A stretch of DNA of 64,000 nucleotides from contig CACZZO010000012.1 in the NCBI GenBank assembly GCA_902785755.1, positions 62,001-126,000 on the forward strand. The letters run 5' to 3'. The position numbers and the translations under genes are program-made. Below, piece after piece: positions 1 through 64,000 of this stretch (positions are counted from its first letter, which is position 1; every line of letters starts with the position of its first letter). The DNA comes from an uncultured Bacteroidia bacterium. Lineage in GTDB: Bacteria; Bacteroidota; Bacteroidia; Bacteroidales; F082. The notes under the pieces are model-generated. The model had not been told where the DNA came from. It searched no databases and saw only the letters and a list, made by a program, of their open reading frames with translations.

Positions 1-31
1 AATCGATGATATTTTGCTCGATTCCGCCCAG
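1..31. repeat. Palindrome flanking ATPase 1, 3' side (cut by window edge)
   Basis: The window opens inside a palindrome. AATCGA (1-6), an 11 nt loop (7-17) and TCGATTCCGCCCAG (18-31) match the fully visible element at 1554-1592, so the missing 5' arm is probably CTGGGCGG before base 1. It lies just beyond the stop codon of the ATPase gene that ends at 43 and could also act as its terminator hairpin, although no T-run follows in that direction within the window. Confidence 0.8.
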
Positions 32-42
32 ATTCTGATTTT

Positions 43-1467
43 TTAGTCTTCAAACAAGTCGTCCAAAGTGAGTTGGAAGGCCATTTCCGAAGCATAACTG
101 TTTTGCGAGGCTCCGTTGGCGGTGATGAGGGTGGGGAGGATGCCGCAGCGAGTTCCGGTTTGTTCCACGAAGGCGGCTCGGCGTTTCCTGATTTTTGCAG
201 CTTCCTCTTTGTCAAGCAGATATGCGCCTTCGCTGTATTTGATTTCGCAGAGGTTGATCATCTTGTCGGCACGCTCGATGATGAGGTCAATCTGGGTTTT
301 GTCGTTCTTCGCCTTGCTGCGCCAAGCGTAGTATTCCGTCCCGATGCCGTCGATTCGGAGTGCTTTCTTGATTTGCGGGATGTGTGCCATGCAAAGCCGC
401 TCGAAGGCGTGGCCGTACCATGTGTTGACGGTCGGGGTGCCGAGGTGATGAAGCCAATATTGCTGATCCTCAAACTGTTTGCTGGCGAAAGTGAGGTGAA
501 ACAGCGTGAAGAAATCGGTGAGTTGGAAGATGCCGCCCGTCGCCTTGATTTTCTTCTCGCGGGTGTGGTAGCGGCGGATGAGGTCGCAGTTTTCGAGGTC
601 TTCCAACTGGTTGCTGATATGTCCGTTGTCGGCGGTTTTCAGTTTCTTGGTGAGTTCCACTCGGGTGAGGCCTTTTTTGTTGGCCGCCAATTGCGCGATG
701 ATTTTCAGATAAGGTTTCTCGTTGTCAAACAGCGATTTATATAGCGATTCGTATTCCGAAGCCAGTTCGCCGCCCTTGCTGAAACACAGCCTGTCGATGT
801 TTTGGGCAAGGCTTTCGTTGTTTCTCAGAAGGCTCAGATAGTAAGGTACGCCGCCAAGCATCATGTAGGCTTGGGCTGTCATCTGGCGTGTCCAGTGGAA
901 ACCGTTGGCATTCAGGTAGTTTTCTGTTTCTTTTAGGGTGAAGGGCGCAAGATGTATGCTGTGTGTCAGGCGGTTGTGAAGTCCGCCACGGTTGTTGATG
1001 ATGTTGCGCACCATCCACGAGGTGGCACTGCCGCAAACGATGAGTTTCACCTCGTCGCGCAACGAGGCCCAAGTGTTCCAAAACTGCCCCAAAGCCCGCA
1101 CGAAAGCGCCGCCTTTCCTGTCGAAACACGGAAGTTCGTCGATGAAAATGACGCAAGGCTGGCCGTTTTTTGCTTTTTGTGTCATCAGTTCCTGCAAGGC
1201 GTGGAACAATTCCAACCAATTGGACGACAGCGGTTTTTCGTAGCCATATTCGCGCAGCGCGATTTGGAAGGCCGACACTTGTTCCGACTTTTTCCCGTAG
1301 AGCAGCCCGGAGACGGAAAACGTCAGTTCGTCTTTCATCACTTGGTTGATGAGAAAGGTTTTCCCGACGCGCCTCCGCCCGTAGAGGCCGATGAACTCGG
1401 CGTGGTTTGAGCCGATGTATTCCCGCAGCAGGGCAGTTTCTTTTTCTCTTCCTATTAAAGTAGCCAT
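43..1467 (-). CDS. AAA+ ATPase with C-terminal DUF234/PD-(D/E)XK domain (ATPase 1)
   Basis: A 474-residue archaeal-type ATPase (ATPase_2 plus DUF234 architecture). Walker A is GRRRVGKT at about residues 30-37 and Walker B is VIFIDEL at about 106-112. A winged-helix-like middle follows, and the C-terminus has a nuclease-like signature, D394 in QIDL and E408-x-K410 in CEIKYS, as in PD-(D/E)XK folds. The start at 1467 (MATLIGRE) is chosen because paralogues begin MEKIIGRE and a TATTTTTG -7 box lies at 1487-1494 on this strand; the longer reading frame would include the promoter. Palindromes lie upstream (1504-1538, 1554-1592) and downstream (1-31). The biochemical role of this family is not established. 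Nuclease activity is inferred from the motif only. Confidence 0.85.
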   Translation of the reverse strand: MATLIGREKETALLREYIGSNHAEFIGLYGRRRVGKTFLINQVMKDELTFSVSGLLYGKKSEQVSAFQIALREYGYEKPLSSNWLELFHALQELMTQKAKNGQPCVIFIDELPCFDRKGGAFVRALGQFWNTWASLRDEVKLIVCGSATSWMVRNIINNRGGLHNRLTHSIHLAPFTLKETENYLNANGFHWTRQMTAQAYMMLGGVPYYLSLLRNNESLAQNIDRLCFSKGGELASEYESLYKSLFDNEKPYLKIIAQLAANKKGLTRVELTKKLKTADNGHISNQLEDLENCDLIRRYHTREKKIKATGGIFQLTDFFTLFHLTFASKQFEDQQYWLHHLGTPTVNTWYGHAFERLCMAHIPQIKKALRIDGIGTEYYAWRSKAKNDKTQIDLIIERADKMINLCEIKYSEGAYLLDKEEAAKIRKRRAAFVEQTGTRCGILPTLITANGASQNSYASEMAFQLTLDDLFED

Positions 1468-1486
1468 AACCAATTCAATTTCGCCG

Positions 1487-1494
1487 CAAAAATA
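1487..1494 (-). promoter_or_regulatory. -7 box of ATPase 1
   Basis: TATTTTTG on the minus strand fits the Bacteroidetes TAnnTTTG -7 consensus. It lies 20 bases upstream of the ATG at 1467. The palindrome at 1504-1538 starts 9 bases further upstream and covers the expected -33 region, so a protein bound there could block initiation. Confidence 0.6.
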
Positions 1495-1503
1495 ATAAAT
1501 TTC

Positions 1504-1538
1504 GGGCGGAATTGATGAAATATTCTTCAATTCCGCCC
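1504..1538. repeat. Palindrome, 12 bp perfect arms, 11 nt loop (promoter-proximal)
   Basis: GGGCGGAATTGA (1504-1515), 11 nt loop (1516-1526), TCAATTCCGCCC (1527-1538). The arms are perfectly complementary. It differs from the neighbouring element at 1554-1592 by one base change that is compensated in the opposite arm (GGAATTGA versus GGAATCGA), which indicates that the symmetry itself is maintained. Confidence 0.9.
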
Positions 1539-1553
1539 ACTTTTTTACAGAAA

Positions 1554-1592
1554 CTGGGCGGAATCGAGCAAAAAATCATCGATTCCGCCCAG
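1554..1592. repeat. Palindrome, 14 bp perfect arms, 11 nt loop
   Basis: CTGGGCGGAATCGA (1554-1567), loop GCAAAAAATCA (1568-1578), TCGATTCCGCCCAG (1579-1592). It matches the element at the window start in the visible arm and in loop length, and the loops are related when read in opposite orientation (GCAAAATATCA). It sits between ATPase 1 and the terminator of the next gene. Confidence 0.9.
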
Positions 1593-1609
1593 ATTTTTGT
1601 GTTGGTTGC

Positions 1610-1643
1610 AAAAACAAAGGTGCGTCATTGCGGCGCACCTTTG
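1610..1643 (-). terminator. Intrinsic terminator of the lipoprotein gene
   Basis: On the minus strand CAAAGGTGCG, a short loop and CGCACCTTTG form a GC-rich stem followed by TTTTT. It lies about 30 bases beyond the stop codon at 1672. Confidence 0.8.
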
Positions 1644-1671
1644 GGGGATTTTTTAGGAATGATGTGTTTCT

Positions 1672-2523
1672 TTACTTGGACTGGCCAGTGATGGTGATGT
1701 CAGTGCGGATGGTCTGACCTTGGCTGTTGGTGATGGTCTGAACCTCGCCGTGGGTGATGTGAATCATGTGGTACTCACCATTGTAACGGGTACCAATGAC
1801 ATAGTCATAGTCCTTGGAAGTCCACGCGGAAACGCCACGGAAATCGGAAATCACGCTGTAGACGCCATCGCTGAAGAAAGCGGCCTTATCGACATCGGTC
1901 TTAACGGCAGCCCAATCTTCGGGAAGAATCAGGTACATTTCTGCACCAGCAACGGGCTTGATAATGGCAAAGTCTTCTTTGCTACCGTTGCTCTTCCATT
2001 CCAAACCGTATTCAGCAAGGCCTTCACCAGGGTTGCTGCCTTGTCTGACCCATGAGAAATCCTTGGGTTCCAAAGCAACGGCGGGTTGGTTGATGTTGAG
2101 GTTGATGGTGGTGCTGTTCATCTTGCCATCAACATCGGTGATGGTGGCGGTGAAGATGGCCTTGGCGACCAATTCTCTGCTTTCTTCATTATTGGTCAAA
2201 CCGAAATTCAGGACCTGTTCAAAGGTGTACTCAGTTCCACTCACATTGATGATGGAGTCGTAAGTTCTGGTTTCAGTGTCATCCAAGGTGGTGAACTTGA
2301 CATTGAGTTTGAAAGTGGCAAGTTCTTTCATGGTCTGGCTGTTGGAAGCAGCACGGAAGCCAAGTGTGTAGTTTTGGCCTATGTCGACGGTTTGGCCGTC
2401 ATACACATAGTTTTCGCCCGTCTTGACGGCGATTGAGGGTTCCGGGTTGGTGATTTCCGGGGTGCAGCTTGCAATGAAAGCAACGCTGGCGAAGCACACG
2501 AGTGCCAATGCTAATTTCTTCAT
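1672..2523 (-). CDS. Putative lipoprotein, function unknown
   Basis: A 283-residue protein with a lipoprotein signal peptide: MKK, a hydrophobic run, then a lipobox FIASC with Cys20 as the likely acylation site. The mature part looks all-beta, with Thr/Asn-rich stretches and alternating polar and hydrophobic residues resembling Ig-like or fibronectin-like domains. No recognisable catalytic motif is visible. It is transcribed alone, flanked by its own terminator at 1610-1643 and by the ferredoxin terminator upstream. It is probably surface or periplasmic. No family name can be supported from sequence alone. Confidence 0.75.
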   Translation of the reverse strand: MKKLALALVCFASVAFIASCTPEITNPEPSIAVKTGENYVYDGQTVDIGQNYTLGFRAASNSQTMKELATFKLNVKFTTLDDTETRTYDSIINVSGTEYTFEQVLNFGLTNNEESRELVAKAIFTATITDVDGKMNSTTINLNINQPAVALEPKDFSWVRQGSNPGEGLAEYGLEWKSNGSKEDFAIIKPVAGAEMYLILPEDWAAVKTDVDKAAFFSDGVYSVISDFRGVSAWTSKDYDYVIGTRYNGEYHMIHITHGEVQTITNSQGQTIRTDITITGQSK

Positions 2524-2631
2524 TTTTTAATGATTTAAGTTAGTAATAAGGTTATTTGTTTGAGTTTGTTTCAAAGAACGCGGCAAAGATAGCAAATACT
2601 TTGCCAAACTTTTCAAAACTGACAAAAAAAT

Positions 2632-2664
2632 GAAAAAAAGCCTGTTTTTGGCAGGCTTTTTCCT
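2632..2664 (-). terminator. Intrinsic terminator of the ferredoxin gene
   Basis: On the minus strand AAAAAGCCTG, loop CCAAAAA, CAGGCTTTTT followed by more T. It lies about 25 bases after the ferredoxin stop codon. Confidence 0.85.
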
Positions 2665-2688
2665 TTTAATGCAGTTTCATTTCTCGAT

Positions 2689-2856
2689 TTAGTCTTCAAC
2701 GATTGCTTCGTTCGGGCAAGCGCCGGCGCAGGTTCCGCAACCAACGCAGGTGTCAGGGTCGATGACATAGATGTCGCCTTCCGAAATAGCGCCCACCGGG
2801 CATTCGTCGATACATGTGCCGCAAGCAACGCAGCTGTCTGTGATTTTGTAAGCCAT
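2689..2856 (-). CDS. 2[4Fe-4S] ferredoxin
   Basis: A 55-residue clostridial-type ferredoxin, starting [15 protein letters not shown]. It has two complete CxxCxxCxxxCP cluster motifs: C9, C12, C15, C19 and C37, C40, C43, C47. It is a small soluble low-potential electron carrier. It is divergent from korA, with about 260 bases between the two starts. It is therefore a plausible redox partner of the adjacent KorAB oxidoreductase, although this pairing is inferred from position only. The short second half after the last cluster (NEAIVED) is usual for this class. Confidence 0.93.
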
Positions 2857-3059
2857 AATGTTTTTAATTTTAATGTTTGTTTTGAGTTTTAGTGCCGCAA
2901 AAATACTACAACTTTCATTCCAACAAGCCTAAAATGGAAATTTTTATTCAGTCTAAATAAGGAAATGGTTCAAGTCGTTGATATTGAAAGGGATGTGTTT
3001 TTCATTCTAAAAAGGAAAATAAAAACGAGAAACTTTCGATTTTGCACCTATTTATTATG

Positions 3060-3067
3060 TACTTTTG
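3060..3067 (+). promoter_or_regulatory. Probable -7 box of korAB
   Basis: TACTTTTG fits TAnnTTTG and lies 49 bases upstream of the korA ATG. A TTTG at 3041-3044 is only 15 bases away, shorter than the usual 19-21, so the -33 element is uncertain. Confidence 0.5.
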
Positions 3068-3115
3068 CAGCGAATTACTCTACATGTAAAATCATCAAAT
3101 TAAAAATCAGTAAAT

Positions 3116-4957
3116 ATGACAGCAAAAAGTAAGGTTGTAGCCCTTGAACACGTCGTCATCCGTTTTTCGGGCGACTCGGGCGATGGTATGCAACTTACCG
3201 GAAATCTATTTTCGGATTCAACAGCATTTGCCGGAAACGATTTCGCCACCTTCCCGGACTATCCGGCTGAAATCCGCCCACCGCAAGGCACCGTGGCTGG
3301 CGTCTCTGGCTTCCAAGTGCATTTCGGACACAAACCTGTCCACACCACGGGCGACCTCTGCGATGTCCTTGTGGCAATGAACCCCGCCTCCATCAAGGCT
3401 AACATGCGTTGGCTCCGTCCTGGAACCATCATCATCTTCGACTCCGACTCGGTGACCGAAAAGGCCCTCGAGAAGGCCGGCTATGCCGACGACCCCACCG
3501 TTGACGGCACCTTGGCCGACTACCAAGTGGTGAAGGCTCCCATCTCGGAACTCACCAAAGAGGCCCTGAAGGACTTCGGCATGGACAACAAGTCGATGCT
3601 CAAGTCGAAGAACATGTTTGCCCTCGGCATCGTGATGTACCTGTTCAATCGTGAACTCGACACTGTGTATGCTTACTTCGAGACCAAGTTCAAAGGCAAA
3701 GATCAAGTGATCAAGGCCAACCGCACCGTCCTCGACGCCGGTTATCACTATGCCGACACTTGGGAACTCTTCACCAACACCTATCGAGTGGAAGCCGCCG
3801 ACCTCGAAAAGGGCAAGTATCGCAACATCACCGGCAACACCGCCGCCGCTTGGGGCTTGATGGCCGCCTCCGAGAAGTCGGGCCGCCCGCTTTTCCTCGG
3901 TTCGTACCCCATCACTCCAGCCACCGACATTTTGGCCGAACTGACCAAATACAAGAACCTCAACGTCAAGGCTTATCAGGCTGAAGACGAAATCGCCGGC
4001 ATCATGTCATCCATCGGCGCTGCCTACACAGGCTGCATGGCCGTGACGACGACTTCCGGCCCCGGCCTCTCGCTGAAGAGCGAAGCCATGGGTCTGGCCG
4101 TGATGACGGAACTTCCGTTGGTCATCATTGACGTGCAGCGTGGCGGTCCCTCCACGGGTCTTCCGACCAAGATGGAACAGAGCGACCTGCTGCAAGCCCT
4201 CTACGGCCGCAATGGCGACGCTCCGCTCGTAGTCATCGCTGCCCGTAGCTCTGCTGGTTGTTTCTACACCGCTTACGAAGCCGCCCGTATCGCCATGGAG
4301 CACATGACTCCCGTCATTATGCTCAGCGACGGTTCGTTGGGCAACGGCTCCGAGGTGTTCCGCATCCCCAAGATGGCTGACCTGCCGAGCATCACGCCTC
4401 CGTTGGCCAAGGCCGACGACCCGAATTATATGCCTTACCGCCGCGACGAGAAATGGCTCCGCCGCGAATGGGCTATTCCGGGAACGCCCGGTTTGCGTCA
4501 CCGCGTCGGTGGTTTGGAAAAGGAAAACGGCAAGGGCAACCTGTCCACCAATCCTGAGAACCACCAGATCATGACCGAACTCCGTGAAGAGAAGATCAAC
4601 CGCGTGGCCAACGACATCCCGCTGCAGGAAATCTACGGCGACAAGAACGCTGACCTCCTCGTGGTGAGCTGGGGCGGCACTTTCGGCACCGTTCGCACCG
4701 CCGTTGAAAGCCTGATGGAAGAAGGCAAGAGCATCGCTCACGCCCACTTCGACTACATCATGCCGTTGCCGCGCAACACCGAGGAAGCGCTGCAAGGTCA
4801 CAAGAAGATCTTGGTCTGCGAAATCAACCGCGGCCAGTTTGCCAAGTACCTGCGCATGAACTTCCCGGAATACAAGTGCGAGCAATTCAATAAGGTGATG
4901 GGTCTGCCGTTCACCATCGGCGAGCTTGAAGCTAAGTTTAATGACCTTTTAAAATAA
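3116..4957 (+). CDS. korA: 2-oxoacid:ferredoxin oxidoreductase, fused gamma-alpha subunit (KorA)
   Basis: A 613-residue fused gamma plus alpha subunit of a 2-oxoacid:acceptor oxidoreductase, most like 2-oxoglutarate (Kor) enzymes. The N-terminal gamma domain (about 10-190) opens with the family pattern IRFSGDSGDGMQLTG and includes FPDYPAEIRPPQGT. The alpha part (about 205 onward) holds the pyrimidine-binding transketolase-like domain, with PITPATDI and TSGPGLSLKSEAMGLA. The complex oxidatively decarboxylates a 2-oxoacid with CoA and reduces ferredoxin in the cytoplasm. korB follows after 7 bases, so the two are co-transcribed. The exact 2-oxoacid cannot be read from the sequence; 2-oxoglutarate is the common assignment for this fused form. 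Confidence 0.93.
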   Translation: MTAKSKVVALEHVVIRFSGDSGDGMQLTGNLFSDSTAFAGNDFATFPDYPAEIRPPQGTVAGVSGFQVHFGHKPVHTTGDLCDVLVAMNPASIKANMRWLRPGTIIIFDSDSVTEKALEKAGYADDPTVDGTLADYQVVKAPISELTKEALKDFGMDNKSMLKSKNMFALGIVMYLFNRELDTVYAYFETKFKGKDQVIKANRTVLDAGYHYADTWELFTNTYRVEAADLEKGKYRNITGNTAAAWGLMAASEKSGRPLFLGSYPITPATDILAELTKYKNLNVKAYQAEDEIAGIMSSIGAAYTGCMAVTTTSGPGLSLKSEAMGLAVMTELPLVIIDVQRGGPSTGLPTKMEQSDLLQALYGRNGDAPLVVIAARSSAGCFYTAYEAARIAMEHMTPVIMLSDGSLGNGSEVFRIPKMADLPSITPPLAKADDPNYMPYRRDEKWLRREWAIPGTPGLRHRVGGLEKENGKGNLSTNPENHQIMTELREEKINRVANDIPLQEIYGDKNADLLVVSWGGTFGTVRTAVESLMEEGKSIAHAHFDYIMPLPRNTEEALQGHKKILVCEINRGQFAKYLRMNFPEYKCEQFNKVMGLPFTIGELEAKFNDLLK

Positions 4958-4964
4958 TACGACT

Positions 4965-5996
4965 ATGGAAAATCAGAATATCGAACAAGAGGTCATGCTG
5001 ACCAAAGAGGATTTTGCAAGCGATCAAGTGGTGAAATGGTGCCCCGGCTGCGGTGACCACGCCATCTTGAAGGCCGTTCAAGACATTTTCCCGAAGTTGG
5101 GCAAGAAGAAAGAAGACATCGTTGTCGTTTCTGGCATCGGCTGCTCCTCGCGCTTCCCCTATTATATGAACACGTATGGTTTCCATAGCATCCACGGTCG
5201 TGCTGCCGCTGCCGCCACTGGCGTGAAGTTGGCCAACCCGAACCTCAGCGTGTGGATGATCACCGGCGACGGCGACTGCACCGCCATCGGTGGCAACCAC
5301 TTCATCCACGCCTGCCGTCGTAACATCGACATCAACCTGATCCTGTTCAATAACCGTATCTATGGTATGACCAAGGGTCAGTTCTCGCCCTGCACCTTCC
5401 GTGGCACGAAGACCAAGACTTCGCCGCAAGGCACATACGAAGACCCGTTCAATCCTGGTGAACTCGCCATCGGCGCCAAGGCTACCTTCTTTGCTCGTGG
5501 CGTGGATATCAACCCCAAGGAGCTGAGCGAAATCTTCTGGGAGTCGTACAAGCACGATGGCATCGCCGTGACCGAAGTCCTGCAAAACTGCATGATCTTC
5601 TCCAATGGTGTACACGAAAACATCACCGGCAAGGACGTCCGCGACGATATGCAGGTGAAGTGTGTCCACGGCCAGCCGCTCATCTTCGGCAAGAACCGCG
5701 ACAAGGGTATCCGCCTGAACGGCAACCAACTTGAAGTGGTGAAGATTGGCGAAAACGGCATCACCGAGAAGGACTTGCTCGTCCACGACAAGACTACCGA
5801 AGACACAGGTGTTCACATGATGCTGGCACACATGATGCCGCCTCATTTCCCCGTCGCCATCGGCGTCATCCGCGACGTGAAAGCCCCGACCTTCAACGAC
5901 AGCCTCGTGCAAGTCATTGAAAACGAGAAGGCCAACTCGAAGATCAAGTGCATGGACGACCTGCTGAACAGCGGTTCGACTTGGACAATCGATTAA
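4965..5996 (+). CDS. korB: 2-oxoacid:ferredoxin oxidoreductase, beta subunit (KorB)
   Basis: A 343-residue thiamine-diphosphate-binding beta subunit. WCPGCGDHAIL near residue 26 is the conserved CxxC segment of this family, and GDGDCTAIGGNHFIHACRRN followed by LFNN is the ThDP/Mg motif (GDG...NN). Together with KorA it forms the decarboxylating core of the enzyme. No iron-sulfur delta subunit is present, so the small ferredoxin encoded divergently upstream is a likely acceptor (inferred). An intrinsic terminator at 6071-6102 closes the operon. Confidence 0.93.
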   Translation: MENQNIEQEVMLTKEDFASDQVVKWCPGCGDHAILKAVQDIFPKLGKKKEDIVVVSGIGCSSRFPYYMNTYGFHSIHGRAAAAATGVKLANPNLSVWMITGDGDCTAIGGNHFIHACRRNIDINLILFNNRIYGMTKGQFSPCTFRGTKTKTSPQGTYEDPFNPGELAIGAKATFFARGVDINPKELSEIFWESYKHDGIAVTEVLQNCMIFSNGVHENITGKDVRDDMQVKCVHGQPLIFGKNRDKGIRLNGNQLEVVKIGENGITEKDLLVHDKTTEDTGVHMMLAHMMPPHFPVAIGVIRDVKAPTFNDSLVQVIENEKANSKIKCMDDLLNSGSTWTID

Positions 5997-6002
5997 GCTA
6001 AG

Positions 6003-6029
6003 GTCCTTGAGCCTGTCGAAAGGCCGACC
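6003..6029. repeat. Dispersed GAGCCTGTCGAA repeat, single copy
   Basis: CCTTGAGCCTGTCGAAAGGCC belongs to a short repeat family found also at 9688-9710, 49496-49564, 61843-61899 and probably 45661-45673. Here only one arm is seen, between korB and its terminator. Confidence 0.75.
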
Positions 6030-6070
6030 GATAGAAATATCAAGCCTCGACTGGCCGACCTTAAAAACTG

Positions 6071-6102
6071 AAAAATCCCGCTCGTTTTGGGCGGGATTTT
6101 TT
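6071..6102 (+). terminator. Intrinsic terminator of korAB
   Basis: AAAAATCCCGC, loop, GCGGGATTTTTT. The stem is 11 bp. Because of the flanking A and T runs it can also serve the convergent gene ending at 6106. Confidence 0.85.
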
Positions 6103-6105
6103 ATG

Positions 6106-6702
6106 TTATGTCCATCGTTGACCAATGTCCCAATGATGGGCAGTTTTCACTTCGTGTTTTGTGTCTTTCAGATTGAATTCTTCTTCGATTAAGGCTACGG
6201 CTTGTGGATACTGTTCAATCCACGAACCAACGGCAATGGTAAACTCGTCATCTTCAGGATTGTAGAAAATTCGTCCGCGAGGAACCATTTCGTAAGCACC
6301 GGTAAAAGGTCCTATGCCGCCGTTCTTGTATTTCTGTCGATGGAATTCCTTTTTCCAGACATCTTCGTGCATCTCGGAACACGAAATACTTCCAAATTCC
6401 GAACGGGAATTGGGTTTCACATAGTCTGAAACGCGATGGGAGCGCACACCAAAAAGGTCGTTTTTACGAGGGTCGTACCAAAAAATTCCAACTTTCGGCT
6501 CGTCGTCCTTCCCTCGGTTCGATTCCATCAAACGCCTCGCCTCGTCCCATTCTTCTTCCGAGAATTGTTTTACTTCAACTTTTTCCTCTGTTGTTGAAGG
6601 TGAGGATGATTCTGTTTGTTCGTCAGAACCGTGAATCTCATTCAAGGCGACTTTAACAGCTCTTGCCACAATGCGCTGGAGTTCTTCTTCTGTAATTGTC
6701 AT
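6106..6702 (-). CDS. Hypothetical protein
   Basis: A 198-residue soluble protein with no signal peptide. The N-terminal third (residues 1-60) is acidic and Ser/Thr-rich and begins with a helix (EEELQRIVARAVKVAL). The folded part contains VGIFWYDPRKNDLFGVRS, PRGRIFYNPEDDEF and a C-terminal HHWDIGQRW; its Trp, His and Asp residues look conserved-domain-like. I do not recognise the family. It is transcribed alone from a TATTTTTG box at 6723-6730 on the minus strand, and it converges on korB. Confidence 0.7.
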   Translation of the reverse strand: MTITEEELQRIVARAVKVALNEIHGSDEQTESSSPSTTEEKVEVKQFSEEEWDEARRLMESNRGKDDEPKVGIFWYDPRKNDLFGVRSHRVSDYVKPNSRSEFGSISCSEMHEDVWKKEFHRQKYKNGGIGPFTGAYEMVPRGRIFYNPEDDEFTIAVGSWIEQYPQAVALIEEEFNLKDTKHEVKTAHHWDIGQRWT

Positions 6703-6802
6703 GGTATCTTGTTTTCAATGCGCAAAAATACAAAAACGAGTTATTCTCCGCAAGATGATAGGGAAAATCGTTATTTTTGCATTCAAATAAAGCTCAACAC
6801 TT

Positions 6803-7369
6803 ATGAAAATCCCCTTCAAACCTGGAACATTGATTTACCCCTTGCCCGCTGTGATGGTCACCTGCGGCGACTGCGAGGAAAACTACAATATCATCACCAT
6901 CGGCTGGACGGGCACGATTTGCTCCGACCCGCCCATGTGCTACATCTCCGTCCGCAAGGAACGCCATTCGCATAACCTCATCATAAAAAACAAGGAGTTC
7001 GTCATCAACCTGACGACGGAAGACTTGGCCGCCGCCACGGACTGGTGCGGTGTGCGCTCAGGCCGCGATTACAACAAATTCAAGCAGATGCACCTGCACA
7101 CCGAACCTGCCCAAATCGTGAAAGCCCCATTGATTGCCGAATCACCGTTGAGCATCGAGTGCAAGGTGGTGGAGGTGAAGGAATTAGGCTCGCACGATAT
7201 GTTCATTGCCGAGGTGGTGGCCGTCAATGCGGAGGAAAAACTCATCGACAAGGGCACGGGCGCGTTCCAACTCAACCACGCCAAGCCTTTGGCCTATTCC
7301 CATGGCAAGTATTACGGCCTCGGTGAGAAAATCGGCGGCTTTGGTTTCTCGGTGAAGAAAAAGAAATGA
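6803..7369 (+). CDS. Flavin reductase family protein (FMN-binding, flavoredoxin-like)
   Basis: A 188-residue protein of the flavin reductase-like split-barrel family. The pattern LPAVMVTCGD...NIITIGWTGTICSDPPMCYISVR near the N-terminus, then HNLI and FVINL, is typical of flavoredoxin-type FMN-binding proteins. It probably binds FMN and transfers electrons between NAD(P)H or ferredoxin and a partner in the cytoplasm; the partner is not identifiable here. A TATTTTTG -7 box lies at 6772-6779, 23 bases before the ATG. Downstream, a separate promoter serves the next gene. Confidence 0.88.
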   Translation: MKIPFKPGTLIYPLPAVMVTCGDCEENYNIITIGWTGTICSDPPMCYISVRKERHSHNLIIKNKEFVINLTTEDLAAATDWCGVRSGRDYNKFKQMHLHTEPAQIVKAPLIAESPLSIECKVVEVKELGSHDMFIAEVVAVNAEEKLIDKGTGAFQLNHAKPLAYSHGKYYGLGEKIGGFGFSVKKKK

Positions 7370-7423
7370 TTTGTTTTTCGGATTGTGAGGTTTTTGTACT
7401 TTTGCAATCCATACTATCTGAAC

Positions 7424-8875
7424 ATGAAAAAGGCGTTGTTTGTATTGGTATTTCTAGCATTGGGTTGGCAGTTGAAGTCCGAGTGTCCGCCCGAAGTTGA
7501 GGATTTTACCTTTACGGATTGTAATGGAGTAGCGTACAATCTGTTTGAATTGCTCGACGGTGGACAATTTGTCTTGGTTCACTTTCAGAATGATTTTAGC
7601 GGTTATGGGCAGACCTTGACCATGAACAATTTATACCATCAGTACGGCTGCAATGGCAGGGATGTGTTTTTCATGGACTTGCTGACCCAAGCCGATGATG
7701 CGCAGTGCCAAAGTTGGGCTGAAGAACATCATATTGAGTTCCCAGTGATTGGCATGGATGGAGGAAGTGCCTCGTTTTATGCCCTATATCCTGATTGCAT
7801 CTACGACTATGGGAACAACCAGTTTCTACTGTTTTTGCCTGACCATCAGATATTTCAAGAGCCGATAGTCTATCATTTTGAGGAGGTTTTTTTGGATTTG
7901 GGCATTGCGCCAAGCGATTGCAATTTTGGCCAGTGCGAGGCACCAAGCAACTTGACGGCCTCTCTTTCGGAGGCGCAATTGCAACTTGAATGGGCGAGCG
8001 TTGAAAGTGCCGAGTATTATCATGTGTTTTCGCGGAATTATGCAGATGATGTTTTCCATTTGGAAGCCAACACGGTTGAACCATACTTGAAAAACGTAAC
8101 GTATTATCCAACGGAGGAAAACTGTTATTATGTGGCTTCGCGATGTGAGGATGGCTCTGAGAACATCTCCGACACGATTTGCGTCGGCCCCGAAGCCTTG
8201 GATTTCGAGCTGGTCGATTGTCATGGCAACGAAATCCATTTGTTCGACATCCTTGATCGTGGTCAGTTCGTTTTCGTTGATTTCTTCGGATTCACTTGCA
8301 TTTCATGCCGTGAGGCGATGCCATACATTGTGGAATCCTATTATCGATACGGATGCAACAATGAAGACATATTCTACATGGAAGTGACTACCGATTCTGA
8401 GGAATTGTGTTTCCGGTGGTGCGAGGAATTTGGTGTCGAATATCCTACGGTAGGCCGGGAAGGAGGTGCTCAGAGGTTTGTGGATTTGTTTCATTTCTCC
8501 TATTCTCCGCATTATTTCTTGATTGCTCCAGATAGACAAATCGTACTTGACGGAGGCCATTCGGGCTTTTATATCTATGATTTGCAAACCATTATTGATG
8601 CCTTTGAGCCATTGGGTATAGAAGTGCATCAGTGCTATTCGGATGTCTTTGATAATCAGCAAGAAGGTTGTAAGATTTACCCCAATCCAGCTGATGATGT
8701 TGTAAACATTGAGGCGCAGGGTTTGATTCAAGTTTACAACAGCTTGGGTCAATTGATGGATGCCGTTGTGTCTGATAGTCAGCAGGTAAGAATCGATACA
8801 AATCGGTATCCCGATGGTTTGTATTTCGTTCAGACGAACGGAAAAGGTATGGGAAAATTTGTGGTAAAGCACTGA
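7424..8875 (+). CDS. Secreted two-domain redoxin-like protein with T9SS sorting domain
   Basis: A 483-residue exported protein (signal peptide MKKALFVLVFLALGW). It has two thioredoxin-fold, redoxin-like halves: the first about 27-165, the second about 260-400. Both begin with a motif like FELVDCHGNEIHLFDILDRG and continue with DFF/FQN. Only the second half has a CxxC pair (CISC, residues 292-295); the first half has lost it. A short beta-rich linker lies between. The C-terminus (IYPNPADDVVNIEA...FVVKH) is a type A T9SS sorting domain, so the protein is exported to the cell surface. The start at 7424 follows a TACTTTTG box at 7397-7404. tilS follows within 2 bases. Confidence 0.85.
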   Translation: MKKALFVLVFLALGWQLKSECPPEVEDFTFTDCNGVAYNLFELLDGGQFVLVHFQNDFSGYGQTLTMNNLYHQYGCNGRDVFFMDLLTQADDAQCQSWAEEHHIEFPVIGMDGGSASFYALYPDCIYDYGNNQFLLFLPDHQIFQEPIVYHFEEVFLDLGIAPSDCNFGQCEAPSNLTASLSEAQLQLEWASVESAEYYHVFSRNYADDVFHLEANTVEPYLKNVTYYPTEENCYYVASRCEDGSENISDTICVGPEALDFELVDCHGNEIHLFDILDRGQFVFVDFFGFTCISCREAMPYIVESYYRYGCNNEDIFYMEVTTDSEELCFRWCEEFGVEYPTVGREGGAQRFVDLFHFSYSPHYFLIAPDRQIVLDGGHSGFYIYDLQTIIDAFEPLGIEVHQCYSDVFDNQQEGCKIYPNPADDVVNIEAQGLIQVYNSLGQLMDAVVSDSQQVRIDTNRYPDGLYFVQTNGKGMGKFVVKH

Positions 8876-8877
8876 CA

Positions 8878-10272
8878 ATGATTGACCGGTTCCAAGCATA
8901 TATTAATAGGTGTAACTTGATTGCCGAGGGCGACAAACTCATTCTGGCCCTCAGCGGCGGCATCGATTCCATGGTGTTGGCAGATTTGTTGCTGAAAGAC
9001 AAGGTGGAATTTGTCGCGGCGCACTGCAATTTCCATTTGCGCGGCGAGGAATCCGATGGCGATGAAAAGTTTGTGCGAGAATATGCGGAAAAACATGACA
9101 TTCAGTGTTTTGTGAAGCATTTTGATGCCGAGAAGTACGCTGCTGAAAACGGCATTTCCATCGAAATGGCCGCACGAGACTTGCGCTATGCTTGGTTCGA
9201 GCAGTTGCGGCAGCAATTAGGTTACGACAAAATTGCTGTGGCGCATCACACCGACGATCAAGCCGAGACTTTTTTCATCAACTTGTTGCGCGGTGCGGGC
9301 CTTCGAGGATTGAAAGGAATGTTGCCACAAAACGGCGTCATCATTCGGCCTTTGCTATGGGCTTCAAGAGAACAGATTCGTCAGTATGCCGTTGAGAACC
9401 AAATCCTTTGGCGAGAAGACCACACCAATGCAGAAAGCGTTTATCTGCGCAACAAAATCCGCAACCAACTCTTGCCTGCTTTTGATGAACTGAAACCTGA
9501 AGCGAGGCAAGGATTATATAAATCTTTGGAGCATCTTGCTTCGGAAAACGAGCTTTATCGGGAATTGCTGAAAGAGAAGTTGGCGCAAATTGTTGAACAA
9601 GATGGAGATGTTCAAAGGTTTCCTTATTCTGCTTTTCTGGATTGCTTCGTTCCTCGCAATGACGCAAAGCGGCTGTCAGAAGCTAAGGCCCCTGAGCTTG
9701 TCGAAAGGCCGGGTTATTCATTTCAGTTGCTTTTTGAGTGGCTTAGGCAATATGGCTTCAATACTGACCAATGCCGTTTCATTTTTGAAACAATGAATAC
9801 GGGAATAGGGAATAAGTATTTTTCCTCGACACACCAATTGATTATTGGCAGAGATGAATTGCAACTTTCTGAAATCAAGGCTATTGAGAATGAAGAAGTC
9901 CAAATCGGAGTAGGGGAGGATGTAATAGTTTTGCCAATCCATCTTTGTTTTTCCAAGTTGGAGAAAACTCCCGATTTTGTCATTGACAAGTCGCCTGACG
10001 TGGCTCAATTGGACTTCGACAAATTGAAGTTCCCTTTGACCTTACGCCATTGGCGGCATGGCGACCGATTCCATCCCTTGGGTATGAAAGGCTCTAAATT
10101 GCTCAGCGATTTCTTTGTGGATCAGAAGTTTACGGAAGCACAAAAACAGAATGTACTTTTGTTGCTTTCTGCAGAAAATGAAATCCTTTGGGTGGTTGGG
10201 CATCGCATTGATGACCGATTTAAAGTGACTTCAGAAACAAAATCTGTTTTTCGCTGCGACTTGGTGAGATAG
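8878..10272 (+). CDS. tilS: tRNA(Ile)-lysidine synthase with in-frame repeat insertion
   Basis: A 464-residue N-type ATP pyrophosphatase that makes lysidine at the wobble base of tRNA-Ile(CAU), needed for AUA decoding. SGGIDS at residues 26-31 is the PP-loop, followed by HCNFHLRGEES and HHTDDQAET. The C-terminal substrate-binding domain ends with LRHWRHGDRFHPLGMKG. Residues about 254-280 (DCFVPRNDAK...PELVERPG) are encoded by two unrelated dispersed DNA repeats placed side by side and kept in frame. They lie in the linker before the C-terminal domain and probably form a surface loop. The gene lies 2 bases after the preceding stop. Confidence 0.93.
   Translation: MIDRFQAYINRCNLIAEGDKLILALSGGIDSMVLADLLLKDKVEFVAAHCNFHLRGEESDGDEKFVREYAEKHDIQCFVKHFDAEKYAAENGISIEMAARDLRYAWFEQLRQQLGYDKIAVAHHTDDQAETFFINLLRGAGLRGLKGMLPQNGVIIRPLLWASREQIRQYAVENQILWREDHTNAESVYLRNKIRNQLLPAFDELKPEARQGLYKSLEHLASENELYRELLKEKLAQIVEQDGDVQRFPYSAFLDCFVPRNDAKRLSEAKAPELVERPGYSFQLLFEWLRQYGFNTDQCRFIFETMNTGIGNKYFSSTHQLIIGRDELQLSEIKAIENEEVQIGVGEDVIVLPIHLCFSKLEKTPDFVIDKSPDVAQLDFDKLKFPLTLRHWRHGDRFHPLGMKGSKLLSDFFVDQKFTEAQKQNVLLLLSAENEILWVVGHRIDDRFKVTSETKSVFRCDLVR
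9640..9665. repeat. Dispersed ATTGCTTCG...GCAAT palindromic repeat inside tilS
   Basis: GATTGCTTCGTTCCTCGCAATG, with ATTGC and GCAAT as terminal arms, is a REP-like element known from repeat-derived peptides of the type CFVPRNDA in many bacteria. It is read in frame as DCFVPRNDA. Confidence 0.75.
9688..9710. repeat. Dispersed GAGCTTGTCGAAAGGCC repeat inside tilS
   Basis: GCCCCTGAGCTTGTCGAA followed by AGGCC, read as APELVERP in TilS. It belongs to the same family as the copies at 6003, 49496-49564 and 61843-61899. Confidence 0.85.
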
Positions 10273-10278
10273 ATTTTG

Positions 10279-10286
10279 TATCTTTG
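10279..10286 (+). promoter_or_regulatory. -7 box of the dsbD-like gene
   Basis: TATCTTTG fits TAnnTTTG and lies 31 bases before the ATG at 10318, just after the tilS stop. It supports the choice of the downstream ATG as the start. Confidence 0.55.
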
Positions 10287-10317
10287 TCGCCTAATCTCAA
10301 TTAAACATTTATCCAAT

Positions 10318-12384
10318 ATGAAAAAACTCTTTTTCTGCCTGCTGATGGCTTTCGTTGCCATCATGCCTCTGAAGATGCAGGCGCAAATCATCGACCCTGT
10401 TCAATGGACTTTCGCCATTGAAAACCTCAACGAGAACGAGTTCGATTTGGTCGCCACGGCCACCATCGACCCGCAGTATCACATTTATTCAACTAAAATG
10501 CCCGATTTGGCACCTTTGCCAACGGTGTTCGACATCCAAACATCGGAGTTTTTCGAGGCTGTGAGCGAGGCTCGCGACCTTACAGATGTGCCGCTTTATT
10601 ACGACGACATCTTTGAAACAGAGTACAAGCAATTTGCTGGTTCTGCGGCGTTTGCACAGACTTTCCGCAAGCTGAAAGACGGCTCTTTCCCCATCACAGG
10701 CGAAATCACCTATCAAGCCTGCAAGGACGGCCAATGCGTTTCGTTAGCCGAGGATGTTAACATCACTTATGGCTCGGAACCTGCTGTGATTGAGGCCGCT
10801 GAGCCTGTAACCGCATCGGGAACAAAGTCGAACATCTGGGCGATGATTCTCGAAGCCATCCTGTGGGGATTTGCGGCCATCCTAACGCCATGCGTATTCC
10901 CGATGATTCCCATGACCGTGTCGTTTTTCATGCACGGCGAGGGTGAAACCAAGGCCCAAGGCCGCTTCAAGGCGTTTATGTACTTCATTTTCATTGTGTT
11001 GCTTTATACCTTGCCCATTGCCATCATCATTTTGACGACATGGTTGGTAGGCGGCAATAGTGTAACTGCCGACATTTTTAACTGGCTTGCCACGCACTGG
11101 CTGCCGAACATCATTTTCTTCCTCGTGTTCATGATTTTCGCCGCCTCGTTCTTTGGCGCATTTGAAATCACACTGGGCAGCAATATGGTGAACAAAAGCG
11201 ACAGTAAACAGAATACCAAGAGTTTAGGTGGCATTTTCTTTATGGCTCTGACCTTGGTTTTGGTGTCGTTTGCCTGCACAGGCCCCATCGTGGGTACGGT
11301 GCTCATCAAGTCCACATCGGGCGAGTTTTGGGCTCCCATTGTGACGATGTTCGCCTTCGCCGTGGCTTTCGCGCTGCCGTTTGCGTTGTTCGCTTTCTTC
11401 CCGAATTTGCTCCAAAGTCTGCCCAAGAGCGGTGGTTGGCTCACCTCCGTGAAGGTCGTTTTGGGCTTCATCGAAGTCGCGTTGGGCTTCAAGTTCCTCA
11501 GCGTGGCCGACCAAACCTACCACTGGCACTTACTTGACCGCGAGGTTTATCTCGGCATTTGGATTGTTTGTTTTGCTTTGCTTGGATTTTATCTCCTCGG
11601 CAAAATCCGCTTCAAGGGAGAGAAGGAAGTCAAGGAGTTGGGCGTGTTCCGTTTGGTGCTGATTATCATTGACTTCGTCTTTGTGATTTATATGATTCCT
11701 GGCATGTGGGGTGCTCCGTTGAAGGCTTTGTCGGGTTATTTGCCGCCCAAGCAAACCCTCGATTTCGACCTCAATCGCATCATTGAGGAGAACAGCGAAA
11801 AGGTGATTGAATATGTGGATGCCAAGATGGCCAATATGGCGGTGGCTCCGCAAGGTCAAGCGCAAGCCGTTGCAGCAGTGGAGTTTACCGAAGAACCCAA
11901 GTATGCCGATTTGTTCCATTTGCCGCACAACCTGAAGGGCTATTTCGACTACGACCAAGCCTTGGCCGTCGCAAAAGCCACGAATCGTCCCATTTTTGTT
12001 GACTTCACAGGTCACGGTTGCGTGAACTGCCGTGAGATGGAGGCCAACGTTTGGAGCGACCCCCGAGTGAAGGATATGCTGCGCCATGATTTTGTGCTCT
12101 GCGCTTTATATGTCGACGATAAGACCTCGCTGCCTAAAGAGGAATGGTACACTTCGACCTACGACGGCAAGGAAAAAAAGACCATTGGGCGCAAGTATGC
12201 CGACTTCCAAATCTCGAAGTTTGGCACTAATGCCCAACCGTATTACTGCCTTTTGGACCACAACGGCAACCTCCTGATGAAGCCTCGCGCTTACGATTTG
12301 GACAAGGATGCTTTTGTGGCTTTCTTGAAGGACGGTATCAAGAATTTCAAGGAAGGAACTTATTATCAGCATGTTATAGACTAA
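10318..12384 (+). CDS. dsbD: DsbD-family thiol:disulfide interchange protein
   Basis: A 688-residue inner-membrane electron conduit. After a signal peptide there is a periplasmic beta domain (about 25-155). A DsbD transmembrane domain (about 175-480) carries the two membrane cysteines, C192 in LTPCVFPMIP and C320 in SFACTGP. The C-terminal thioredoxin domain has CVNC at 568-571 in DFTGHGCVNCREME. It moves reducing equivalents from cytoplasmic thioredoxin to periplasmic or surface substrates. The secreted CxxC protein encoded two genes upstream is a possible client (inference from context). The start at 10318 fits the signal peptide MKKLFFCLLMAFVA. Confidence 0.9.
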   Translation: MKKLFFCLLMAFVAIMPLKMQAQIIDPVQWTFAIENLNENEFDLVATATIDPQYHIYSTKMPDLAPLPTVFDIQTSEFFEAVSEARDLTDVPLYYDDIFETEYKQFAGSAAFAQTFRKLKDGSFPITGEITYQACKDGQCVSLAEDVNITYGSEPAVIEAAEPVTASGTKSNIWAMILEAILWGFAAILTPCVFPMIPMTVSFFMHGEGETKAQGRFKAFMYFIFIVLLYTLPIAIIILTTWLVGGNSVTADIFNWLATHWLPNIIFFLVFMIFAASFFGAFEITLGSNMVNKSDSKQNTKSLGGIFFMALTLVLVSFACTGPIVGTVLIKSTSGEFWAPIVTMFAFAVAFALPFALFAFFPNLLQSLPKSGGWLTSVKVVLGFIEVALGFKFLSVADQTYHWHLLDREVYLGIWIVCFALLGFYLLGKIRFKGEKEVKELGVFRLVLIIIDFVFVIYMIPGMWGAPLKALSGYLPPKQTLDFDLNRIIEENSEKVIEYVDAKMANMAVAPQGQAQAVAAVEFTEEPKYADLFHLPHNLKGYFDYDQALAVAKATNRPIFVDFTGHGCVNCREMEANVWSDPRVKDMLRHDFVLCALYVDDKTSLPKEEWYTSTYDGKEKKTIGRKYADFQISKFGTNAQPYYCLLDHNGNLLMKPRAYDLDKDAFVAFLKDGIKNFKEGTYYQHVID

Positions 12385-12395
12385 ATTGACTTGCC

Positions 12396-13613
12396 ATGAA
12401 AAAGCGTTTGTTAGCACTTTTCCTGATGGCAGCCGTGATGACCGAGGTGCAACCTGTTTTGGCCTGCACCTCGGTCATTGTTTCCGGCAAGGCCACGAAG
12501 GACGGTCGTCCTTTGATATTTAAGAACCGCGATACCAGCACTTTGCATAACATGACGATTATCGTGCAGGGACGGGTTTACCGTTATGTCGGTTTGGTGA
12601 ATGCCGAGGATACCGCGCCCGTCAATGTTTGGGGCGGCCACAATGAGGCTGGTTTCGGTATCATCAACACGGCGGCCTACAACCTCAACGGCGATGGCGG
12701 CGACACCGACGGCGACGGCATCCTCATCCGCAAGGCCTTGGAGCTTTGCGCCACCTTGGAGGATTTTGAGCGGCTTTTGGACACCGTCAAAAAGCCCCGC
12801 GAGGTCAATTCCAACTTCGCCGTCCTCGATGCCAAAGGCGGTTGCGCCTATTATGAGACAGGCAATTACGAGTATGTGAAGTTCGACGTGAACGACCCGA
12901 ATGTTGCCCCCGACGGCTACCTGATGCGAACCAATTTCGGTACGACAGGTAACCATAAACTTGACCAAGGTGTGGAACGTTATTGCGCCATCACCGACTT
13001 CATGGCCGAGGCTTGCAAGGAAGGCAATTTGGAGCATGATTACCTCATCACCTCCATTTCAAGATACCTGAAACACGGCGTGACGAAACTTGATATGTAT
13101 GATTTCATGCCTGAGAACGAGAATGACACGCAGTATTTTCCCTTTGGTGATTACATTGCCCGCTATTCCACCTCTTCGGTGATTCTTGTTCAGGGAGTTC
13201 GTCCTGATGAATCGCCGCTGAACACCGTCAGTTGGACAATTATCGGCTGGCCGCTGACCACCGTAGCCATTCCGTTGGTGCTCACTCCTTCAGGGAAACT
13301 GCCCGCCATCGTCACCGACGACGGTACGGGGCATTCGTGGCTCAACGAGAAAGGTCTGGAACTGAAGAAGCGGATCTTCTCGCTTGAAGCAGGAAATACC
13401 ACGACTTACGGTGACCTTTCCAAATTGTTCAACAAGCAGGACACGGGCATTTTGCAACAAATCCAACCCATTGAAAAAGAGGTGATGCGCCGAGGCGAAG
13501 AATCCCTTGACGGATTGCGTAAATCGAAGAGTTTCAAGATGGTAGAGGCGTATTACGATTGGGTGGATGAGTTTCTTTCGGAGCGGTATAGGAGTTTGTT
13601 CGGGGTGGAATGA
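12396..13613 (+). CDS. Exported Ntn hydrolase, peptidase C45 / choloylglycine hydrolase-like
   Basis: A 405-residue protein with a signal peptide cleaved at ...QPVLA, leaving Cys24 as the new N-terminal residue (CTSVIVSGKATKDGRP). That N-terminal Cys and the following GRPLIFKNRDT are the hallmark of N-terminal nucleophile hydrolases of the C45/acyl-coenzyme A:6-aminopenicillanate acyltransferase and bile-salt-hydrolase-like group. It is expected to cleave or transfer an amide-linked acyl group in the periplasm or at the surface; the substrate is unknown. Asp and Asn residues around GGCAYYETG and RTNFGTTG fit the family. It lies 11 bases after dsbD, suggesting co-transcription. Confidence 0.8.
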   Translation: MKKRLLALFLMAAVMTEVQPVLACTSVIVSGKATKDGRPLIFKNRDTSTLHNMTIIVQGRVYRYVGLVNAEDTAPVNVWGGHNEAGFGIINTAAYNLNGDGGDTDGDGILIRKALELCATLEDFERLLDTVKKPREVNSNFAVLDAKGGCAYYETGNYEYVKFDVNDPNVAPDGYLMRTNFGTTGNHKLDQGVERYCAITDFMAEACKEGNLEHDYLITSISRYLKHGVTKLDMYDFMPENENDTQYFPFGDYIARYSTSSVILVQGVRPDESPLNTVSWTIIGWPLTTVAIPLVLTPSGKLPAIVTDDGTGHSWLNEKGLELKKRIFSLEAGNTTTYGDLSKLFNKQDTGILQQIQPIEKEVMRRGEESLDGLRKSKSFKMVEAYYDWVDEFLSERYRSLFGVE

Positions 13614-13691
13614 AATAGCATTTTTATGCAAATCACAAAATCCGATTTTCAGATTTACATAAATTGTGAGCATTTATCAAAATAGAATACT

Positions 13692-14468
13692 ATGAATGAA
13701 ATCCTACGCGTAGAGGGTCTGAGCAAGACGTTTCGGCTCTCGCGCAAGCAACAACAAATCGAAAGGACCGACCGCAAGGAGATTGTGGCGGTCGATAACC
13801 TTTCGTTTACCGCCAACAAAGGCGAGATTTTCGGTCTGCTTGGTCCCAATGGTGCCGGCAAGACCACGACCTTGCGCATGTTGGCCACCTTGATTGCCCC
13901 CGACAAAGGCGACGCTTTCATTGACGGTTGCTCCATCGTGAGCCAACCCGAACAGGTCAGGGCGAAAATCGGCTTCCTGACCTCCGAACTGAAATTGGAG
14001 GATTTCTTCACGCCGAATTACCTCTTCGACTTCTTCTCACAACTCTATGGAATTGACCCAGAAGTCGTCGCCAAACGCAAGGCCAAACTCTTCGAGCGTT
14101 TCGGCATCGACAAGTTCGCCGAGGTGAAGGTCGCCAACCTCTCCACGGGCATGAAGCAGAAAACCTCGTTGGTGGTTTCGTTGGTGCACGACCCGGAGTT
14201 TGTCATCTTCGACGAGCCGACCAACGGCTTGGACGTACTCACCGCCCGCACCGTTACCGACTACCTTCTGGAATTGCGCGAACAAGGCAAGACCATCATC
14301 CTCAGCACCCACATTTTCAGCCTTGTGGAACGCCTTTGCGACCGCGTGGGCATCATCATCGACGGGCAAATGACGCACTGCGACACCTTGCAGGGCATCT
14401 GCGGCGGACTGTCGCTTGAAGACCGCTTCTTCGACATTTACAAAACCAAGAAAGGAGGGCTGGAGTGA
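13692..14468 (+). CDS. natA: ABC transporter ATP-binding protein (NatA-like)
   Basis: A 258-residue ABC ATPase. Walker A is GPNGAGKTTT near residue 55, the signature is NLSTGMKQK, Walker B is FVIFDEPTNGLD, and the switch histidine is in LSTHI. The signature LSTGM, in place of LSGGQ, is common in the NatA-type sodium or multidrug exporters. It pairs with the permease that starts at 14468, overlapping by one base, so the two are translationally coupled. The symbol is by similarity to the Na+ exporter family; the transported substrate is not proven. Confidence 0.88.
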   Translation: MNEILRVEGLSKTFRLSRKQQQIERTDRKEIVAVDNLSFTANKGEIFGLLGPNGAGKTTTLRMLATLIAPDKGDAFIDGCSIVSQPEQVRAKIGFLTSELKLEDFFTPNYLFDFFSQLYGIDPEVVAKRKAKLFERFGIDKFAEVKVANLSTGMKQKTSLVVSLVHDPEFVIFDEPTNGLDVLTARTVTDYLLELREQGKTIILSTHIFSLVERLCDRVGIIIDGQMTHCDTLQGICGGLSLEDRFFDIYKTKKGGLE

Positions 14469-15649
14469 TGAAAAACAACACTTGGACGATTATAAAAAAG
14501 GAGTGCGCGCGTTTCTTCGGCGACCGCACCATGCTGCTCACCACGGTCGTCATGCCGGGTTTGATGATTTACCTCATCTATTCCTTCATGGGCAACAACT
14601 TTATGGAACCCAAGGACTTGGACCGTGCCACGCTTTATGTGGAGAACATGCCTGAAAGCCTGCACCCGATGTTGGAGGCTTTGCCTTTGGACATGGTGAC
14701 CGAGGACGTTGATTTCGAGCAACTTCGCGGAAAACTCGCCTTGAAGGAAAGCAAGTTTGCCGTGCTCGCGTTCCCCGAAGGCTTCGATTCGCTGACTGCC
14801 CAATACGACCCGGCGAGCGGTTTGCCCGCGCCGAATGTGCAGCTGCTCTACAATTCGGCTTCGGAGTCGTCGCAGCAAGCCTATACGATGGTGAGTGCCA
14901 CCTTGAACGCTTACGAAAACATGTACTGCAACCGCTTCGACATCAACGCCTCCGTCGACGAGTCGGCTGTTTTTGACCTTGCTTCCAACGAGGATGTGGT
15001 GGGCAATCTCTTCAGCAAACTGATTCCGATGCTGCTGCTTATGGTGGCGTTCATGGGTTGCATGTCCATCGCGCCGCCGTCCATAGCGGGCGAGAAGGAA
15101 CGCGGAACGATTGCCACTTTGTTGGTCACGCCGTTGAAACGCCGCGAGTTGGCTTTGGGCAAGGTGCTGAGCCTCTCGCTTATCTCCATGTTGAGCGGCT
15201 TGTCGAGTTTCACGGGCATGATGCTCTCGCTTCCCAAACTGATTCGCGCCGACGAGTTGGGCATGGATGCCAATATCTACCAAGCCTCGGATTATGTTGT
15301 GCTTTTGTTGTTGATTTTCAGTACTATACTGATTTTGGTTTCGGTTGCGTCCATCGTTTCAGCCTTTGCCAAATCGGTGAAAGCCGCTTCCACCATCATG
15401 GCACCTTTGATGATTGTGGTGATGTTGGTCGGGATGTTGCCGATGATGTCGGGCACAGAAGTGTCCAATCTCGCATATTTTGCCATTCCGGTTTACAACA
15501 GCGTGCTCTGTATGTCACAGGTCTTTGCCCACGAGGCATCGATGGTGGCGGTCGTTGTCACCATTGTCGCCAACGTGCTCTACACGGCTTTGGGCATTTG
15601 GATTCTCACGCGGATGTTCGACAGCGAGAAGGTGATGTTCTCGAAATAA
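14468..15649 (+). CDS. natB: ABC-2 type permease (NatB-like)
   Basis: A 393-residue ABC-2 permease. An N-terminal transmembrane helix near residues 20-42 (MLLTTVVMPGLMIYLIYSF) is followed by a long extracytoplasmic domain (about 43-175) and five further helices, the last near the C-terminus. IAGEKERGTIATLLVTPLKR is the conserved cytoplasmic segment of NatB-type permeases. The ATG at 14468 overlaps the natA stop (TGATG); a GTG at 14465 is the alternative start. A terminator at 15653-15680 closes the pair. Confidence 0.88.
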   Translation: MKNNTWTIIKKECARFFGDRTMLLTTVVMPGLMIYLIYSFMGNNFMEPKDLDRATLYVENMPESLHPMLEALPLDMVTEDVDFEQLRGKLALKESKFAVLAFPEGFDSLTAQYDPASGLPAPNVQLLYNSASESSQQAYTMVSATLNAYENMYCNRFDINASVDESAVFDLASNEDVVGNLFSKLIPMLLLMVAFMGCMSIAPPSIAGEKERGTIATLLVTPLKRRELALGKVLSLSLISMLSGLSSFTGMMLSLPKLIRADELGMDANIYQASDYVVLLLLIFSTILILVSVASIVSAFAKSVKAASTIMAPLMIVVMLVGMLPMMSGTEVSNLAYFAIPVYNSVLCMSQVFAHEASMVAVVVTIVANVLYTALGIWILTRMFDSEKVMFSK

Positions 15650-15652
15650 ACG

Positions 15653-15680
15653 AAAAAGAGCGGTGTTGGCCGCTCTTTTT
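15653..15680. terminator. Bidirectional intrinsic terminator between natB and the dipeptidase gene
   Basis: AAAAAGAGCGG, loop TGTTGG, CCGCTCTTTTT. The A-tract and T-tract on the two sides let it work for both convergent genes. Confidence 0.88.
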
Positions 15681-15702
15681 CAATTCTTTGTTTTTCAATT
15701 GT

Positions 15703-17079
15703 TTAAGCCAATTCTCCGTCTTTCGCAAAGTGCTGGTAGAAAGCGACAATCGTCTCAATGCCTTTGTAGAAATGGTCGAGGCGATAGTTCTCGTTGGGCG
15801 AGTGGATGGCGTCTTCGCCGAGGCCGAAGCCCATCAGGATGGACTTGATACCAAGCACTTCCTCGAACCTCGCGATAATCGGGATCGAGCCGCCCGAGCG
15901 CATCGGGATGGGCTGCTTGCCGTAGGTGTCCATGTAGGCGGCTTCGGCGGCCTTGTAAGCCGGTAGGTCGATGGGGCAGCCGTAGGCCTGTCCGCCATGC
16001 AGCGGCGTGACCTTCACCGAGACGTATTCGGGAGCGTTCTTCTCGAGATAGTCCTTCACCAAAGCGGCAATTTTCTCGTGGTTTTGGTTGGGCACCAAGC
16101 GGCACGACAGTTTGGCGTAGGCCTTCGAAGGCAGCACGGTCTTGGAGCCTTCGCCCGTGTAGCCGCCCCACATTCCACAAAGGTCGAAGCTGGGACGCAC
16201 ACCGACTCTTTCAATCTTGGTGTAGCCTTCCTCGCCGCGCAAAGCCTTCACGCCGAGGCTCTTCTTGTAGTCGGCTTCGCTGTAAGGCGCCATGTTGAGC
16301 AGTTCGCGCTCGCGGGCTGAACATTCAATCACATCGTCGTAGAAATGCGGAATGGTGATGTGGTTGTTCTCGTCGGTGCACTTGGCAATCATCTCGCACA
16401 AGGTGTTGAGCGGGTTGGCCACGCTGCCGCCGAAGAGGCCGGAGTGGAGGTCGGCGTTGGGTCCGGTGACCTCGATTTCCCAATAGGCCAAGCCGCGCAA
16501 GCCTGTGGTGATGCTTGGCACGTCGGTGGCAATCATTGAGGTGTCGGAAACGAGGATGACGTCGGCCTTCACGAGGTCTTTGTATTCCTCAATCCACTTC
16601 GAGAGGCTGCCCGAGCCGATTTCCTCTTCGCCTTCAAGCATGAACTTCACGTTGCAGGGCAAAGTGTTGGTTTTCACCATCGTTTCAAAGGCTTTGGCGT
16701 GCATGAACGACTGGCCTTTGTCGTCGTCGGCGCCGCGAGCCCAGATTTTTCCGTCCTTGACGACAGGCTCAAACGGGTCGGTGTGCCATAGGTCGATGGG
16801 ATCGACGGGCATCACGTCGTAGTGGCCGTAAACCAGCACGGTAGGCAGCTTCGGGTCGATGGTTTTCTCTCCATAGACGATGGGATTGCCTTCGGTAGGC
16901 ATCACCTCTGCCTTGTCGGCACCGGCTTTCAAAAGATGGTCGCGCCAGCACTCGGCACAGCGGATCATGTCGGGCTTGTGCGCCGATTCCGAGCTGATGG
17001 ACGGGATTCTGATCAGGTCAAACAATTCCTCAAGGAAACGCTCCTTGTTGGCTTCGATGTAGTTGTTGGTGATTTGCAT
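15703..17079 (-). CDS. M20 family dipeptidase (cytosolic nonspecific dipeptidase-like)
   Basis: A 458-residue zinc-dependent peptidase of the M20 family, closest to CNDP2-like dipeptidases. Metal-binding and catalytic motifs are visible: VYGHYDVMPVDP (His and Asp), WARGADDDKGQ (bridging Asp), EGEEEIGS (catalytic Glu and metal Glu) and IHSPNENY near the C-terminus. A central dimerisation domain spans about 200-370. No signal peptide is present, so it acts in the cytoplasm, probably in the final step of peptide degradation. It is transcribed alone and converges with natAB. Confidence 0.92.
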   Translation of the reverse strand: MQITNNYIEANKERFLEELFDLIRIPSISSESAHKPDMIRCAECWRDHLLKAGADKAEVMPTEGNPIVYGEKTIDPKLPTVLVYGHYDVMPVDPIDLWHTDPFEPVVKDGKIWARGADDDKGQSFMHAKAFETMVKTNTLPCNVKFMLEGEEEIGSGSLSKWIEEYKDLVKADVILVSDTSMIATDVPSITTGLRGLAYWEIEVTGPNADLHSGLFGGSVANPLNTLCEMIAKCTDENNHITIPHFYDDVIECSARERELLNMAPYSEADYKKSLGVKALRGEEGYTKIERVGVRPSFDLCGMWGGYTGEGSKTVLPSKAYAKLSCRLVPNQNHEKIAALVKDYLEKNAPEYVSVKVTPLHGGQAYGCPIDLPAYKAAEAAYMDTYGKQPIPMRSGGSIPIIARFEEVLGIKSILMGFGLGEDAIHSPNENYRLDHFYKGIETIVAFYQHFAKDGELA

Positions 17080-17352
17080 AATTATTTAATTTGGAATTTC
17101 AAGATTTGAAGATTTCAAGATTGTGGGCAAATTTACGCAAAAAATCCAAATGGTGAGTTGTTTGGAGAAAAAGTTGTGATAAAGAAAGCGATTAAGGAGA
17201 TATGGCTGTCGCCTCCGATGGGGTCAAAAGAAAATCGGTTTGCAACGCTTGCAAAAGAATTTTCATAAATACATTATGTTGTGTTTCAATATTTTACATT
17301 GAAAACAACCAATAATTACTTGATGGAATCTTGTAAAATCTATCACAATCCG

Positions 17353-18114
17353 TCAACTTATCTCTGGCTCAAACCTCCTCAACTCCACCTTCTCTCCATC
17401 AAACACCGCATAACTGAAATCATAAATCCAATTGCCCACGATGGTGGTCAGGGCATGGTTACCAGTCTTGTATTGCATGGGTTTGTGCTGGTGGCCGAAG
17501 ACGAAGAAGTCAATTGAAGGGTCGAGTTGGGCTTGCTCTTGGGCGTATTGGTAGAGGCGCGTGTTGGGAATGTCGTCGTAATAGCCGCGCTCCACCTCGT
17601 TTTTGAGTTTTTTTAGGCGGTGGTTGTGCGACCATTTCAAGGCCAATCCTATGCCGAAGTCGGGATGTATCAGCCTGAACAAGAACTGGTTGAGCTTACA
17701 TTCAAACACCTTTTTGAGGAACTTGTAGCCCTTGTCGCCGGGGCCGCGTCCGTCGCCGTGGACGAGGAAGAACTTCTTTCCTTTGATGGTCTTGATGACG
17801 GGCTCGCGATGCAGTTCAATCCCGATTTCATCACGCAGGTAACCAAAACTCCAAAGGTCGTGGTTGCCGATGAACAAATGCACGGGAATGTTGGCATCGG
17901 TAAACTCGGCCAGCTTGCCTTGCAGCCTGACGAACCCCTTGGGAATCACGGTCTTGTACTCAAACCAAAAGTCGAACAAGTCGCCCATTAGGTAGAGTTC
18001 TTCGCAGTCGGGACGGATTTGTTCCAAAAAACGCAATAACTTGCGCTCGCGCTCGTGGCTGTCGGCAAGCGTGGGGATGCCCAAATGGAAATCGGTGACG
18101 AAATAAACGGCCAT
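17353..18114 (-). CDS. lpxH: UDP-2,3-diacylglucosamine diphosphatase
   Basis: A 253-residue calcineurin-like phosphoesterase that hydrolyses UDP-2,3-diacylglucosamine to lipid X, the fourth step of lipid A synthesis, at the cytoplasmic face of the inner membrane. Metal motifs are TDFHLG (in place of the more usual SDLHLG), GDLFDFW, GNHDLW and VHGDGRGPGD. A basic, hydrophobic segment (about 130-165) matches the lipid-binding cap. Its ATG abuts the pnp stop, with both at base 18114, and lpxK lies one gene upstream, so the three form one overlapping run. Confidence 0.9.
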   Translation of the reverse strand: MAVYFVTDFHLGIPTLADSHERERKLLRFLEQIRPDCEELYLMGDLFDFWFEYKTVIPKGFVRLQGKLAEFTDANIPVHLFIGNHDLWSFGYLRDEIGIELHREPVIKTIKGKKFFLVHGDGRGPGDKGYKFLKKVFECKLNQFLFRLIHPDFGIGLALKWSHNHRLKKLKNEVERGYYDDIPNTRLYQYAQEQAQLDPSIDFFVFGHQHKPMQYKTGNHALTTIVGNWIYDFSYAVFDGEKVELRRFEPEIS

Positions 18115-18950
18115 CAGAACTTGATTTCGGACGAGCGGCGGATGACTTCGGTGATGAGGGTGATGAGTTTCGGCTCGACGGCGTTCACGGCCTTGATGAC
18201 CTCTTCGTGCGTGATGATGACGGGATGGTCCTCGCCGTAGATGTTGCCCATGTCGGAGATGATGGACAGGCCGAAAACGGGCAGCTTGCCCTGTCGCGCC
18301 ACAATGACCTCTGGCGTGGTTGACATTCCGATGGCGTCAGTCCCTATGATGCGGAAGTAGCGGCACTCGGCAGGCGTTTCGTAGGTCGGGCCGGTGGTGG
18401 CGGTGTACACACCATGCTGAACTTCAATGCCTTTCTCTTTTGCGATGGCATCGGCCAAGTGGATGAGGCGCTTGTCGTAAGGCTCGCTCATGTCGGGGAA
18501 ACGGTCGCCGAAACGGTCGTCGTGCGGCCCAATCAGCGGGTTGGGCATCATGTGGATTTGGTCGGTGATGATCATGATGTCGCCCACCTTGAAGTCGGGG
18601 TTAAGGCCGCCAGCGGCGTTGCTTAGGATGAGGAATTGTATGCCCAACTGCATCATCACGCGAATGGGGAAGGTGACGGTTTCTATCGGGTAGCCTTCAT
18701 AGAAGTGGAAACGCCCTTGCATGGCCACGACACGCCGACCTGCGATAGTGCCAAACAGCAGTTGCCCCTTATGGCCTTGCACGGTGGAAACAGGGAAGTT
18801 CGGTATGTCAGAATAGGGGATGGCGTGTTGCACGGTGATGCCATTGGCCAGACCGCCCAAACCAGAACCTAAAACAATACCGATTTCAGGCTGGAAATTT
18901 CTCGTTTTCAGCTTGATATAATCAATTGTAGTGAGTATCTTCTCGTACAT
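18114..18950 (-). CDS. Purine nucleoside phosphorylase
   Basis: A 278-residue trimeric-type purine nucleoside phosphorylase (PNP/MTAP family II), cleaving purine nucleosides with phosphate to the base and ribose 1-phosphate. Characteristic segments are GIVLGSGLGGLA, GHKGQLLFG, MQGRFHFYEGY, ILSNAAGGLNP and GTDAIGMSTTPEVIVARQ. It overlaps lpxK by 29 bases at its start and shares a base with lpxH at its end. This purine salvage gene is therefore embedded between two lipid A genes, probably for expression convenience. Confidence 0.93.
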   Translation of the reverse strand: MYEKILTTIDYIKLKTRNFQPEIGIVLGSGLGGLANGITVQHAIPYSDIPNFPVSTVQGHKGQLLFGTIAGRRVVAMQGRFHFYEGYPIETVTFPIRVMMQLGIQFLILSNAAGGLNPDFKVGDIMIITDQIHMMPNPLIGPHDDRFGDRFPDMSEPYDKRLIHLADAIAKEKGIEVQHGVYTATTGPTYETPAECRYFRIIGTDAIGMSTTPEVIVARQGKLPVFGLSIISDMGNIYGEDHPVIITHEEVIKAVNAVEPKLITLITEVIRRSSEIKF

Positions 18951-19971
18951 AGTTCAATATTTCTTCGTTAAACTTTTTTTCTTCGTGGAACCTTACGCCA
19001 ACGGGCAAAGCGAATAGCGGCGCAGTTTCAAACTGACAAAAATAAGGAGAATTTGTCAATCGGGCGGCATCTTTTTCGGTGGTGACGATGATTTTTTGTT
19101 CACCGTCGAGATGCCCAAATCGTTGCAGGATGGTTATCAAATCGTCTTCGGTGTAGGCATGATGGTCTGCAAAAGTCAGATAATCAAATGTTTGGAATCG
19201 TTTGTAAAGTTCCTTGATGAGCGGCTTCGGATTTGCAATGCCGCAAAACAGCAGGGCGGAATCGGCTTTAGCAACCTCAAATTGTTTGGCCGCCTCGTTC
19301 AAAGGCTGCAAAGGAGAATATTCCAAATAGGAGAAAAACACTTTTTGCCCGTTTGTTGGTTTTAACTTTCTGATAATCTGTTGTTTCTCTCTTTCATCCA
19401 AATTCTTCGGCGACTTGCTGACCACGATGATTTGTGCACGTTTGGCGGCTGACTTGATGTCGCGCAAAGTGCCGGAAGGGAACAGGAAATCGTCGCAATA
19501 AAGATGCTGATATTCAGTCAGTAGGATGTTCAATCCCGCTATGATGGGTCGGTGTTGGAAAGCATCGTCCAAGAGAACGACTTCAGCACGGTGAGGAAAG
19601 GAAAGCAGTTTGCCTGTGCCGTCCACACGGTCTTCGTCCACCGCGACCAAAATCCCTTGAAACTTCCTGAAATATTGTAGCGGCTCATCGCCAATGGTTT
19701 CGTAAGTGCTTTGGTTGTCAGCCATTTGGAAACCTTTCGTCTTGCGTCCATAGCCTCGGCTCAATGTCGCCATTTTGTATTTGTCGCGCAATATATTAAT
19801 AAGGTATTCCACGGTAGGCGTTTTGCCGCTTCCGCCAAGGCAGAGGTTGCCCACACAAATCACGGGCTTCTCGAATCGCGTCTTTTTCAAAATCCGCCAA
19901 TCGTAAAGTTTATGCCTGATTTTCAGCGCAATGTGATACAAAAGCGATATGGGCAAAAGTAAAATTCTCAT
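18922..19971 (-). CDS. lpxK: Tetraacyldisaccharide 4'-kinase
   Basis: A 349-residue membrane-associated P-loop kinase that phosphorylates the 4' position of the lipid A disaccharide. Walker A is GNLCLGGSGKTPT near residues 41-53. Conserved family segments are SRGYGRKTKGF, VGDEP-like IGDEPLQY, VLLDDAFQHR and TEKDAARL. The N-terminal hydrophobic helix (ILLLPISLLYHIA) anchors it. The start at 19971 (MRILLLPIS) fits the family; a longer reading frame runs upstream into the Nif3 gene on the other strand and is not coding. It overlaps pnp. Confidence 0.92.
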   Translation of the reverse strand: MRILLLPISLLYHIALKIRHKLYDWRILKKTRFEKPVICVGNLCLGGSGKTPTVEYLINILRDKYKMATLSRGYGRKTKGFQMADNQSTYETIGDEPLQYFRKFQGILVAVDEDRVDGTGKLLSFPHRAEVVLLDDAFQHRPIIAGLNILLTEYQHLYCDDFLFPSGTLRDIKSAAKRAQIIVVSKSPKNLDEREKQQIIRKLKPTNGQKVFFSYLEYSPLQPLNEAAKQFEVAKADSALLFCGIANPKPLIKELYKRFQTFDYLTFADHHAYTEDDLITILQRFGHLDGEQKIIVTTEKDAARLTNSPYFCQFETAPLFALPVGVRFHEEKKFNEEILNYVREDTHYN

Positions 19972-20025
19972 TATGGGGGTCAAAATTAGGCAAAAATTCC
20001 TAATTTTGAGCCAAATTTTGAAAAT

Positions 20026-20820
20026 ATGACCGTAAAAGACATTTTGGATTGCATTACCGAGATTGCACCGCTGCATTGGCAAGAAAGTTACGACAATGCA
20101 GGTCTGCAAGTCGGTGACATGAACGCAGAAGCACGTAAAGCATTGATTTGCTTGGATATAACCGAAGAAATCGTGGACGAGGCCATCGCCAAAAACTGTA
20201 ATCTCATCATCAGCCATCACCCGCTGATTTTCAGGGGATTGAAGCATTTGACTCCCGAAACCTACATCGAGCGTGCTGTGATGAAAGCCGTCAAGAACGA
20301 CATCACTATGTTTTCCATGCACACTAATTTGGATAACAGTTACTTAGGTGTGAGTCGCGTCCTCGCGGAAAAGTTTGGCTTGAAGAATTTGCACATTCTT
20401 CAACCTTCTGAATGTTCACCTGAACTTTGTGGAGCAGGCATGGTGGGTGAGTTTGAAAAACCGATGGATGAACTTGAGTTTCTGAACCTTGTGGCCAAAA
20501 CAATCGGCTCGCCTTGTTTGCGCCATTCTGCTTTGACAGGTCGTAAAATTCAGAAAGTCGCGCTTTGTGGCGGGTCAGGAGTTCCGTTTATGGCCGATGC
20601 GATGAAAAATCATGCCGATGTTTATCTTACCGCTGACGTCAAATATCACGACTTTTTCGTTCCAGAGGGTAACATTTTGTTGGTCGACGGCGGGCATTTC
20701 GAGACCGAACAATTCACGAAAGAATTATTATGTGACTTGATTCGGAAAAAATTTCCTAAATTTGCAGCCGAAATCGCTGAAACGAGGACAAATGCGGTTC
20801 ATTATTTTGTAAGAAATTAG
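20026..20820 (+). CDS. Nif3-like dinuclear metal centre protein (DUF34/NIF3)
   Basis: A 264-residue Nif3/YbgI family protein. SHHPLIFRGLKHL near residue 62, SMHTNLDN near 104, and DGGHFETEQ near the C-terminus supply the His, Asp and Glu ligands of the dinuclear metal site. The family forms hexameric toroids; its cellular role is still debated and a link to GTP cyclohydrolase I type 2 annotation is often transferred without proof. The zinc-ribbon coiled-coil gene follows 11 bases downstream, a pairing seen in many bacteria. It diverges from lpxK with only 54 bases between. Confidence 0.9.
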   Translation: MTVKDILDCITEIAPLHWQESYDNAGLQVGDMNAEARKALICLDITEEIVDEAIAKNCNLIISHHPLIFRGLKHLTPETYIERAVMKAVKNDITMFSMHTNLDNSYLGVSRVLAEKFGLKNLHILQPSECSPELCGAGMVGEFEKPMDELEFLNLVAKTIGSPCLRHSALTGRKIQKVALCGGSGVPFMADAMKNHADVYLTADVKYHDFFVPEGNILLVDGGHFETEQFTKELLCDLIRKKFPKFAAEIAETRTNAVHYFVRN

Positions 20821-20831
20821 AAATCAACAAT

Positions 20832-21881
20832 ATGGCTAAGAAAGTGAATAATGAAGAGGCTGAAGTGACTGAAGTTGCTGAGGCTAAAGAAGTTAAGGAA
20901 ACCAAGAAGGTAACCAAAAAGACCGCCAAGGTTGAGGAAAACCCTGAAGTTGAGGAAACCGAAGTCAAGGAGGAAACCGCTGAGGAAAAACCCAAGAAGA
21001 CTGCTAAAAAAACCGCGAAGAAAGAGGAGGAAACTCCTGTGGTTGAAGAAGTTAAAGATGAAATAGTGGAAGTCAAGGAAGAAGCGAAGGAAGAGCCTGC
21101 GGAGGCTGCGACCGAATCCGTACCTGCTGGCGAAGTGCCAGTTGAGGTGAGCGTTGAGCAGAAATTGGTGGCCCTCTACACTTTGCAGCAAGTGGACTCC
21201 AAGATTGACGAAATCCGCGCCTATCGTGGCAACCTTCCCCTTGAAATTCAGGATATTGAGGACGAAATCGCTGGTTTGGAAACCCGTATTTCCAACTTCA
21301 AGGATGAAAGCAAGAAGAATCAGAAGGATATTTCGGACTACAAAATCAAGATGAAAGAGACCGAAGCACTGATTAAGAAATATGAGGAGCAGCAAAACAA
21401 TGTCCGCAACAACCGTGAATATGATTCGTTGACAAAAGAGATTGAGTATCAAACACTTGATAACCAACTTTCGGACAAGCGCATCAAAGAAATCACGGCT
21501 AAGGACAATGATGTGGCGGCAAAGGTTGCCCAAGCCCAGATGCGTCTCAACGAATTGAAGGGTGCATTGAAGGAAAAGAAAGATGAGCTTCATTCGTTGG
21601 TGGAAGGTACAGAGAAGGAGGAGGAACAACTTTTGCAACGCTCGGCAGAGGCCGAAAAGTTTGTGGAAGACCGCTTGCTCGTTGCTTACAAGCGCATCCG
21701 CAAGAACGCCCGCAACGGCCTCGCCGTGGTCGGCATTTTCGATGAGGCTTGTGGTGGTTGCTTCAACCGTATTCCTCCGCAACACCAATTGGACATCTGC
21801 ACGCACAAGAAAATCATCGTGTGCGAATATTGTGGACGTATCTTGGTGGACAAAGACATCATTGCGCAATATAACGCATAA
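20832..21881 (+). CDS. Zinc-ribbon coiled-coil protein (zf-RING_7 type) with charged N-terminal extension
   Basis: A 349-residue protein. Residues 1-110 are a Lys/Glu/Val/Thr-rich low-complexity extension made of motifs such as KKTAKKTAKKEEE and EVKEET. Residues about 115-290 form a long antiparallel coiled coil, and the C-terminus is a zinc ribbon with CGGC near 307 and CEYC near 334. The coiled-coil plus C4 ribbon unit is that of the zf-RING_7 family (for example HP0958 and chlamydial CdsZ), which act as chaperone-like or RNA-binding proteins. The function of the extension is unknown. It is co-transcribed with the Nif3 gene and followed by a terminator at 21909-21935. Confidence 0.87.
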   Translation: MAKKVNNEEAEVTEVAEAKEVKETKKVTKKTAKVEENPEVEETEVKEETAEEKPKKTAKKTAKKEEETPVVEEVKDEIVEVKEEAKEEPAEAATESVPAGEVPVEVSVEQKLVALYTLQQVDSKIDEIRAYRGNLPLEIQDIEDEIAGLETRISNFKDESKKNQKDISDYKIKMKETEALIKKYEEQQNNVRNNREYDSLTKEIEYQTLDNQLSDKRIKEITAKDNDVAAKVAQAQMRLNELKGALKEKKDELHSLVEGTEKEEEQLLQRSAEAEKFVEDRLLVAYKRIRKNARNGLAVVGIFDEACGGCFNRIPPQHQLDICTHKKIIVCEYCGRILVDKDIIAQYNA

Positions 21882-21908
21882 CGTAAAAAATAGTGTTTTT
21901 TTGGTTTG

Positions 21909-21935
21909 GGGTCACATTCGTGTGGCCCTTTTTTT
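21909..21935 (+). terminator. Intrinsic terminator with TTCG tetraloop
   Basis: GGGTCACA, TTCG, TGTGGCCC and then seven T. The 8 bp stem with a UUCG loop is very stable. It ends three bases before the stop codon of the convergent porin gene. Confidence 0.9.
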
Positions 21936-21937
21936 GT

Positions 21938-23395
21938 TCAGAACCTCACCTTGAGGGTGGTCAAAAGGAGGTGCTTGAATTGCCTTTGCGTGACAGGTTC
22001 GATGCCCTGATTGCCTGCATCGTAAAGAGTGATTTGGTTTTTGCCGCATGTGAGTTCGTAGGCAAAATCGAAAGTGACGGCTGTGCCTGCGGGCACACTG
22101 ATGCCGACCGAGGCTTTCTTGACGCTACCGTCAGATTTTCCTAAACCCAATGGACTGCCGTAATAGGCTGCGCCCAAACGAAGGTATGAGCCACCGAGTT
22201 CCCACTCGCTGCCGAGGCGGAAGTTGAGGGTGCGCCCGTAAGTGTTTCTGATGTTGAAGTTGACGGTGTCATAATTCCAGTCATTGGCGGTGAACTTGGC
22301 CGCACCATAATTCTGATATTCTGCGTCGAGGCTGATGATGCCACGGTTTTGGACGACAAAAGCCATGCTCCCAATCCACTTCAAAGGGCTGATGAATGTG
22401 TATTCGTAGTAGGATTGTGGGCTAATGTATTTCCTTGTAATCCAGTTGATTTCAGATTCTGTTTCGGTTTGCCACGATTCGGTGAAAGCATAGATGGTCG
22501 GGGAGTGGAAAGCACCGCCGAAACGGAACCACGAATTAGCATGGTAAATGAACCCGACCTTGACACTGCCGCCCCAGCCAGTAGAGCGGAGGTTCTCGGT
22601 GAAACTCCACTTGTTGAAACCGCTCCCGGGGTCTGCGCCGTCGGGATGCGATTCGCTGAAAACCTTCACGCCTTCGCGCTTGATGTGGGCCAAGTTCGCA
22701 CTGATGCCGATAAAGAGTTTGTCGAAATAGTTGGCACTTCCCGCAAAGGTCCATTCCTCGGAACGCCCCTTAAAGTCACAATCCTGACCTTGCCAAATGT
22801 TGCCTTGAGGCACGGGACTGCTGTAATATTCTCCTTCTTCATCTTCATAAATGTCAATGAGATAGGTCTGCCATGCGGGATAGATGTCGTTGGGGAATAG
22901 GCTTTGGAAATCATCGGGATTGAGTCCGTCGATTTGCGCGAGATAATTGTCAATCTTGGAACTTGTTGGATTGATGCCTCTACTCAAGGTGTGCATGTTG
23001 AAGTCGTTGGTGCGCGTGAGTCCGATGCCAAACTGGGTGTATCGCAAGGCGCGGTAGTTGCTCCGCTCTTTGGTGCCGACAAAGCCCACATTGGGAATCG
23101 AAAGGCGGAAACGGTTGGCGTTTTGGGTCGAGCCGTAATAGTCAGAGGAATGGAAGTTGTCCATCAGGTTGAACGAGGCCGTAAACTCATTGCTGCGGTA
23201 AATGCCCAAGCCAGCCGGATTGATGCTGACGGCGGTCATGTCGCCACCCACTGCACCGAGAGCGTTGCCCATGCCCAAAGCCTTGGCAGTGCCTTGGTAA
23301 TAGGTTTGTGAAAACCGGCAGGCATCGTCGGGGCCTTGCGCGAAGGTCGCCGAAATGCAGAACAGAGCAAAAACTATAGTGATGATTCTCTTCAT
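21938..23395 (-). CDS. OmpP1/FadL-like outer membrane protein
   Basis: A 485-residue beta-barrel protein with a signal peptide (MKRIITIVFALFCISATFAQ) cleaved near residue 20. The segment DACRFSQTYYQGTAKALGMG...AVGGDMTAVSINPAGLGIYR is the typical N-terminal hatch region of Bacteroidetes OmpP1/FadL/TodX-type porins, which let hydrophobic molecules cross the outer membrane. Alternating aromatic beta strands follow, ending in the barrel-closing LLLTTLKVRF. The start at 23395 is set by the signal peptide. It is transcribed alone. Confidence 0.87.
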   Translation of the reverse strand: MKRIITIVFALFCISATFAQGPDDACRFSQTYYQGTAKALGMGNALGAVGGDMTAVSINPAGLGIYRSNEFTASFNLMDNFHSSDYYGSTQNANRFRLSIPNVGFVGTKERSNYRALRYTQFGIGLTRTNDFNMHTLSRGINPTSSKIDNYLAQIDGLNPDDFQSLFPNDIYPAWQTYLIDIYEDEEGEYYSSPVPQGNIWQGQDCDFKGRSEEWTFAGSANYFDKLFIGISANLAHIKREGVKVFSESHPDGADPGSGFNKWSFTENLRSTGWGGSVKVGFIYHANSWFRFGGAFHSPTIYAFTESWQTETESEINWITRKYISPQSYYEYTFISPLKWIGSMAFVVQNRGIISLDAEYQNYGAAKFTANDWNYDTVNFNIRNTYGRTLNFRLGSEWELGGSYLRLGAAYYGSPLGLGKSDGSVKKASVGISVPAGTAVTFDFAYELTCGKNQITLYDAGNQGIEPVTQRQFKHLLLTTLKVRF

Positions 23396-23473
23396 ATTAA
23401 CGAAAAAGACTACCTTTTGAATCGAACTGCAAAGGTAGTCTTTTATTGTCAAATCCGGCTATTTGGCTGAAAT

Positions 23474-24823
23474 TTATCTTCTTCCGCCGCCCGAACTGCG
23501 TCCGCCGCCGCTACTTGAACCACGACTTCCGCCACCTGAACTGTGGCTGCCGCCCGAACTTGAGCTACGGCTTCCTCCGCTATAACTGCTGCCCGAACTG
23601 CGGCTTGAACTCGATGAGGAACTTCTCGAAGGCGAACTGCTTCTGTTGTAACTGCCGCTTGACGAACTGCTCCTATTGCTTGATGAGCCACTTCTGTTGT
23701 AGCTGCCACTGCTTGAGTTGCTTCTGCTTGCGCTGGATGAGGATGAGCGCGAGGAGGACGAACCTTGCGGGCGCACATATTCAGAACTGGAGCGCGAAGG
23801 ACGGCTGCTGCTCGGCGAGGTGTAGTTTTGGCGTTCACTGCTTTGGCTGCCCGTGCGGGCGGTGCTGCTGCTTGAAGGACGGCTGGCCGTGGCGTTGCCC
23901 GTGCGTCCGCTGGTGCCTGCTGTCGGGCGGTTGCTGACGGTGGGTCTGCTGACGTTAGCATTGCTGGTGCGGCTTGAAGCACTGCCTGCCGTTGGGCGGC
24001 TTGAGTTGCTGCCGCTGACTCTGGCATTGCTGCCACCAGCGCTGGCTGTGCCCGACATGCTGCCTCCCGTTGAGGGCCTGACGCGACCGTTGTTCATACT
24101 GTTGCTCATCGAGCCGGCGGTGCTGTTGCCGTGGCGCACGCTGGCCACATAGTTGCCGAGACTGTTGTTGCCGCCGCCATTATAGTTGCCGTGGTGCCAG
24201 TCGTAGTGGTGATGGTGGTGATGATACGGGTGGTGCCAATACGGGTTGTAGTAGGCCCAATAGGGATTCCAGCCCCAATAACCGTAATAGGGATAGCCCC
24301 AGTAATAGTCCCAGCCCCAATAGGTGCGCCAGTAGGGACGATAGCCCCAACCGATGTAGATACTCGGGCCGAAACTCCAATAGAAGGGGTCGTAGCCGCC
24401 GCCTACATAAACGTATGTGTCGCCACCACTGCTGTAGCCGCCTGTGTAATAGTCGTCGTAATAGTCACGCGAGGAGGAGGCCTGCGTGCCGAAACGCTTG
24501 ATGCGAGCCGCATAGTCGGCATCGTAATAGGTTTCGGTGGTGGTGTAGACCACGCCGTTGGTGTCGGTCACCGTTTCCGTGGTTTGATACACGGGTTCGG
24601 CATTGCTGACGTAGTTTTTGCTGTCGGAATAGTAGGCTTGGTAGTCGTATTCCGAGTTGCTGCTGATGCTTGGGCTCACATAGGAGCCGTTGCCGGCGGC
24701 CATGCGACTGCCCGTATTGCCGTAGGGCGAATAGTAGGTGTCGTCTTTCGCCATTTGCTTGTTCGACGAGCAAGCGGCGAAGGCCATCAAGGCAATGAAC
24801 GGAAGGATTCTGAACGCTTTCAT
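23474..24823 (-). CDS. Low-complexity lipoprotein: aromatic/His middle, Ser/Arg/Gly tail
   Basis: A 449-residue protein with a lipobox (FAACSS, Cys18). Residues about 20-150 are Tyr/Ser/Asn-rich. Residues about 150-215 are packed with Tyr, Trp, Pro and Gly (YWGYPYYGYWGWNPYWAYY) and end with a run of His (PYHHHHHHYDWHH). Residues about 225-449 are dominated by Ser with regularly placed Arg and Gly (for example SSSSSGSYNRSS and GGGRSSGGGRR), resembling SR or RGG tails. It is probably anchored on the cell envelope. No enzymatic motif is visible. Similar Tyr/Trp/His-rich proteins occur in Bacteroidetes but I know of no assigned function. Confidence 0.8.
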   Translation of the reverse strand: MKAFRILPFIALMAFAACSSNKQMAKDDTYYSPYGNTGSRMAAGNGSYVSPSISSNSEYDYQAYYSDSKNYVSNAEPVYQTTETVTDTNGVVYTTTETYYDADYAARIKRFGTQASSSRDYYDDYYTGGYSSGGDTYVYVGGGYDPFYWSFGPSIYIGWGYRPYWRTYWGWDYYWGYPYYGYWGWNPYWAYYNPYWHHPYHHHHHHYDWHHGNYNGGGNNSLGNYVASVRHGNSTAGSMSNSMNNGRVRPSTGGSMSGTASAGGSNARVSGSNSSRPTAGSASSRTSNANVSRPTVSNRPTAGTSGRTGNATASRPSSSSTARTGSQSSERQNYTSPSSSRPSRSSSEYVRPQGSSSSRSSSSSASRSNSSSGSYNRSGSSSNRSSSSSGSYNRSSSPSRSSSSSSSRSSGSSYSGGSRSSSSGGSHSSGGGSRGSSSGGGRSSGGGRR

Positions 24824-24919
24824 TTTATTGTGTTTTTATTTGTTCTTGAAATTATTTTTCGCTGCAAAAATATGCAAAATTCGTACCAAAATCGATATTT
24901 AGGGGGAGTTTTTTCGGCT

Positions 24920-25705
24920 TTATTCCAATTTTATGACTTGCCCTTCGCCGTCGCCATCTGTTGCGAGCCAAGGGTTGCCTTTATAGTACACATTTCCAAT
25001 GCTATAGATGTGAGCGGTGAGTATGGTCCTGGCCCAAACATAGATGTCGTTGGTCGATTCGGACGATACGCTGGCGATGTTGGAATTCAAATGTTCGGCG
25101 TGGACGAGGCCATAGCTTCTCAGGTAATGTTCGGCATAGCCAACTTTGCCTCTGAGGGTCACTTCTGCCGTGCCATTGCTGAAGTCGTTTTTCAAGATGT
25201 TGCAGTTCACGGTGAGGTCGACGTTCCCGCTACCTTCTTTGATGTTGAGGAAAACACTTCGCGACCAAATGGTGTCGATACCATAATTTGTGGTGTCGAT
25301 GTATTGTTGGCCGATGCCTTTGATGGAGTCGGTGCAGATGAGGTCGCCGATGGAGGCATAGTCGATGGTTTGGAGGCTGTCAAAATACACGGTCAGGTCG
25401 ATGCTGTAGTCGAAACTGCGGAGCCAGTTGAAGTCGTTCTCGTTCTTGATGAAGAGTGTGTCGCCAATGATTTCTGTCGTCACTTTCCCGATGAGGTTTT
25501 TCGGGCAAGTCAGTTCCAAATGCTGGTGGTTGTCATGTACTAATTTGACATTCACGTTGTTGAACATCGAAATGGCATTGAACCTTTGGCCAAGGTTGCG
25601 TTGTTCGGTGACGGGTTCTCCGTTGTTGAAGAGCGCGTCCACTTTGCTGCACGAGGTCATCAAACTAACGAGGAAAAACAGGATTGCGATGCGATTTCTT
25701 TTCAT
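24920..25705 (-). CDS. GIN domain (DUF2807) lipoprotein
   Basis: A 261-residue lipoprotein (lipobox MTSCS, Cys19) with a head-GIN/DUF2807 beta-helix-like domain. The start of the domain, VTEQRNLGQRFNAISMFNNVNVKLVHDN, followed by LELTCPKNLIGKVTTEI and DTLFIKNEN, is diagnostic. These proteins are surface or periplasmic and are thought to act in adhesion or envelope structure. The start at 25705 is set by the signal peptide. It overlaps the upstream deacylase gene by 41 bases, so the two are coupled. Confidence 0.85.
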   Translation of the reverse strand: MKRNRIAILFFLVSLMTSCSKVDALFNNGEPVTEQRNLGQRFNAISMFNNVNVKLVHDNHQHLELTCPKNLIGKVTTEIIGDTLFIKNENDFNWLRSFDYSIDLTVYFDSLQTIDYASIGDLICTDSIKGIGQQYIDTTNYGIDTIWSRSVFLNIKEGSGNVDLTVNCNILKNDFSNGTAEVTLRGKVGYAEHYLRSYGLVHAEHLNSNIASVSSESTNDIYVWARTILTAHIYSIGNVYYKGNPWLATDGDGEGQVIKLE

Positions 25706-26867
25706 GGCGTGGTAAGTAGTATTTGTGTTGGATATGGTAGCCGATGCCGATGCTGATGAAGTCGGCCTTGATGTCGTAGGTGGTGAAGGCGATCGTGGCA
25801 AACAGGTTCTCGTTGAAATAATAGCGGACGGCCACCTTTTGGTAAAACAGCAGGCCGAAGGTCTTCGAGTTGAGCGGTACGTTGTTGCGCACCCCGGCGT
25901 TGAACATGAAACTGACGTGGTCGAGCATCATTTCGTAGGCAAAGAGGAAGCCAGGCTTGAGGTAGATGCCCCAATTGGGCTTGGTGATTTTGTCGGAGTT
26001 GTCGTAAACCATTTCAAGACCAAGACCCAACCTGTCGCGCTCCGTAATCTGGAACATGAAATTGGCGGCAATGTTGTGGACGTAAAAATACTGGTGTGTG
26101 CCGTATTGCTGGCTCATGTCCTTGAAGCCGAGGGTGTATTGGTAGTCGGTGACGAAATGCCGCTTGCCGTCGAACTCGAAGAGGTAGTTTTTGGGGCGCA
26201 ACTTCTTGTCGATGCGCGTTTTGGGTGGTGCCAAGTACCACGAAAATCCCGTGGCCACGCTGAAAATGTTGATGCCCATGTTGGGTGTTCGCGTCGCTCC
26301 GTTCGAGAAGTGGGTGAGGCCGATGGAAGTCACCCAATGCAGCCGCTCCACAATGCGCTGGCGGTATTCAAACGAGAGGTTGATGGCAGCGTTCAGGTGA
26401 GAACCTATGGCGTAGTTGTGGAAGTTTTCCGTCGGGTGGAACTTGTTGGTGAGCCACGACAGGCCCACGCCCAACTTGAAGGTCAGGCGGCTATGCTTGC
26501 CCGGCGTGATAGGAAAGTTGATGAAAGGGTAGAGGGCAAACACCTTGCCTAATTCCGCCGCGATGCTATCGTTGCCGAAGCCCGAATAATAGAAGGTGAA
26601 CCCGATGGAAGGGTAGTTGTGCAGCACTTCCCAGCGGTGTTGGCCATAGGTGTTGCGGTGGAGCGACAGTTCGAAGGCCGGCGTGTGGCGGCTATAACGG
26701 CCTAATGCCGAGTGGAATTCGTCGTTCTGGAAATACATGTAGCCATAGTGCATCCGCGCCTCAATCTCGTAGTTCTTGTGGCTCGATTGGGCACACACTT
26801 GCCTCACACCTATTATTAATAGGCAGCAGAGCAGACAGAGGACTGTATGGAGCGTGTGGCTTTTCAT
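25665..26867 (-). CDS. Outer membrane lipid A deacylase-like protein (PagL / acyloxyacyl hydrolase family)
   Basis: A 400-residue protein with a signal peptide ending VRQVCAQ and a beta-barrel pattern. LTHFSNGATRTPNMGIN near residue 195 has the His-x-Ser arrangement of PagL-type lipid A 3-O-deacylases. It is roughly twice the length of classical PagL, as is usual for the Bacteroidetes acyloxyacyl hydrolase group. It would trim a fatty acid from lipid A at the outer membrane. lpxH, lpxK, lpxD and lpxC in this window make the substrate pathway. The start at 26867 is set by the signal peptide; the 3' end overlaps the DUF2807 gene. Confidence 0.8.
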   Translation of the reverse strand: MKSHTLHTVLCLLCCLLIIGVRQVCAQSSHKNYEIEARMHYGYMYFQNDEFHSALGRYSRHTPAFELSLHRNTYGQHRWEVLHNYPSIGFTFYYSGFGNDSIAAELGKVFALYPFINFPITPGKHSRLTFKLGVGLSWLTNKFHPTENFHNYAIGSHLNAAINLSFEYRQRIVERLHWVTSIGLTHFSNGATRTPNMGINIFSVATGFSWYLAPPKTRIDKKLRPKNYLFEFDGKRHFVTDYQYTLGFKDMSQQYGTHQYFYVHNIAANFMFQITERDRLGLGLEMVYDNSDKITKPNWGIYLKPGFLFAYEMMLDHVSFMFNAGVRNNVPLNSKTFGLLFYQKVAVRYYFNENLFATIAFTTYDIKADFISIGIGYHIQHKYYLPRHEKKSHRNPVFPR

Positions 26868-26991
26868 TGAAGATGCAAAGGTACAAAAAACTCTCATAAG
26901 CATCCGAAAGGATGCGTTGAAAAGGAGCCGGTTGGCGACTTTTCAAGCCAAAATGTTTTGACTGTTTTGAAAGTTTTGTGATTAAAAAACC

Positions 26992-26999
26992 TATTTTTG
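26992..26999 (+). promoter_or_regulatory. -7 box of mazG
   Basis: TATTTTTG, 20 bases upstream of the ATG at 27020, with TTTTG at 26965-26969 about 22 bases further upstream as a possible -33 element. Confidence 0.55.
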
Positions 27000-27019
27000 C
27001 GCTCTCAAATAATGTTATC

Positions 27020-27811
27020 ATGGACGAAAGACTAAAAGCCTTCAAGCATTTGCTGGATATTATGGACGCAGTGCGCGCCGGCTGCCCGTGGGACAGCACC
27101 CAAACCATACACAGCCTGCGCCACCTCACCATTGAAGAAACATACGAACTCAGCCAAGCCATCCTCAACGACGACCTCAACGAAGTGAAAAAGGAACTCG
27201 GCGACCTCATGCTCCATCTTGTCTTCTATGCCAAGATAGGGCAGGAGCAGGGCGTATTCGACATTGCCGACGTGCTCAACGGCATCTGCGAGAAGATGAT
27301 TGTGCGCCACCCGCATATCTTTGGCAACGAGCATGTTGAGAACGCCGAACAGGTGGAGCAGAATTGGGAGAAAATCAAGTTGGAGCGCGAGCACAATCGT
27401 AGCGTGTTGGGTGGTGTGCCTGAAGGCTTGCCCTCTTTGCTTAAAGCCTATCGCATGGCCCAAAAGACCGCTGGCGTGGGCTTCCGTTGGCCCGATGCGG
27501 AGCAGGCATGGCAGAAGGTAGAGGAGGAGAAGGAAGAACTCATTGAGGCATTGCAAAAGCATGACGACACTGCCCATATAGAAGAGGAATACGGCGACCT
27601 GCTCTTCGCTTTGGCGGCATACGGCAATTATATCGGCGTGAATCCCGACGATGCCCTCGAAAAGACCAACAAGAAGTTCCGCGAGCGTTTCTCCCACGTC
27701 GAGCAACGCGCCCGCGAGCAAGGTAAAGGCGTGCAGCACCTCACCCTTGACGAGATGATTGCCTACTGGAAAGAAGCCAAATCGCCTCACACAGAACCCG
27801 CAGAATTATGA
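27020..27811 (+). CDS. mazG: Nucleoside triphosphate pyrophosphohydrolase MazG
   Basis: A 263-residue two-domain MazG that hydrolyses (d)NTPs, including non-canonical ones, to NMP and pyrophosphate in the cytoplasm. The first domain has CPWDSTQTIHSLRHLTIEETYEL and EELGDLMLHLVFYAKI-like KKELGDLMLHLVFYAKIG. The second has a KVEEEKEEL...EEYGDLLFAL motif, the Glu/Asp metal-binding pattern ExxE-x12-ExxD. Its length matches full-length bacterial MazG. The start at 27020 (MDERLKAFKHLLDIMD) fits the family; the longer frame includes the promoter. Confidence 0.93.
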   Translation: MDERLKAFKHLLDIMDAVRAGCPWDSTQTIHSLRHLTIEETYELSQAILNDDLNEVKKELGDLMLHLVFYAKIGQEQGVFDIADVLNGICEKMIVRHPHIFGNEHVENAEQVEQNWEKIKLEREHNRSVLGGVPEGLPSLLKAYRMAQKTAGVGFRWPDAEQAWQKVEEEKEELIEALQKHDDTAHIEEEYGDLLFALAAYGNYIGVNPDDALEKTNKKFRERFSHVEQRAREQGKGVQHLTLDEMIAYWKEAKSPHTEPAEL

Positions 27812-27855
27812 GAAATAAATTGTCATAAATCTATGCGGAAATCCTTTTTTTTGAC

Positions 27856-27863
27856 TACTTTTG
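27856..27863 (+). promoter_or_regulatory. -7 box of the DUF3791/DUF3990 cassette
   Basis: TACTTTTG, 14 bases upstream of the first ORF. The TSS would fall close to the first or second ATG, so a short or absent leader is likely. Confidence 0.5.
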
Positions 27864-27877
27864 CCGCTGAGTTATAA

Positions 27878-28117
27878 ATGTTCGAGATGGATATGGCATA
27901 CAACATTCAAGACAAACTGGATTGGACACTGATTTTCATCGTTGAGTTTGCTCGGAAGCACAGCCTCACTATGAAGCAGGCATTTAACTATTTGAGCCGA
28001 TTCAAAGGCATTGATTTCGTGGACCGTCATTATGATTATGTCCATACCCAGTCGTTTCCTTCCATGGTCGCTGACCTGACAGAATATTGCCATAGAAAAG
28101 GAGGGGCTCTCGTATGA
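27878..28117 (+). CDS. DUF3791 family protein (candidate antitoxin or partner)
   Basis: A 79-residue helical protein. The pattern WTLIFIVEFARKHSLTMKQAF...FDFVDRHYDYVHTQSF is that of DUF3791. An internal ATG at 27887 (MDMAYNIQ) or 27893 would also serve as a start. Its stop overlaps the ATG of the DUF3990 gene by four bases (ATGA), which implies translational coupling. No DNA-binding motif is evident. In gene neighbourhoods of gut bacteria this family commonly accompanies DUF3990, so a partner or neutralising role is inferred, not shown. Confidence 0.82.
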   Translation: MFEMDMAYNIQDKLDWTLIFIVEFARKHSLTMKQAFNYLSRFKGIDFVDRHYDYVHTQSFPSMVADLTEYCHRKGGALV

Positions 28118-28587
28118 TTCTGTATCATGGTTCCAATGTAGAATTTGACAGCATCGACCTGCTGAAATCAAAGCCAAACAAGGACTTTGGTAAAGGTTTC
28201 TATTTGTCTGACAATTATGACCAGGCTTTTGAGATGGCCAAGACAAAAGTGGAACAATTAGAAACGGGCGTTCCTGTGGTTATGACCTACCAAGTGGACG
28301 AGGCAGAGTTTTCATCGTTGCGCATCCTCCGTTTTGACGATTATTCCGAGGAATGGGCCAAATTCATCATTTTAAACCGCAACAGTGTATCGAAAACGGC
28401 GATGCATGATTATGATGTGGTGATTGGACCGATAGCCAACGACACCGTAGGCGCACAACTTTGGAGATACGAGAACAAGTCTATTGACCTACCCACATTA
28501 GTAAAGAATCTGCATTATATAAAAGGATTGACTATCCAGTATTTTTTCGGAACAGAAAAGGCAATCAAATTGTTGAAAAGACTATGA
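28114..28587 (+). CDS. DUF3990 family protein, ADP-ribosyltransferase-like (candidate toxin)
   Basis: A 157-residue protein. It opens MILYHGSN and continues DFGKGFYLSDNYDQAFEMA; the YHGS and GKGFYLS blocks, followed later by YDVVIGPIANDTV, define DUF3990. These blocks resemble the His and Tyr/Ser positions of the ADP-ribosyltransferase fold, and the family is often placed in that group, but the activity of this protein is not known. It is coupled by ATGA overlaps to DUF3791 before it and to a second small gene after it. A toxin role is inferred from fold and operon form. Confidence 0.83.
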   Translation: MILYHGSNVEFDSIDLLKSKPNKDFGKGFYLSDNYDQAFEMAKTKVEQLETGVPVVMTYQVDEAEFSSLRILRFDDYSEEWAKFIILNRNSVSKTAMHDYDVVIGPIANDTVGAQLWRYENKSIDLPTLVKNLHYIKGLTIQYFFGTEKAIKLLKRL

Positions 28588-28805
28588 GCGAACAGGCGAT
28601 GATGAAGATGGATATGGTGAAAAACCTTGCTGTGCTTTTGATGGATCAAGATGCAACGTTGAGCATGGAGCAAGCGCTTTCAATAGTGTTTAACTCCGAC
28701 ACTTACCAAAAAGTGTTGAATGAAAAGACCAGGCTTTATTACCAAAGCCCTCGTTATGTGTTCTCTTTTCTTGAATCCGAATTAACCAAAGGCAAAATGG
28801 AATAA
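28584..28805 (+). CDS. Small helical protein of the DUF3990 cassette
   Basis: A 73-residue protein containing MDMVKNLAVLLMDQ...TLSMEQALSIVFNSDTY and ending SPRYVFSFLESEL. It overlaps the DUF3990 stop by four bases. The VFNSDTYQK...LYYQSPRYV pattern is that of short proteins regularly found next to DUF3990; I do not know a firm family name. It could be an antitoxin, a second partner or a toxin-chaperone. It is the last gene of the cassette. Confidence 0.72.
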   Translation: MSEQAMMKMDMVKNLAVLLMDQDATLSMEQALSIVFNSDTYQKVLNEKTRLYYQSPRYVFSFLESELTKGKME

Positions 28806-28917
28806 TTTTTCCCTTGCGGCATAACATCAAACAAAAATTCATTATATTTGCAGCGCGTTTTGCGCACCCTGTTTTTGACGAATCAATTCACTTAATACTA
28901 ACTAAAATTTCAAAAAA

Positions 28918-31326
28918 ATGAAAAAAGTATCTTTACTTATCGCGATGATTGCCTTCGTTTGCGGCAATGCTTTCGCACAGATGAGCTTCGATTTCAACGA
29001 CTGCCCCGCAGGCGCTAAGATTGCTCAAACCCTCGGTGATCCTTGGACCACTTGGAGCAACGCTCCCGGCGGTGCTGAAGATGGTGTCTTTGGCGAGGCT
29101 GGTGGCACTATGGCTGCCCACTTCACTTATGGCAACGACCAAGTTGTCCAACTTGGCGACCACTCAACGGGTGTCTACGACCTCGAATTCGATGCCTTTG
29201 TTCCGGAAGGCAAGAACGGTTATTTCAATGTGTTGCACCACTTTGCTGGTAGCAACAGCACTTGGGCCATGCAGGTTTACATGCACATGACCAACGATGG
29301 TCAGAACTCGACCCAAGCTCCCGGTCATGGTACCGTGCATGCTGGTAGCAACGGCACCTGCGACCTGCCTTGTGTTTACGACCAATGGATGCATTTCCGC
29401 GTGCATGTCAATGCCGACAACGACATTGCCCAACTATACTTCAATGTGGTTGGCCAACCCGAAGAACTTTATGCCGAATGGCAGTGGAGTTTGGACAGCT
29501 TCGGCGAGAACGTCGCCGACCGCGTCCTCGGTGCCATGAACTTCTTCCCGCCTTCGAATGCCGCTACTTCCGAGTATTTCATGGACAACCTCACCGTCAC
29601 GCTGCAAAGCAACGACGAGGTGTTGTTGTTTGAAACCTTCGAAGATTACACCGTAGGCAACAAGATTGCCCAAGACGCTATTTCTCATGGTAACGACTGG
29701 TGGACCACTTGGAGCAATGCTCCCGGCGGTGCCGAAGACGGCGTTGTCGCCAACTTCAACAACACACAGTGCGGTCACCTCACATACGGCAATGACCAAG
29801 TCCTCCTCCTCGGCGACGAAGAGAACGGTAACTATGACCTCGAGTTCGACATCCTCGTTCCTCAAGGCAAGAATGGTTATTTCAACATCCTGCACCACTT
29901 TGCTGGCAGCAACAGCACTTGGGCCATGCAGTGCTACCTCCACCTGACCAACGATGGCCAGAATTCCACCTCTGCTCCTGGTCAAGGTACCATCCACGCT
30001 GGTAGCAATGGCACTGCCACTTTGACTAATGTTGCTTATGATGAATGGATGCACTTCCGTTTGAATGTGGATACCGACACCGATGTTGCTCGTTACTACT
30101 ATACTGCCCCTGGTGCTGAAGAAGTGCTGGTTTGCGAATGGCAGTGGAGCTTGGACAGTTTCGGCAACAATACGGTTGGCCGTACCCTTGCTGCTATGAA
30201 CTTCTACCCTCCCGAGAATGCCGCTACCTCTGAGTATTATCTCGACAACTTCAGCTTCAAGAAGATTGGTGGCGAAAGCGCTCCTGAACTCACCATCACT
30301 CCTTCTGCCGTCAATGAGACCCTCGGCGAAGACGACATGACTTCTGTCGCCATCACCATCGAAAACAGTGGTAACTCCATCGGCGACTGGGCTGGCTGGC
30401 TCGACTTCGGTCAAGGTGGTGCCGGTTCGCAAACTGCCGAACTTTACTATCACAATGGTGAAGAAAACCAAGGCATTGGCTCTGATGCTGCTTACACCCG
30501 TGAGATGGGTATCCGTCTGCCTGCCACCGCTTATGCTGGTGCCGCTATGGGTATGAGAATCGTTTCAGCCCAATATCTTGTTGGTACTCAGTACCAATCC
30601 GCCGACCACAACTACATCTTCCGTATTTATGGTCAAGGCCTCCACAACCAACCTGGCGAGCTCCTTGCCGAAAAGACCATCAACTCAACTGCTGCCGGCA
30701 CTTGGATTACCGCTACCTTCGACGAGCCTGTCTACATGACGGGTCAAGCCATGTGGGCAACTGTTACTCTCGAACAAAATGCTGGTGAATATCCGCTGAG
30801 CATGGACGGTGGTGAGTATGGTGAAGAGCAAGATGGTAACTGGCTCAGCACCAATGGCAACAGCTTCAGCCACTGCTATAGCGCTGGTAGTTTCGGTGGT
30901 GCTTGGCTGATTACTGTCAACTGCGAAGGTGAACTTGTTCCTGCCACTTGGGCCACCGTCGACAAGACTGAAGGTGCTATCATGGGCGGTCAGAGCGAAA
31001 CCATCAACCTCACGCTCAACTCCATCGGCCTCACCGATACTCGCTACGAAGCCAACCTCATCATCAACACCAACGATCAAAACATGCCTCATGTTGAGAT
31101 CCCGGTTGTCTTGACCTATGATCCCACAGGCGTTGAGGAAACCGTTTCGCAGTTGGCAAGCATCTATCCTAACCCTGCCACTACGAGCGTCACCCTCGAA
31201 GGCGACAACCTGAACAGCGTGGCCATCTACAATGTGGCTGGCCAACTCGTCCGCGTGGTGAAACTCGACAGCGTGAACAACACCATCAACTTGGATGTTG
31301 AAGCTGGTGTCTACTTCTCATCGTGA
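28918..31326 (+). CDS. Large secreted protein with duplicated domain and truncated T9SS sorting tail
   Basis: An 802-residue exported protein (signal MKKVSLLIAMIAFVCGNAFAQ). Two near-identical domains follow each other (about 22-238 and 239-450). Both contain WTTWSNAPGGAEDGV, YGNDQV, YDLEFD, GKNGYFN, LHHFAGSNSTWAMQ and EWQWSLDSFG, a lamin- or lectin-like beta sandwich. Residues about 460-670 form a further beta domain and about 670-740 a BACON/Ig-like one. The tail IYPNPATTSVTLEGD...LDVEAGVYFSS starts like a type A T9SS sorting domain but stops early. In another frame, just before and across the stop, LIVK and a stop codon can be read (31317-31331), the usual end of such a domain. A small deletion is likely. 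Confidence 0.85.
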   Translation: MKKVSLLIAMIAFVCGNAFAQMSFDFNDCPAGAKIAQTLGDPWTTWSNAPGGAEDGVFGEAGGTMAAHFTYGNDQVVQLGDHSTGVYDLEFDAFVPEGKNGYFNVLHHFAGSNSTWAMQVYMHMTNDGQNSTQAPGHGTVHAGSNGTCDLPCVYDQWMHFRVHVNADNDIAQLYFNVVGQPEELYAEWQWSLDSFGENVADRVLGAMNFFPPSNAATSEYFMDNLTVTLQSNDEVLLFETFEDYTVGNKIAQDAISHGNDWWTTWSNAPGGAEDGVVANFNNTQCGHLTYGNDQVLLLGDEENGNYDLEFDILVPQGKNGYFNILHHFAGSNSTWAMQCYLHLTNDGQNSTSAPGQGTIHAGSNGTATLTNVAYDEWMHFRLNVDTDTDVARYYYTAPGAEEVLVCEWQWSLDSFGNNTVGRTLAAMNFYPPENAATSEYYLDNFSFKKIGGESAPELTITPSAVNETLGEDDMTSVAITIENSGNSIGDWAGWLDFGQGGAGSQTAELYYHNGEENQGIGSDAAYTREMGIRLPATAYAGAAMGMRIVSAQYLVGTQYQSADHNYIFRIYGQGLHNQPGELLAEKTINSTAAGTWITATFDEPVYMTGQAMWATVTLEQNAGEYPLSMDGGEYGEEQDGNWLSTNGNSFSHCYSAGSFGGAWLITVNCEGELVPATWATVDKTEGAIMGGQSETINLTLNSIGLTDTRYEANLIINTNDQNMPHVEIPVVLTYDPTGVEETVSQLASIYPNPATTSVTLEGDNLNSVAIYNVAGQLVRVVKLDSVNNTINLDVEAGVYFSS

Positions 31327-31347
31327 AGTAAGATTGTCCTTCTGGGC

Positions 31348-31385
31348 AAAATAAAAAGAGCCGCAATCGCGGCTCTTTTTATTTT
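31348..31385. terminator. Bidirectional intrinsic terminator, 17 bp stem
   Basis: AAAATAAAAAGAGCCGC, loop AATC, GCGGCTCTTTTTATTTT: perfectly symmetrical. It overlaps the last codons of the convergent methyltransferase gene. Confidence 0.92.
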
Positions 31386-32113
31386 GTCATTTCCGCAATT
31401 ATTATTCCCCCAGCCACAGCAGCGTTCAGCGATTCGGTTGCGCTGCCGCCCATGCGCGGGATGGTTATCGGATGTGTGATGCAAGGCAGCACCTCCTTGC
31501 GGATGCCGTGCGACTCGCTCCCGATGACGATGAAGTCCTCGGGTTTTTCCTTCATCTGGAAAAGGTTCTCCCCTTCGAGCAAGGCGCCATAAACCGCCTT
31601 GCCCTCGTTTTTGGCCTTTTGCAGGAAAGCAGGCAAATCGGTTTTCCAAACCTTCACCCTGAACAGCGAACCCATTGTGGCCTGCACCGTCTTGGGGTTC
31701 CACAGTTCCACGCAATCCATGCTGCATACCACATCACGGATGCCGAACCACTCCGACGTGCGGATAAGGGTGCCCATGTTGCCTGGGTTGGCGATACCGT
31801 CCAAGGCCAAAACGAATTTCGACCTTGTCTCGATTTCGCCTTGCTGCGGAATCCTGACCACGGCGAGGATGCCCGGTGGCGTGTCCTGACCGCTCATCTG
31901 TTCCATCTGCACTTCGCTGACGGTTTCGGCCTCAGCGAAAACGGGATAATCCGCGAGAAAGGTTTGGGTGGCATACAGCCCAACGGTCTCGAAACCAGAG
32001 CGAAGCAGTTCCTCAACCATCTTGCGGCCTTCCACTACGAAAAGCCCTAATTCCTTCCTGAATTTCTGCTGCCGCAACGAAGCGACTTGCTTGACTAAGT
32101 TCTTGGTAATCAT
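31379..32113 (-). CDS. TrmH/SpoU family RNA 2'-O-methyltransferase
   Basis: A 244-residue SPOUT methyltransferase. The N-terminal RNA-binding domain (LVKQVASLRQQKFRKELGLFVVEGRKMVEELL) is followed by the knotted catalytic domain with LDGIANPGNMGTLIRTSEWFG, the conserved GSESHGIRKEVL and the C-terminal IPRMGGSATESLNAAVAGGI. It uses S-adenosylmethionine to methylate a ribose 2'-OH in rRNA or tRNA; the target nucleotide is not predictable. The start at 32113 (MITKNLVKQ) is chosen by family length. It is transcribed alone. Confidence 0.9.
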   Translation of the reverse strand: MITKNLVKQVASLRQQKFRKELGLFVVEGRKMVEELLRSGFETVGLYATQTFLADYPVFAEAETVSEVQMEQMSGQDTPPGILAVVRIPQQGEIETRSKFVLALDGIANPGNMGTLIRTSEWFGIRDVVCSMDCVELWNPKTVQATMGSLFRVKVWKTDLPAFLQKAKNEGKAVYGALLEGENLFQMKEKPEDFIVIGSESHGIRKEVLPCITHPITIPRMGGSATESLNAAVAGGIIIAEMTK

Positions 32114-32233
32114 ATGCTTTGAGATGTTACTTGACAAAAATCGACGGCGAAAGTACAAAAAAGGCTGTCCTTTGGAGGACAGCCACTCTCAAAAAAGCAC
32201 AAAAATAATGCAAATATTATAAATATTGATTAT

Positions 32234-32683
32234 TTATTCTGCGAAAACGTTGAAGTCGATGTCGACGGCCACTTCCTTATGGAGTTTCAGTTTGGCCTTG
32301 TATTCGCCGACTTCCTTGATGGCCTCTTCGTTGAGGACGATGTGCTTGCGGTCCACTTCGATGCCGGTGGCTTCCTTGATGGCGTTGGCAATCATGATGG
32401 TGTTGACCGAGCCGAAAATCTTGCCCGTGGCGGCAGCCTTGGCAGGGATTTGCAACTTCAGGCCTTCCAAAGCCTTGGCTTTCTCAAGAGCCTCGTTCTT
32501 GATTTTCTCTTCCTTGTGGGCTTGTTGGCGCATCTCTTCGGCCAAAATCTTGCGGTTGCGTTCGGTGGCTAAGATGCCTAAGCCTTGTGGGATGAGGAAG
32601 TTGCGGCCATAGCCGGGCTTCACGGTGACGATGTCGTTCTTATATCCTAAGTTGTTGACGTCTTGTTTCAGAATGATATCCAT
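32234..32683 (-). CDS. rplI: 50S ribosomal protein L9
   Basis: A 149-residue L9: N-terminal domain MDIILKQDVNNLGYKNDIVTVKPGYGRNFLIPQGL, a connecting helix and a C-terminal rRNA-binding domain. It is the third gene of the rpsF-rpsR-rplI operon, 18 bases after rpsR. Length and order are as expected for Bacteroidetes. Confidence 0.97.
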   Translation of the reverse strand: MDIILKQDVNNLGYKNDIVTVKPGYGRNFLIPQGLGILATERNRKILAEEMRQQAHKEEKIKNEALEKAKALEGLKLQIPAKAAATGKIFGSVNTIMIANAIKEATGIEVDRKHIVLNEEAIKEVGEYKAKLKLHKEVAVDIDFNVFAE

Positions 32684-32701
32684 GTGTTGTCCTCCTTCAA
32701 A

Positions 32702-32977
32702 TTATTTCAAACAATCTGCTACGAATGGCATCAGGGCGAGGTGGCGGGCACGCTTGATGGCTTGGGCAACCTTGCGCTGGTATTTGCTGGAAGTGCCGGT
32801 GATGCGGCGGGGCAGGATCTTACCCTGCTCGTTGACGAACTTCAGCAAGAAGTCGGCATCCTTGTAGTCGATGTACTTGATGCGGTTCTTCTTGAAGCGG
32901 CAGTATTTCTTTCTCTTGGTATCGACTGCTATGGGAGTCAAATATTTGATGTCGTTGTTGTTGTTCACTTGTGCCAT
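32702..32977 (-). CDS. rpsR: 30S ribosomal protein S18
   Basis: A 91-residue S18 with [22 protein letters not shown], followed by [34 protein letters not shown], the conserved RNA-binding helix set. It lies between rpsF and rplI; 26 bases separate it from rpsF. Confidence 0.97.
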
Positions 32978-33003
32978 TTTTCTTCGGTTTTAATTGTTCA
33001 ACA

Positions 33004-33357
33004 TTAGGCTTGTGCTTCTTCTGCGGCGGCTTCGGCCTTCTTGCGCTTCTTCTCGTTGTAGGCAATAGCGTGCTTGTCGAGTTTCACGGTGAGGAAACGC
33101 AGGATGCGTTCGTCGCGCTTCAGTTCGGTTTCGACATCGGCGATGACATTACCTTCGGCCTTGTACTCAATGAGTTGGTAAAAGCCTGTGGATTTCTTCT
33201 GGATGGGGTAGGCAAGTTTCTTCATGCCCCAGTTCTCTTCATGAACGATCTCTGCACCAGCACCGGTCAGATGATCTTCATACTTCTTTACCGCTTCCTT
33301 CATCTGTTCGTCAGACAAAACGGGAGTTAAAATGAAAACGGTTTCGTACTGATTCAT
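33004..33357 (-). CDS. rpsF: 30S ribosomal protein S6
   Basis: A 117-residue S6, beginning [18 protein letters not shown], with the conserved [19 protein letters not shown] and a Lys/Ala/Glu-rich C-terminal tail. The start at 33357 is fixed by homology; upstream residues in the open frame belong to the leader. First gene of the rpsF-rpsR-rplI operon. Confidence 0.97.
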
Positions 33358-33438
33358 AACTGTTTGATTGTTAAATGAATAAATTGTTATTGATGTTTGC
33401 TTGATTTGCGGGTGCAAAAGTACGGATTTTTTCCTAAT

Positions 33439-34581
33439 CTACAGCGATTTGCACAAAATAATTTTTTCCAGCATGAATTCCGCCGCATGGCCGTCGCCGA
33501 AAACTTCGGGGAACACGGTCGGCGGATTGTCCTTGAAATGCTGCCAAGCCTGCCTGATGCGGCTTTCGTCGGCGTCGGCGAGGATGGCGTTGCCCGTCTG
33601 CACGATTTCAACCCATTCCGTCTCAGGCCGGAGGATGATGCAGGGCTTTTTGAAGAAATAAGACTCTTTTTGCACGCCGCCCGAGTCGGTCAGGACCAAA
33701 CGCGCATGACGCTCCAAGGCTATCATCTCCAAAAACGATACGGGAGGGATAAGGCTGATGTTCGTGTTGTTGAAAACTTGCATCTGCAACTCCTCGTCAA
33801 GATTGGTTTTCAGGAGTTTGGAAGTTCTCGGATGCAAAGGCAACACGATTCGACAATCTTCAGAAAGCCTGATGATGGCCTTGAAAATTGCGCTCAGCCT
33901 TTCGGGATGGTCAGTGTTGCTGTCGCGATGGATGGTGGCCAAAACGAAGGGTTTCCCGCTGAGGTTCAGTCGGTTGATGATGTCGGTTTTGGTTTCGGCG
34001 ATGTCGGCGAAGTGCAGGCTGTTGTCATACATGATGTCGCCGCAGTGGTAGACTTTCGGCTTGTCGATGCTAAAAGGAGGCTCGTTGTCGATGGCGAAGC
34101 CTTCGCGGCGCAGGTTTTCAACGCCGGCCAGGGTGGGACTGAAAAGCAGGGTGGAGCAGTGGTCGCACACGATGCGGTTGATTTCCTCGGGCATGGCCTT
34201 GTTGAACGAGCGCAGCCCAGCCTCGATGTGGACGATGGGCACGTGGATTTTGGCGGCGGCCACGGCTCCGGCAAGGGTCGAGTTGGTGTCGCCGTAAAGC
34301 ACGATGAAGTCGGGCTGCTCCTTTATTAATATGTCCTCGATGCCTTCGGTCATGCGGGCGGTTTGAACGCCGTGCGAGGCCGAGCCGACATGCAAATTAT
34401 AATCGGGACGCGGAATTTGGAGTTCGTCGAAAAACACCTGCGACATGTTGTCGTCGTAGTGCTGTCCCGTGTGGACGATGATTTCCTGTATTTGGTCTTT
34501 GTAATGGTTCCTGATGGCGCGGCTCAACGCAGCGGCCTTGATGATTTGGGGACGCGCCCCGATGATGGTGACGAGTTTCAT
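33439..34581 (-). CDS. wecB: UDP-N-acetylglucosamine 2-epimerase (non-hydrolysing)
   Basis: A 380-residue epimerase interconverting UDP-GlcNAc and UDP-ManNAc for surface polysaccharide synthesis. It begins MKLVTIIGARPQIIKAAALSRAI and has HTGQHYDDNMSQ, HIEAGLRSFNKAMPEEINR, HRDSNTD and the C-terminal LTDSGGVQKESYFFKKPCIILR, all diagnostic of the GT-B-fold WecB family. The start at 34581 is chosen by homology. radC lies 14 bases upstream on the same strand, so the two may be co-transcribed. Confidence 0.93.
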   Translation of the reverse strand: MKLVTIIGARPQIIKAAALSRAIRNHYKDQIQEIIVHTGQHYDDNMSQVFFDELQIPRPDYNLHVGSASHGVQTARMTEGIEDILIKEQPDFIVLYGDTNSTLAGAVAAAKIHVPIVHIEAGLRSFNKAMPEEINRIVCDHCSTLLFSPTLAGVENLRREGFAIDNEPPFSIDKPKVYHCGDIMYDNSLHFADIAETKTDIINRLNLSGKPFVLATIHRDSNTDHPERLSAIFKAIIRLSEDCRIVLPLHPRTSKLLKTNLDEELQMQVFNNTNISLIPPVSFLEMIALERHARLVLTDSGGVQKESYFFKKPCIILRPETEWVEIVQTGNAILADADESRIRQAWQHFKDNPPTVFPEVFGDGHAAEFMLEKIILCKSL

Positions 34582-34595
34582 GGTTTGTCTTGTTG

Positions 34596-35291
34596 TTAGA
34601 AGGTCATTTCTCCGTAGTCGCGGAAACTGTGGTAGCGCTCGATGCCGATGATGATGTGGTCGACGACGGTGATGTCCAACAATTTGCCGGCGGCGACGAA
34701 TTTTTTGGTCAACAGGCGGTCGTCCTCGCTGGGGCGTGTGTTGCCCGAAGGGTGGTTGTGCCCCAAAACGATGCAAGATGCCCCGATGTTCAGGGCGCTC
34801 TTGAAGATGATTCTCGGGTCGGCGATGACGTTGGAAGTGCCGCCGTTGCTGACACATTCCACCTTGAGCACATGGTGGCTTTGGTCGAGGTACATGACCA
34901 AGAAATGCTCTTGTCGTGGGTCGTCAATGAAAGGCAAAAAGCGTTCGAAAGTGTCCTTTGAGTCTTTCACCTCGGCGGGCAGGTTGGCTTCGGCGGCGCG
35001 GCGGCGTTTGCCGAGTTCGAGGGCGGCCATGATGGTGATGGCCTTGGCCTCGCCTATGCCTTTGTGGCGCATTAGGTCACTCAAAGTGAGGTTGGAGAGG
35101 CTGATGAGGTTGTTGTCGACGCTGTCAAGGATGCGGCGCGACAGTTCCACCGCCGACAGTTCGCTGTTGCCCGATCCGATGAGGATGGCTATGAGTTCGG
35201 CATTGCTCAATGCGGCCTTGCCTTTGGCCATCATTTTTTCGCGTGGGCGGTCGTCGGCAGCCCATTCCTTGATGGATTTTTTCTCGTTCAT
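34596..35291 (-). CDS. radC: RadC family JAB-domain protein
   Basis: A 231-residue RadC/YeeS family protein: an N-terminal helix-hairpin-helix region (DRPREKMMAKGKAALSNAELIAILIGSGN...LMRHKGIGEAKAITIMAALELGKR) and a C-terminal JAB/MPN metallo-domain with HNHPSGNTRPSEDD. The old DNA-repair name is not supported by function studies; the JAB motif suggests a metalloprotease-like or nuclease-like activity. Located between rpsT and wecB on the same strand. Confidence 0.92.
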   Translation of the reverse strand: MNEKKSIKEWAADDRPREKMMAKGKAALSNAELIAILIGSGNSELSAVELSRRILDSVDNNLISLSNLTLSDLMRHKGIGEAKAITIMAALELGKRRRAAEANLPAEVKDSKDTFERFLPFIDDPRQEHFLVMYLDQSHHVLKVECVSNGGTSNVIADPRIIFKSALNIGASCIVLGHNHPSGNTRPSEDDRLLTKKFVAAGKLLDITVVDHIIIGIERYHSFRDYGEMTF

Positions 35292-35303
35292 GTCATCTCA
35301 ACC

Positions 35304-35334
35304 AAAAAAGCCCCTTCCACATTGTAGAAGAGGC
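35304..35334 (-). terminator. Intrinsic terminator of rpsT
   Basis: On the minus strand GCCTCTTC, loop, GAAGGGGC then TTTTTT, with one mismatch in the stem. It lies about 28 bases after the rpsT stop and precedes radC. Confidence 0.75.
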
Positions 35335-35361
35335 ACCAACATGTATGAATAAAACTTCCAA

Positions 35362-35616
35362 TTATGCCAATTTTGCCGTGAACTTCGAGAGTTTCGACTT
35401 CAGGTTGGCGGCTTTGTTCTTGTGGATGATGCCGCGCTTAGCCACCTTGTCGATGATGGAATACAACTTCGAAAGTTGACCCTCGGCCTCCGACTTGTTA
35501 GTTAAAGCCCTGAATTTCTTGACCTCGTTACGCATGTTCTTGGCGTAATAGCGATTGTGCAAACGTCTTTTTTCTGACTGACGGACTCTCTTTAATGCAT
35601 CTTTGTGATTTGCCAT
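35362..35616 (-). CDS. rpsT: 30S ribosomal protein S20
   Basis: An 84-residue, very basic, helical S20 with MANHKDALKRVRQSEKRRLHNRYYAKNMRNEVK and a C-terminal GIIHKNKAANLKSKLSKF. Single-gene unit with its own terminator at 35304-35334. Confidence 0.97.
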   Translation of the reverse strand: MANHKDALKRVRQSEKRRLHNRYYAKNMRNEVKKFRALTNKSEAEGQLSKLYSIIDKVAKRGIIHKNKAANLKSKLSKFTAKLA

Positions 35617-35736
35617 ATCTCTTATTCCTTTTTTCTTATATAATTCTTCTTGAATCGGGCTGCAAAATTACAACTTTTCCGCGAATTGCAAACCGATTTG
35701 TTGAAATTTTTTCTTTCAATTGCTTAAATATTTGAT

Positions 35737-37029
35737 TCAAAGCGTGTTAAATGCCATTTTTTCCTCGTTTTCGCGATGGATGATTTCGCAGAGCCTTATA
35801 TTAATGAAGGTGTTCTTTTCGGCGGACGAATCCTTCAGCAAAACAGGAACGTAATTCTCGCCGTAGCCACGCGCAATGCCTTTGCTGTCAATGCGTTCGA
35901 TGAGCATCCGTTGGCTGCGGCCTTGCATCATTTCAAAGTATTTGGTCTTGTTTTCCAACGAAATCTGTCGCATCACCTCGCTTCGTTCCGATTTCACTTT
36001 TTCAGGCACTTGGTTGGGCATGGAGGCAGCTTTTGTTCCCGTGCGCACCGAATATTTGAAGGTGTGAATGTGGCTAAAGCCGATTTCGAGGGCGAAGTCG
36101 CAACTTTCCTTGAAGGTTTGTTCGGTTTCGCCAGGGAAGCCCACGATGATGTCGGTGGTGAGGTTGAAGTCGGGGCGGAAAGTCTTGATGCGCTGGCACA
36201 TTTCGCGGAATTGATTGGCTGTGTAATGTCGGTTCATGCGTTTCAGGGTGTCGTCGGAGCCGCTTTGCAGGCAGATGTGCATGTGCGGCGCGAGTTTTTC
36301 ATGTTGGAACAAAGCCAAAAAACGGTCGCTGAACTGGTCCGGCTCGATGGAGGAAACGCGCACGCGGAAGTCGCCGTTGATGTCCAAAATGTTTTCTACG
36401 AGTTGCTCGAAATTAGTGTTTTCGTGCTTGTAACGCCCCATGTTTACGCCCGTCAGCACGATTTCCTTGAAGCCATGGCCGACCACTTCGCGCACATTAT
36501 TATAGATGTCTTCGGCGGGACGGCTCGTTGCCCTTCCGCGCACCATCGGGATGATGCAATAGGAGCAGAAGTTGTTGCAACCGTCGTGGATTTTGATGAG
36601 GCTGCGGGTGTGGAAGGTGTCGAAGGCGGGGCGGTAGCTGAACAGGTCGCGGTCGTAGCCTTCGGGGTCGCTGTGGCCGTTGCGGAAATGTTCGTCGATG
36701 ATGTCGAACAGGGCCGCTTTGCGCTCGTTGTCAATGACATAATCCACCATGCCCGATTGCAAAAGTTCCTCCTTCCGATGGTTCACCATGCAGCCCGTGA
36801 CGGCAATCAGCGCTTCGGGATGCTTCCGCCTGATTTGGTGGATGGCCTGTCGGCATTTCTGGTCGCTCGTGTTGGTGACGGTGCAGGTGTTCACGACGAA
36901 GACGTCCGCCGCGCTGTCGCCATCGGCAATCTCATATCCCGCCGCCTTGAACCGCGAAGCCAAGGCATCGGTTTCATACAGATTGACGCGGCAACCGAGG
37001 GTTTTGAAGGAGATTCTGGCTTTGTTCAT
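35737..37029 (-). CDS. mtaB: tRNA (N6-threonylcarbamoyladenosine(37)-C2)-methylthiotransferase MtaB
   Basis: A 430-residue radical-SAM methylthiotransferase that converts t6A37 to ms2t6A37. The N-terminal UPF0004 domain starts FKTLGCRVN with three cluster cysteines. The radical SAM motif CNNFCSYCIIPMVRGR lies near residue 145, and a C-terminal TRAM-like region follows. An ATG at 37047 would add six residues (MKQEER). However, a TAATTTTG -7 box at 37052-37059 on this strand would place transcription initiation at that codon, so the ATG at 37029 is preferred. Confidence 0.9.
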   Translation of the reverse strand: MNKARISFKTLGCRVNLYETDALASRFKAAGYEIADGDSAADVFVVNTCTVTNTSDQKCRQAIHQIRRKHPEALIAVTGCMVNHRKEELLQSGMVDYVIDNERKAALFDIIDEHFRNGHSDPEGYDRDLFSYRPAFDTFHTRSLIKIHDGCNNFCSYCIIPMVRGRATSRPAEDIYNNVREVVGHGFKEIVLTGVNMGRYKHENTNFEQLVENILDINGDFRVRVSSIEPDQFSDRFLALFQHEKLAPHMHICLQSGSDDTLKRMNRHYTANQFREMCQRIKTFRPDFNLTTDIIVGFPGETEQTFKESCDFALEIGFSHIHTFKYSVRTGTKAASMPNQVPEKVKSERSEVMRQISLENKTKYFEMMQGRSQRMLIERIDSKGIARGYGENYVPVLLKDSSAEKNTFINIRLCEIIHRENEEKMAFNTL

Positions 37030-37047
37030 CCGCTCTTCTTGTTTCAT

Positions 37048-37432
37048 GGCGCAAAATTACGACTTTTTCAAAATGTTTCGTTTTGCAAGGTTTGTAAATC
37101 GTTTTCGCTATCGAAATATTTTTTGTTTTGTTTGGGAATTGTTTTTTTGTTGGCAGGGGTTGCATTGCATTTCACCCCTGCCTAATATCCATCGTCACTC
37201 CGTGACTTTGTGTCGGCGCATGGGAACCCCAAAGGGGTGACAGCACATAAGGCAGGCGGTGTCAACCCCTGCCAAAAACGAAACAAAAACACCGATGAGC
37301 CCCATAGGGGCGGGAGAAACATCACAGCTCCCTCTCAATCGACAAGGGCGAAGCCGAAGTCACCTTCACGTTCACAATCTGATTCAAACATGGTTTTCTT
37401 TCAGCATTTTAATGAGTAATCTTTTCCTAAAT
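37048..37432. other. Repeat-rich intergenic region between mtaB and ATPase 2
   Basis: About 385 bases without a gene. It holds the mtaB promoter, a hairpin GGCAGGGGT...ACCCCTGCC (about 37153-37184), an ACCCCAAAGGGGT palindrome, a second GGCAGG...CCCCTGCC pair (about 37252-37273), GCCCCATAGGGGC, and a diverged copy (37335-37381) of the 3' end of miaB. Short frames such as the one beginning MSAHGNPKG are repeat translations, not genes. Confidence 0.7.
37335..37381. repeat. Diverged copy of the miaB 3' end (copy U)
   Basis: The 47 bases beginning TCAATCGACAAGGGCGAAGC align without gaps to 39345-39391 inside miaB. On the minus strand it still reads QIVNVKVTSASPLSIERE then L and stop, against QIVKLKVTSASPLSIEGEL in MiaB. 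Many differences are synonymous, so this is a fossil of coding sequence and not a recent duplication. Confidence 0.75.
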
Positions 37433-37469
37433 CGGGCAAAAACTTCTGTTTTTTGCAAGTTTTTGCCCG
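37433..37469. repeat. Palindrome upstream of ATPase 2, 13 bp arms, 11 nt loop
   Basis: CGGGCAAAAACTT (37433-37445), loop CTGTTTTTTGC (37446-37456), AAGTTTTTGCCCG (37457-37469). The arms are perfect. The geometry equals that of the ATPase 1 palindromes but the sequence is different. A second copy flanks the gene at 38997-39031. Confidence 0.92.
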
Positions 37470-37497
37470 CTTTCGCGTTTTGATTTGAAAATGTTTG

Positions 37498-37505
37498 TAC
37501 CTTTG
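37498..37505 (+). promoter_or_regulatory. -7 box of ATPase 2
   Basis: TACCTTTG fits TAnnTTTG and lies 28 bases before the ATG. The palindrome ends 28 bases upstream of it. Confidence 0.55.
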
Positions 37506-37533
37506 TGGTCGGATTTAACAACAAGAAAATCAA

Positions 37534-38952
37534 ATGGAAAAGATTATCGGAAGAGAAACGGAGTTGGGCAAGTTGAACGATTATTATGAGTCGGGGAGGA
37601 GCGAGTTTGTCGCGCTTTATGGCCGCCGTCGTGTGGGCAAGACATTCCTCGTCAGAAGTTTCTTCAAAGACAAGTTCGATTTCTATGCTACTGGGGTTAT
37701 CGACGGGTCGCGCGAAACCGAAATGGAGGCTTTCCACAATGCCCTTGTGCGATATGGATATAAGGGCGAGCGGGCAAAGACTTGGATTCAGGTCTTTACC
37801 CAACTTGCGGATTTGCTGGAACGCAAAAACCGCAATCGGACACGACGTTTGACTGTATTTCTCGATGAATTGCCTTGCTTCGACACGCCTCGTTCAGGCT
37901 TTTTGCCGGCGTTGGACTTGTTCTGGAACAGCCGAGCCTCTTGGATGGACAACATCTATTTCGTGGTGTGCGGTTCGGCAACGTCATGGATGATGCGCAA
38001 TATCGTCAACAACAAGGCTGGACTGCATAAACGCACGACCCACACCATGCATTTGCGCCCATTCACTTTGGGACAGACCGAGGAATATCTCAAGAGCAGG
38101 AAGTTCCGATGGCCGAGGATTGCGGTTTTGCAGGCCTATATGGTGCTTGGCGGCGTGCCGTATTATTTGAGTCTGCTCGACCCGAAACTAAATGTCCCTG
38201 ACAACATTGACGCACTGTTTTTCTCTGCCGAACCGGAACTTGAAAACGAGTATCAGCGGCTTTTCAACTCGTTGTTTAAGAATGCCGAAGGCTATATGGA
38301 AATCATTCGGTTGCTCAGTTCTCATCGCGATGGCTATACGAGAGCGGAAATCGCGCGGGAACTGAAGATCGCGGATAACGGACACTTGTGTGAGATGATG
38401 GATGACCTGGAACATTGCGACTTCGTCCGAAGATACAATAACGGCACGCTGCAAAAAAACGGCATTTACCAGTTGATAGACTTTTTCTCGTTGTTCCATT
38501 ATAAGTTTGGCACGAACCGCGTCACCGATGAACACTTTTGGCGCAATGCCTTGGGTACTCCTGAGCAGAACAATTGGTATGGGTTAACCTTTGAGCGAGT
38601 TTGCCTATGGCATGTGAGACAGATAGTTAGAGGTTTGCGCTTGGATGCCATCAGGCATGATTATTATGCATGGCGTAGCCAAAATAGCAAACCAGCCGTC
38701 CAGATTGATTTGGTCATTGACCGCGCTGACGGCATGGTGACGATATGCGAGATGAAATATTCCAAAGATGACTACACGCTGACAGAAGGAGAATACAAAA
38801 AAATCGTACATCGCATGGAGACATTCCAAAAAGAAACGGGTTATAAAGGCGGTGTTCAGGCAAGCATAGTCACCACTTTTTCTCTTCAAAATAATATGTA
38901 TTCTGAGATTTCTCCAATCCCGATAACCATGGATGAACTATTTGTGGATTAG
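37534..38952 (+). CDS. AAA+ ATPase with C-terminal DUF234/PD-(D/E)XK domain (ATPase 2)
   Basis: A 472-residue paralogue of ATPase 1, colinear over its whole length. Walker A GRRRVGKT is at 30-37 and Walker B TVFLDELPCF near 107-116. VVCGSATSWMMRNIVNNKAGLH is shared almost word for word with ATPase 1 (sensor region). The nuclease-like signature is D392 in QIDL and E406-x-K408 in CEMKYS. Palindromes of its own private sequence flank it on both sides. It sits between mtaB and miaB in an island of fossil repeats. Function is not established; it is likely a repeat-recognising or self-regulating ATPase (inference). Confidence 0.86.
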   Translation: MEKIIGRETELGKLNDYYESGRSEFVALYGRRRVGKTFLVRSFFKDKFDFYATGVIDGSRETEMEAFHNALVRYGYKGERAKTWIQVFTQLADLLERKNRNRTRRLTVFLDELPCFDTPRSGFLPALDLFWNSRASWMDNIYFVVCGSATSWMMRNIVNNKAGLHKRTTHTMHLRPFTLGQTEEYLKSRKFRWPRIAVLQAYMVLGGVPYYLSLLDPKLNVPDNIDALFFSAEPELENEYQRLFNSLFKNAEGYMEIIRLLSSHRDGYTRAEIARELKIADNGHLCEMMDDLEHCDFVRRYNNGTLQKNGIYQLIDFFSLFHYKFGTNRVTDEHFWRNALGTPEQNNWYGLTFERVCLWHVRQIVRGLRLDAIRHDYYAWRSQNSKPAVQIDLVIDRADGMVTICEMKYSKDDYTLTEGEYKKIVHRMETFQKETGYKGGVQASIVTTFSLQNNMYSEISPIPITMDELFVD

Positions 38953-38996
38953 ACACTTATATGCTTTTTTTGGGGGCTATGTCTAAGGTTTTAATT

Positions 38997-39031
38997 GGGC
39001 AAAAACATCTGTTTTTTCCAAGTTTTTGCCC
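38997..39031. repeat. Palindrome downstream of ATPase 2, 12 bp arms, 11 nt loop
   Basis: GGGCAAAAACAT (38997-39008), loop CTGTTTTTTCC (39009-39019), AAGTTTTTGCCC (39020-39031). There is one mismatch in the arms relative to the upstream copy, and the loop differs by one base. Confidence 0.9.
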
Positions 39032-39070
39032 GATTATGGTGCGTAAAATAATCATCCAATCAACTCTCTT

Positions 39071-39094
39071 TCAATCGACAGCGGCGAAGCCGAA
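39071..39094. repeat. 24-base copy of the miaB 3' end (copy M)
   Basis: TCAATCGACAGCGGCGAAGC followed by CGAA is identical over 24 bases to 39345-39368 in miaB. On the minus strand the frame reads SASPLSIERELIG and stop. Together with copy U it brackets ATPase 2. Confidence 0.8.
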
Positions 39095-39145
39095 ATTGGA
39101 AGGAGATTTGAAATCTCCGTCAACGGCAAATACCCCCAAAATGCT

Positions 39146-39220
39146 CTACACCATTTCCAGTTCAGGAAGGATGATCGTAGTGTCGTTTTCGGGGTCGTGC
39201 TGGAGAAACATGCAGTAATT
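39146..39220 (-). pseudogene. Fossil of the 3' end of an unidentified gene (24 codons)
   Basis: Between stop codons the minus strand reads a peptide NYCMFLQHDPEND followed by TTIILPELEMV. The amino-acid-like composition and clean stop suggest the C-terminus of a lost protein. No start codon or ribosome site is present. The identity is unknown and the call is tentative. Confidence 0.35.
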
Positions 39221-39242
39221 TCAAGAATCTTGCAAGCAAAAA

Positions 39243-39320
39243 ACCACTTATTCCATAAAATCAACCATAAAAATTACCACTTATTCCGTTTTTTAAGGGA
39301 GAAAAATGACCATTTATTCC
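39243..39320. repeat. 33-bp tandem repeats (2.4 copies), no ATPase attached
   Basis: ACCACTTATTCC starts at 39243 and 39276, and ACCATTTATTCC at 39309, exactly 33 bases apart; the last two continue CGTTTT. The period equals that of the repeats upstream of the truncated ATPase at 61105. The array abuts the miaB stop codon at 39314. Whether it once belonged to an ATPase gene is inferred from period only. Confidence 0.65.
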
Positions 39321-40711
39321 GTTTTCGATGATGCCAGTTCCCCCTCAATCGACAGCGGCGAAGCCGAAGTAACCTTTAACTTTACAATCTGCCCGATGAG
39401 GCTCGTGTCTTTCGAGGCAAAACGGATGACAATCTTGCCCTCGGTGTGGCCGGTGAGGTAGCCGTTTTTGCGGTCGTGGCTTTCCACGAGCATTTTCACG
39501 GTCTTCCCGATGAGGCCTTGGTTATAGACGAGGCTGTGTTTCATCAGTTCCTCGGTGAGGCGGTGGTAGCGTTGGCGTTTCACTTCCTTGGGCACGTCGT
39601 CATCCCACTCGGAGGCCACCGCGCCCGGGCGCACGCTGTATTGCGCGATGAACGCCATGTTGTACTTGAACTCCTCCATGGCCTTGCGCGTGTTCTCAAA
39701 CTCCTCCTCGGTCTCGTGCGTGAAGCCCACGATGATGTCGGTGAAGATGGTGGCGGTGGGGAGTTTCTCTCGGATGGTCTGGATGATGTGGCGGTAGGTG
39801 GCCAAGTCGTGGTGGCGGTTCATGCGTTGCAGCATGTTCTCGTCGCCCGATTGGATGGGGATGTGGATTTGCTTGCCGAGGCAGTCGTATTGCGCCATCA
39901 CTTCGATGACGTCGTCCTTCATGTCGCGGGGATGCGGCGCGGTGTAATACACCCAAAACTCCTTGCCGCTGGCCTTGCCGAACTCGCCCACGCGGCGCAG
40001 AAGTTCCGCAAAATCAATCTCTTCGCCTTTCTTGTCGAGGCCGTAGGAATTGACGTTTTGTCCCAAAAGCGTGATGCTCTTGTAGCCCTTTTCGACCAAC
40101 GCCTTCAGTTCGGCCAGAATCTCCTCCGAGGGGCGCGACACCTCGCGGCCACGGGTGTAGGGCACGGCGCAATAGGTGCAGAACTTGTTGCAACCGTTCT
40201 GAATCGGGATGAAGGCCTCAAAATTGGAGGTTTGCGTCGGCACAATCGACCAAAACTTGTCCATATTGGCCGAAGGGTTGATTTTGTCGTTTTTGTGGAA
40301 CAATGGCGCAATGGGCTTGACAACAGGCTGAAAACCAATCTCTTCTCCGAACCTTAACGAGGCGGGCGTGACGATGCCGTATTGCCTAATCATGTCGGGC
40401 AGTTTGGGTAAGTCATTCATTGGAAATACCAAGTCGAAGAGCTTGAGGAAACGCTCTCGGTCGGCGGGCAGCACGCATCCCGACACGAAAGTGATGACGT
40501 TTTGGCGGTGCTTCAAGGCGTTCCATTTCTCGATGCGGCCATACACCTTGTCGATGCCTTTTTGTCGCACCGAGCAGGCGATGATGCCGAGGATGGTGGC
40601 CTCGTCTTCGTTTTCGGTCTGCACGAAGCCCATGCCGTTGAGCACCGTGCGCACGCGCTCCGAGTCGCTGAGGTTCATTTGGCAGCCTAAGGGGAGGAGG
40701 TAATATTTCAT
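39314..40711 (-). CDS. miaB: tRNA-2-methylthio-N6-dimethylallyladenosine synthase MiaB
   Basis: A 465-residue radical-SAM methylthiotransferase that adds the 2-methylthio group to i6A37 of tRNAs. The UPF0004 domain (LLPLGCQMNLSDSERV) leads, the radical SAM motif CNKFCTYCAVPYTRGREVSRP lies near residue 175, and the TRAM domain is C-terminal. The last about 20 residues (KVTSASPLSIEGELASSKTE) are encoded by a segment that recurs twice upstream of the ATPase 2 side. The C-terminal tail has therefore been shaped by a local repeat. Confidence 0.94.
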   Translation of the reverse strand: MKYYLLPLGCQMNLSDSERVRTVLNGMGFVQTENEDEATILGIIACSVRQKGIDKVYGRIEKWNALKHRQNVITFVSGCVLPADRERFLKLFDLVFPMNDLPKLPDMIRQYGIVTPASLRFGEEIGFQPVVKPIAPLFHKNDKINPSANMDKFWSIVPTQTSNFEAFIPIQNGCNKFCTYCAVPYTRGREVSRPSEEILAELKALVEKGYKSITLLGQNVNSYGLDKKGEEIDFAELLRRVGEFGKASGKEFWVYYTAPHPRDMKDDVIEVMAQYDCLGKQIHIPIQSGDENMLQRMNRHHDLATYRHIIQTIREKLPTATIFTDIIVGFTHETEEEFENTRKAMEEFKYNMAFIAQYSVRPGAVASEWDDDVPKEVKRQRYHRLTEELMKHSLVYNQGLIGKTVKMLVESHDRKNGYLTGHTEGKIVIRFASKDTSLIGQIVKLKVTSASPLSIEGELASSKTE

Positions 40712-40872
40712 TCAGTTGTCAATTGAAAGTTAATAGTTTACAGTTGGAGGGCTGTCACATCGTGGCAGCCGTTTCTGTTTTATTGGAGATTGACATCGCC
40801 CGATAGTGCTCGGGTCGCCCTTTCAGGGCTCAACGTACACCCCAATCTGGCTGCAAAAATACGAATAAAAGT

Positions 40873-41838
40873 TCAGCGGTAAACCAAATTCACAACATCC
40901 CGAAGAATCTCGTTACCCTCATCAAAAGTGGGAATCGCCTTCGTGCTGCATCCTTTCAGCAGTTTTTCTGCTTCGGCAATGCTTTCAGTATCAAGGCAAT
41001 CCGAGGCAATTTGAACGTCCTTGATGATGGCGTTGGCCTCGTCAATTTCAAGTGCGATTTCCACGCCGCCCCATGGAAAACGGGCTTTTTTCGTCGTTTT
41101 GAACTGTTCCCAACGGCTGAAAAGGAACTCGTGTGACGAGATTTCCGCCGTAATGGTTTGCACTTCCTTATTATTAATTATGGTGTCGAAGTCGAGCATG
41201 TTGGTTTTGCCACCGTAAACCTTTTCAAACGAGGCAATTAAAGGCTGCTTGATGTTCTCGGAGGTGAGTTCGGGGACGAGTTCGCTGAGATTGATGACGC
41301 GGCTGGCCACGCTTTTCACGCCGTTTTTCATCAGCTTGGCCTTATCAACAATGAGGTAACGTTGCATCATCGTGCCGTCGGTCTTGATGAGGATGGTGCC
41401 GTGGTGCAGGTCGTTTTGTTTGCCTTTGGCGAAGGCGTTGCCGCTGAACTTGCGCCCCTCGCAGGTGAGGTCGTTTCGGCCTGAAATCTCGGTTTGCAGG
41501 CCATAGGAGAGGAGCGCGTCCTGAATCACGGATAGTTGCTTTTTTACGTCATACAGCCTTTTGTCGGCGACAAAAGAGAAATTGATGTTGCCCAAATCGT
41601 GATATACCGCTCCACCGCCCGTGCCACGCCGCATGAGGTGGCCGCCATCGTCAAGCAATAGTTGGACGTTGCACTCCGAATAAGGGTTCTGGTTGTAGCC
41701 GATGACCACGGTCTGTTGGTTCTTCCAAAGGTACATGGTAACGGTATCTTCCTCTTGATTGTCAGTAAGATACTGTTCAATAGCGCGGTTGAGGAAGGGA
41801 TTGTATTGGTTGCTGATGATGACTTGTAACTTGCTCAT
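40873..41838 (-). CDS. lplA: Lipoate--protein ligase A
   Basis: A 321-residue biotin/lipoate ligase-fold protein that attaches lipoate to lipoyl domains using ATP. NPYSECNVQLLLDDGGHLMRRGTGGGAVYHDLGNINFSF contains the diagnostic RRxTGGGAVYHDxGN motif (here RRGTGGGAVYHDLGN), followed by SGRNDLTCEGRKFSGNAF and GTILIKTDGTMMQRYL. The C-terminal accessory domain is present. It enables use of exogenous lipoate, for the 2-oxoacid dehydrogenases or glycine cleavage. The tRNA-Glu terminator lies just upstream. Confidence 0.93.
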   Translation of the reverse strand: MSKLQVIISNQYNPFLNRAIEQYLTDNQEEDTVTMYLWKNQQTVVIGYNQNPYSECNVQLLLDDGGHLMRRGTGGGAVYHDLGNINFSFVADKRLYDVKKQLSVIQDALLSYGLQTEISGRNDLTCEGRKFSGNAFAKGKQNDLHHGTILIKTDGTMMQRYLIVDKAKLMKNGVKSVASRVINLSELVPELTSENIKQPLIASFEKVYGGKTNMLDFDTIINNKEVQTITAEISSHEFLFSRWEQFKTTKKARFPWGGVEIALEIDEANAIIKDVQIASDCLDTESIAEAEKLLKGCSTKAIPTFDEGNEILRDVVNLVYR

Positions 41839-41848
41839 ACGACGGGAA

Positions 41849-41877
41849 TAAAAAAGCCCGCTGTTTTGGCGGGCTTG
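41849..41877 (-). terminator. Intrinsic terminator of tRNA-Glu
   Basis: On the minus strand AAGCCCGC, loop CAAAACA, GCGGGCTT then TTTTATT, immediately after the CCA end of the tRNA. Confidence 0.87.
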
Positions 41878-41881
41878 ATTT

Positions 41882-41958
41882 TGGTAGTCTCTCCGGGATT
41901 TGAACCCGAGTTACCAGGATGAAAACCTGACGTCCTGACCAGACTAGACGAAGAGACC
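41882..41958 (-). tRNA. tRNA-Glu (anticodon UUC)
   Basis: A 77-base cloverleaf on the minus strand, 5' GGTCTCT to 3' AGAGACT-A-CCA. D arm GTCT/GGAC; anticodon stem TCAGG/CCTGG with loop TTTTCAT, giving anticodon TTC; T arm TCGGG-TTCAAAT-CCCGG. CCA is encoded. The first acceptor pair is G-T. It is a single gene with its own terminator. Confidence 0.95.
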
Positions 41959-42079
41959 AATTCGTGTGTCATTTTGACGGTGCAAAAGTAGACATTTTTT
42001 CGTTACCTGCAATGCTTTCTCTGAAAAATTTATCAAAAACTTTGTAGTTGTTTGAAAGTCAATTTTATAAAAATTCAAC

Positions 42080-42886
42080 TTATTCGAATAAAAATGAAAT
42101 TTGGAACAATTTGTTTCGCAATTGGTCAATAGGAGCGGTGTAAATGAAGGCTTCATTCTTCACGATGTCAAGGATTCCGTAGCTCATTTTCACCTCAACG
42201 CCCATCTTGAACCATTGGTTATAGATATCGAAACCGACACCGAGTTCGCCTGCGAAATCAAAACGCTTTGTCACGAGGTTGTTGATGAACGTCTGTCCTT
42301 GTGCATTGGTCACCTTGTTATCTTTTTGCGAGGCCAAGTCGAGTTTGGGGTTGATGCCGCCAAAAACGTAGGCCCCGATGTTGTTGTAACGCTTCGAGCG
42401 GTACTTGATGTTGAGTGGGAACTCAACGAATGTGGTGCCGATGGACTTGGTGAAAGTTCTCGGATCCCTGTTGTAGTCAAGGTCCTCAATGGCAATGTCG
42501 TAGCGCATTTTGCGCTCGCTGAAACTCAACGAGGGGATGAAGCGCAGGTCGAAATAGCGGCCAAGACGTTTGCTGCCGATGATGCCCACGGTGAAACCTG
42601 GTGTCTGCAAGGTTTCCACGTTATAGACATAGAGGTTTCGTGTGTTGGGGACGCTGTAATGACTTTGGGGGTCGGGCCACGAGTCGGCGGGTTGGGGCAT
42701 GTTCTGGTAGTTTTCAACGGTCTTGATGGTGTAGCTCATCTGGTTGTAGGCCAAAAGGAAACCGAAATGGTAAGGCTCATTTTCGTAGTTGGGCAGGTAG
42801 CGGACGACTCTTCGTTGGGCTTGTGCTGGTATTGCAAAAAGGCTGAGCAACAGCACAATGGCGGATATTTTCAATGCTTTTTTCAA
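42080..42886 (-). CDS. porT: PorT-like T9SS outer membrane beta-barrel protein
   Basis: A 268-residue protein with a signal peptide (MKKALKISAIVLLLSLFAIPAQAQ). The mature start RRVVRYLPNYENEPYHFGFLLAYNQMSY, the FTVGIIGSKRLGRYFDLRFIPSLSF block and the C-terminal LRNKLFQISFLFE match the PorT family, an eight-stranded barrel needed for type IX secretion. Its presence fits the three T9SS-tagged proteins in this window. It lies between tRNA-Glu and the MscS gene on the same strand. The call rests on pattern recognition of the family; other PorT-like barrels exist. Confidence 0.8.
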   Translation of the reverse strand: MKKALKISAIVLLLSLFAIPAQAQRRVVRYLPNYENEPYHFGFLLAYNQMSYTIKTVENYQNMPQPADSWPDPQSHYSVPNTRNLYVYNVETLQTPGFTVGIIGSKRLGRYFDLRFIPSLSFSERKMRYDIAIEDLDYNRDPRTFTKSIGTTFVEFPLNIKYRSKRYNNIGAYVFGGINPKLDLASQKDNKVTNAQGQTFINNLVTKRFDFAGELGVGFDIYNQWFKMGVEVKMSYGILDIVKNEAFIYTAPIDQLRNKLFQISFLFE

Positions 42887-42955
42887 GGTGATTCTGTTTT
42901 GATTATTGTGGATAACGATAGAGATGCTCTTTTATTGCGGAAATTTTTCAAAAAA

Positions 42956-45742
42956 TCATTCCTCCTCAGTGATGATGTGGATGTCGCGCTGCGGGAATGG
43001 GATGGTGATGCCATTGGCGTTCAATGCGTTGTAAATCACTTCCTTGGCGCGGTCGGCGTATCCGATGCGCTCCGCCGCAAGGACGAATTGCTTCACACTG
43101 ATTTCGACGCCGCTGTCGCCAAACTCGCCGAATACCACATAAATGCCTTTCTTCGGCTCCACCATATCGCGCCCGTAGGCATCCTTGGTGCGCAGCACCT
43201 GCATGGCCTCCAAAATGATTTCACGCACGCGCTGGATGTCGGTGCCGTAGGCCACGCTCACTGTTATCTTGAGGAATTCGTAGGAGTTGCTCTTGGTCAG
43301 GTTGGTGAAGTTCTTTGCGAAAAGTGCAGCGTTGAGGAACGATACCGTCGTGCCGTTGATGGTTTCCACTTGGGTGCTTTGGTAACTGATGTCGGTGACC
43401 GTTCCGCGCACGCCGTCACACTCAATCCAGTCGCCGATTTTCAGGCGACCCGTCATAAGTTGGATGCCGTAGATGAAGTTGTTGATGATGTCCTTGAGGG
43501 CCAAACCGACACCAGCCGAGAAACCGCCGGCCACAAGGCTCAGCGAACCCGTCGGAATGTGCATTGTGATGATGACAACGATGGCGTAAATCATCCAAAC
43601 CATTACGCTGATAATGCTGTCGCCCAGCGAGAGGTTGATTTCGTTCTTGCGGATGCTCTTGCGGTTGTTTTTGCGGAGAAACGCAGAATAACGGCCTTGC
43701 CGCCAGAGGTAGTGGATGGCTTTGTTCGCATAGCGGAAAACGAACACGAGGCATGACAAAAGGATGACGCCATAGAAGGAAAGCCTGAACGTTTCAACGC
43801 CTTGCGAATTGGTGAGAAGAAGGAAAGGCTTGTGGTATAGGGTATGGTAGAGGTCGTCGAAATCGAAGATGTCAAGGCCGAGATGGAAACAGAACGGCAC
43901 CGACATCAGCGCAAGCACGGGAAGCACCACTTCCTTGATGAGGTCGTAGAACCAAGTGGCACCGAAAAGCAAGGCCTCCTTGTCGGAGCCGCTTACGTAG
44001 GTGATATGCTCGCGGTAATGGTTGATGCGGCGTTTCATCCGTTTTTCCTTATAACGGCTGATGAGGTGCCAGATGGTGGTCATGGTGTGGATGGCGGCCA
44101 ACTGGAAATACCACCAGACGAGGATGAGCAAGGCGGCAAAGATGTAGCCTGCAACGGCCAACAGAAGTGCCAAGCCCGTGGCTGAAAGCGAAGCCCTGCC
44201 CATGATGCGGTCGCTCTTTTCTGCAAGTTTGCCATGCTTGAGGCAGGCCAAAAGTTGCCAGATGAAAAAGACAATCAGCAGGGGAGGGAAGAGGAAGTTC
44301 AGCATCGTATTGGGCAAGAAGATGGAGCGGCAGCCGATGACGCCAATGGCCATAAGGATGGTCGGCAGGTAGAGCCTCACACTGTTTTTGAGTTGCTCCG
44401 GCTTCAGCCTGATGAGCAATGCGGCTATGATGGCGGCGAGCAACCACATGAAGGTGTTGGTGAGCCTGATGGCCTTCTCGTACAAGTCGTTTTCGACAAA
44501 ATTGGAGGAGTTGTTGAAGATGACAAAAAGCAGGATGCCAGCCAGCAGGGTCAGATAACGTCGCTGTTGTTTGGCGACGGCTTTCTTGACGGGTTTGACG
44601 AAAAGGAAGATGGGCAAGAGAACAAGCGTGGCTATGAGCCAAGCAAACATCAACCCTACAAGCATGAAGACAATGACAAGAAGCAAAGCCAAATACTCCC
44701 AATCGGCTTCGTCCAACGAACGTACTTCTTCAACTTTGTCCAATGGGTCAGCAATGGTGCTTGTTGTGTCGGTCGAGGCGGTCAGAGTGGAATCTTCTTC
44801 AGATAGGGGTATGGGCAACACGTCGGCGATGGAAAGACTGTCAGTGACTTTTGGGGCAATGGTAACGGTCAAGGAGTCTTGGCTCGCAAAGGTGTCCTCA
44901 TAAAGGGCATATTTGTTTTTTATGTCTTTAACGGCCTCATTCCAATACTGTTTCGGGTCGGAAAGGATGACGGGCCAAGGGGTTTGCCCTTCAATGAAGA
45001 TGCGGGTTTGCAGCAGTTTGTAGTACTTCTGGGCGTAGTCGTAGGATTCCTTCAGGCGCAGGTAGACTTCCTCATAGTGGATGCTGTCGGCCATGATAAC
45101 AGTTCGGCTTTCGGCATACATTTTCAGCAGTTCGGTGGCAAAGTAGAGGCAGGTGTCGCGGTCGCGCTCGCCTTTCTTGTCGAGGACAAAGACCCTCGCG
45201 ATGGAGTCGGTTGTGTTTCGTGCCTCGGCCATGAGGTCGATGCGGTTGTCTCTGTTGAGTTTGAGGTGCTGGTGCAAGGTGTCGTTGTAGAATGCGAGGC
45301 TGTCGGGCAGGTTTTTGACTTTCGCGATTTCAGGGGGAAGTCGGCGCAGCGACTCGACGAGGCGGGCGTAGCGGTCGATCTCGATGTCCAAGTTTATCAT
45401 GATGCGGTCGTAAGGCGTCTTGTCCTTGGTAAATTCTTCAAACTCATTCTTGACCTTCTCCAAGGCGAAACAGAGGTCGAGTGTGTATTCCTGTTTCTGC
45501 GAATAGAGGCGCAGCGAAAGTTCGTTGCACTCTTTCATGATGTCCACCATCCTTTGGTGCTGAAAGTCGTAATTGCTTGTGATTTTGTCCTTTGTTAGCG
45601 ACATTTGGAGGTATTCGCGTCGTAGGTTATTCCTCAGGACTTGAAGCCTTTCGTTGAGGGTTTCGACAGGCTCGTTCTCGGCGAAAAGCGGAACGACAAT
45701 GGCCAAAACCGCGATGATAATGGTTAAGTATCTCTTTTTCAC
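42956..45742 (-). CDS. Large MscS-family mechanosensitive channel
   Basis: A 928-residue channel. After a signal peptide a long helical, coiled-coil-rich periplasmic domain (about 25-340) is followed by eight to eleven hydrophobic segments (about 345-720). The MscS pore helix and beta domain (about 725-800) contain AGGFSAGVGLALKDIINNFI and RLKIGDWIECDGVRGTVTDI. A C-terminal cytoplasmic domain follows. It is similar in plan to MscK/YnaI-like large channels and relieves turgor under osmotic downshock. Residues ENEPVETLNE just after the signal peptide are encoded by GAGCCTGTCGAA and may derive from the dispersed repeat. Confidence 0.9.
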   Translation of the reverse strand: MKKRYLTIIIAVLAIVVPLFAENEPVETLNERLQVLRNNLRREYLQMSLTKDKITSNYDFQHQRMVDIMKECNELSLRLYSQKQEYTLDLCFALEKVKNEFEEFTKDKTPYDRIMINLDIEIDRYARLVESLRRLPPEIAKVKNLPDSLAFYNDTLHQHLKLNRDNRIDLMAEARNTTDSIARVFVLDKKGERDRDTCLYFATELLKMYAESRTVIMADSIHYEEVYLRLKESYDYAQKYYKLLQTRIFIEGQTPWPVILSDPKQYWNEAVKDIKNKYALYEDTFASQDSLTVTIAPKVTDSLSIADVLPIPLSEEDSTLTASTDTTSTIADPLDKVEEVRSLDEADWEYLALLLVIVFMLVGLMFAWLIATLVLLPIFLFVKPVKKAVAKQQRRYLTLLAGILLFVIFNNSSNFVENDLYEKAIRLTNTFMWLLAAIIAALLIRLKPEQLKNSVRLYLPTILMAIGVIGCRSIFLPNTMLNFLFPPLLIVFFIWQLLACLKHGKLAEKSDRIMGRASLSATGLALLLAVAGYIFAALLILVWWYFQLAAIHTMTTIWHLISRYKEKRMKRRINHYREHITYVSGSDKEALLFGATWFYDLIKEVVLPVLALMSVPFCFHLGLDIFDFDDLYHTLYHKPFLLLTNSQGVETFRLSFYGVILLSCLVFVFRYANKAIHYLWRQGRYSAFLRKNNRKSIRKNEINLSLGDSIISVMVWMIYAIVVIITMHIPTGSLSLVAGGFSAGVGLALKDIINNFIYGIQLMTGRLKIGDWIECDGVRGTVTDISYQSTQVETINGTTVSFLNAALFAKNFTNLTKSNSYEFLKITVSVAYGTDIQRVREIILEAMQVLRTKDAYGRDMVEPKKGIYVVFGEFGDSGVEISVKQFVLAAERIGYADRAKEVIYNALNANGITIPFPQRDIHIITEEE
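45661..45673. repeat. Possible dispersed-repeat core inside the MscS gene
   Basis: TTTCGACAGGCTC matches the core of the GAGCCTGTCGAA family, just after the signal peptide coding region. A 13-base match could be chance, so this is tentative. Confidence 0.4.
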
Positions 45743-45784
45743 GATGTTTCGGTTTTTCCGCGCAAAAGTAGGGAAAAAAACGAT

Positions 45785-46483
45785 TCATTTGCTTTTGGTG
45801 ACGGAATAAAGCGTGGCGATGCCGTAGCCGAAGTGTCGCATGGTACCCTCTGTCAAACCGGCTGAGGAGAGCAAGCGAAGAAATTCCAAGGGTTTGGGAA
45901 ACCGCTCCACCGATTCGGGCAGGTAGCTGTAGGCACTCGCGTCTTTCGAGATCCATTTCCCGATTTTTGGAAGTATATGCTTGAAATACAGTGTATAAAC
46001 TTGCTTGACAGGAAACTTTTCAGGCATCGAGAACTCCAAGATGAAAGCCAGTCCATTGGGTTTCAGCACACGATGGATTTCGGAAAGGCCTTGCTTCAAG
46101 TTCTCGAAATTCCTCACCCCGAAGGCCACCGTGATGGAATCGAAACTGTTGTCCTCGAAAGGCAAGGCAGCCGCGTCGCCCAAACGCAGCTCGATTTGGC
46201 TTTCAAGACCTTTCTTCCTGACTTTCTCCATCCCAATCTCCAACATTTTTTCGGAAATGTCCATTCCGATAATATGCGCTTGCGGATTACGTTTCGCAAG
46301 GGCAATGGCCAAATCCGCCGTGCCTGTGGCGAGGTCGAGGATGGCTTTGGGATAGTAGAAGGACACGATTTTCGCGGTCTTTCGTCGCCACACCTTATCT
46401 ATATTAAGGGATAGCAAATGATTGAGCGCATCGTATTTCGGCGAGATGCGGTCGAACATGGTTGCGATGGGGGAATCACTCAT
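45785..46483 (-). CDS. ubiE: Demethylmenaquinone methyltransferase
   Basis: A 232-residue SAM methyltransferase of the UbiE/MenG family, the last step of menaquinone synthesis. MFDRISPKYDALNHLLSLNIDKVWRRK and the SAM-binding ILDLATGTADLAIAL, followed by GMDISEKMLEIG, ALPFEDNSFDSITVAFGVRN and EIHRVLKPNG, are the family motifs. The start at 46483 (MSDSPIATMFDR) overlaps the upstream glycosyltransferase by 8 bases (ATGAGTGA), implying coupling. Confidence 0.93.
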   Translation of the reverse strand: MSDSPIATMFDRISPKYDALNHLLSLNIDKVWRRKTAKIVSFYYPKAILDLATGTADLAIALAKRNPQAHIIGMDISEKMLEIGMEKVRKKGLESQIELRLGDAAALPFEDNSFDSITVAFGVRNFENLKQGLSEIHRVLKPNGLAFILEFSMPEKFPVKQVYTLYFKHILPKIGKWISKDASAYSYLPESVERFPKPLEFLRLLSSAGLTEGTMRHFGYGIATLYSVTKSK

Positions 46484-47486
46484 GGCCGACCAGTTTTTTG
46501 ATGATTTGGCTTGGCGCAATGCCGTTCAAGCAAGCGTAATCGCCTCTGAAACAGGGTTTGTTGCCGTAAACAGAGCAGGGACGGCAGGGCAAATCGAGTT
46601 GGACGCAATCGGCAGGTTTTTGGTTCCAGCCCAAGAATCCAGCGTAAGGATGGGTGCCGCCCCAAATGGAAACCACCCGCGTCCCGACCAACGAAGCCAA
46701 GTGCATGTTGGCCGAGTCCATCGAAAGCATCATGTCCAATTGGCCCATCAGGGCAAGTTCACCCGCCAAACCATGCAGGCTTTTGGCGGGTTGCACATTC
46801 GGGTATTTGGCGCAAAGTTCCGCAATCTTCCGTTTCTCATCCTCGCCACCACCGAAAAGAAAAACGCTTGTGTTTTCCCTTTCGCTTAAGGCCTTGATGA
46901 CTTCCTCCAGCTTTTCCATTGGATAGACTTTGGCAGGATGTTTGGCAAACGGCGCAATACCAATCCAAGTTTCATTAGTCGCTTTTTGCGTCCCGCAAAA
47001 ATCTGAATAATCGAGTTTTGTGAATTGCGGTTTTATTGGGAAACTCAATTGTTCCAGTACCTTGGCGTAACGCTCAAAGGAAGTTGCCTGTTGCACAAAA
47101 ACCTTGTTTTTCTGCCTCGTCAAAGCCTTTTTCCCTTTGCGCCCTTTGTCGATTTTGACGACTTTTTGTCCAAGCATTCGGCAATTCAACCTCACTATAA
47201 TGCTGCGTAATACATCATGGAAATCTGCAACATAGTCAAAGTTCTCATAGTGGAGATCGTTTGTTATCAAGCGGTTCAAGCCAAAAAAACCTTTGTGCCG
47301 GCCTTCCAAATCGGCACCAAAAAAATGTACATTTTGGGGCATTAGCTCAAACAACGGCTTTGCCATTGGTCGGCTGAGCATGGTAATCTCCAAATCAGGG
47401 TATTGAGTGGCCAAGTCATAGACCACGGGCACCGTCATGGCGATGTCGCCGAGGGCTGAGAACCTTATGACGAGGAGTTTTTTCAT
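46476..47486 (-). CDS. Glycosyltransferase family 9 (heptosyltransferase-like)
   Basis: A 336-residue GT-B glycosyltransferase. It begins KKLLVIRFSALGDIAMTVPVV, the GT9 N-terminal signature, and carries WIGIAPFAKHPAKVYPMEKLEEV and the nucleotide-sugar-binding LMLSMDSANMHLASLVGTRVVSIWG near the C-terminus. It likely transfers a sugar in the lipopolysaccharide core at the inner membrane face. A Cys-rich stretch near the end (CVQLDLPCRPCSVYGNKPC) is common in the Bacteroidetes branch. The start at 47486 is set by homology. It is coupled to ubiE. Confidence 0.9.
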   Translation of the reverse strand: MKKLLVIRFSALGDIAMTVPVVYDLATQYPDLEITMLSRPMAKPLFELMPQNVHFFGADLEGRHKGFFGLNRLITNDLHYENFDYVADFHDVLRSIIVRLNCRMLGQKVVKIDKGRKGKKALTRQKNKVFVQQATSFERYAKVLEQLSFPIKPQFTKLDYSDFCGTQKATNETWIGIAPFAKHPAKVYPMEKLEEVIKALSERENTSVFLFGGGEDEKRKIAELCAKYPNVQPAKSLHGLAGELALMGQLDMMLSMDSANMHLASLVGTRVVSIWGGTHPYAGFLGWNQKPADCVQLDLPCRPCSVYGNKPCFRGDYACLNGIAPSQIIKKLVGHE

Positions 47487-47582
47487 TTTAAATGGTTTTC
47501 GGTGCAAAAATACCGAAAAAAGGCATATTTTTTGTTGCTTTCTCAAAAAAACAAAAAAAGACTTGCAAATAACTTTTTTTTC

Positions 47583-47590
47583 TATTTTTG
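47583..47590 (+). promoter_or_regulatory. -7 box of the T9SS cargo gene
   Basis: TATTTTTG, 28 bases before the ATG at 47619, divergent from the GT9 gene. Confidence 0.5.
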
Positions 47591-47618
47591 CCGAATAACA
47601 AATAAATGAAACATCGCC

Positions 47619-48905
47619 ATGAAAAGAACATTGTTTACACTAATTGTTTGTGCGACTGCCATAAGCTCGGTCTTCGCACAAGTCGAGGATGAAACTGTGT
47701 TTCAACCTACACAGGTCATCGGTAGGAGAATCAATGAAAATGGAGAGATTTCCATGACAATGGAATCTGAATTCATTTATGAGGAGAATGGCAAGCTCTC
47801 AAGATTTGAGATTCCTGCGTATCTTCTTACGACAAACTACGCTTATTCTGGGAACTATCTTACTCAGGAAAGCACGTTTCACCAAGGAGGTCATCCTAAC
47901 TTTTATGAAACAGCCAACTTCACGTATGAGAATGGGCAAATCAAGACAGTTGAACATTTTATGGGCCAAATGGGAAGCAACCAGTATTGGCTTTATACTT
48001 ACTACGATGATGGACGATTGGCAAGGAAAGACCAAAAGATAGACTACGAAGACTACCACATGCACTGGCTCTACGACTATGAGGATGAAGGCAAGACCGT
48101 TATTGAGAGCTATTGGACTTCATGGGTGAGTGAGGGCATGTTGCTCAGACAAAGGACAGTTCACCAATATGACGATAGCTATAATCTGATTTCGTCTCAT
48201 TCGGAAAGCTATAATGTTGAAGGTGAATTGACTTCAACTGTTTTGACGGTTTATGCTTACACATCAAGCGGAAAGAAAGAATTGGAGACCACGCTGTCCC
48301 TCATGGATGGCGAGTGGGTTAATTCTTCCATTGTGCGATACGCCTATGACGAGCAGGACCGTATTGCTGAACAACTTGACGGCATTTGGGATGCAGAGAA
48401 TGGTGAGTGGGACTATAGAAAAAGAATCGCGTATGAGACTTCGGAAGATGGACAGACTTGTACCGTTTCGTTCTACAAAAAAGTGGATGATGATTGGGAA
48501 TGGGATGTTTTCAATTGCCAACCAATCTTTTTCGGTTCATATCTGCAATCACAACAGAGAGCGTTAGGCTTCTATTCCTATGAGCCATTGATGGGGTTTG
48601 CCAGAATCAACCAGTTCGAAATCACCCTCGTTGAGATGAATAGACCCACTTATTGGAACGTGAAAGAAAGCCAGGATTTGTCGTGTGGCGTTTATCCTAA
48701 CCCTGGACATGCCAACTTGTATGTGGATGCTCCCATTGAGAACGCCGTAATCCGCATTTACAATCTGCAAGGCCAACTTCTGCAAGTCAAGTCATTTGAT
48801 TTTAGAACAGAAATCAATTCCGAAAGCTGGCCTTCAGGAATGTATGTTTGGGAGATTTGGCACGACAACAAAAGGGAAGCCAAGGGTAAGTGGGTGAAAG
48901 AATAA
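47619..48905 (+). CDS. Secreted protein with T9SS type A sorting domain
   Basis: A 428-residue exported protein (signal MKRTLFTLIVCATAISSVFA). The body consists of beta-strand repeats with YxYDxxGR-like signatures (YTYYDDGRLARKDQ, YAYDEQDRIAEQ), resembling YD/RHS-like or MORN-like repeats. The C-terminus VYPNPGHANLYVDAPIENAVIRIYNLQGQLL ending KGKWVKE is a type A T9SS sorting domain. It should be surface-exposed or released. It converges with the DUF4254 gene, with 6 bases between. Confidence 0.85.
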   Translation: MKRTLFTLIVCATAISSVFAQVEDETVFQPTQVIGRRINENGEISMTMESEFIYEENGKLSRFEIPAYLLTTNYAYSGNYLTQESTFHQGGHPNFYETANFTYENGQIKTVEHFMGQMGSNQYWLYTYYDDGRLARKDQKIDYEDYHMHWLYDYEDEGKTVIESYWTSWVSEGMLLRQRTVHQYDDSYNLISSHSESYNVEGELTSTVLTVYAYTSSGKKELETTLSLMDGEWVNSSIVRYAYDEQDRIAEQLDGIWDAENGEWDYRKRIAYETSEDGQTCTVSFYKKVDDDWEWDVFNCQPIFFGSYLQSQQRALGFYSYEPLMGFARINQFEITLVEMNRPTYWNVKESQDLSCGVYPNPGHANLYVDAPIENAVIRIYNLQGQLLQVKSFDFRTEINSESWPSGMYVWEIWHDNKREAKGKWVKE

Positions 48906-48911
48906 GGAACT

Positions 48912-49451
48912 TTACTGTTTCTGTCCGTAAAGCACGGGGTTGAGGTTCGGGTCGTTGTACATCTTCATCTGCTTGTAAACCTTCATCACCTTTTCGCCCG
49001 TCTTGTAGCACTCCATCAGTTGGTCGATGGCGGTGCAAAGGTCGGTGTTTTGTTCTTGCAACACGCGCAGTTTTTCCTCGCACTCTGCCTTGTGTTCCTC
49101 GCTCACGTCGGTGCGCTCCACTTCGGCCTTCATGTGGTAAATCTTCAACTGAAGAATCGAAAGCCTATCGATGGCCCAAGCGGGACTCTCCGTGTTGAGC
49201 GTGGCGTTGGCTTTCGGTTCAACACGTTGGAAAAGAAGAAGATAGTAACCGTCAATCATCTCCACGAGGTCAGTCCTGTCTTGGTTCGACTTGTCGATGC
49301 GGCGCTTCAAAGCCAAAGCCTCCACAGGGTCGATGTTCGGGTCGCGGATGAGGTCTTCCAAGTGCCACTGCACCGTGTCGATCCACACCTTATTATAAAG
49401 ATACCATTCGATGGTCAGTCTTTCGTAAGGGTTTTCGCAAGGATGATTCAC
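48912..49451 (-). CDS. DUF4254 protein with uncertain, repeat-invaded 5' end
   Basis: A soluble helical protein. NPYERLTIEWYLYNKVWIDTVQWHLEDLIRDPNIDP and LALKRRIDKSNQDRTDLVEMID mark DUF4254, a Bacteroidetes family often near glycosyltransferases. The coordinates use the first GTG (49451). The frame stays open upstream with conserved-looking DYHKFDD codons that should belong to the protein. There is no ATG in the frame until it runs into the inverted dispersed repeat at 49496-49564, which is read as LSLSKARFQN. Either a TTG near 49555 is used or the native start was lost when the repeat inserted. Confidence 0.8.
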   Translation of the reverse strand: MNHPCENPYERLTIEWYLYNKVWIDTVQWHLEDLIRDPNIDPVEALALKRRIDKSNQDRTDLVEMIDGYYLLLFQRVEPKANATLNTESPAWAIDRLSILQLKIYHMKAEVERTDVSEEHKAECEEKLRVLQEQNTDLCTAIDQLMECYKTGEKVMKVYKQMKMYNDPNLNPVLYGQKQ

Positions 49452-49495
49452 GTCGTCAAACTTATGATAGTCGGCTGTTTCGATGTTTTGAAAAC

Positions 49496-49564
49496 GGGCC
49501 TTCGACAGGCTCAGGCACCTTGCCTCTCGTAAAAAACAGAGGTCCCTGAGCTTGTCAAAGGGCC
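49496..49564. repeat. Inverted pair of GAGCCTGTCGAA-type repeats
   Basis: GGGCCTTCGACAGGCTCAGG plus CACC (49496-49519) faces GGTCCCTGAGCTTGTCAAAG plus GGCC (49541-49564). The 24-base arms match at 20 positions, with a 21-base spacer. It can fold into one large hairpin and separates the DUF4254 gene from the aminotransferase stop at 49573. Confidence 0.88.
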
Positions 49565-49572
49565 GACTTTAA

Positions 49573-50781
49573 TTAGTGCAGTTTGGCTAATGCAGCCTTG
49601 ATGCGTTTCACGGCCTCGATGAGTTTGTCCTCGCTCGTGGCATACGACAGCCGGATACAGTCGTCGTTGCCGAAGGCGTTGCCGGCCACGCAGGCCACAT
49701 GGGCATTGTAGAGCAGCCACATGCAGAGGTCGTCGCTGCCCTTGATGGTGGTCTCGCCGTCGGTCTTGCCGTAGAACGACTTCACTTCGGGGAAGACGTA
49801 GAACGCGCCAGCGGGAGTGTTGCACTTCACGCCAGGGATTTCGTTCAGCAGTTTCACGAAAGTGTCGCGGCGGTGGCGGAAGGCCTTCAGCATTTCTTGG
49901 ATTTCCGTTGAGTTTTCGGGGCTGAGTTCCATGGCCTTGGCTGCGGCGGCTTGCGCGATGGTGCAGATACCAGAGGTGATTTGGCCTTGGATCTTGTTGG
50001 TGGCCTTCACGATGGCTTGGGGTGCGGCGATGTAACCGATGCGCCAACCCGTCATGGCATAGCCCTTGGCCACGCCGTTGACGAGGACGAGGCGGTCTTT
50101 CAGGAAATCGAACTGGCCCATGCTCTCGTGCTTCTGCTCATATTGGATGAACTCATAAATCTCGTCGGAGATGATGATGATTTGGGGATATTTCTTCAAG
50201 ACTTCGGCGATAGCGGTCAGTTCGGCCTTGGTGAACACGCTGCCGCTGGGGTTGCAAGGCGTGTTGATCATGAACACCTTGGTCTTGGGTGTGATGGCCT
50301 TTTCGAGTTGCTCGGCGGTGATTTTGAAATCGTGCTCGATGTCGCTCTTGACGATGACGGGCACGCCGCCAGCCAACTTCACCATTTCGGGGTAGGAGAC
50401 CCAGAACGGGGCGGGGATGATGACCTCGTCGCCGTCGTTGACGATGGCCAAAAGTGCATTGTTGATGGCCTGCTTGGCACCGTTGGAAACGAGGATGTCG
50501 GTTTCCTTGTAGTCGAGGCCGTTGTCGCGTTTCAGTTTGTTGGCGATGGCCTTGCGCAGCGCGGGCGTGCCGGGCACGGGCGGGTAGTGCGTGTCGTTGT
50601 TGTTGATGGCGTCCACACCGGCTTGCTTGGCCGATTCGGGCGTGTTGAAGTCGGGTTCGCCGATGCTCAGGCTGATGACGTCGATGCCTTGTGCTTTCAG
50701 TTCACGGCTCTTGTTGGTCATGGCTAAGGTTGCCGATTCAGCCATGTTCAAAACTCTGTTGGAAAGGATGATTTCACTCAT
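49573..50781 (-). CDS. aspC: Pyridoxal-phosphate aminotransferase (aspartate aminotransferase family)
   Basis: A 402-residue class I/II aminotransferase. ISLSIGEPDFNTP, NNDTHYPPVPGTPALRKAI and NPSGSVFTKAEL precede the PLP lysine region LVNGVAKGYAMTGWRIGYIA (Lys near residue 242). The C-terminal GNAFGNDDCIRLSYA is also typical. It is of the subgroup Ib aspartate/prephenate aminotransferase type, transferring the amino group of aspartate or glutamate to 2-oxoacids. Transcribed alone, or with DUF4254 if read through the hairpin. Confidence 0.91.
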   Translation of the reverse strand: MSEIILSNRVLNMAESATLAMTNKSRELKAQGIDVISLSIGEPDFNTPESAKQAGVDAINNNDTHYPPVPGTPALRKAIANKLKRDNGLDYKETDILVSNGAKQAINNALLAIVNDGDEVIIPAPFWVSYPEMVKLAGGVPVIVKSDIEHDFKITAEQLEKAITPKTKVFMINTPCNPSGSVFTKAELTAIAEVLKKYPQIIIISDEIYEFIQYEQKHESMGQFDFLKDRLVLVNGVAKGYAMTGWRIGYIAAPQAIVKATNKIQGQITSGICTIAQAAAAKAMELSPENSTEIQEMLKAFRHRRDTFVKLLNEIPGVKCNTPAGAFYVFPEVKSFYGKTDGETTIKGSDDLCMWLLYNAHVACVAGNAFGNDDCIRLSYATSEDKLIEAVKRIKAALAKLH

Positions 50782-50908
50782 GATTTATGTTTAAATGTTT
50801 AATTGTTGTTTGTTGAATTGAATGGGCAAAGGTAGGCCTTTTTTTGCTTCAAAAGCCATGCTTTTCGCTTTTTTTTGTCGTTTGTTCGTTTCGTGTGTCG
50901 ATTTTTTC

Positions 50909-50916
50909 TATTTTTG
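50909..50916 (+). promoter_or_regulatory. -7 box of the FISUMP-like small gene
   Basis: TATTTTTG, 61 bases before the ATG at 50978. Confidence 0.45.
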
Positions 50917-50977
50917 TCGCCTGATTGAAACAGATTTGGTTCAATATTTGATGTGCCAAAGGGAAAAAATTGAAGTT

Positions 50978-51610
50978 ATGCGTAAAATAGCAAGACATTT
51001 GATGACGGCGCTCCTGATTATGGTTGCAGCGCCATTTGTGAAGGCTCAAGTTCACGTGGGCGACATTCTTTGCGAAGGCAATGTCGTTGTCAGCCCCAGT
51101 AGTTTTGCGGTTTCAGGACATACCCCCATCGGCGTGGTGTTCCATGTGGATGGCTCGCGGCAGCATGGCTGGGCTGTGGGCTTGAAAGACTTGGGCAAAT
51201 ATGCATGGGGACCCAATAGTGTTGATACCCGTGTGCGTAACTATAGGGGAATGCAGGAAGCCGTGAGCGACTTCAACGGCTATGCCCATACCAAAACCCT
51301 CATCGAGGCGGGATACGACATCGAATATCCGGCTTTTGATTCCCTCGACTTCAAGAACGGTTGGTATTTGCCTGCCATTGGCCAAATGAAACGCCTTTAT
51401 GCCAACTTGGGCAAGGTGGATGAAAGCCTTTCGACGGTCGGAGGCACGACATTTTCCAGCAATGGCGAATGGGAGTATTGGTCGTCGACTGAGTATTCCC
51501 TATGCAATGCTTGGTTCATGGATTCCTTCGGCAAGTTGCATTATAAGGATGTGACCTACAACGGCAGCAAGGATGGCAGAAGATATGTGCGCGCAGTGAT
51601 AAACTTCTGA
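50978..51610 (+). CDS. Exported DUF1566/FISUMP-like protein
   Basis: A 210-residue exported protein (signal MRKIARHLMTALLIMVAAPFVKAQ). The folded part contains GWYLPAIGQMKRLYANLG, TTFSSNGEWEYWSSTEYS and GRRYVRAVINF, the end-of-domain pattern shared by Lcl C-terminal/DUF1566 and Fibrobacter succinogenes major paralogous domains, a C-type-lectin-like fold. The start at 50978 is set by the signal peptide. Function is unknown; surface display or binding is likely. Confidence 0.78.
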   Translation: MRKIARHLMTALLIMVAAPFVKAQVHVGDILCEGNVVVSPSSFAVSGHTPIGVVFHVDGSRQHGWAVGLKDLGKYAWGPNSVDTRVRNYRGMQEAVSDFNGYAHTKTLIEAGYDIEYPAFDSLDFKNGWYLPAIGQMKRLYANLGKVDESLSTVGGTTFSSNGEWEYWSSTEYSLCNAWFMDSFGKLHYKDVTYNGSKDGRRYVRAVINF

Positions 51611-51816
51611 ACCGTTTTGCCTGACAATAATGCCTCTGCACCTGAGTTGTGTGGAGGCATTTGTTTTTTGATTGGGAGGCATGTTGAGGAGAAAAATTGA
51701 TGGCTAATTGAGGATATGAATCGCGATTCGAGTGCTAAAACGGTGAAAAATTCGTGGTTTTAGCAACTGAATCCGAAATTTTTGTTTTTTTGCCTCGAAA
51801 CCAATCGGGATTCATC
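51611..51816. other. Intergenic stretch with a 9-bp palindrome beside the ATPase scar
   Basis: TGCTAAAAC (51733-51741) and GTTTTAGCA (51757-51765) face each other over 15 bases; if the inner GG/TG is counted the loop is 11, as in the ATPase palindromes. GCGATTC...GTGCTAAAAC (51723-51741) recurs as GCGATTC...GTGCTAAACT at 53494-53512, beyond ATPase 3. No gene is seen. Confidence 0.6.
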
Positions 51817-51934
51817 ATGCAGAAAAAAGTCATTGGTCGGAAAGAGGAAATTTTCCGGATTGCAAAGAAACGCCTATTCGGAGTACATCATCGCCCAAAT
51901 CACACTTGACGACTTGTTTGAGGAAACGCCGTAG
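51817..51934 (+). pseudogene. Scar of a DUF234-type ATPase: N-terminus joined to C-terminus
   Basis: From the ATG at 51817 the frame reads MQKKVIGRKEEIFRIAKK, the same start as ATPases 1 and 2 (IGRE.E). One frame over, at 51863-51934, it reads QRNAYSEYIIAQITLDDLFEE then TP and stop, matching NSYASEMAFQLTLDDLFED at the end of ATPase 1. About 430 codons between the two are missing and the frame is shifted at the joint. This is an internal-deletion relic of a third DUF234-type paralogue. Confidence 0.8.
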
Positions 51935-51942
51935 CCTAAAAT

Positions 51943-52070
51943 CGGAAAAAGTCCCTTTTTTGCCCCTTAAAATCACGGAATAATTCCCCTTTTTAGGCAG
52001 AAATTTTCGGAAAAAGTCCCCTTTTTTGATGATTTTTTTCGGAAAAAATCCCCTTTTCTTGCAGGAATGA
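51943..52070. repeat. 32-33 bp tandem repeats upstream of ATPase 3 (4 copies)
   Basis: CGGAAAAAGTCCC at 51943, CGGAATAATTCCCC at 51976, CGGAAAAAGTCCCC at 52008 and CGGAAAAAATCCCC at 52040, followed by CTTTT. Units begin 33, 32 and 32 bases apart. Each has a small palindrome AAAAAG-TCC(C)-CTTTTT. Between the conserved 19 or so bases there are 13-base variable parts. The array ends just before the -7 box at 52082. Confidence 0.88.
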
Positions 52071-52081
52071 ACTGATTTATA

Positions 52082-52089
52082 TATTTTTG
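52082..52089 (+). promoter_or_regulatory. -7 box of ATPase 3
   Basis: TATTTTTG, 17 bases before the ATG at 52107, directly downstream of the tandem repeats. Confidence 0.6.
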
Positions 52090-52106
52090 CGAAAAATTTG
52101 AGAATT

Positions 52107-53480
52107 ATGCTATACAGGAAGTTCGAAAAGCGCATCGAAAAGTTCTTTCGGGAAGAGCCGAACAAGATTCTTTTGGTGAACGGAGCGAGGCAAATCGGCA
52201 AGTCGTACCTCATCCGTTATGTGGGGAAAAAGATGTTCAAGAACTATGTCGAAATCAACCTCAAGGAAGACAGGGAAAGCCGAGGCATCTTTGCCACTGC
52301 CATGAATACGGAAGACTTTTACATGCAGTTGGGCACCATTGCCGGCAACCGCCTCGGCAGCAAGAAAGACACCTTGGTCTTTTTGGACGAGATACAAAGT
52401 TATCCACACCTGATGACCATGTTGAAGTTTCTGAACCAAGAGGGGCGATACACCTACGTGGCCAGCGGTTCGCAGTTGGGCGTGGCCTTGACGCAGACCG
52501 CCTCCGTTCCTATAGGAAGCATTTCAATAGAAGAAATGTATCCGCTTGATTTTGAAGAGTTTTTGCTTGCCATGGGTTGCGGACAGGAAACCATTAACGG
52601 GATAAAGGAAAAGTTTCTCGCGGGAGAATCGCTGAATGAATCCTTGCACAACTACATGTTGCAGCAGTTCAAACTCTATTTGTTGGTCGGCGGGCTGCCC
52701 GAAGCCATCAACAAGTTCTTGGAAAACAGGAATATGGCGCAGGTGAGGAAGGTGCATCGCGACATTCACAACTTATACAGAATCGATGCCTCGCAATACG
52801 ACGCGGAGAAGAAACTGCTCATTCGGAAGATTTACGACATGATTCCTTCCTACATGGAGAACAAGAAGAAGCGCATCATCGTGAAGCGCATCGAAGAGAC
52901 CGCCAAGCACAAGCAGTTCAACGACTATGCCGACGAGTTCGAGTATCTGACCAACTCGGGCATTGCCCTTGGTGTGCAAGCCGTCAGTAATCCGAAGTTT
53001 CCTCTGCTGGAATCGGAGAGCAAGAACCTGCTCAAACTCTACATGAACGACGTGGGACTGCTGACCAACCTCTTGTACGACCTCAATATCAATGCGGTGC
53101 TGCGCGACGAGCGGAGTATCAACCTTGGTTCGGTGTATGAGAGCGTGGTTGCGCAAGAACTTCACGCACATGGATTTCCGCTGCATTATTATGACAACAA
53201 GCAAAAGGGCGAAGTGGATTTCCTGATTGACGATTATGAGCATCTTTCGGTTTTGCCGTTGGAGGTAAAGTCGGGCAAGGACTACACCGTGCACAGTGCC
53301 TTGAACAATTTCATAAACACGCCCGACTACCACATCCAAAAGGCCGTTGTATTAAATAATGCGCGGGAAGTCGCGGTGAAAAACGGAATTACCTATCTGC
53401 CGATTTATTATTGCATGTTTTATCAGCGGGATGGATTGCGGGATGAAGAGGCTTTGGTGATTCCGGAGATAAGCCTGTAA
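52107..53480 (+). CDS. AAA+ ATPase with DUF4143/PD-(D/E)XK domain (ATPase 3)
   Basis: A 457-residue protein of the AAA_14/DUF4143 family. Walker A GARQIGKS is at 26-33 and Walker B LVFLDEIQSY near 90-99. GSQLGVALTQTASVPIGS and YPLDFEEFL are the conserved AAA_14 blocks. The C-terminal nuclease-like signature has D371 in GEVDFLI and E386-x-K388 in PLEVKSG. These proteins are numerous in Bacteroidetes and archaea, with unknown function. The 32-33 bp repeats are immediately upstream. A Schlafen/AlbA-type gene follows after about 115 bases. The start at 52107 is preferred to the TTG at 52098. Confidence 0.88.
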   Translation: MLYRKFEKRIEKFFREEPNKILLVNGARQIGKSYLIRYVGKKMFKNYVEINLKEDRESRGIFATAMNTEDFYMQLGTIAGNRLGSKKDTLVFLDEIQSYPHLMTMLKFLNQEGRYTYVASGSQLGVALTQTASVPIGSISIEEMYPLDFEEFLLAMGCGQETINGIKEKFLAGESLNESLHNYMLQQFKLYLLVGGLPEAINKFLENRNMAQVRKVHRDIHNLYRIDASQYDAEKKLLIRKIYDMIPSYMENKKKRIIVKRIEETAKHKQFNDYADEFEYLTNSGIALGVQAVSNPKFPLLESESKNLLKLYMNDVGLLTNLLYDLNINAVLRDERSINLGSVYESVVAQELHAHGFPLHYYDNKQKGEVDFLIDDYEHLSVLPLEVKSGKDYTVHSALNNFINTPDYHIQKAVVLNNAREVAVKNGITYLPIYYCMFYQRDGLRDEEALVIPEISL

Positions 53481-53493
53481 TCAACCCCCAACT

Positions 53494-53512
53494 GCGATTC
53501 ATGTGCTAAACT
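53494..53512. repeat. Copy of the 51723-51741 motif beyond ATPase 3
   Basis: GCGATTCATGTGCTAAACT against GCGATTCGAGTGCTAAAAC at 51723-51741. With the scar at 51817 it makes ATPase 3 and its array look inserted inside an older, decayed ATPase locus. Confidence 0.55.
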
Positions 53513-53564
53513 GATAGAAAGACTTGAAATTTTGCCGATTGGCAGAAAAATGCCGATTTATTTG

Positions 53565-53572
53565 TAACTTTG
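53565..53572 (+). promoter_or_regulatory. -7 box of the AlbA_2 gene
   Basis: TAACTTTG, 24 bases before the ATG at 53597. Confidence 0.5.
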
Positions 53573-53596
53573 CAGACTTTTAACAGTTAGTGTATT

Positions 53597-55150
53597 ATGA
53601 CAGCGGATGAATTGAGAGAGATTATTGCCTGCGGCGAAACCAGCACCGTGCAATTCAAGTTGAAGTTCAGCACGGCGAAGCAGATTGCCGAGGAAATGGT
53701 GGCTTTTGCCAACAGCAAGGGCGGTATGATAGTGTTTGGCGTGGAGGATAAAACAGGTCAGATTATTGGGCTGTCGTACAGCGAGATACAAATGTTATCA
53801 AACGAAGTTTCAACGGACGCCAACGACCAAGTGAGGCCTGTGATATATTTGCAAACCGAGGTCGTGATTGTGGATGGCAAGCGTTTGTTGGTAGCGTATG
53901 TCAATCAGGGCAGCAACAAACCCTACAAGACTCTTTCAGGTAACATTTGGGTGAAACAAGGCTCTGACAAACGCCGCATCGTGGAGAACAACGAGATTTT
54001 GTCGCTGTTTCAGGCTTCGGGGAGTTATCATGCCGACGAGGCTGTCATTGCGGGCACCAGCATGGCCGACCTTGAAGTGGCTTATATTAACGACTATTTT
54101 CAAAAGGTGTATGGCAAGCCGAAAGAGTCGTTTGGGATGCCTGTCGATAAACTTTTGACGAGTTTGGGCATTTTAGGAAACGGCGGTCAGGTGACTCGTG
54201 CGGGCATGTTGTTTTTCGGCCAATACCCGCAAATGAGGATGCCGACTTACACCATCAAGGCGGTGGCTTATTATGGCAACGACATTGGCGGCAGCGATTA
54301 CCGCGACAGCCGCGACATCATTGGAACGGTTCCCACAATGTTCCGCGAGGGGATGTCGTTCTTGAAGTCGAACTTGCACCATTTGCAGGCAGGGCAAAAC
54401 TTCAACAGCGTGGGCAAATTGGAAATCCCCGAGGTGGTGCTGGAGGAATTACTACAAAACGCCTTGGTGCATGTGGATTTATTGGGCTCGGCGTATATCC
54501 GTCTACTGATATTCGACAACCGTATTGAAATCATCAATCCGGGCAGTTTGTTTGGCGGCTTGACTGTTGAGGACATCCGTTTGGGCAAATCCAAGCAGCG
54601 CAACCATTTGATGGCCGAGTTTTGTGCGCGGACGATGATTTACCGTGGTTTGGGTTCCGGCATTCCCAGAGTATTGAAAGAGGACGCCAAGATTGACTTT
54701 GTCAGCGATGACGGCTTTGGCGATTTCAAAACCGTCATTTGGAGGGATACCGATTTGGTGGGGGGGGAGGATGGTTCGGAGAAAACTGATGAAAGTACCC
54801 AGAAAATGGTCAATAACGAAGTTGTAAAGTTGGTAGAAAATAATGAAAACTTGGTAGAAAACGCCAAAACATTGGTAGGAAACCCAGAAATATTGGTAGG
54901 AAACCCAGAAAAGTTGGTAGAAGGAATGTTGGTAGGAAAATCGCGGCAACGGCGTTTGAATATTTTGAAAGCCATTGCTGAAAATCCTAATGTTACGGCA
55001 CAGCAATTGGCTGGACAGTTTGGTATTAGCATTACCGCAGTCCAAAACCATCTTGATTATCTAAAAAACAACAATCTTATCCGTCGTGTCGGTCCTGATA
55101 AGGGTGGACATTGGGAAGTGGTTGGAATGTCTGAAAAGATGTCTGATTAA
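53597..55150 (+). CDS. Schlafen/AlbA_2 domain ATP-binding regulator with heptad-repeat linker
   Basis: A 517-residue protein. The N-terminal AlbA_2/Schlafen domain (about 10-135) has ETSTVQFKLKFSTAKQIAEEMVAFANSKGGMIVFGVED. The middle part has the HATPase_c_4 region (EVVLEELLQNALVHVDLLGSAYIRL...NPGSLFGGLTVEDI). A linker at residues 412-435 is made of seven-residue units (LVENNEN, LVENAKT, LVGNPEI, LVGNPEK), and a winged-helix domain (about 455-510) follows. Such proteins are putative transcriptional regulators or defence-linked sensors. It lies 116 bases after ATPase 3; whether they act together is unknown. Confidence 0.86.
   Translation: MTADELREIIACGETSTVQFKLKFSTAKQIAEEMVAFANSKGGMIVFGVEDKTGQIIGLSYSEIQMLSNEVSTDANDQVRPVIYLQTEVVIVDGKRLLVAYVNQGSNKPYKTLSGNIWVKQGSDKRRIVENNEILSLFQASGSYHADEAVIAGTSMADLEVAYINDYFQKVYGKPKESFGMPVDKLLTSLGILGNGGQVTRAGMLFFGQYPQMRMPTYTIKAVAYYGNDIGGSDYRDSRDIIGTVPTMFREGMSFLKSNLHHLQAGQNFNSVGKLEIPEVVLEELLQNALVHVDLLGSAYIRLLIFDNRIEIINPGSLFGGLTVEDIRLGKSKQRNHLMAEFCARTMIYRGLGSGIPRVLKEDAKIDFVSDDGFGDFKTVIWRDTDLVGGEDGSEKTDESTQKMVNNEVVKLVENNENLVENAKTLVGNPEILVGNPEKLVEGMLVGKSRQRRLNILKAIAENPNVTAQQLAGQFGISITAVQNHLDYLKNNNLIRRVGPDKGGHWEVVGMSEKMSD
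54830..54940 (+). repeat. 21-bp tandem repeat coding for seven-residue units
   Basis: TTGGTAG starts at 54830, 54851, 54872, 54893 and 54914, every 21 bases, then 54929 after a 15-base unit. The repeat keeps the reading frame, so the number of units can change without a frameshift. Confidence 0.9.
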
Positions 55151-55361
55151 ATTGTGCGGACAGAGGATGAATGGACTTTGTTTAACAAGGAAAATTACAG
55201 ATGGTTTCACTTTCCAATAGAAATTCTTTGTATATTTGCCAAAAATCTGAATGGTTATTGGATTAAATTAAGAGCATTTCTAAAAATACATAAAATATTG
55301 TGTATCAAACAATAAAGTTGTAAAATTGTCGTTATGAAGTAAACCGATAAAAGAGACAGTT

Positions 55362-56444
55362 ATGAGAAAGTATAAGACGACAGGCAACACGACCTTGTTT
55401 GATGCGGAAGAGAAGGAGCGCAAGCTCACGGAGATGGGCGACCCGCTGGAGCGGTTGTCGAGAACAGTTGATTTTGAGATGTTCAGGTCGGAGCTTGAGG
55501 ACGCGCTTCTGCCGAAGGAGCGCAAGAGCAACGCGGGCGCGAAACGCTACGACGTGGTGATGATGTTCAAGCTGATGGTGCTGCAGCGCTACTACAACCT
55601 GAGCGACGAGCAGGCGGAGTTCCAGATAGTTGACCGTACCTCGTTTCGCCGCTTTTTGGGCCTTGCCGAAGGCGACCGCATCCCCGACGCGCGGACGATA
55701 TGGCTGTTCCGGGAGCGACTGGTCAAGAGCGGGAAGGTGGGCGACCTGTTCCAGAAGTTCGTGGACTACCTGAACGGCAAGGGTCTGATATTCAACGAGG
55801 GGCGCATGGTGGACGCGAGCTTCGTGAGCGTCCCGAAGCAGCGCAACACGCCCGACGAGAACAAACGCATCAAGGCTGGGGAGGGCGACGGTCTGTGGGA
55901 GCCGGAGGAAGGCGACAGCGAGGAGGACATGAGGCGCAAGGCCAACAAGAAGCACCACAAGGACACGGAGGCGCGTTGGACGCAGAAGGGCGGGGTGAAC
56001 TACTTCGGCTACAAGAACCACATCAAGGGCGACACGAAGAGCAAGCTGATACTGGCGCAGGAGGTGATGCCTGCCTCGGTTCACGACTCGCAGCCGACGG
56101 ACACACTGCTGGAGGAGTCGGACAAGGGTCAGCCGTTGTTTGGCGACAGCGCGTATGTGGGCCAGGAGGAGACATTGGAGAAGTACAGGATGAAGGACGA
56201 GATATGCGAGAAGGGCTACCGCGGGCATCCGCTGACCGAGGGGCAGAAGGAGTCGAACAGGGAGAAGTCGAGGACGCGATGCCGCGTGGAGCATATCTTC
56301 GGCTTCATGGAGAACACGATGAACAGGCTGTACATCAGGACGGTAGGCTTGGCGAGGGCGACGGCGGTGATAGGGCTGATCAACCTGACCTACAACATGT
56401 CGCGCTACGAGCAAATCGTCAGGCTGAACCTCTTGAAAAAGTGA
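55362..56444 (+). CDS. IS5-family DDE transposase
   Basis: A 360-residue transposase. The N-terminal domain has ERLSRTVDFEMFRSELEDAL and RYDVVMMFKLMVLQRYYNLSDEQAEFQIVDR (DUF772). The DDE core has MVDASFVSVPKQ, LFGDSAYVGQE and CRVEHIFGFMENTMNR (Asp near 150, Asp near 265, Glu near 310). It is complete and probably functional. The base composition is richer in G and C and the codon use more uniform than in the neighbouring genes, which suggests recent arrival. Terminal inverted repeats could not be identified by eye in the flanks. Confidence 0.92.
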   Translation: MRKYKTTGNTTLFDAEEKERKLTEMGDPLERLSRTVDFEMFRSELEDALLPKERKSNAGAKRYDVVMMFKLMVLQRYYNLSDEQAEFQIVDRTSFRRFLGLAEGDRIPDARTIWLFRERLVKSGKVGDLFQKFVDYLNGKGLIFNEGRMVDASFVSVPKQRNTPDENKRIKAGEGDGLWEPEEGDSEEDMRRKANKKHHKDTEARWTQKGGVNYFGYKNHIKGDTKSKLILAQEVMPASVHDSQPTDTLLEESDKGQPLFGDSAYVGQEETLEKYRMKDEICEKGYRGHPLTEGQKESNREKSRTRCRVEHIFGFMENTMNRLYIRTVGLARATAVIGLINLTYNMSRYEQIVRLNLLKK

Positions 56445-56641
56445 CAAACAAAAAACAACACAACTCTCTGATACATACATACATACCGCAAAACTCAAAA
56501 AAAATGTCAGAAAAGTTTGCCGCATAGAACAGAACCCGCATATCTTTGCAGCGGGTTGAAAGGTCTGCCCAAACGGGACTTCGGCATCCTGACAACCCGA
56601 AATCAAGGAAACCAAGTATAATTAGAAGTCCCCTTAATAGT

Positions 56642-57355
56642 ATGATGAATTGCTGTATTATATTTTGGGAAGGATGGACTTCGGTCTCTGCAATAGCAAC
56701 AGGGGTAGGCAGCATAGCTACTGCTGTAATGGCATTTATTGCTTTGCGTTCATTGTTGCAGAATGATAAGCAACTTGACGAATTAAAGAAACAAAGAGAA
56801 GAGGAAACCCGTGCCCGATTAGTTTTCGAAATCGTTTCATATGAGCATTTGTATCTATTGAAGATTACTAATGTTGGAAAAAGCACAGCGTATGATCTAA
56901 CTTTTTGTATTAATAGCAAATTGATAGACAATCACTTTTCTGATTATATAAAGTCTATATTTGAACGGAATAATCAAAAAAGGTTTGTCATGGTGCCAGG
57001 AAGGAGTTTGTACTTTTATCTGTCACCAATTCATACGACACAGAGAACCCATATTATAAAAGGTGTAAGTTTTACTTCTGAAGTCATCAACCAATGGCTG
57101 AATCAGTATCAAAATGAAGCAATTGTCATTACTGGCTCTTATTGCGGAAAATACGAGATAAGAGAGTGCTTTTCCATCAATGATTTTATGGGAGATAGTA
57201 TTGTGGTTCATGACAATGGAGTTTTAGCCTTGAAGGACATTACTAAAGAAATAAAACGCAATAATGATAGTTGCAAGTCTATTCTTGTGTTGCTTGATAG
57301 GATAAACGGAACACTTTTGAATGATACAGAAACTGACAATTTCACGGAAGTGTAA
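56642..57355 (+). CDS. Hypothetical membrane-anchored protein
   Basis: A 237-residue protein with one N-terminal hydrophobic segment (about 5-35, including GVGSIATAVMAFIAL) and then a charged helix (NDKQLDELKKQREEETRARL). The rest is a soluble, AT-rich-encoded domain with a Cys/Asn-rich FCINSKLI and KYEIRECFSIND. It resembles the general plan of small uncharacterised accessory proteins of phage-defence islands, but no family is recognised. A TATCTTTG -7 box and a hairpin AACCCGC...GCGGGTT (about 56535-56559) lie upstream. Confidence 0.65.
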   Translation: MMNCCIIFWEGWTSVSAIATGVGSIATAVMAFIALRSLLQNDKQLDELKKQREEETRARLVFEIVSYEHLYLLKITNVGKSTAYDLTFCINSKLIDNHFSDYIKSIFERNNQKRFVMVPGRSLYFYLSPIHTTQRTHIIKGVSFTSEVINQWLNQYQNEAIVITGSYCGKYEIRECFSINDFMGDSIVVHDNGVLALKDITKEIKRNNDSCKSILVLLDRINGTLLNDTETDNFTEV

Positions 57356-57826
57356 AGGCTGTCATTATGAAAAGATAGTGGTATTATGTTGGATTAGCGG
57401 TCTGTAAAAATCACCTATTATTTCACTTTGTTTAGGTATTATTACTATTTTTGCAGCGTCCTAATCTTAAGGGTAAGGATGACATAGAAAGATGGCGTTT
57501 GCTAACGCTTGTTTTTGGTTTCATTGAACGTAGGAAATTCAACTTATTAATCAAAGACTTGTCAGAGGTGGATGCCACGCGGAAAGTATAATGCTTCCCG
57601 TTGGTGTGCAGAGGACCTTGTGTCCTCGTGCACACTTTTTCGGGAAAACTATATTTCCAATGGCGTGGGTATCAATCTGTTCGGTTTATTAATAAGGGGT
57701 TTCCTACGACCTAATGAGACGGACTGGCAGAGGCTTAGATACCCCGCTTTCTTTTTGTGCCCTGAACAACTTATAAGGGTCGCGCCATCATTGGGTGTCT
57801 GTTGGCGCAAACATAATGGTTTAATA
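57356..57826 (+). other. Long intergenic leader of the FISUMP operon
   Basis: About 470 bases without a supported gene. TATTTTTG (57446-57453) is the probable promoter. The following transcript would carry a leader of about 370 bases before the 57827 gene. It contains GCGTT-TGCT-AACGC (57495-57508), an attenuator-like hairpin with a T-run at 57604-57640, and GCGCCA...TGGCGC (57782-57808). An open frame across the region (start 57572) lacks a signal or family features and is not called. Confidence 0.65.
57604..57640 (+). terminator. Terminator/attenuator hairpin within the leader
   Basis: GTGTGCAGAGGAC, loop CTTGT, GTCCTCGTGCACAC and TTTTT: a 12-bp stem with a one/two-base bulge. It stands about 150 bases after the promoter and 187 bases before the first gene, so most transcripts would end here unless read-through is controlled. 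Confidence 0.8.
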
Positions 57827-58201
57827 ATGAGAAAGTTCAAAATGAAAACCAGTGTGCTGATTGCTTCGGTGGCGGTATTGCTTCTGAGTTCTTTCCGTCT
57901 TTTTGCTCAGGAACCGCAAGGCAAGCCGGGAGGCCTGTTTGGTGGAAATGACATCAAAAACTCGGGAGGATTGTTAGGCCGAAACGAAAGTTCCATCGGT
58001 GGAGACTTGATGGGTCAAGGCTTTGGAGCAACCAACGGCAATTTCACGGGTCAAGGTTTTGGTGTCACCAACGGCAACATTACTGGCCAAACATTTGGTG
58101 CCCCATTGGGAAGCGGATTGTTTGTCCTATTAACGGCGGGCATCGGCTATTCAGCATTAAAATCAAAGAAAACAACAAAACAAAACAGAAAGGAAAAATG
58201 A
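57827..58201 (+). CDS. Small exported Gly/Asn-rich protein with C-terminal membrane anchor
   Basis: A 124-residue protein. The signal peptide (MKTSVLIASVAVLLLSSFRLFA) is followed by Gly/Asn repeats (GGLFGGNDIKNSGGLLGRNES; GQGFGATNGN, GQGFGVTNGN, GQTFGAP). Then comes a hydrophobic helix PLGSGLFVLLTAGIGYSAL and a basic tail KSKKTTKQNRKEK. The hydrophobic helix plus basic tail looks like a membrane-retention or sorting tail. It overlaps the next gene by four bases (ATGA). An ATG at 57842 is an alternative start. Confidence 0.75.
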   Translation: MRKFKMKTSVLIASVAVLLLSSFRLFAQEPQGKPGGLFGGNDIKNSGGLLGRNESSIGGDLMGQGFGATNGNFTGQGFGVTNGNITGQTFGAPLGSGLFVLLTAGIGYSALKSKKTTKQNRKEK

Positions 58202-59880
58202 AAATGAAAAAGATTGGCATTATCGTAACGGCATTGGCGTTTTTGGTCGTACTGACGCAATGCAAAAAAGAATCGCAACCTGCCCACGAAGCGGTTACCA
58301 TCACCCTTGACCTCAAAGGCAATCAAGGCACAAGGATGGATGTGAATACGGTTACGGGCGAAGTCACCTATCAAAATGGCGATGTGATTTATGTGGCCAG
58401 CGCAGGACATTTTATCGGTACGTTGACCTACAATGGCACCAATTTCAGCGGCGGCATTACCGACCCTGCCGTTGGCCAGCCACTTCACTTCTATTTCTTG
58501 GGCAACGTCACGCCTGCCGAAACGCTCTCCGCAGGTTCTACAACATCGTGTTCTGTGGTCATCAGCGACCAGACAGAACATTTGCCCGTGATTGAATATG
58601 CACCGTCCAACGAAAACTACGATTCCGGTTCAACAACATACACGGCTATGCTGTTGAACAAATGCGCTTTGGTGAAGTTCAACGTGACCACCGCTTCTGA
58701 ATTGGCCACCTGCATTACTGGAATGAGAAACAAGGTGACGGTAGATTTCACGGAAAACACTGTGACTCCTTCACAAGAAGGCAATGGCATTATCAAATTG
58801 CCAGCGGGCAGTGGCGAAAAATGGGCAATCCTATTGCCGCAAGAGGCGATGGATGCAGGGGAGGATGGTAGTGCATATTCCGAAGACGAGGCATATACTG
58901 GTACACACGGTGCTGTGCCTGCCATTACTGAGAACGGCTACCTGACAGCTGGCATTGAGGTGAATGTCACCACGGAAGGAGGAACCCCAAGCCTGCATCC
59001 TGAAGGAGCCATCAATGGTTTGTTTACCATCAATGCGAATGGCGACCAAGTATATTTCTCGCAAGGCAACTTGCAATATAAGGCTACAACAAATATTTGG
59101 CGTTTTGCAACAAATCAGTGGGATTATGTCGGACAAAGCAACAAGAATGTTTCTTCTACTTATGATAATTGGATTGATTTATTTGGGTGGGCAACAAGTG
59201 GTTATCATAATGTTTATGACAATTTCAATGTCAGATATCAACCTTTTTCTTATAGTAACACGACGATAAATACAGAATGCAACACTTATGGTTATGGGCC
59301 GTCAACCAATATGTACGACCTGAATCTGACAGGAATGAGTGCAGAGTATGATTGGGGAGTTCACAATGCCATTAGTAATGGAGGAAATCAAGCAGGTTTG
59401 TGGCGGACATTGACAAGCGATGAGTGGAACTACATTTTCAACACTCGTTCTGCTTCAACAATTGGTAATACATCAAATGCCCGTTTTGCCAAGGCTACGG
59501 TGAATGGAGTTTCTGGAATTATTCTTTTCCCCGATAACTTTTCTTCTGTTCCAATTTATATGCCGACACCATTACAAATCAATAATGAAAGTGCGTCTTT
59601 CAATGCAAATAGTTATTCTGTAGAGGCTTGGGAAGTAATGGAAAACTTGGGGTGTGTTTTCTTACCTGTTGCAGGTAATCGCTATCGTTATTATACTACG
59701 GTAAATTATGTAGGATACATTACGGAGTATAATAATAATGGAGGTTGCTATTGGTCAACCACTTACTATGATAGTGGTCAAGCGAACTATGTTTATTTTA
59801 GTAATAGTTCTTTAAACCTTCAGGACAAAAACAGTCGTTATCTTGGCTTTTCAGTACGTTTAGTCTCCCCTAAAGAATAA
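58198..59880 (+). CDS. FISUMP-domain lipoprotein
   Basis: A 560-residue lipoprotein (lipobox VLTQC, Cys22). Residues about 30-270 form a fimbrial-subunit-like or adhesin beta domain (VTITLDLKGNQGTRMDVN...GDVIYVASAGHFIGTLTY). Residues about 275-560 are a Fibrobacter succinogenes major paralogous domain, a C-type-lectin-like fold: GLFTINANGDQVYFSQGNLQY, WRFATNQWDYVG, WIDLFGWATSGY, GLWRTLTSDEWNYIF and CYWSTTYYDS. It is coupled to the small protein before it and followed by a terminator at 59906-59934. The coding DNA is noticeably more AT-rich from about 59040 onward than before. Confidence 0.85.
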   Translation: MKMKKIGIIVTALAFLVVLTQCKKESQPAHEAVTITLDLKGNQGTRMDVNTVTGEVTYQNGDVIYVASAGHFIGTLTYNGTNFSGGITDPAVGQPLHFYFLGNVTPAETLSAGSTTSCSVVISDQTEHLPVIEYAPSNENYDSGSTTYTAMLLNKCALVKFNVTTASELATCITGMRNKVTVDFTENTVTPSQEGNGIIKLPAGSGEKWAILLPQEAMDAGEDGSAYSEDEAYTGTHGAVPAITENGYLTAGIEVNVTTEGGTPSLHPEGAINGLFTINANGDQVYFSQGNLQYKATTNIWRFATNQWDYVGQSNKNVSSTYDNWIDLFGWATSGYHNVYDNFNVRYQPFSYSNTTINTECNTYGYGPSTNMYDLNLTGMSAEYDWGVHNAISNGGNQAGLWRTLTSDEWNYIFNTRSASTIGNTSNARFAKATVNGVSGIILFPDNFSSVPIYMPTPLQINNESASFNANSYSVEAWEVMENLGCVFLPVAGNRYRYYTTVNYVGYITEYNNNGGCYWSTTYYDSGQANYVYFSNSSLNLQDKNSRYLGFSVRLVSPKE

Positions 59881-59905
59881 ACTGCAAAATGATATGATTG
59901 TCAAG

Positions 59906-59936
59906 GAGATGTGCTTCGGCACGTCTCTTTTTTTCG
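59906..59936 (+). terminator. Intrinsic terminator with TTCG tetraloop
   Basis: GAGATGTGC, TTCG, GCACGTCTC, then TTTTTTT. The stem is 9 bp with one G-T pair. Confidence 0.9.
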
Positions 59937-59989
59937 TTCGTAAGGAGATAATTGGCTTAATGGACTGAAAGTTAATTGTCAATTGATAA

Positions 59990-61084
59990 TCAGATGAAAC
60001 CGTTATAATAACCCCGCATAATACACTGGCAAGCAAGTAACATCCTCGTTTTCTGATAGTCCTTGGTATAAAGCAGAATGCGCTCCCCAATGCGCGAAGG
60101 ATATTTCTTGCAGAACTCGTCCAAGGATTTGTGGGTTTTATAACCCGACGACTTTACTTCGATGGGAACGATTTTGTTGCCTCGCGAAAGCAGGAAATCC
60201 ACTTCGTAATTATGGTTGTTGCCATCGGGGAAAGTGTAGTAATACAGGCTGTTTCCTGCTGTCACCAACATCTGGGCGACCAGATTTTCGTACACATAAC
60301 CTAAATTGGCGGAAAGTTTATCGGACAGCAATTTGTCATAGACAGTGTTTTCGGTATAATCCTTATCCCAAAAGGCCAGAGTGATGAACAGCCCCGTGTC
60401 GTTCATGAACATTTTGTAGCGGGTGTAGTCTTTGGTCAGGCCAAGGCCCACATTGGGGTCGTTGGCGTGATAGGCCAAAGTCACCACCATACTATCCTCC
60501 ATATCCTTAATCACAACGGCAGTCGTTTCGGTCGGACGACTTTCTGTTGCGCTCGAAACGATGTATCTGTTGGCGTTGCTCGAAAGCTGCGCAGGGATGT
60601 CCATAAAGATTTGCGAGGCCTTTCCCGTCGCGTCAATCTTCCTGAAATCGTCGTCATACAGCATAATGATTTCGCGTTTTTTCTCGTCCACTTGCTGCAA
60701 GTTGTTGGTTTTGTTGTAGGTATCCACCGCCTGCGGCATTCCGCCGATAAGCATGTAAAGCCGCAAGTCACGCATCCATTTGCGGTGTACTGCCTGACCC
60801 ATTGGACGTTTCATGTCGAAAGCCTGTCGCATGAAATCAGGCGAAACATTGTCGCCTGTGGCCCAACGGAATTCGTCGAAATCCAAAGGATAAAGCGTCA
60901 TTCGGGTTTCCTCGCTGGGAATGAGGATGTTCTGCACATTTTTTTTGATGGAAAGCAGTGAACCCGTCTCGATATAGTCATATCTTCCGTCCTTCACAAG
61001 GTGTTTTATGGCCTGCCGTGCCAAAGGCTGAAGTTGTACCTCGTCAAAAATGATGATTTTATAATCCTTTGAAAATCTGTGCAA
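59990..61084 (-). pseudogene. 5'-truncated AAA+ ATPase/DUF4143 gene (ATPase 4)
   Basis: The frame of about 364 codons begins FSKDYKIIIFDEVQLQPLARQAI, the Walker B region that lies near residue 90 of ATPase 3. The roughly 85 residues with the Walker A P-loop are absent. The rest is intact, including ETGSLLSIKKN, YPLDFDEFRWATGD and the nuclease-like YEVDFLL...PIEVKSSG. The only starts are non-ATG (TTG at 61084). The promoter (TATTTTTG at 61082-61089 on this strand) now overlaps the start of the frame. ATP hydrolysis is not expected; decay after deletion is likely. Confidence 0.82.
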
Positions 61085-61104
61085 AAATACAACTTTTTAC
61101 ATTG

Positions 61105-61213
61105 TCGCAAAATGTTTTTCGACAAAAACTGCAAGAATCGCAAAATTTTTTCTCTCAAAAACAGCAACTATCGCAAAATCTTTTTTGCTAAAAACTGCAA
61201 GAATCGCAAAATG
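61105..61213. repeat. 33-bp tandem repeats upstream of truncated ATPase 4 (3.3 copies)
   Basis: TCGCAAAAT starts at 61105, 61138, 61171 and 61204, exactly 33 bases apart. The preceding CAAAAACTGCAAGAA (or CAAAAACAGCAACTA) is conserved, with 9-10 variable bases between. The first unit contains GTTTTT-CGAC-AAAAAC, a 6-bp palindrome of the same design as in the ATPase 3 repeats. The array begins 15 bases upstream of the -7 box of ATPase 4. Confidence 0.88.
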
Positions 61214-61317
61214 TTTGAAACTCACAACGGCGTAAAAGCCAAAAAACTAACCTCATCACAAAGGATTTTGCGCTTCAGCGAAAAACCCGTACCTTTGCCG
61301 CAAAATTCAAACGAACA

Positions 61318-61836
61318 ATGAACACTTGGATTATCTATTCACTGATGGGCGCGGGGCTGCTGCTGATGGTCGCCGCGATGATACTTTTGTCCCGACTGAT
61401 TCGGATGAAAGACGCCGAACTTCGCAACGGTAGCAAAATGGAACTGAAGGTGCAAGCCTTGAAGATTATTATGCCGCTGAAGGTGCAGGCCTACGAGCGT
61501 TTCTTGCTCTTTCTCGAAAGGGCACAACTGCCCCAGTTGGTGAAGCGCGTCTATGCGCCGGGCATGGAGAAGGGCGCGTTTCATCTGCAACTTTTGCAGA
61601 ATGTGCGCGAGGAGTTTGAGCACAATCTTGCCCAGCAGTTGTATGTTTCCAATTCCACTTGGAATGCCGTGGTGAACGCCAAGGAAGAACTTGTCAACCA
61701 AATCAATACGACTTTCGAGCAACTGAAAGACGAGGAGGATGTGTCCATCTTGGCGCAGAGCCTCGTGGCCTTGCCCAATCCGATGGTGGAGCAGGCCGTG
61801 GCTGTCCTGAAACGCGATTTTGAACGCCTGCTTTAA
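61318..61836 (+). CDS. DUF7935-type membrane-anchored protein
   Basis: A 172-residue protein with one N-terminal transmembrane helix (IIYSLMGAGLLLMVAAMILLS) and a long helical cytoplasmic part: PLKVQAYERFLLFLERAQLPQLV, QLLQNVREEFEHNLAQQLYVSNSTWNAVVNAKEELVNQI. This pattern is conserved in Bacteroidetes without a known role. It lies upstream of lpxD, separated by an inverted dispersed repeat. Confidence 0.78.
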   Translation: MNTWIIYSLMGAGLLLMVAAMILLSRLIRMKDAELRNGSKMELKVQALKIIMPLKVQAYERFLLFLERAQLPQLVKRVYAPGMEKGAFHLQLLQNVREEFEHNLAQQLYVSNSTWNAVVNAKEELVNQINTTFEQLKDEEDVSILAQSLVALPNPMVEQAVAVLKRDFERLL

Positions 61837-61842
61837 CCTGTT

Positions 61843-61899
61843 GGTCGGCGTTTCGACAGGCTCAACGACCTTATGCCCCTGAGCCTGTCGAAGGGCCGT
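61843..61899. repeat. Inverted pair of GAGCCTGTCGAA-type repeats before lpxD
   Basis: TTTCGACAGGCTCA (61851-61864) faces TGAGCCTGTCGAA (61880-61892) over about 15 bases, with GGTCGGCG and GGGCCGTC outside. It could fold into a terminator-like hairpin without a T-run. Confidence 0.85.
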
Positions 61900-61956
61900 C
61901 CCCGAAACAATAAATGTCTTTATTTTCCGTTTTTACGGTATCAAACACACATTGTA

Positions 61957-63000
61957 ATGAAATTTACCGCTAACCAAATCGCCGGAATCCTTGAAGGCAA
62001 GGTGGAAGGCAATCCCAACGCCGAGGTCTGGAACGTGGCCAAAATCGAGGAAGGCGCGCCTGGCATGATCAGTTTTCTGGCCAATCCGAAATACACTCAC
62101 TATATTTACGAAACGCAGTCGAGCATCGTCATCGTGAACGAGGATTTCGAGGCCACGGCTCCCATCCAAACCACTTTGATTCGTGTGCCCGATGCTTACG
62201 CTTCGTTTGCCAAGCTATTGGCTTTCTACGACCAAATGACGCAGAACAAGCAAGGCGTTTCGTCTTTGGCTTTCGTTTCCAAATCGGCGCAATGCGGTGA
62301 AAACCTGTATCTTGGCGAGTTCGCTTTTGTGGGTGAAAACGCCAAAATCGGCAACAATGTGAAACTGTATCCGCAGGTGTATGTCGGCGACGGCTGCATT
62401 ATCGGCGACAATACGGTGCTTTATCCGGGCGTGAAATTATATAGGAATACCGTTATCGGGAAGAATTGCATCCTCCACGCGGGCGCAGTGCTTGGCGCGG
62501 ATGGTTTCGGCTTTGCGCCGCAGCCCGATGGCCATTACGAGAAGATCCCGCAGGTGGGCAATGTGGTCATCGAGGACAATGTGGAAATCGGGGCCAACAC
62601 CACCATCGACCGCTCCACGATGGGTTCGACGCATGTCCGCAAAGGCGTGAAACTCGACAATCTGGTGCATTTGGCGCACAATGTGGAAGTAGGCGAAAAT
62701 TCGGCTTTGGCGGCTCAAGTGGGTGTGAGCGGCTCCACGCATCTCGGAAAGAATTGCGTGGTGGGCGGCCAGTCGGGTTTCGTGGGGCATATCAACATTG
62801 CCGACGGCTCGAAATTCGGCGGACAAAGCGGTATTATGGGCAGCATCAGGCAAGAAAATCAGGAGTTTATGGGCACACCGATACAGCCTTTGCGCCAATA
62901 TCTGGTTTCCAATGCGCGTTTTCGTCATATTGATGAAATGGCCCGAAAGTTGGAAAAACTCGAAAAGGAATTGGCCGAACTAAAGGCCGAAAAGCGGTGA
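61957..63000 (+). CDS. lpxD: UDP-3-O-(3-hydroxyacyl)glucosamine N-acyltransferase
   Basis: A 347-residue left-handed beta-helix acyltransferase that adds the second 3-hydroxyacyl chain to the glucosamine of lipid A. The N-terminal uridine-binding domain ([18 protein letters not shown]...[13 protein letters not shown]) precedes hexapeptide repeats (about 110-300). [46 protein letters not shown] holds the catalytic His region, and a C-terminal helix follows. The start at 61957 is set by homology; the longer frame would include the dispersed repeat. lpxC-fabZ follows after about 95 bases, in its own transcription unit. Confidence 0.94.
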
Positions 63001-63024
63001 AATAGGCACCAATAGGGAATTTTT

Positions 63025-63055
63025 TTTGCGGGTGACAGAATAATTCCTATCTTTG
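63025..63055 (+). promoter_or_regulatory. Promoter of lpxC-fabZ
   Basis: TTTG (63025-63028), a 19-base spacer, and TATCTTTG (63048-63055): an exact match to the Bacteroidetes -33/-7 arrangement, 40 bases before the ATG. Confidence 0.75.
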
Positions 63056-63094
63056 CGCGTTTTTTGTGGAGATTATCCACGAATATGATTTTTT

Positions 63095-64000
63095 ATGGAG
63101 AAACAACGTACGCTCAAAAATAGAGTCAGTGTCAAAGGAGCAGGGCTTCATACCCGCCAGTGCGGCACCCTCACCTTTAATCCGGCTCCCGTAAATTCAG
63201 GAATCCGTTTTCGTAGAATTGACCTTGAAAACCAACCCATTATCGAAGCAGATGTCGACAATGTCATTGATACAGCTCGAGGTACTACCCTCGGCAAAGG
63301 TGGCGTGAAAATTTATACCGTCGAACATGTTTTGGCTTCGCTTCGCGGTATGGGTATTGATAATGTGTTGATAGACATTGATGTAGAGGAAACTCCAATC
63401 ATGGACGGTAGTGCCAAGTTCTTCGTCGATGCCATCCATCAGGCGGGTATCGTTGAGCAGAACGCACCGCGCAATTATTTGGTCATCGAGGAACCGATTT
63501 CCTACAAGAATGAGGTTTTGGGCATTGAGTTGACCATCGAGCCTTGCGACCATTTCGAAATCGACGTGAAGGTGAAGTACAACACGAGGGTTTTGGATGA
63601 GCAACATGCCAAATTGACCGACCTGAAGGACTTCGAAAACGAGATTGCGCCTTGCCGTACCTTTGTTTTCTTGCATGAATTAGAGACACTTATCAGCCGC
63701 AACCTCATCAAAGGTGGCGACTTGACCAACGCCATAGTGTTCGTCAACCGCAACGTTTCCGCCGAGGAACTCGACCACATTGCGGCCTTCTTCAAGAAGC
63801 CGAAAGTGACTGTGAAAGAGTGCGGTATCTTGAACAATGTGGAACTCTATTTCGAGAATGAACCTGCACGTCATAAGTTGTTGGATGTCATTGGCGACTT
63901 GACTTTGGTCGGTCGTCCCATCAAGGGCAAGGTGACTGCAGTGAAGCCAGGCCATTTCTCCAACACTTCCTTCGCAAGGAAAATCAAGCACACCTTATTA
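63095..64000 (+). CDS. lpxC: Bifunctional LpxC-FabZ, N-terminal part (3' end outside the window)
   Basis: 302 codons are visible from ATG 63095 and the frame is still open at the window edge. MEKQRTLKNRVSVKGAGLHTRQ, EHVLASLRGMGIDNVLIDI (zinc His), MDGSAKFF and CRTFVFLHELETL, ending LTLVGRPIKGKVTAVKPGHFSN, match LpxC, the zinc-dependent deacetylase that commits UDP-3-O-acyl-GlcNAc to lipid A. Bacteroidetes usually carry LpxC fused to FabZ (3-hydroxyacyl-ACP dehydratase); the fusion is expected beyond base 64000 but is not visible here. Confidence 0.93.
   Translation, partial: MEKQRTLKNRVSVKGAGLHTRQCGTLTFNPAPVNSGIRFRRIDLENQPIIEADVDNVIDTARGTTLGKGGVKIYTVEHVLASLRGMGIDNVLIDIDVEETPIMDGSAKFFVDAIHQAGIVEQNAPRNYLVIEEPISYKNEVLGIELTIEPCDHFEIDVKVKYNTRVLDEQHAKLTDLKDFENEIAPCRTFVFLHELETLISRNLIKGGDLTNAIVFVNRNVSAEELDHIAAFFKKPKVTVKECGILNNVELYFENEPARHKLLDVIGDLTLVGRPIKGKVTAVKPGHFSNTSFARKIKHTLL

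Follow-up and report, generated by a model that had tools for sequence, protein, structure and literature searches.

A 118-bp sequence on the plus strand of the window (i.e., the whole stretch of 64,000 nucleotides analysed in this work), at positions 51817-51934, is in all likelihood the dead remnant of an ATPase_2/PDC-S27 gene, lost by stepwise deletion from a palindrome-bounded unit. The sequence joins codons 1-12 of a gene of the ATPase_2 family (PADLOC class PDC-S27) to the final 24-26 codons of that gene, which lie in another frame. Frame 1, read from 51817, corresponds to MQKKVIGRKEEI, its translation opening with MQKKVIGRKEEIF, and frame 2 ends in GLQRNAYSEYIIAQITLDDLFEETP before the stop codon at 51934. 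Only codons 1-12 and about 455-480 are left, out of frame, and the ATPase and nuclease motifs are absent; the feature is a relic, and not a working PDC-S27 member. The preliminary description had proposed that a family start is followed directly, in another frame, by a family end; both pieces were found here, with the end NAYSEYIIAQITLDDLFEE lying in frame 2 after the MQKKVIGRKEE start. An internal deletion with a single joint had also been proposed, of which the deletion holds, but six mid-gene nucleotides (TTTTCC) survive, so that the joint is double. Upstream of the relic (Table 1), the -7 box reads TTTTTTTG in the window and in a second genome (G018), and TATTTTTG in three others (G094, G097 and G098); promoters of the Bacteroidetes type follow the pattern TTTG..TAnnTTTG.

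Table 1. Features at and around the relic (window positions).
Feature	Positions	Strand	Remarks
Private palindrome of the GCTAAA subfamily	51733..51765	+	Arms 51733-51741 and 51757-51765; centre rich in A/T; the old promoter follows immediately
Decayed promoter with 5' UTR	51774..51816	+	From sequence comparison
Gene-start remnant	51817..51851	+	Parent bases 1-35, MQKKVIGRKEE
TTTTCC, six mid-gene bases between the two deletion joints	51851..51856	+	Parent 151-156; also in the G094 allele
Gene-end remnant with original stop codon	51856..51934	+	Parent 1365-1443; C-terminal 24-26 residues
PDC-S01 (AAA_14 + DUF4143) unit	51940..53480	+	Gene 52107-53480; four GGAAAAAGTCCC-type repeats, spacing 32-33 nt
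GCGATTCATGTGCTAAAC, single arm of a GCTAAA-type palindrome	53494..53511	+	Beyond the PDC-S01 unit; collinearity with G098 returns at 53512

A search for the palindrome in 99 genomes of the genus led to a locus holding an intact parent gene, in RUG11511 (G098; contig CACXQV010000024.1, loci L093/L115). This gene comprises 1443 bp and encodes 480 residues, with MQKKVIGRKEEIRLLNKY at the start and GLQRTPYSEHITMQITMDDLFREIE at the end, before the stop codon; its first 12 residues are identical to those of the relic, and its C-terminus matches the last 24 residues of the relic at 67% (E 7e-5, in a small sequence set). Either side of the parent gene, G098 is collinear with the window (46001-51851 and 53512-54788), with an Lcl_C-type gene upstream and a Schlafen-type gene downstream in both, and the window sequence from 53512 onward starts directly after the parent stop codon. 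A full-length gene expected in relatives between these flanks was therefore found, and the reading as an internal-deletion relic of an ATPase family is borne out by this parent at the orthologous locus; the proposed span, from the 51733 palindrome to the 53494 motif, stood as regards the full gene in a relative, although the 53494 motif is one palindrome arm only. The window also holds two intact relatives (43-1530, minus strand; 37534-38952, plus strand), and its genome (G000) about 23 near-full-length paralogues.

The order of the deletions was derived from an intermediate allele in G094 (L095/L117), which retains parent bases 1-35, 151-271 and 1149-1443 with nothing between (codons 1-12, 51-90 and 384-480), and whose DNA agrees with the palindrome, start and tail of the window at 95.7-96.7%. 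The window and G018, a separate genome with the same relic joint, retain parent bases 1-35, TTTTCC (151-156) and 1365-1443. The three genomes have in common a first, 115-bp deletion (parent 36-150), and the intermediate and the window share the joint AATTTTCC; at least two steps were therefore needed to form the relic, and not one deletion as had been supposed. The second deletion in the G000/G018 lineage removed 1208 bp (parent 157-1364), and a separate event in G094 removed 877 bp (parent 272-1148); these joint positions may be wrong by one or two bases, since the reference G098 is a relative and not the ancestor. In total, 1325 bp are missing from the window relic, out of frame. Parent, intermediate and remnant alleles are thus all extant, which is a rare case. 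Microhomology had been suggested at the deletion joint, and the first joint and the second joint of the window show about 1 bp each of ambiguity between left and right parent sequence and nothing longer; therefore, the deletions were not driven by long microhomology.

It is improbable that one internal deletion made the relic and that the likeness of its left joint to G094 is a coincidence. Only six middle bases are shared, as that account would allow, but their order and position are exactly those predicted by the first joint of G094. In G094, in G018 and in the window alike, one and the same stop codon leads through an identical junction, GTAGCCTAAAATCGGAAAAAG, into the same PDC-S01 unit. 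This 6-nt shared joint and the shared neighbouring unit are the reasons for the order of deletions given above; since G094 has its relic elsewhere in the chromosome, this scheme presupposes a step of recombination.

The parent protein matches PDC-S27 over its whole length (E 4.3e-188 over residues 2-476), while the window copy of this class is a 118-bp relic, and it also matches Pfam PF01637 (ATPase_2; E 7e-17, 62.4 bits, cut-off 33.2). The earlier label of a DUF234-type ATPase was imprecise, the family being matched strongly through ATPase_2 and PDC-S27 but DUF234 (PF03008) at 17.7 bits, below the gathering cut-off of 22.5; some paralogues do pass this cut-off (23-27 bits). According to structure prediction (mean pLDDT 75), the parent combines an Orc1/Cdc6-like ATPase of the STAND type with a PD-(D/E)XK-like nuclease domain at its C-terminus. 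The best structural matches, over parent residues 3-328, were the archaeal Walker-type ATPases 2qen (Pyrococcus abyssi; Z 12.6) and 2fna (Sulfolobus SSO1545; Z 11.4), and both leave out the C-terminal domain. Folded alone (pLDDT 89), this domain displays a PD-(D/E)XK-like core (E34-41 E48-56 E62-68 H78-95 E101-107) with invariant D398, E412 and K414, and its closest structure is AF1548 (1y88; E 2e-5), with McrC and EndoMS among weaker matches. The model contains the core of the PD-(D/E)XK superfamily (three strands-helix-strand, D and E-x-K), and the domain is a predicted nuclease. A PDB sequence search with the parent gave no convincing relative, the relic region gave no match among phage records, and phage and plasmid proteins related to the parent fall short of 60% identity.

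The palindrome that had been reported upstream of the relic (TGCTAAAAC-15 nt-GTTTTAGCA) proved real by comparison with shuffled sequence, its core pattern being present once in the window against 0.08 expected, and its 31-nt core is identical in G018, G094, G097 and G098. Similar arrangements surround the family at large. An inverted repeat (arms of 9 bp or longer) was found 40-220 bp upstream in 40 of 49 distinct full-length genes, a set that includes orthologues and is not fully independent, against a mean of 1.05 and a maximum of 3 in mononucleotide (not dinucleotide) shuffles; a more distant upstream control region, which is independent of shuffling, showed none. Downstream, within 180 bp, inverted repeats were present in 26/49 (shuffled mean 0.7). 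In about half of the genes the two flanks share one palindrome sequence, which differs from subfamily to subfamily. We found no account of the palindromes of these genes in the open-access literature. Because the upstream palindrome adjoins the promoter, a role as operator is equally possible as one as unit end.

For the TGAGTTTTTTCC subfamily, the sole one examined in this respect, members with 77-99% protein identity occur at several unrelated loci, and their likeness begins exactly at the outer boundary of the palindrome upstream (-103) and ends at that of the palindrome downstream (about +64), i.e., the ends are defined by repeats where homology stops, as in transposons. Joined-flank searches at the loci of this subfamily revealed no clean empty site, and a 2.4-kb difference at one of them was discarded as an element, as it corresponds to an aldehyde dehydrogenase-like gene missing from G000. 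At other loci, there are empty sites. G018 and G099 lack the paralogue G000:C3:34379-35806 and have, at its site, a single TTTTTGCTTTGGTTTTTCGGTGA in place of the two copies that flank the G000 insert (23-bp direct repeat); this insert extends some 50-75 bp past the palindromes on either side. The paralogue G000:C1:78285-79712 is absent from G094 and G098, and the right joint there lies a few bases at most from the edge of the palindrome; at this second occupied/empty locus 41-45 bp are replaced, with no target duplication seen. A third paralogue is absent from G094. These comparisons show that these candidate defence genes come and go as discrete units. Decaying copies would be expected of a parent family made up of such palindrome-bounded units, gained and lost at chromosomal sites.

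Among the 99 congeners, the subfamily of the relic has four full-length copies, against broken ones in G000/G018/G094, G118 and G033. In G118, the palindromes are followed by codons 300-480, everything from palindrome to codon 300 being gone; in G033, whose locus has an intact allele (L109), they are followed by roughly the final 14-18 codons, promoter and start having been lost. Elsewhere in the family, G071 retains codons 1-85 and then 215-472, a second, multiply deleted relic on contig C30 of G000 retains codons 4-58, 84-207 and 410-472 between two copies of its own palindrome, and another member in G018 has lost the upstream palindrome, the promoter and the first 19 codons. The relic count in G000 is a lower bound, and palindrome retention is biased upward, several broken copies having been found via the palindrome. 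The proposal that the ends of these genes persist describes the window relic, which kept start and tail, but fails for G033, G118 and the G018 member, which lost start, promoter or upstream palindrome. The simplest account is that deletions within a dead gene are tolerated and those into neighbours are not, which leaves scraps at the ends: the deletions may be ordinary illegitimate, near homology-free events, the first frameshift would kill the gene and make later deletions neutral, and neighbouring genes would limit the reach of deletion, so that the remaining scraps would sit at gene ends. As a separate observation, in G097 at the locus of the window (L096; G097:C131:3722-4050) the ATPase palindrome and promoter now precede another gene, with an RNA-like leader, joined at the -7 box; this is a promoter capture after loss of the ATPase gene.

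We consider it very improbable that the relic is a MITE-like miniature, in which the palindrome and the gene ends were kept as cis-acting sequences and moved in trans by a full-length relative. As in MITEs and internally deleted transposon copies, the ends are kept and the middle is lost, and related full units are palindromic at both ends, where they terminate; further, the palindrome core is identical in five genomes, and relic and PDC-S01 unit lie at another locus in G094. However, MITEs occur in several copies per genome and the relic is single, its palindrome pattern being found once in G000, which argues against multiplication and likewise led us to reject a REP-like dispersal of the palindrome. 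Moreover, there is neither a second palindrome upstream nor an intact one downstream, the kept codons are not part of any shared end (they are absent from G033 and G118), other relics are without start codons, the parent is without a known transposase, and recombination across the PDC-S01 unit would account equally well for the change of locus in G094. REP-associated (RAYT) and IS200/IS605-type units also consist of one gene flanked by private palindromes, as in PDC-S27 units, but the PDC-S27 parent is a predicted ATPase-nuclease, not a Y1 transposase, and the relic palindrome lies nowhere else in the genome.

Across the relic, G000 and G018 show 0/118 differences. The relic belongs to a tract (50782-51934; compared with G018, L068) in which the Lcl_C-type gene is 0.95% divergent, against 5.1% in the adjoining aminotransferase gene, and this tract of about 1% divergence lies between one gene at 5% and one at 4%. 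The sequence comparison points to a probable recent exchange between species, so the identity of the relic to G018 is due to this exchange and not to any importance of the relic, and constraint was discarded as its cause. A conserved short gene or leader peptide is therefore scarcely credible: a 30-codon frame is open from the ATG and free of differences from G018, but the near-identity is that of the exchanged tract, the G094 allele departs from this reading beyond codon 12, no counterpart turned up elsewhere among the 99 congeners, and the joined peptide is out of frame behind a mutated -7 box.

The PDC-S01 unit adjoins the relic in the window, G018 and G094, and is absent from the G098 locus. 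Because the G098 counterpart of 53512 directly follows the stop codon, this unit was either inserted beside the relic in the lineage of the window or later lost in G098. Some side observations concern such units and the leader mentioned above. In congeners, the PDC-S01 (DUF4143) gene with its GGAAAAAGTCCC repeats has different neighbours, the similarity beginning at the repeats and ending near the stop, and the G104 copy (L099:3595-3802) is itself an internal-deletion relic. An orphan array of CCACTTATTCC-like repeats (39236-39320) adjoins the end of the 39314-40711 gene, a PDC-S01-like layout with no such gene beside it. Finally, a dispersed RNA-like leader of about 230-270 nt precedes varied, mostly secreted-protein genes, with matches in 60/99 congeners and several copies per genome (L245:1501-1769, L246:1501-1769, L252:1501-1781, the last being G000:C1:137132-137412; further loci L247-L274). 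Its consensus fold scores -98.8 vs -37.7 for column-shuffled alignments, with 15/66 pairs changed on both sides, and three loci scanned against Rfam, two of them holding the leader, gave no match at E up to 1.

Taken alone, the relic is an ordinary pseudogene, and the parent family is of more interest. PDC-S27 is counted among abundant candidate defence genes in rumen MAG surveys (PMC13356809; archaea: PMC12988326), and no mention of private palindromes, empty sites or decay was found in the portions of these two articles consulted. The abundant phage-defence candidates studied here sit in units with gene-private palindromes, empty sites and frequent decay. It is possible, though on the whole unlikely, that PDC-S27 units are minimal mobile elements, in which one STAND-ATPase/PD-(D/E)XK protein would insert the unit, or maintain it, through action on palindromes private to that unit. 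If so, the rumen abundance of PDC-S27 'defence candidates' would reflect selfish spread, and the relic in the window would be a dead copy; if the protein acts on its own palindrome, these genes may be selfish elements, or else defence genes that carry their own means of movement, as opposed to plain host defence.
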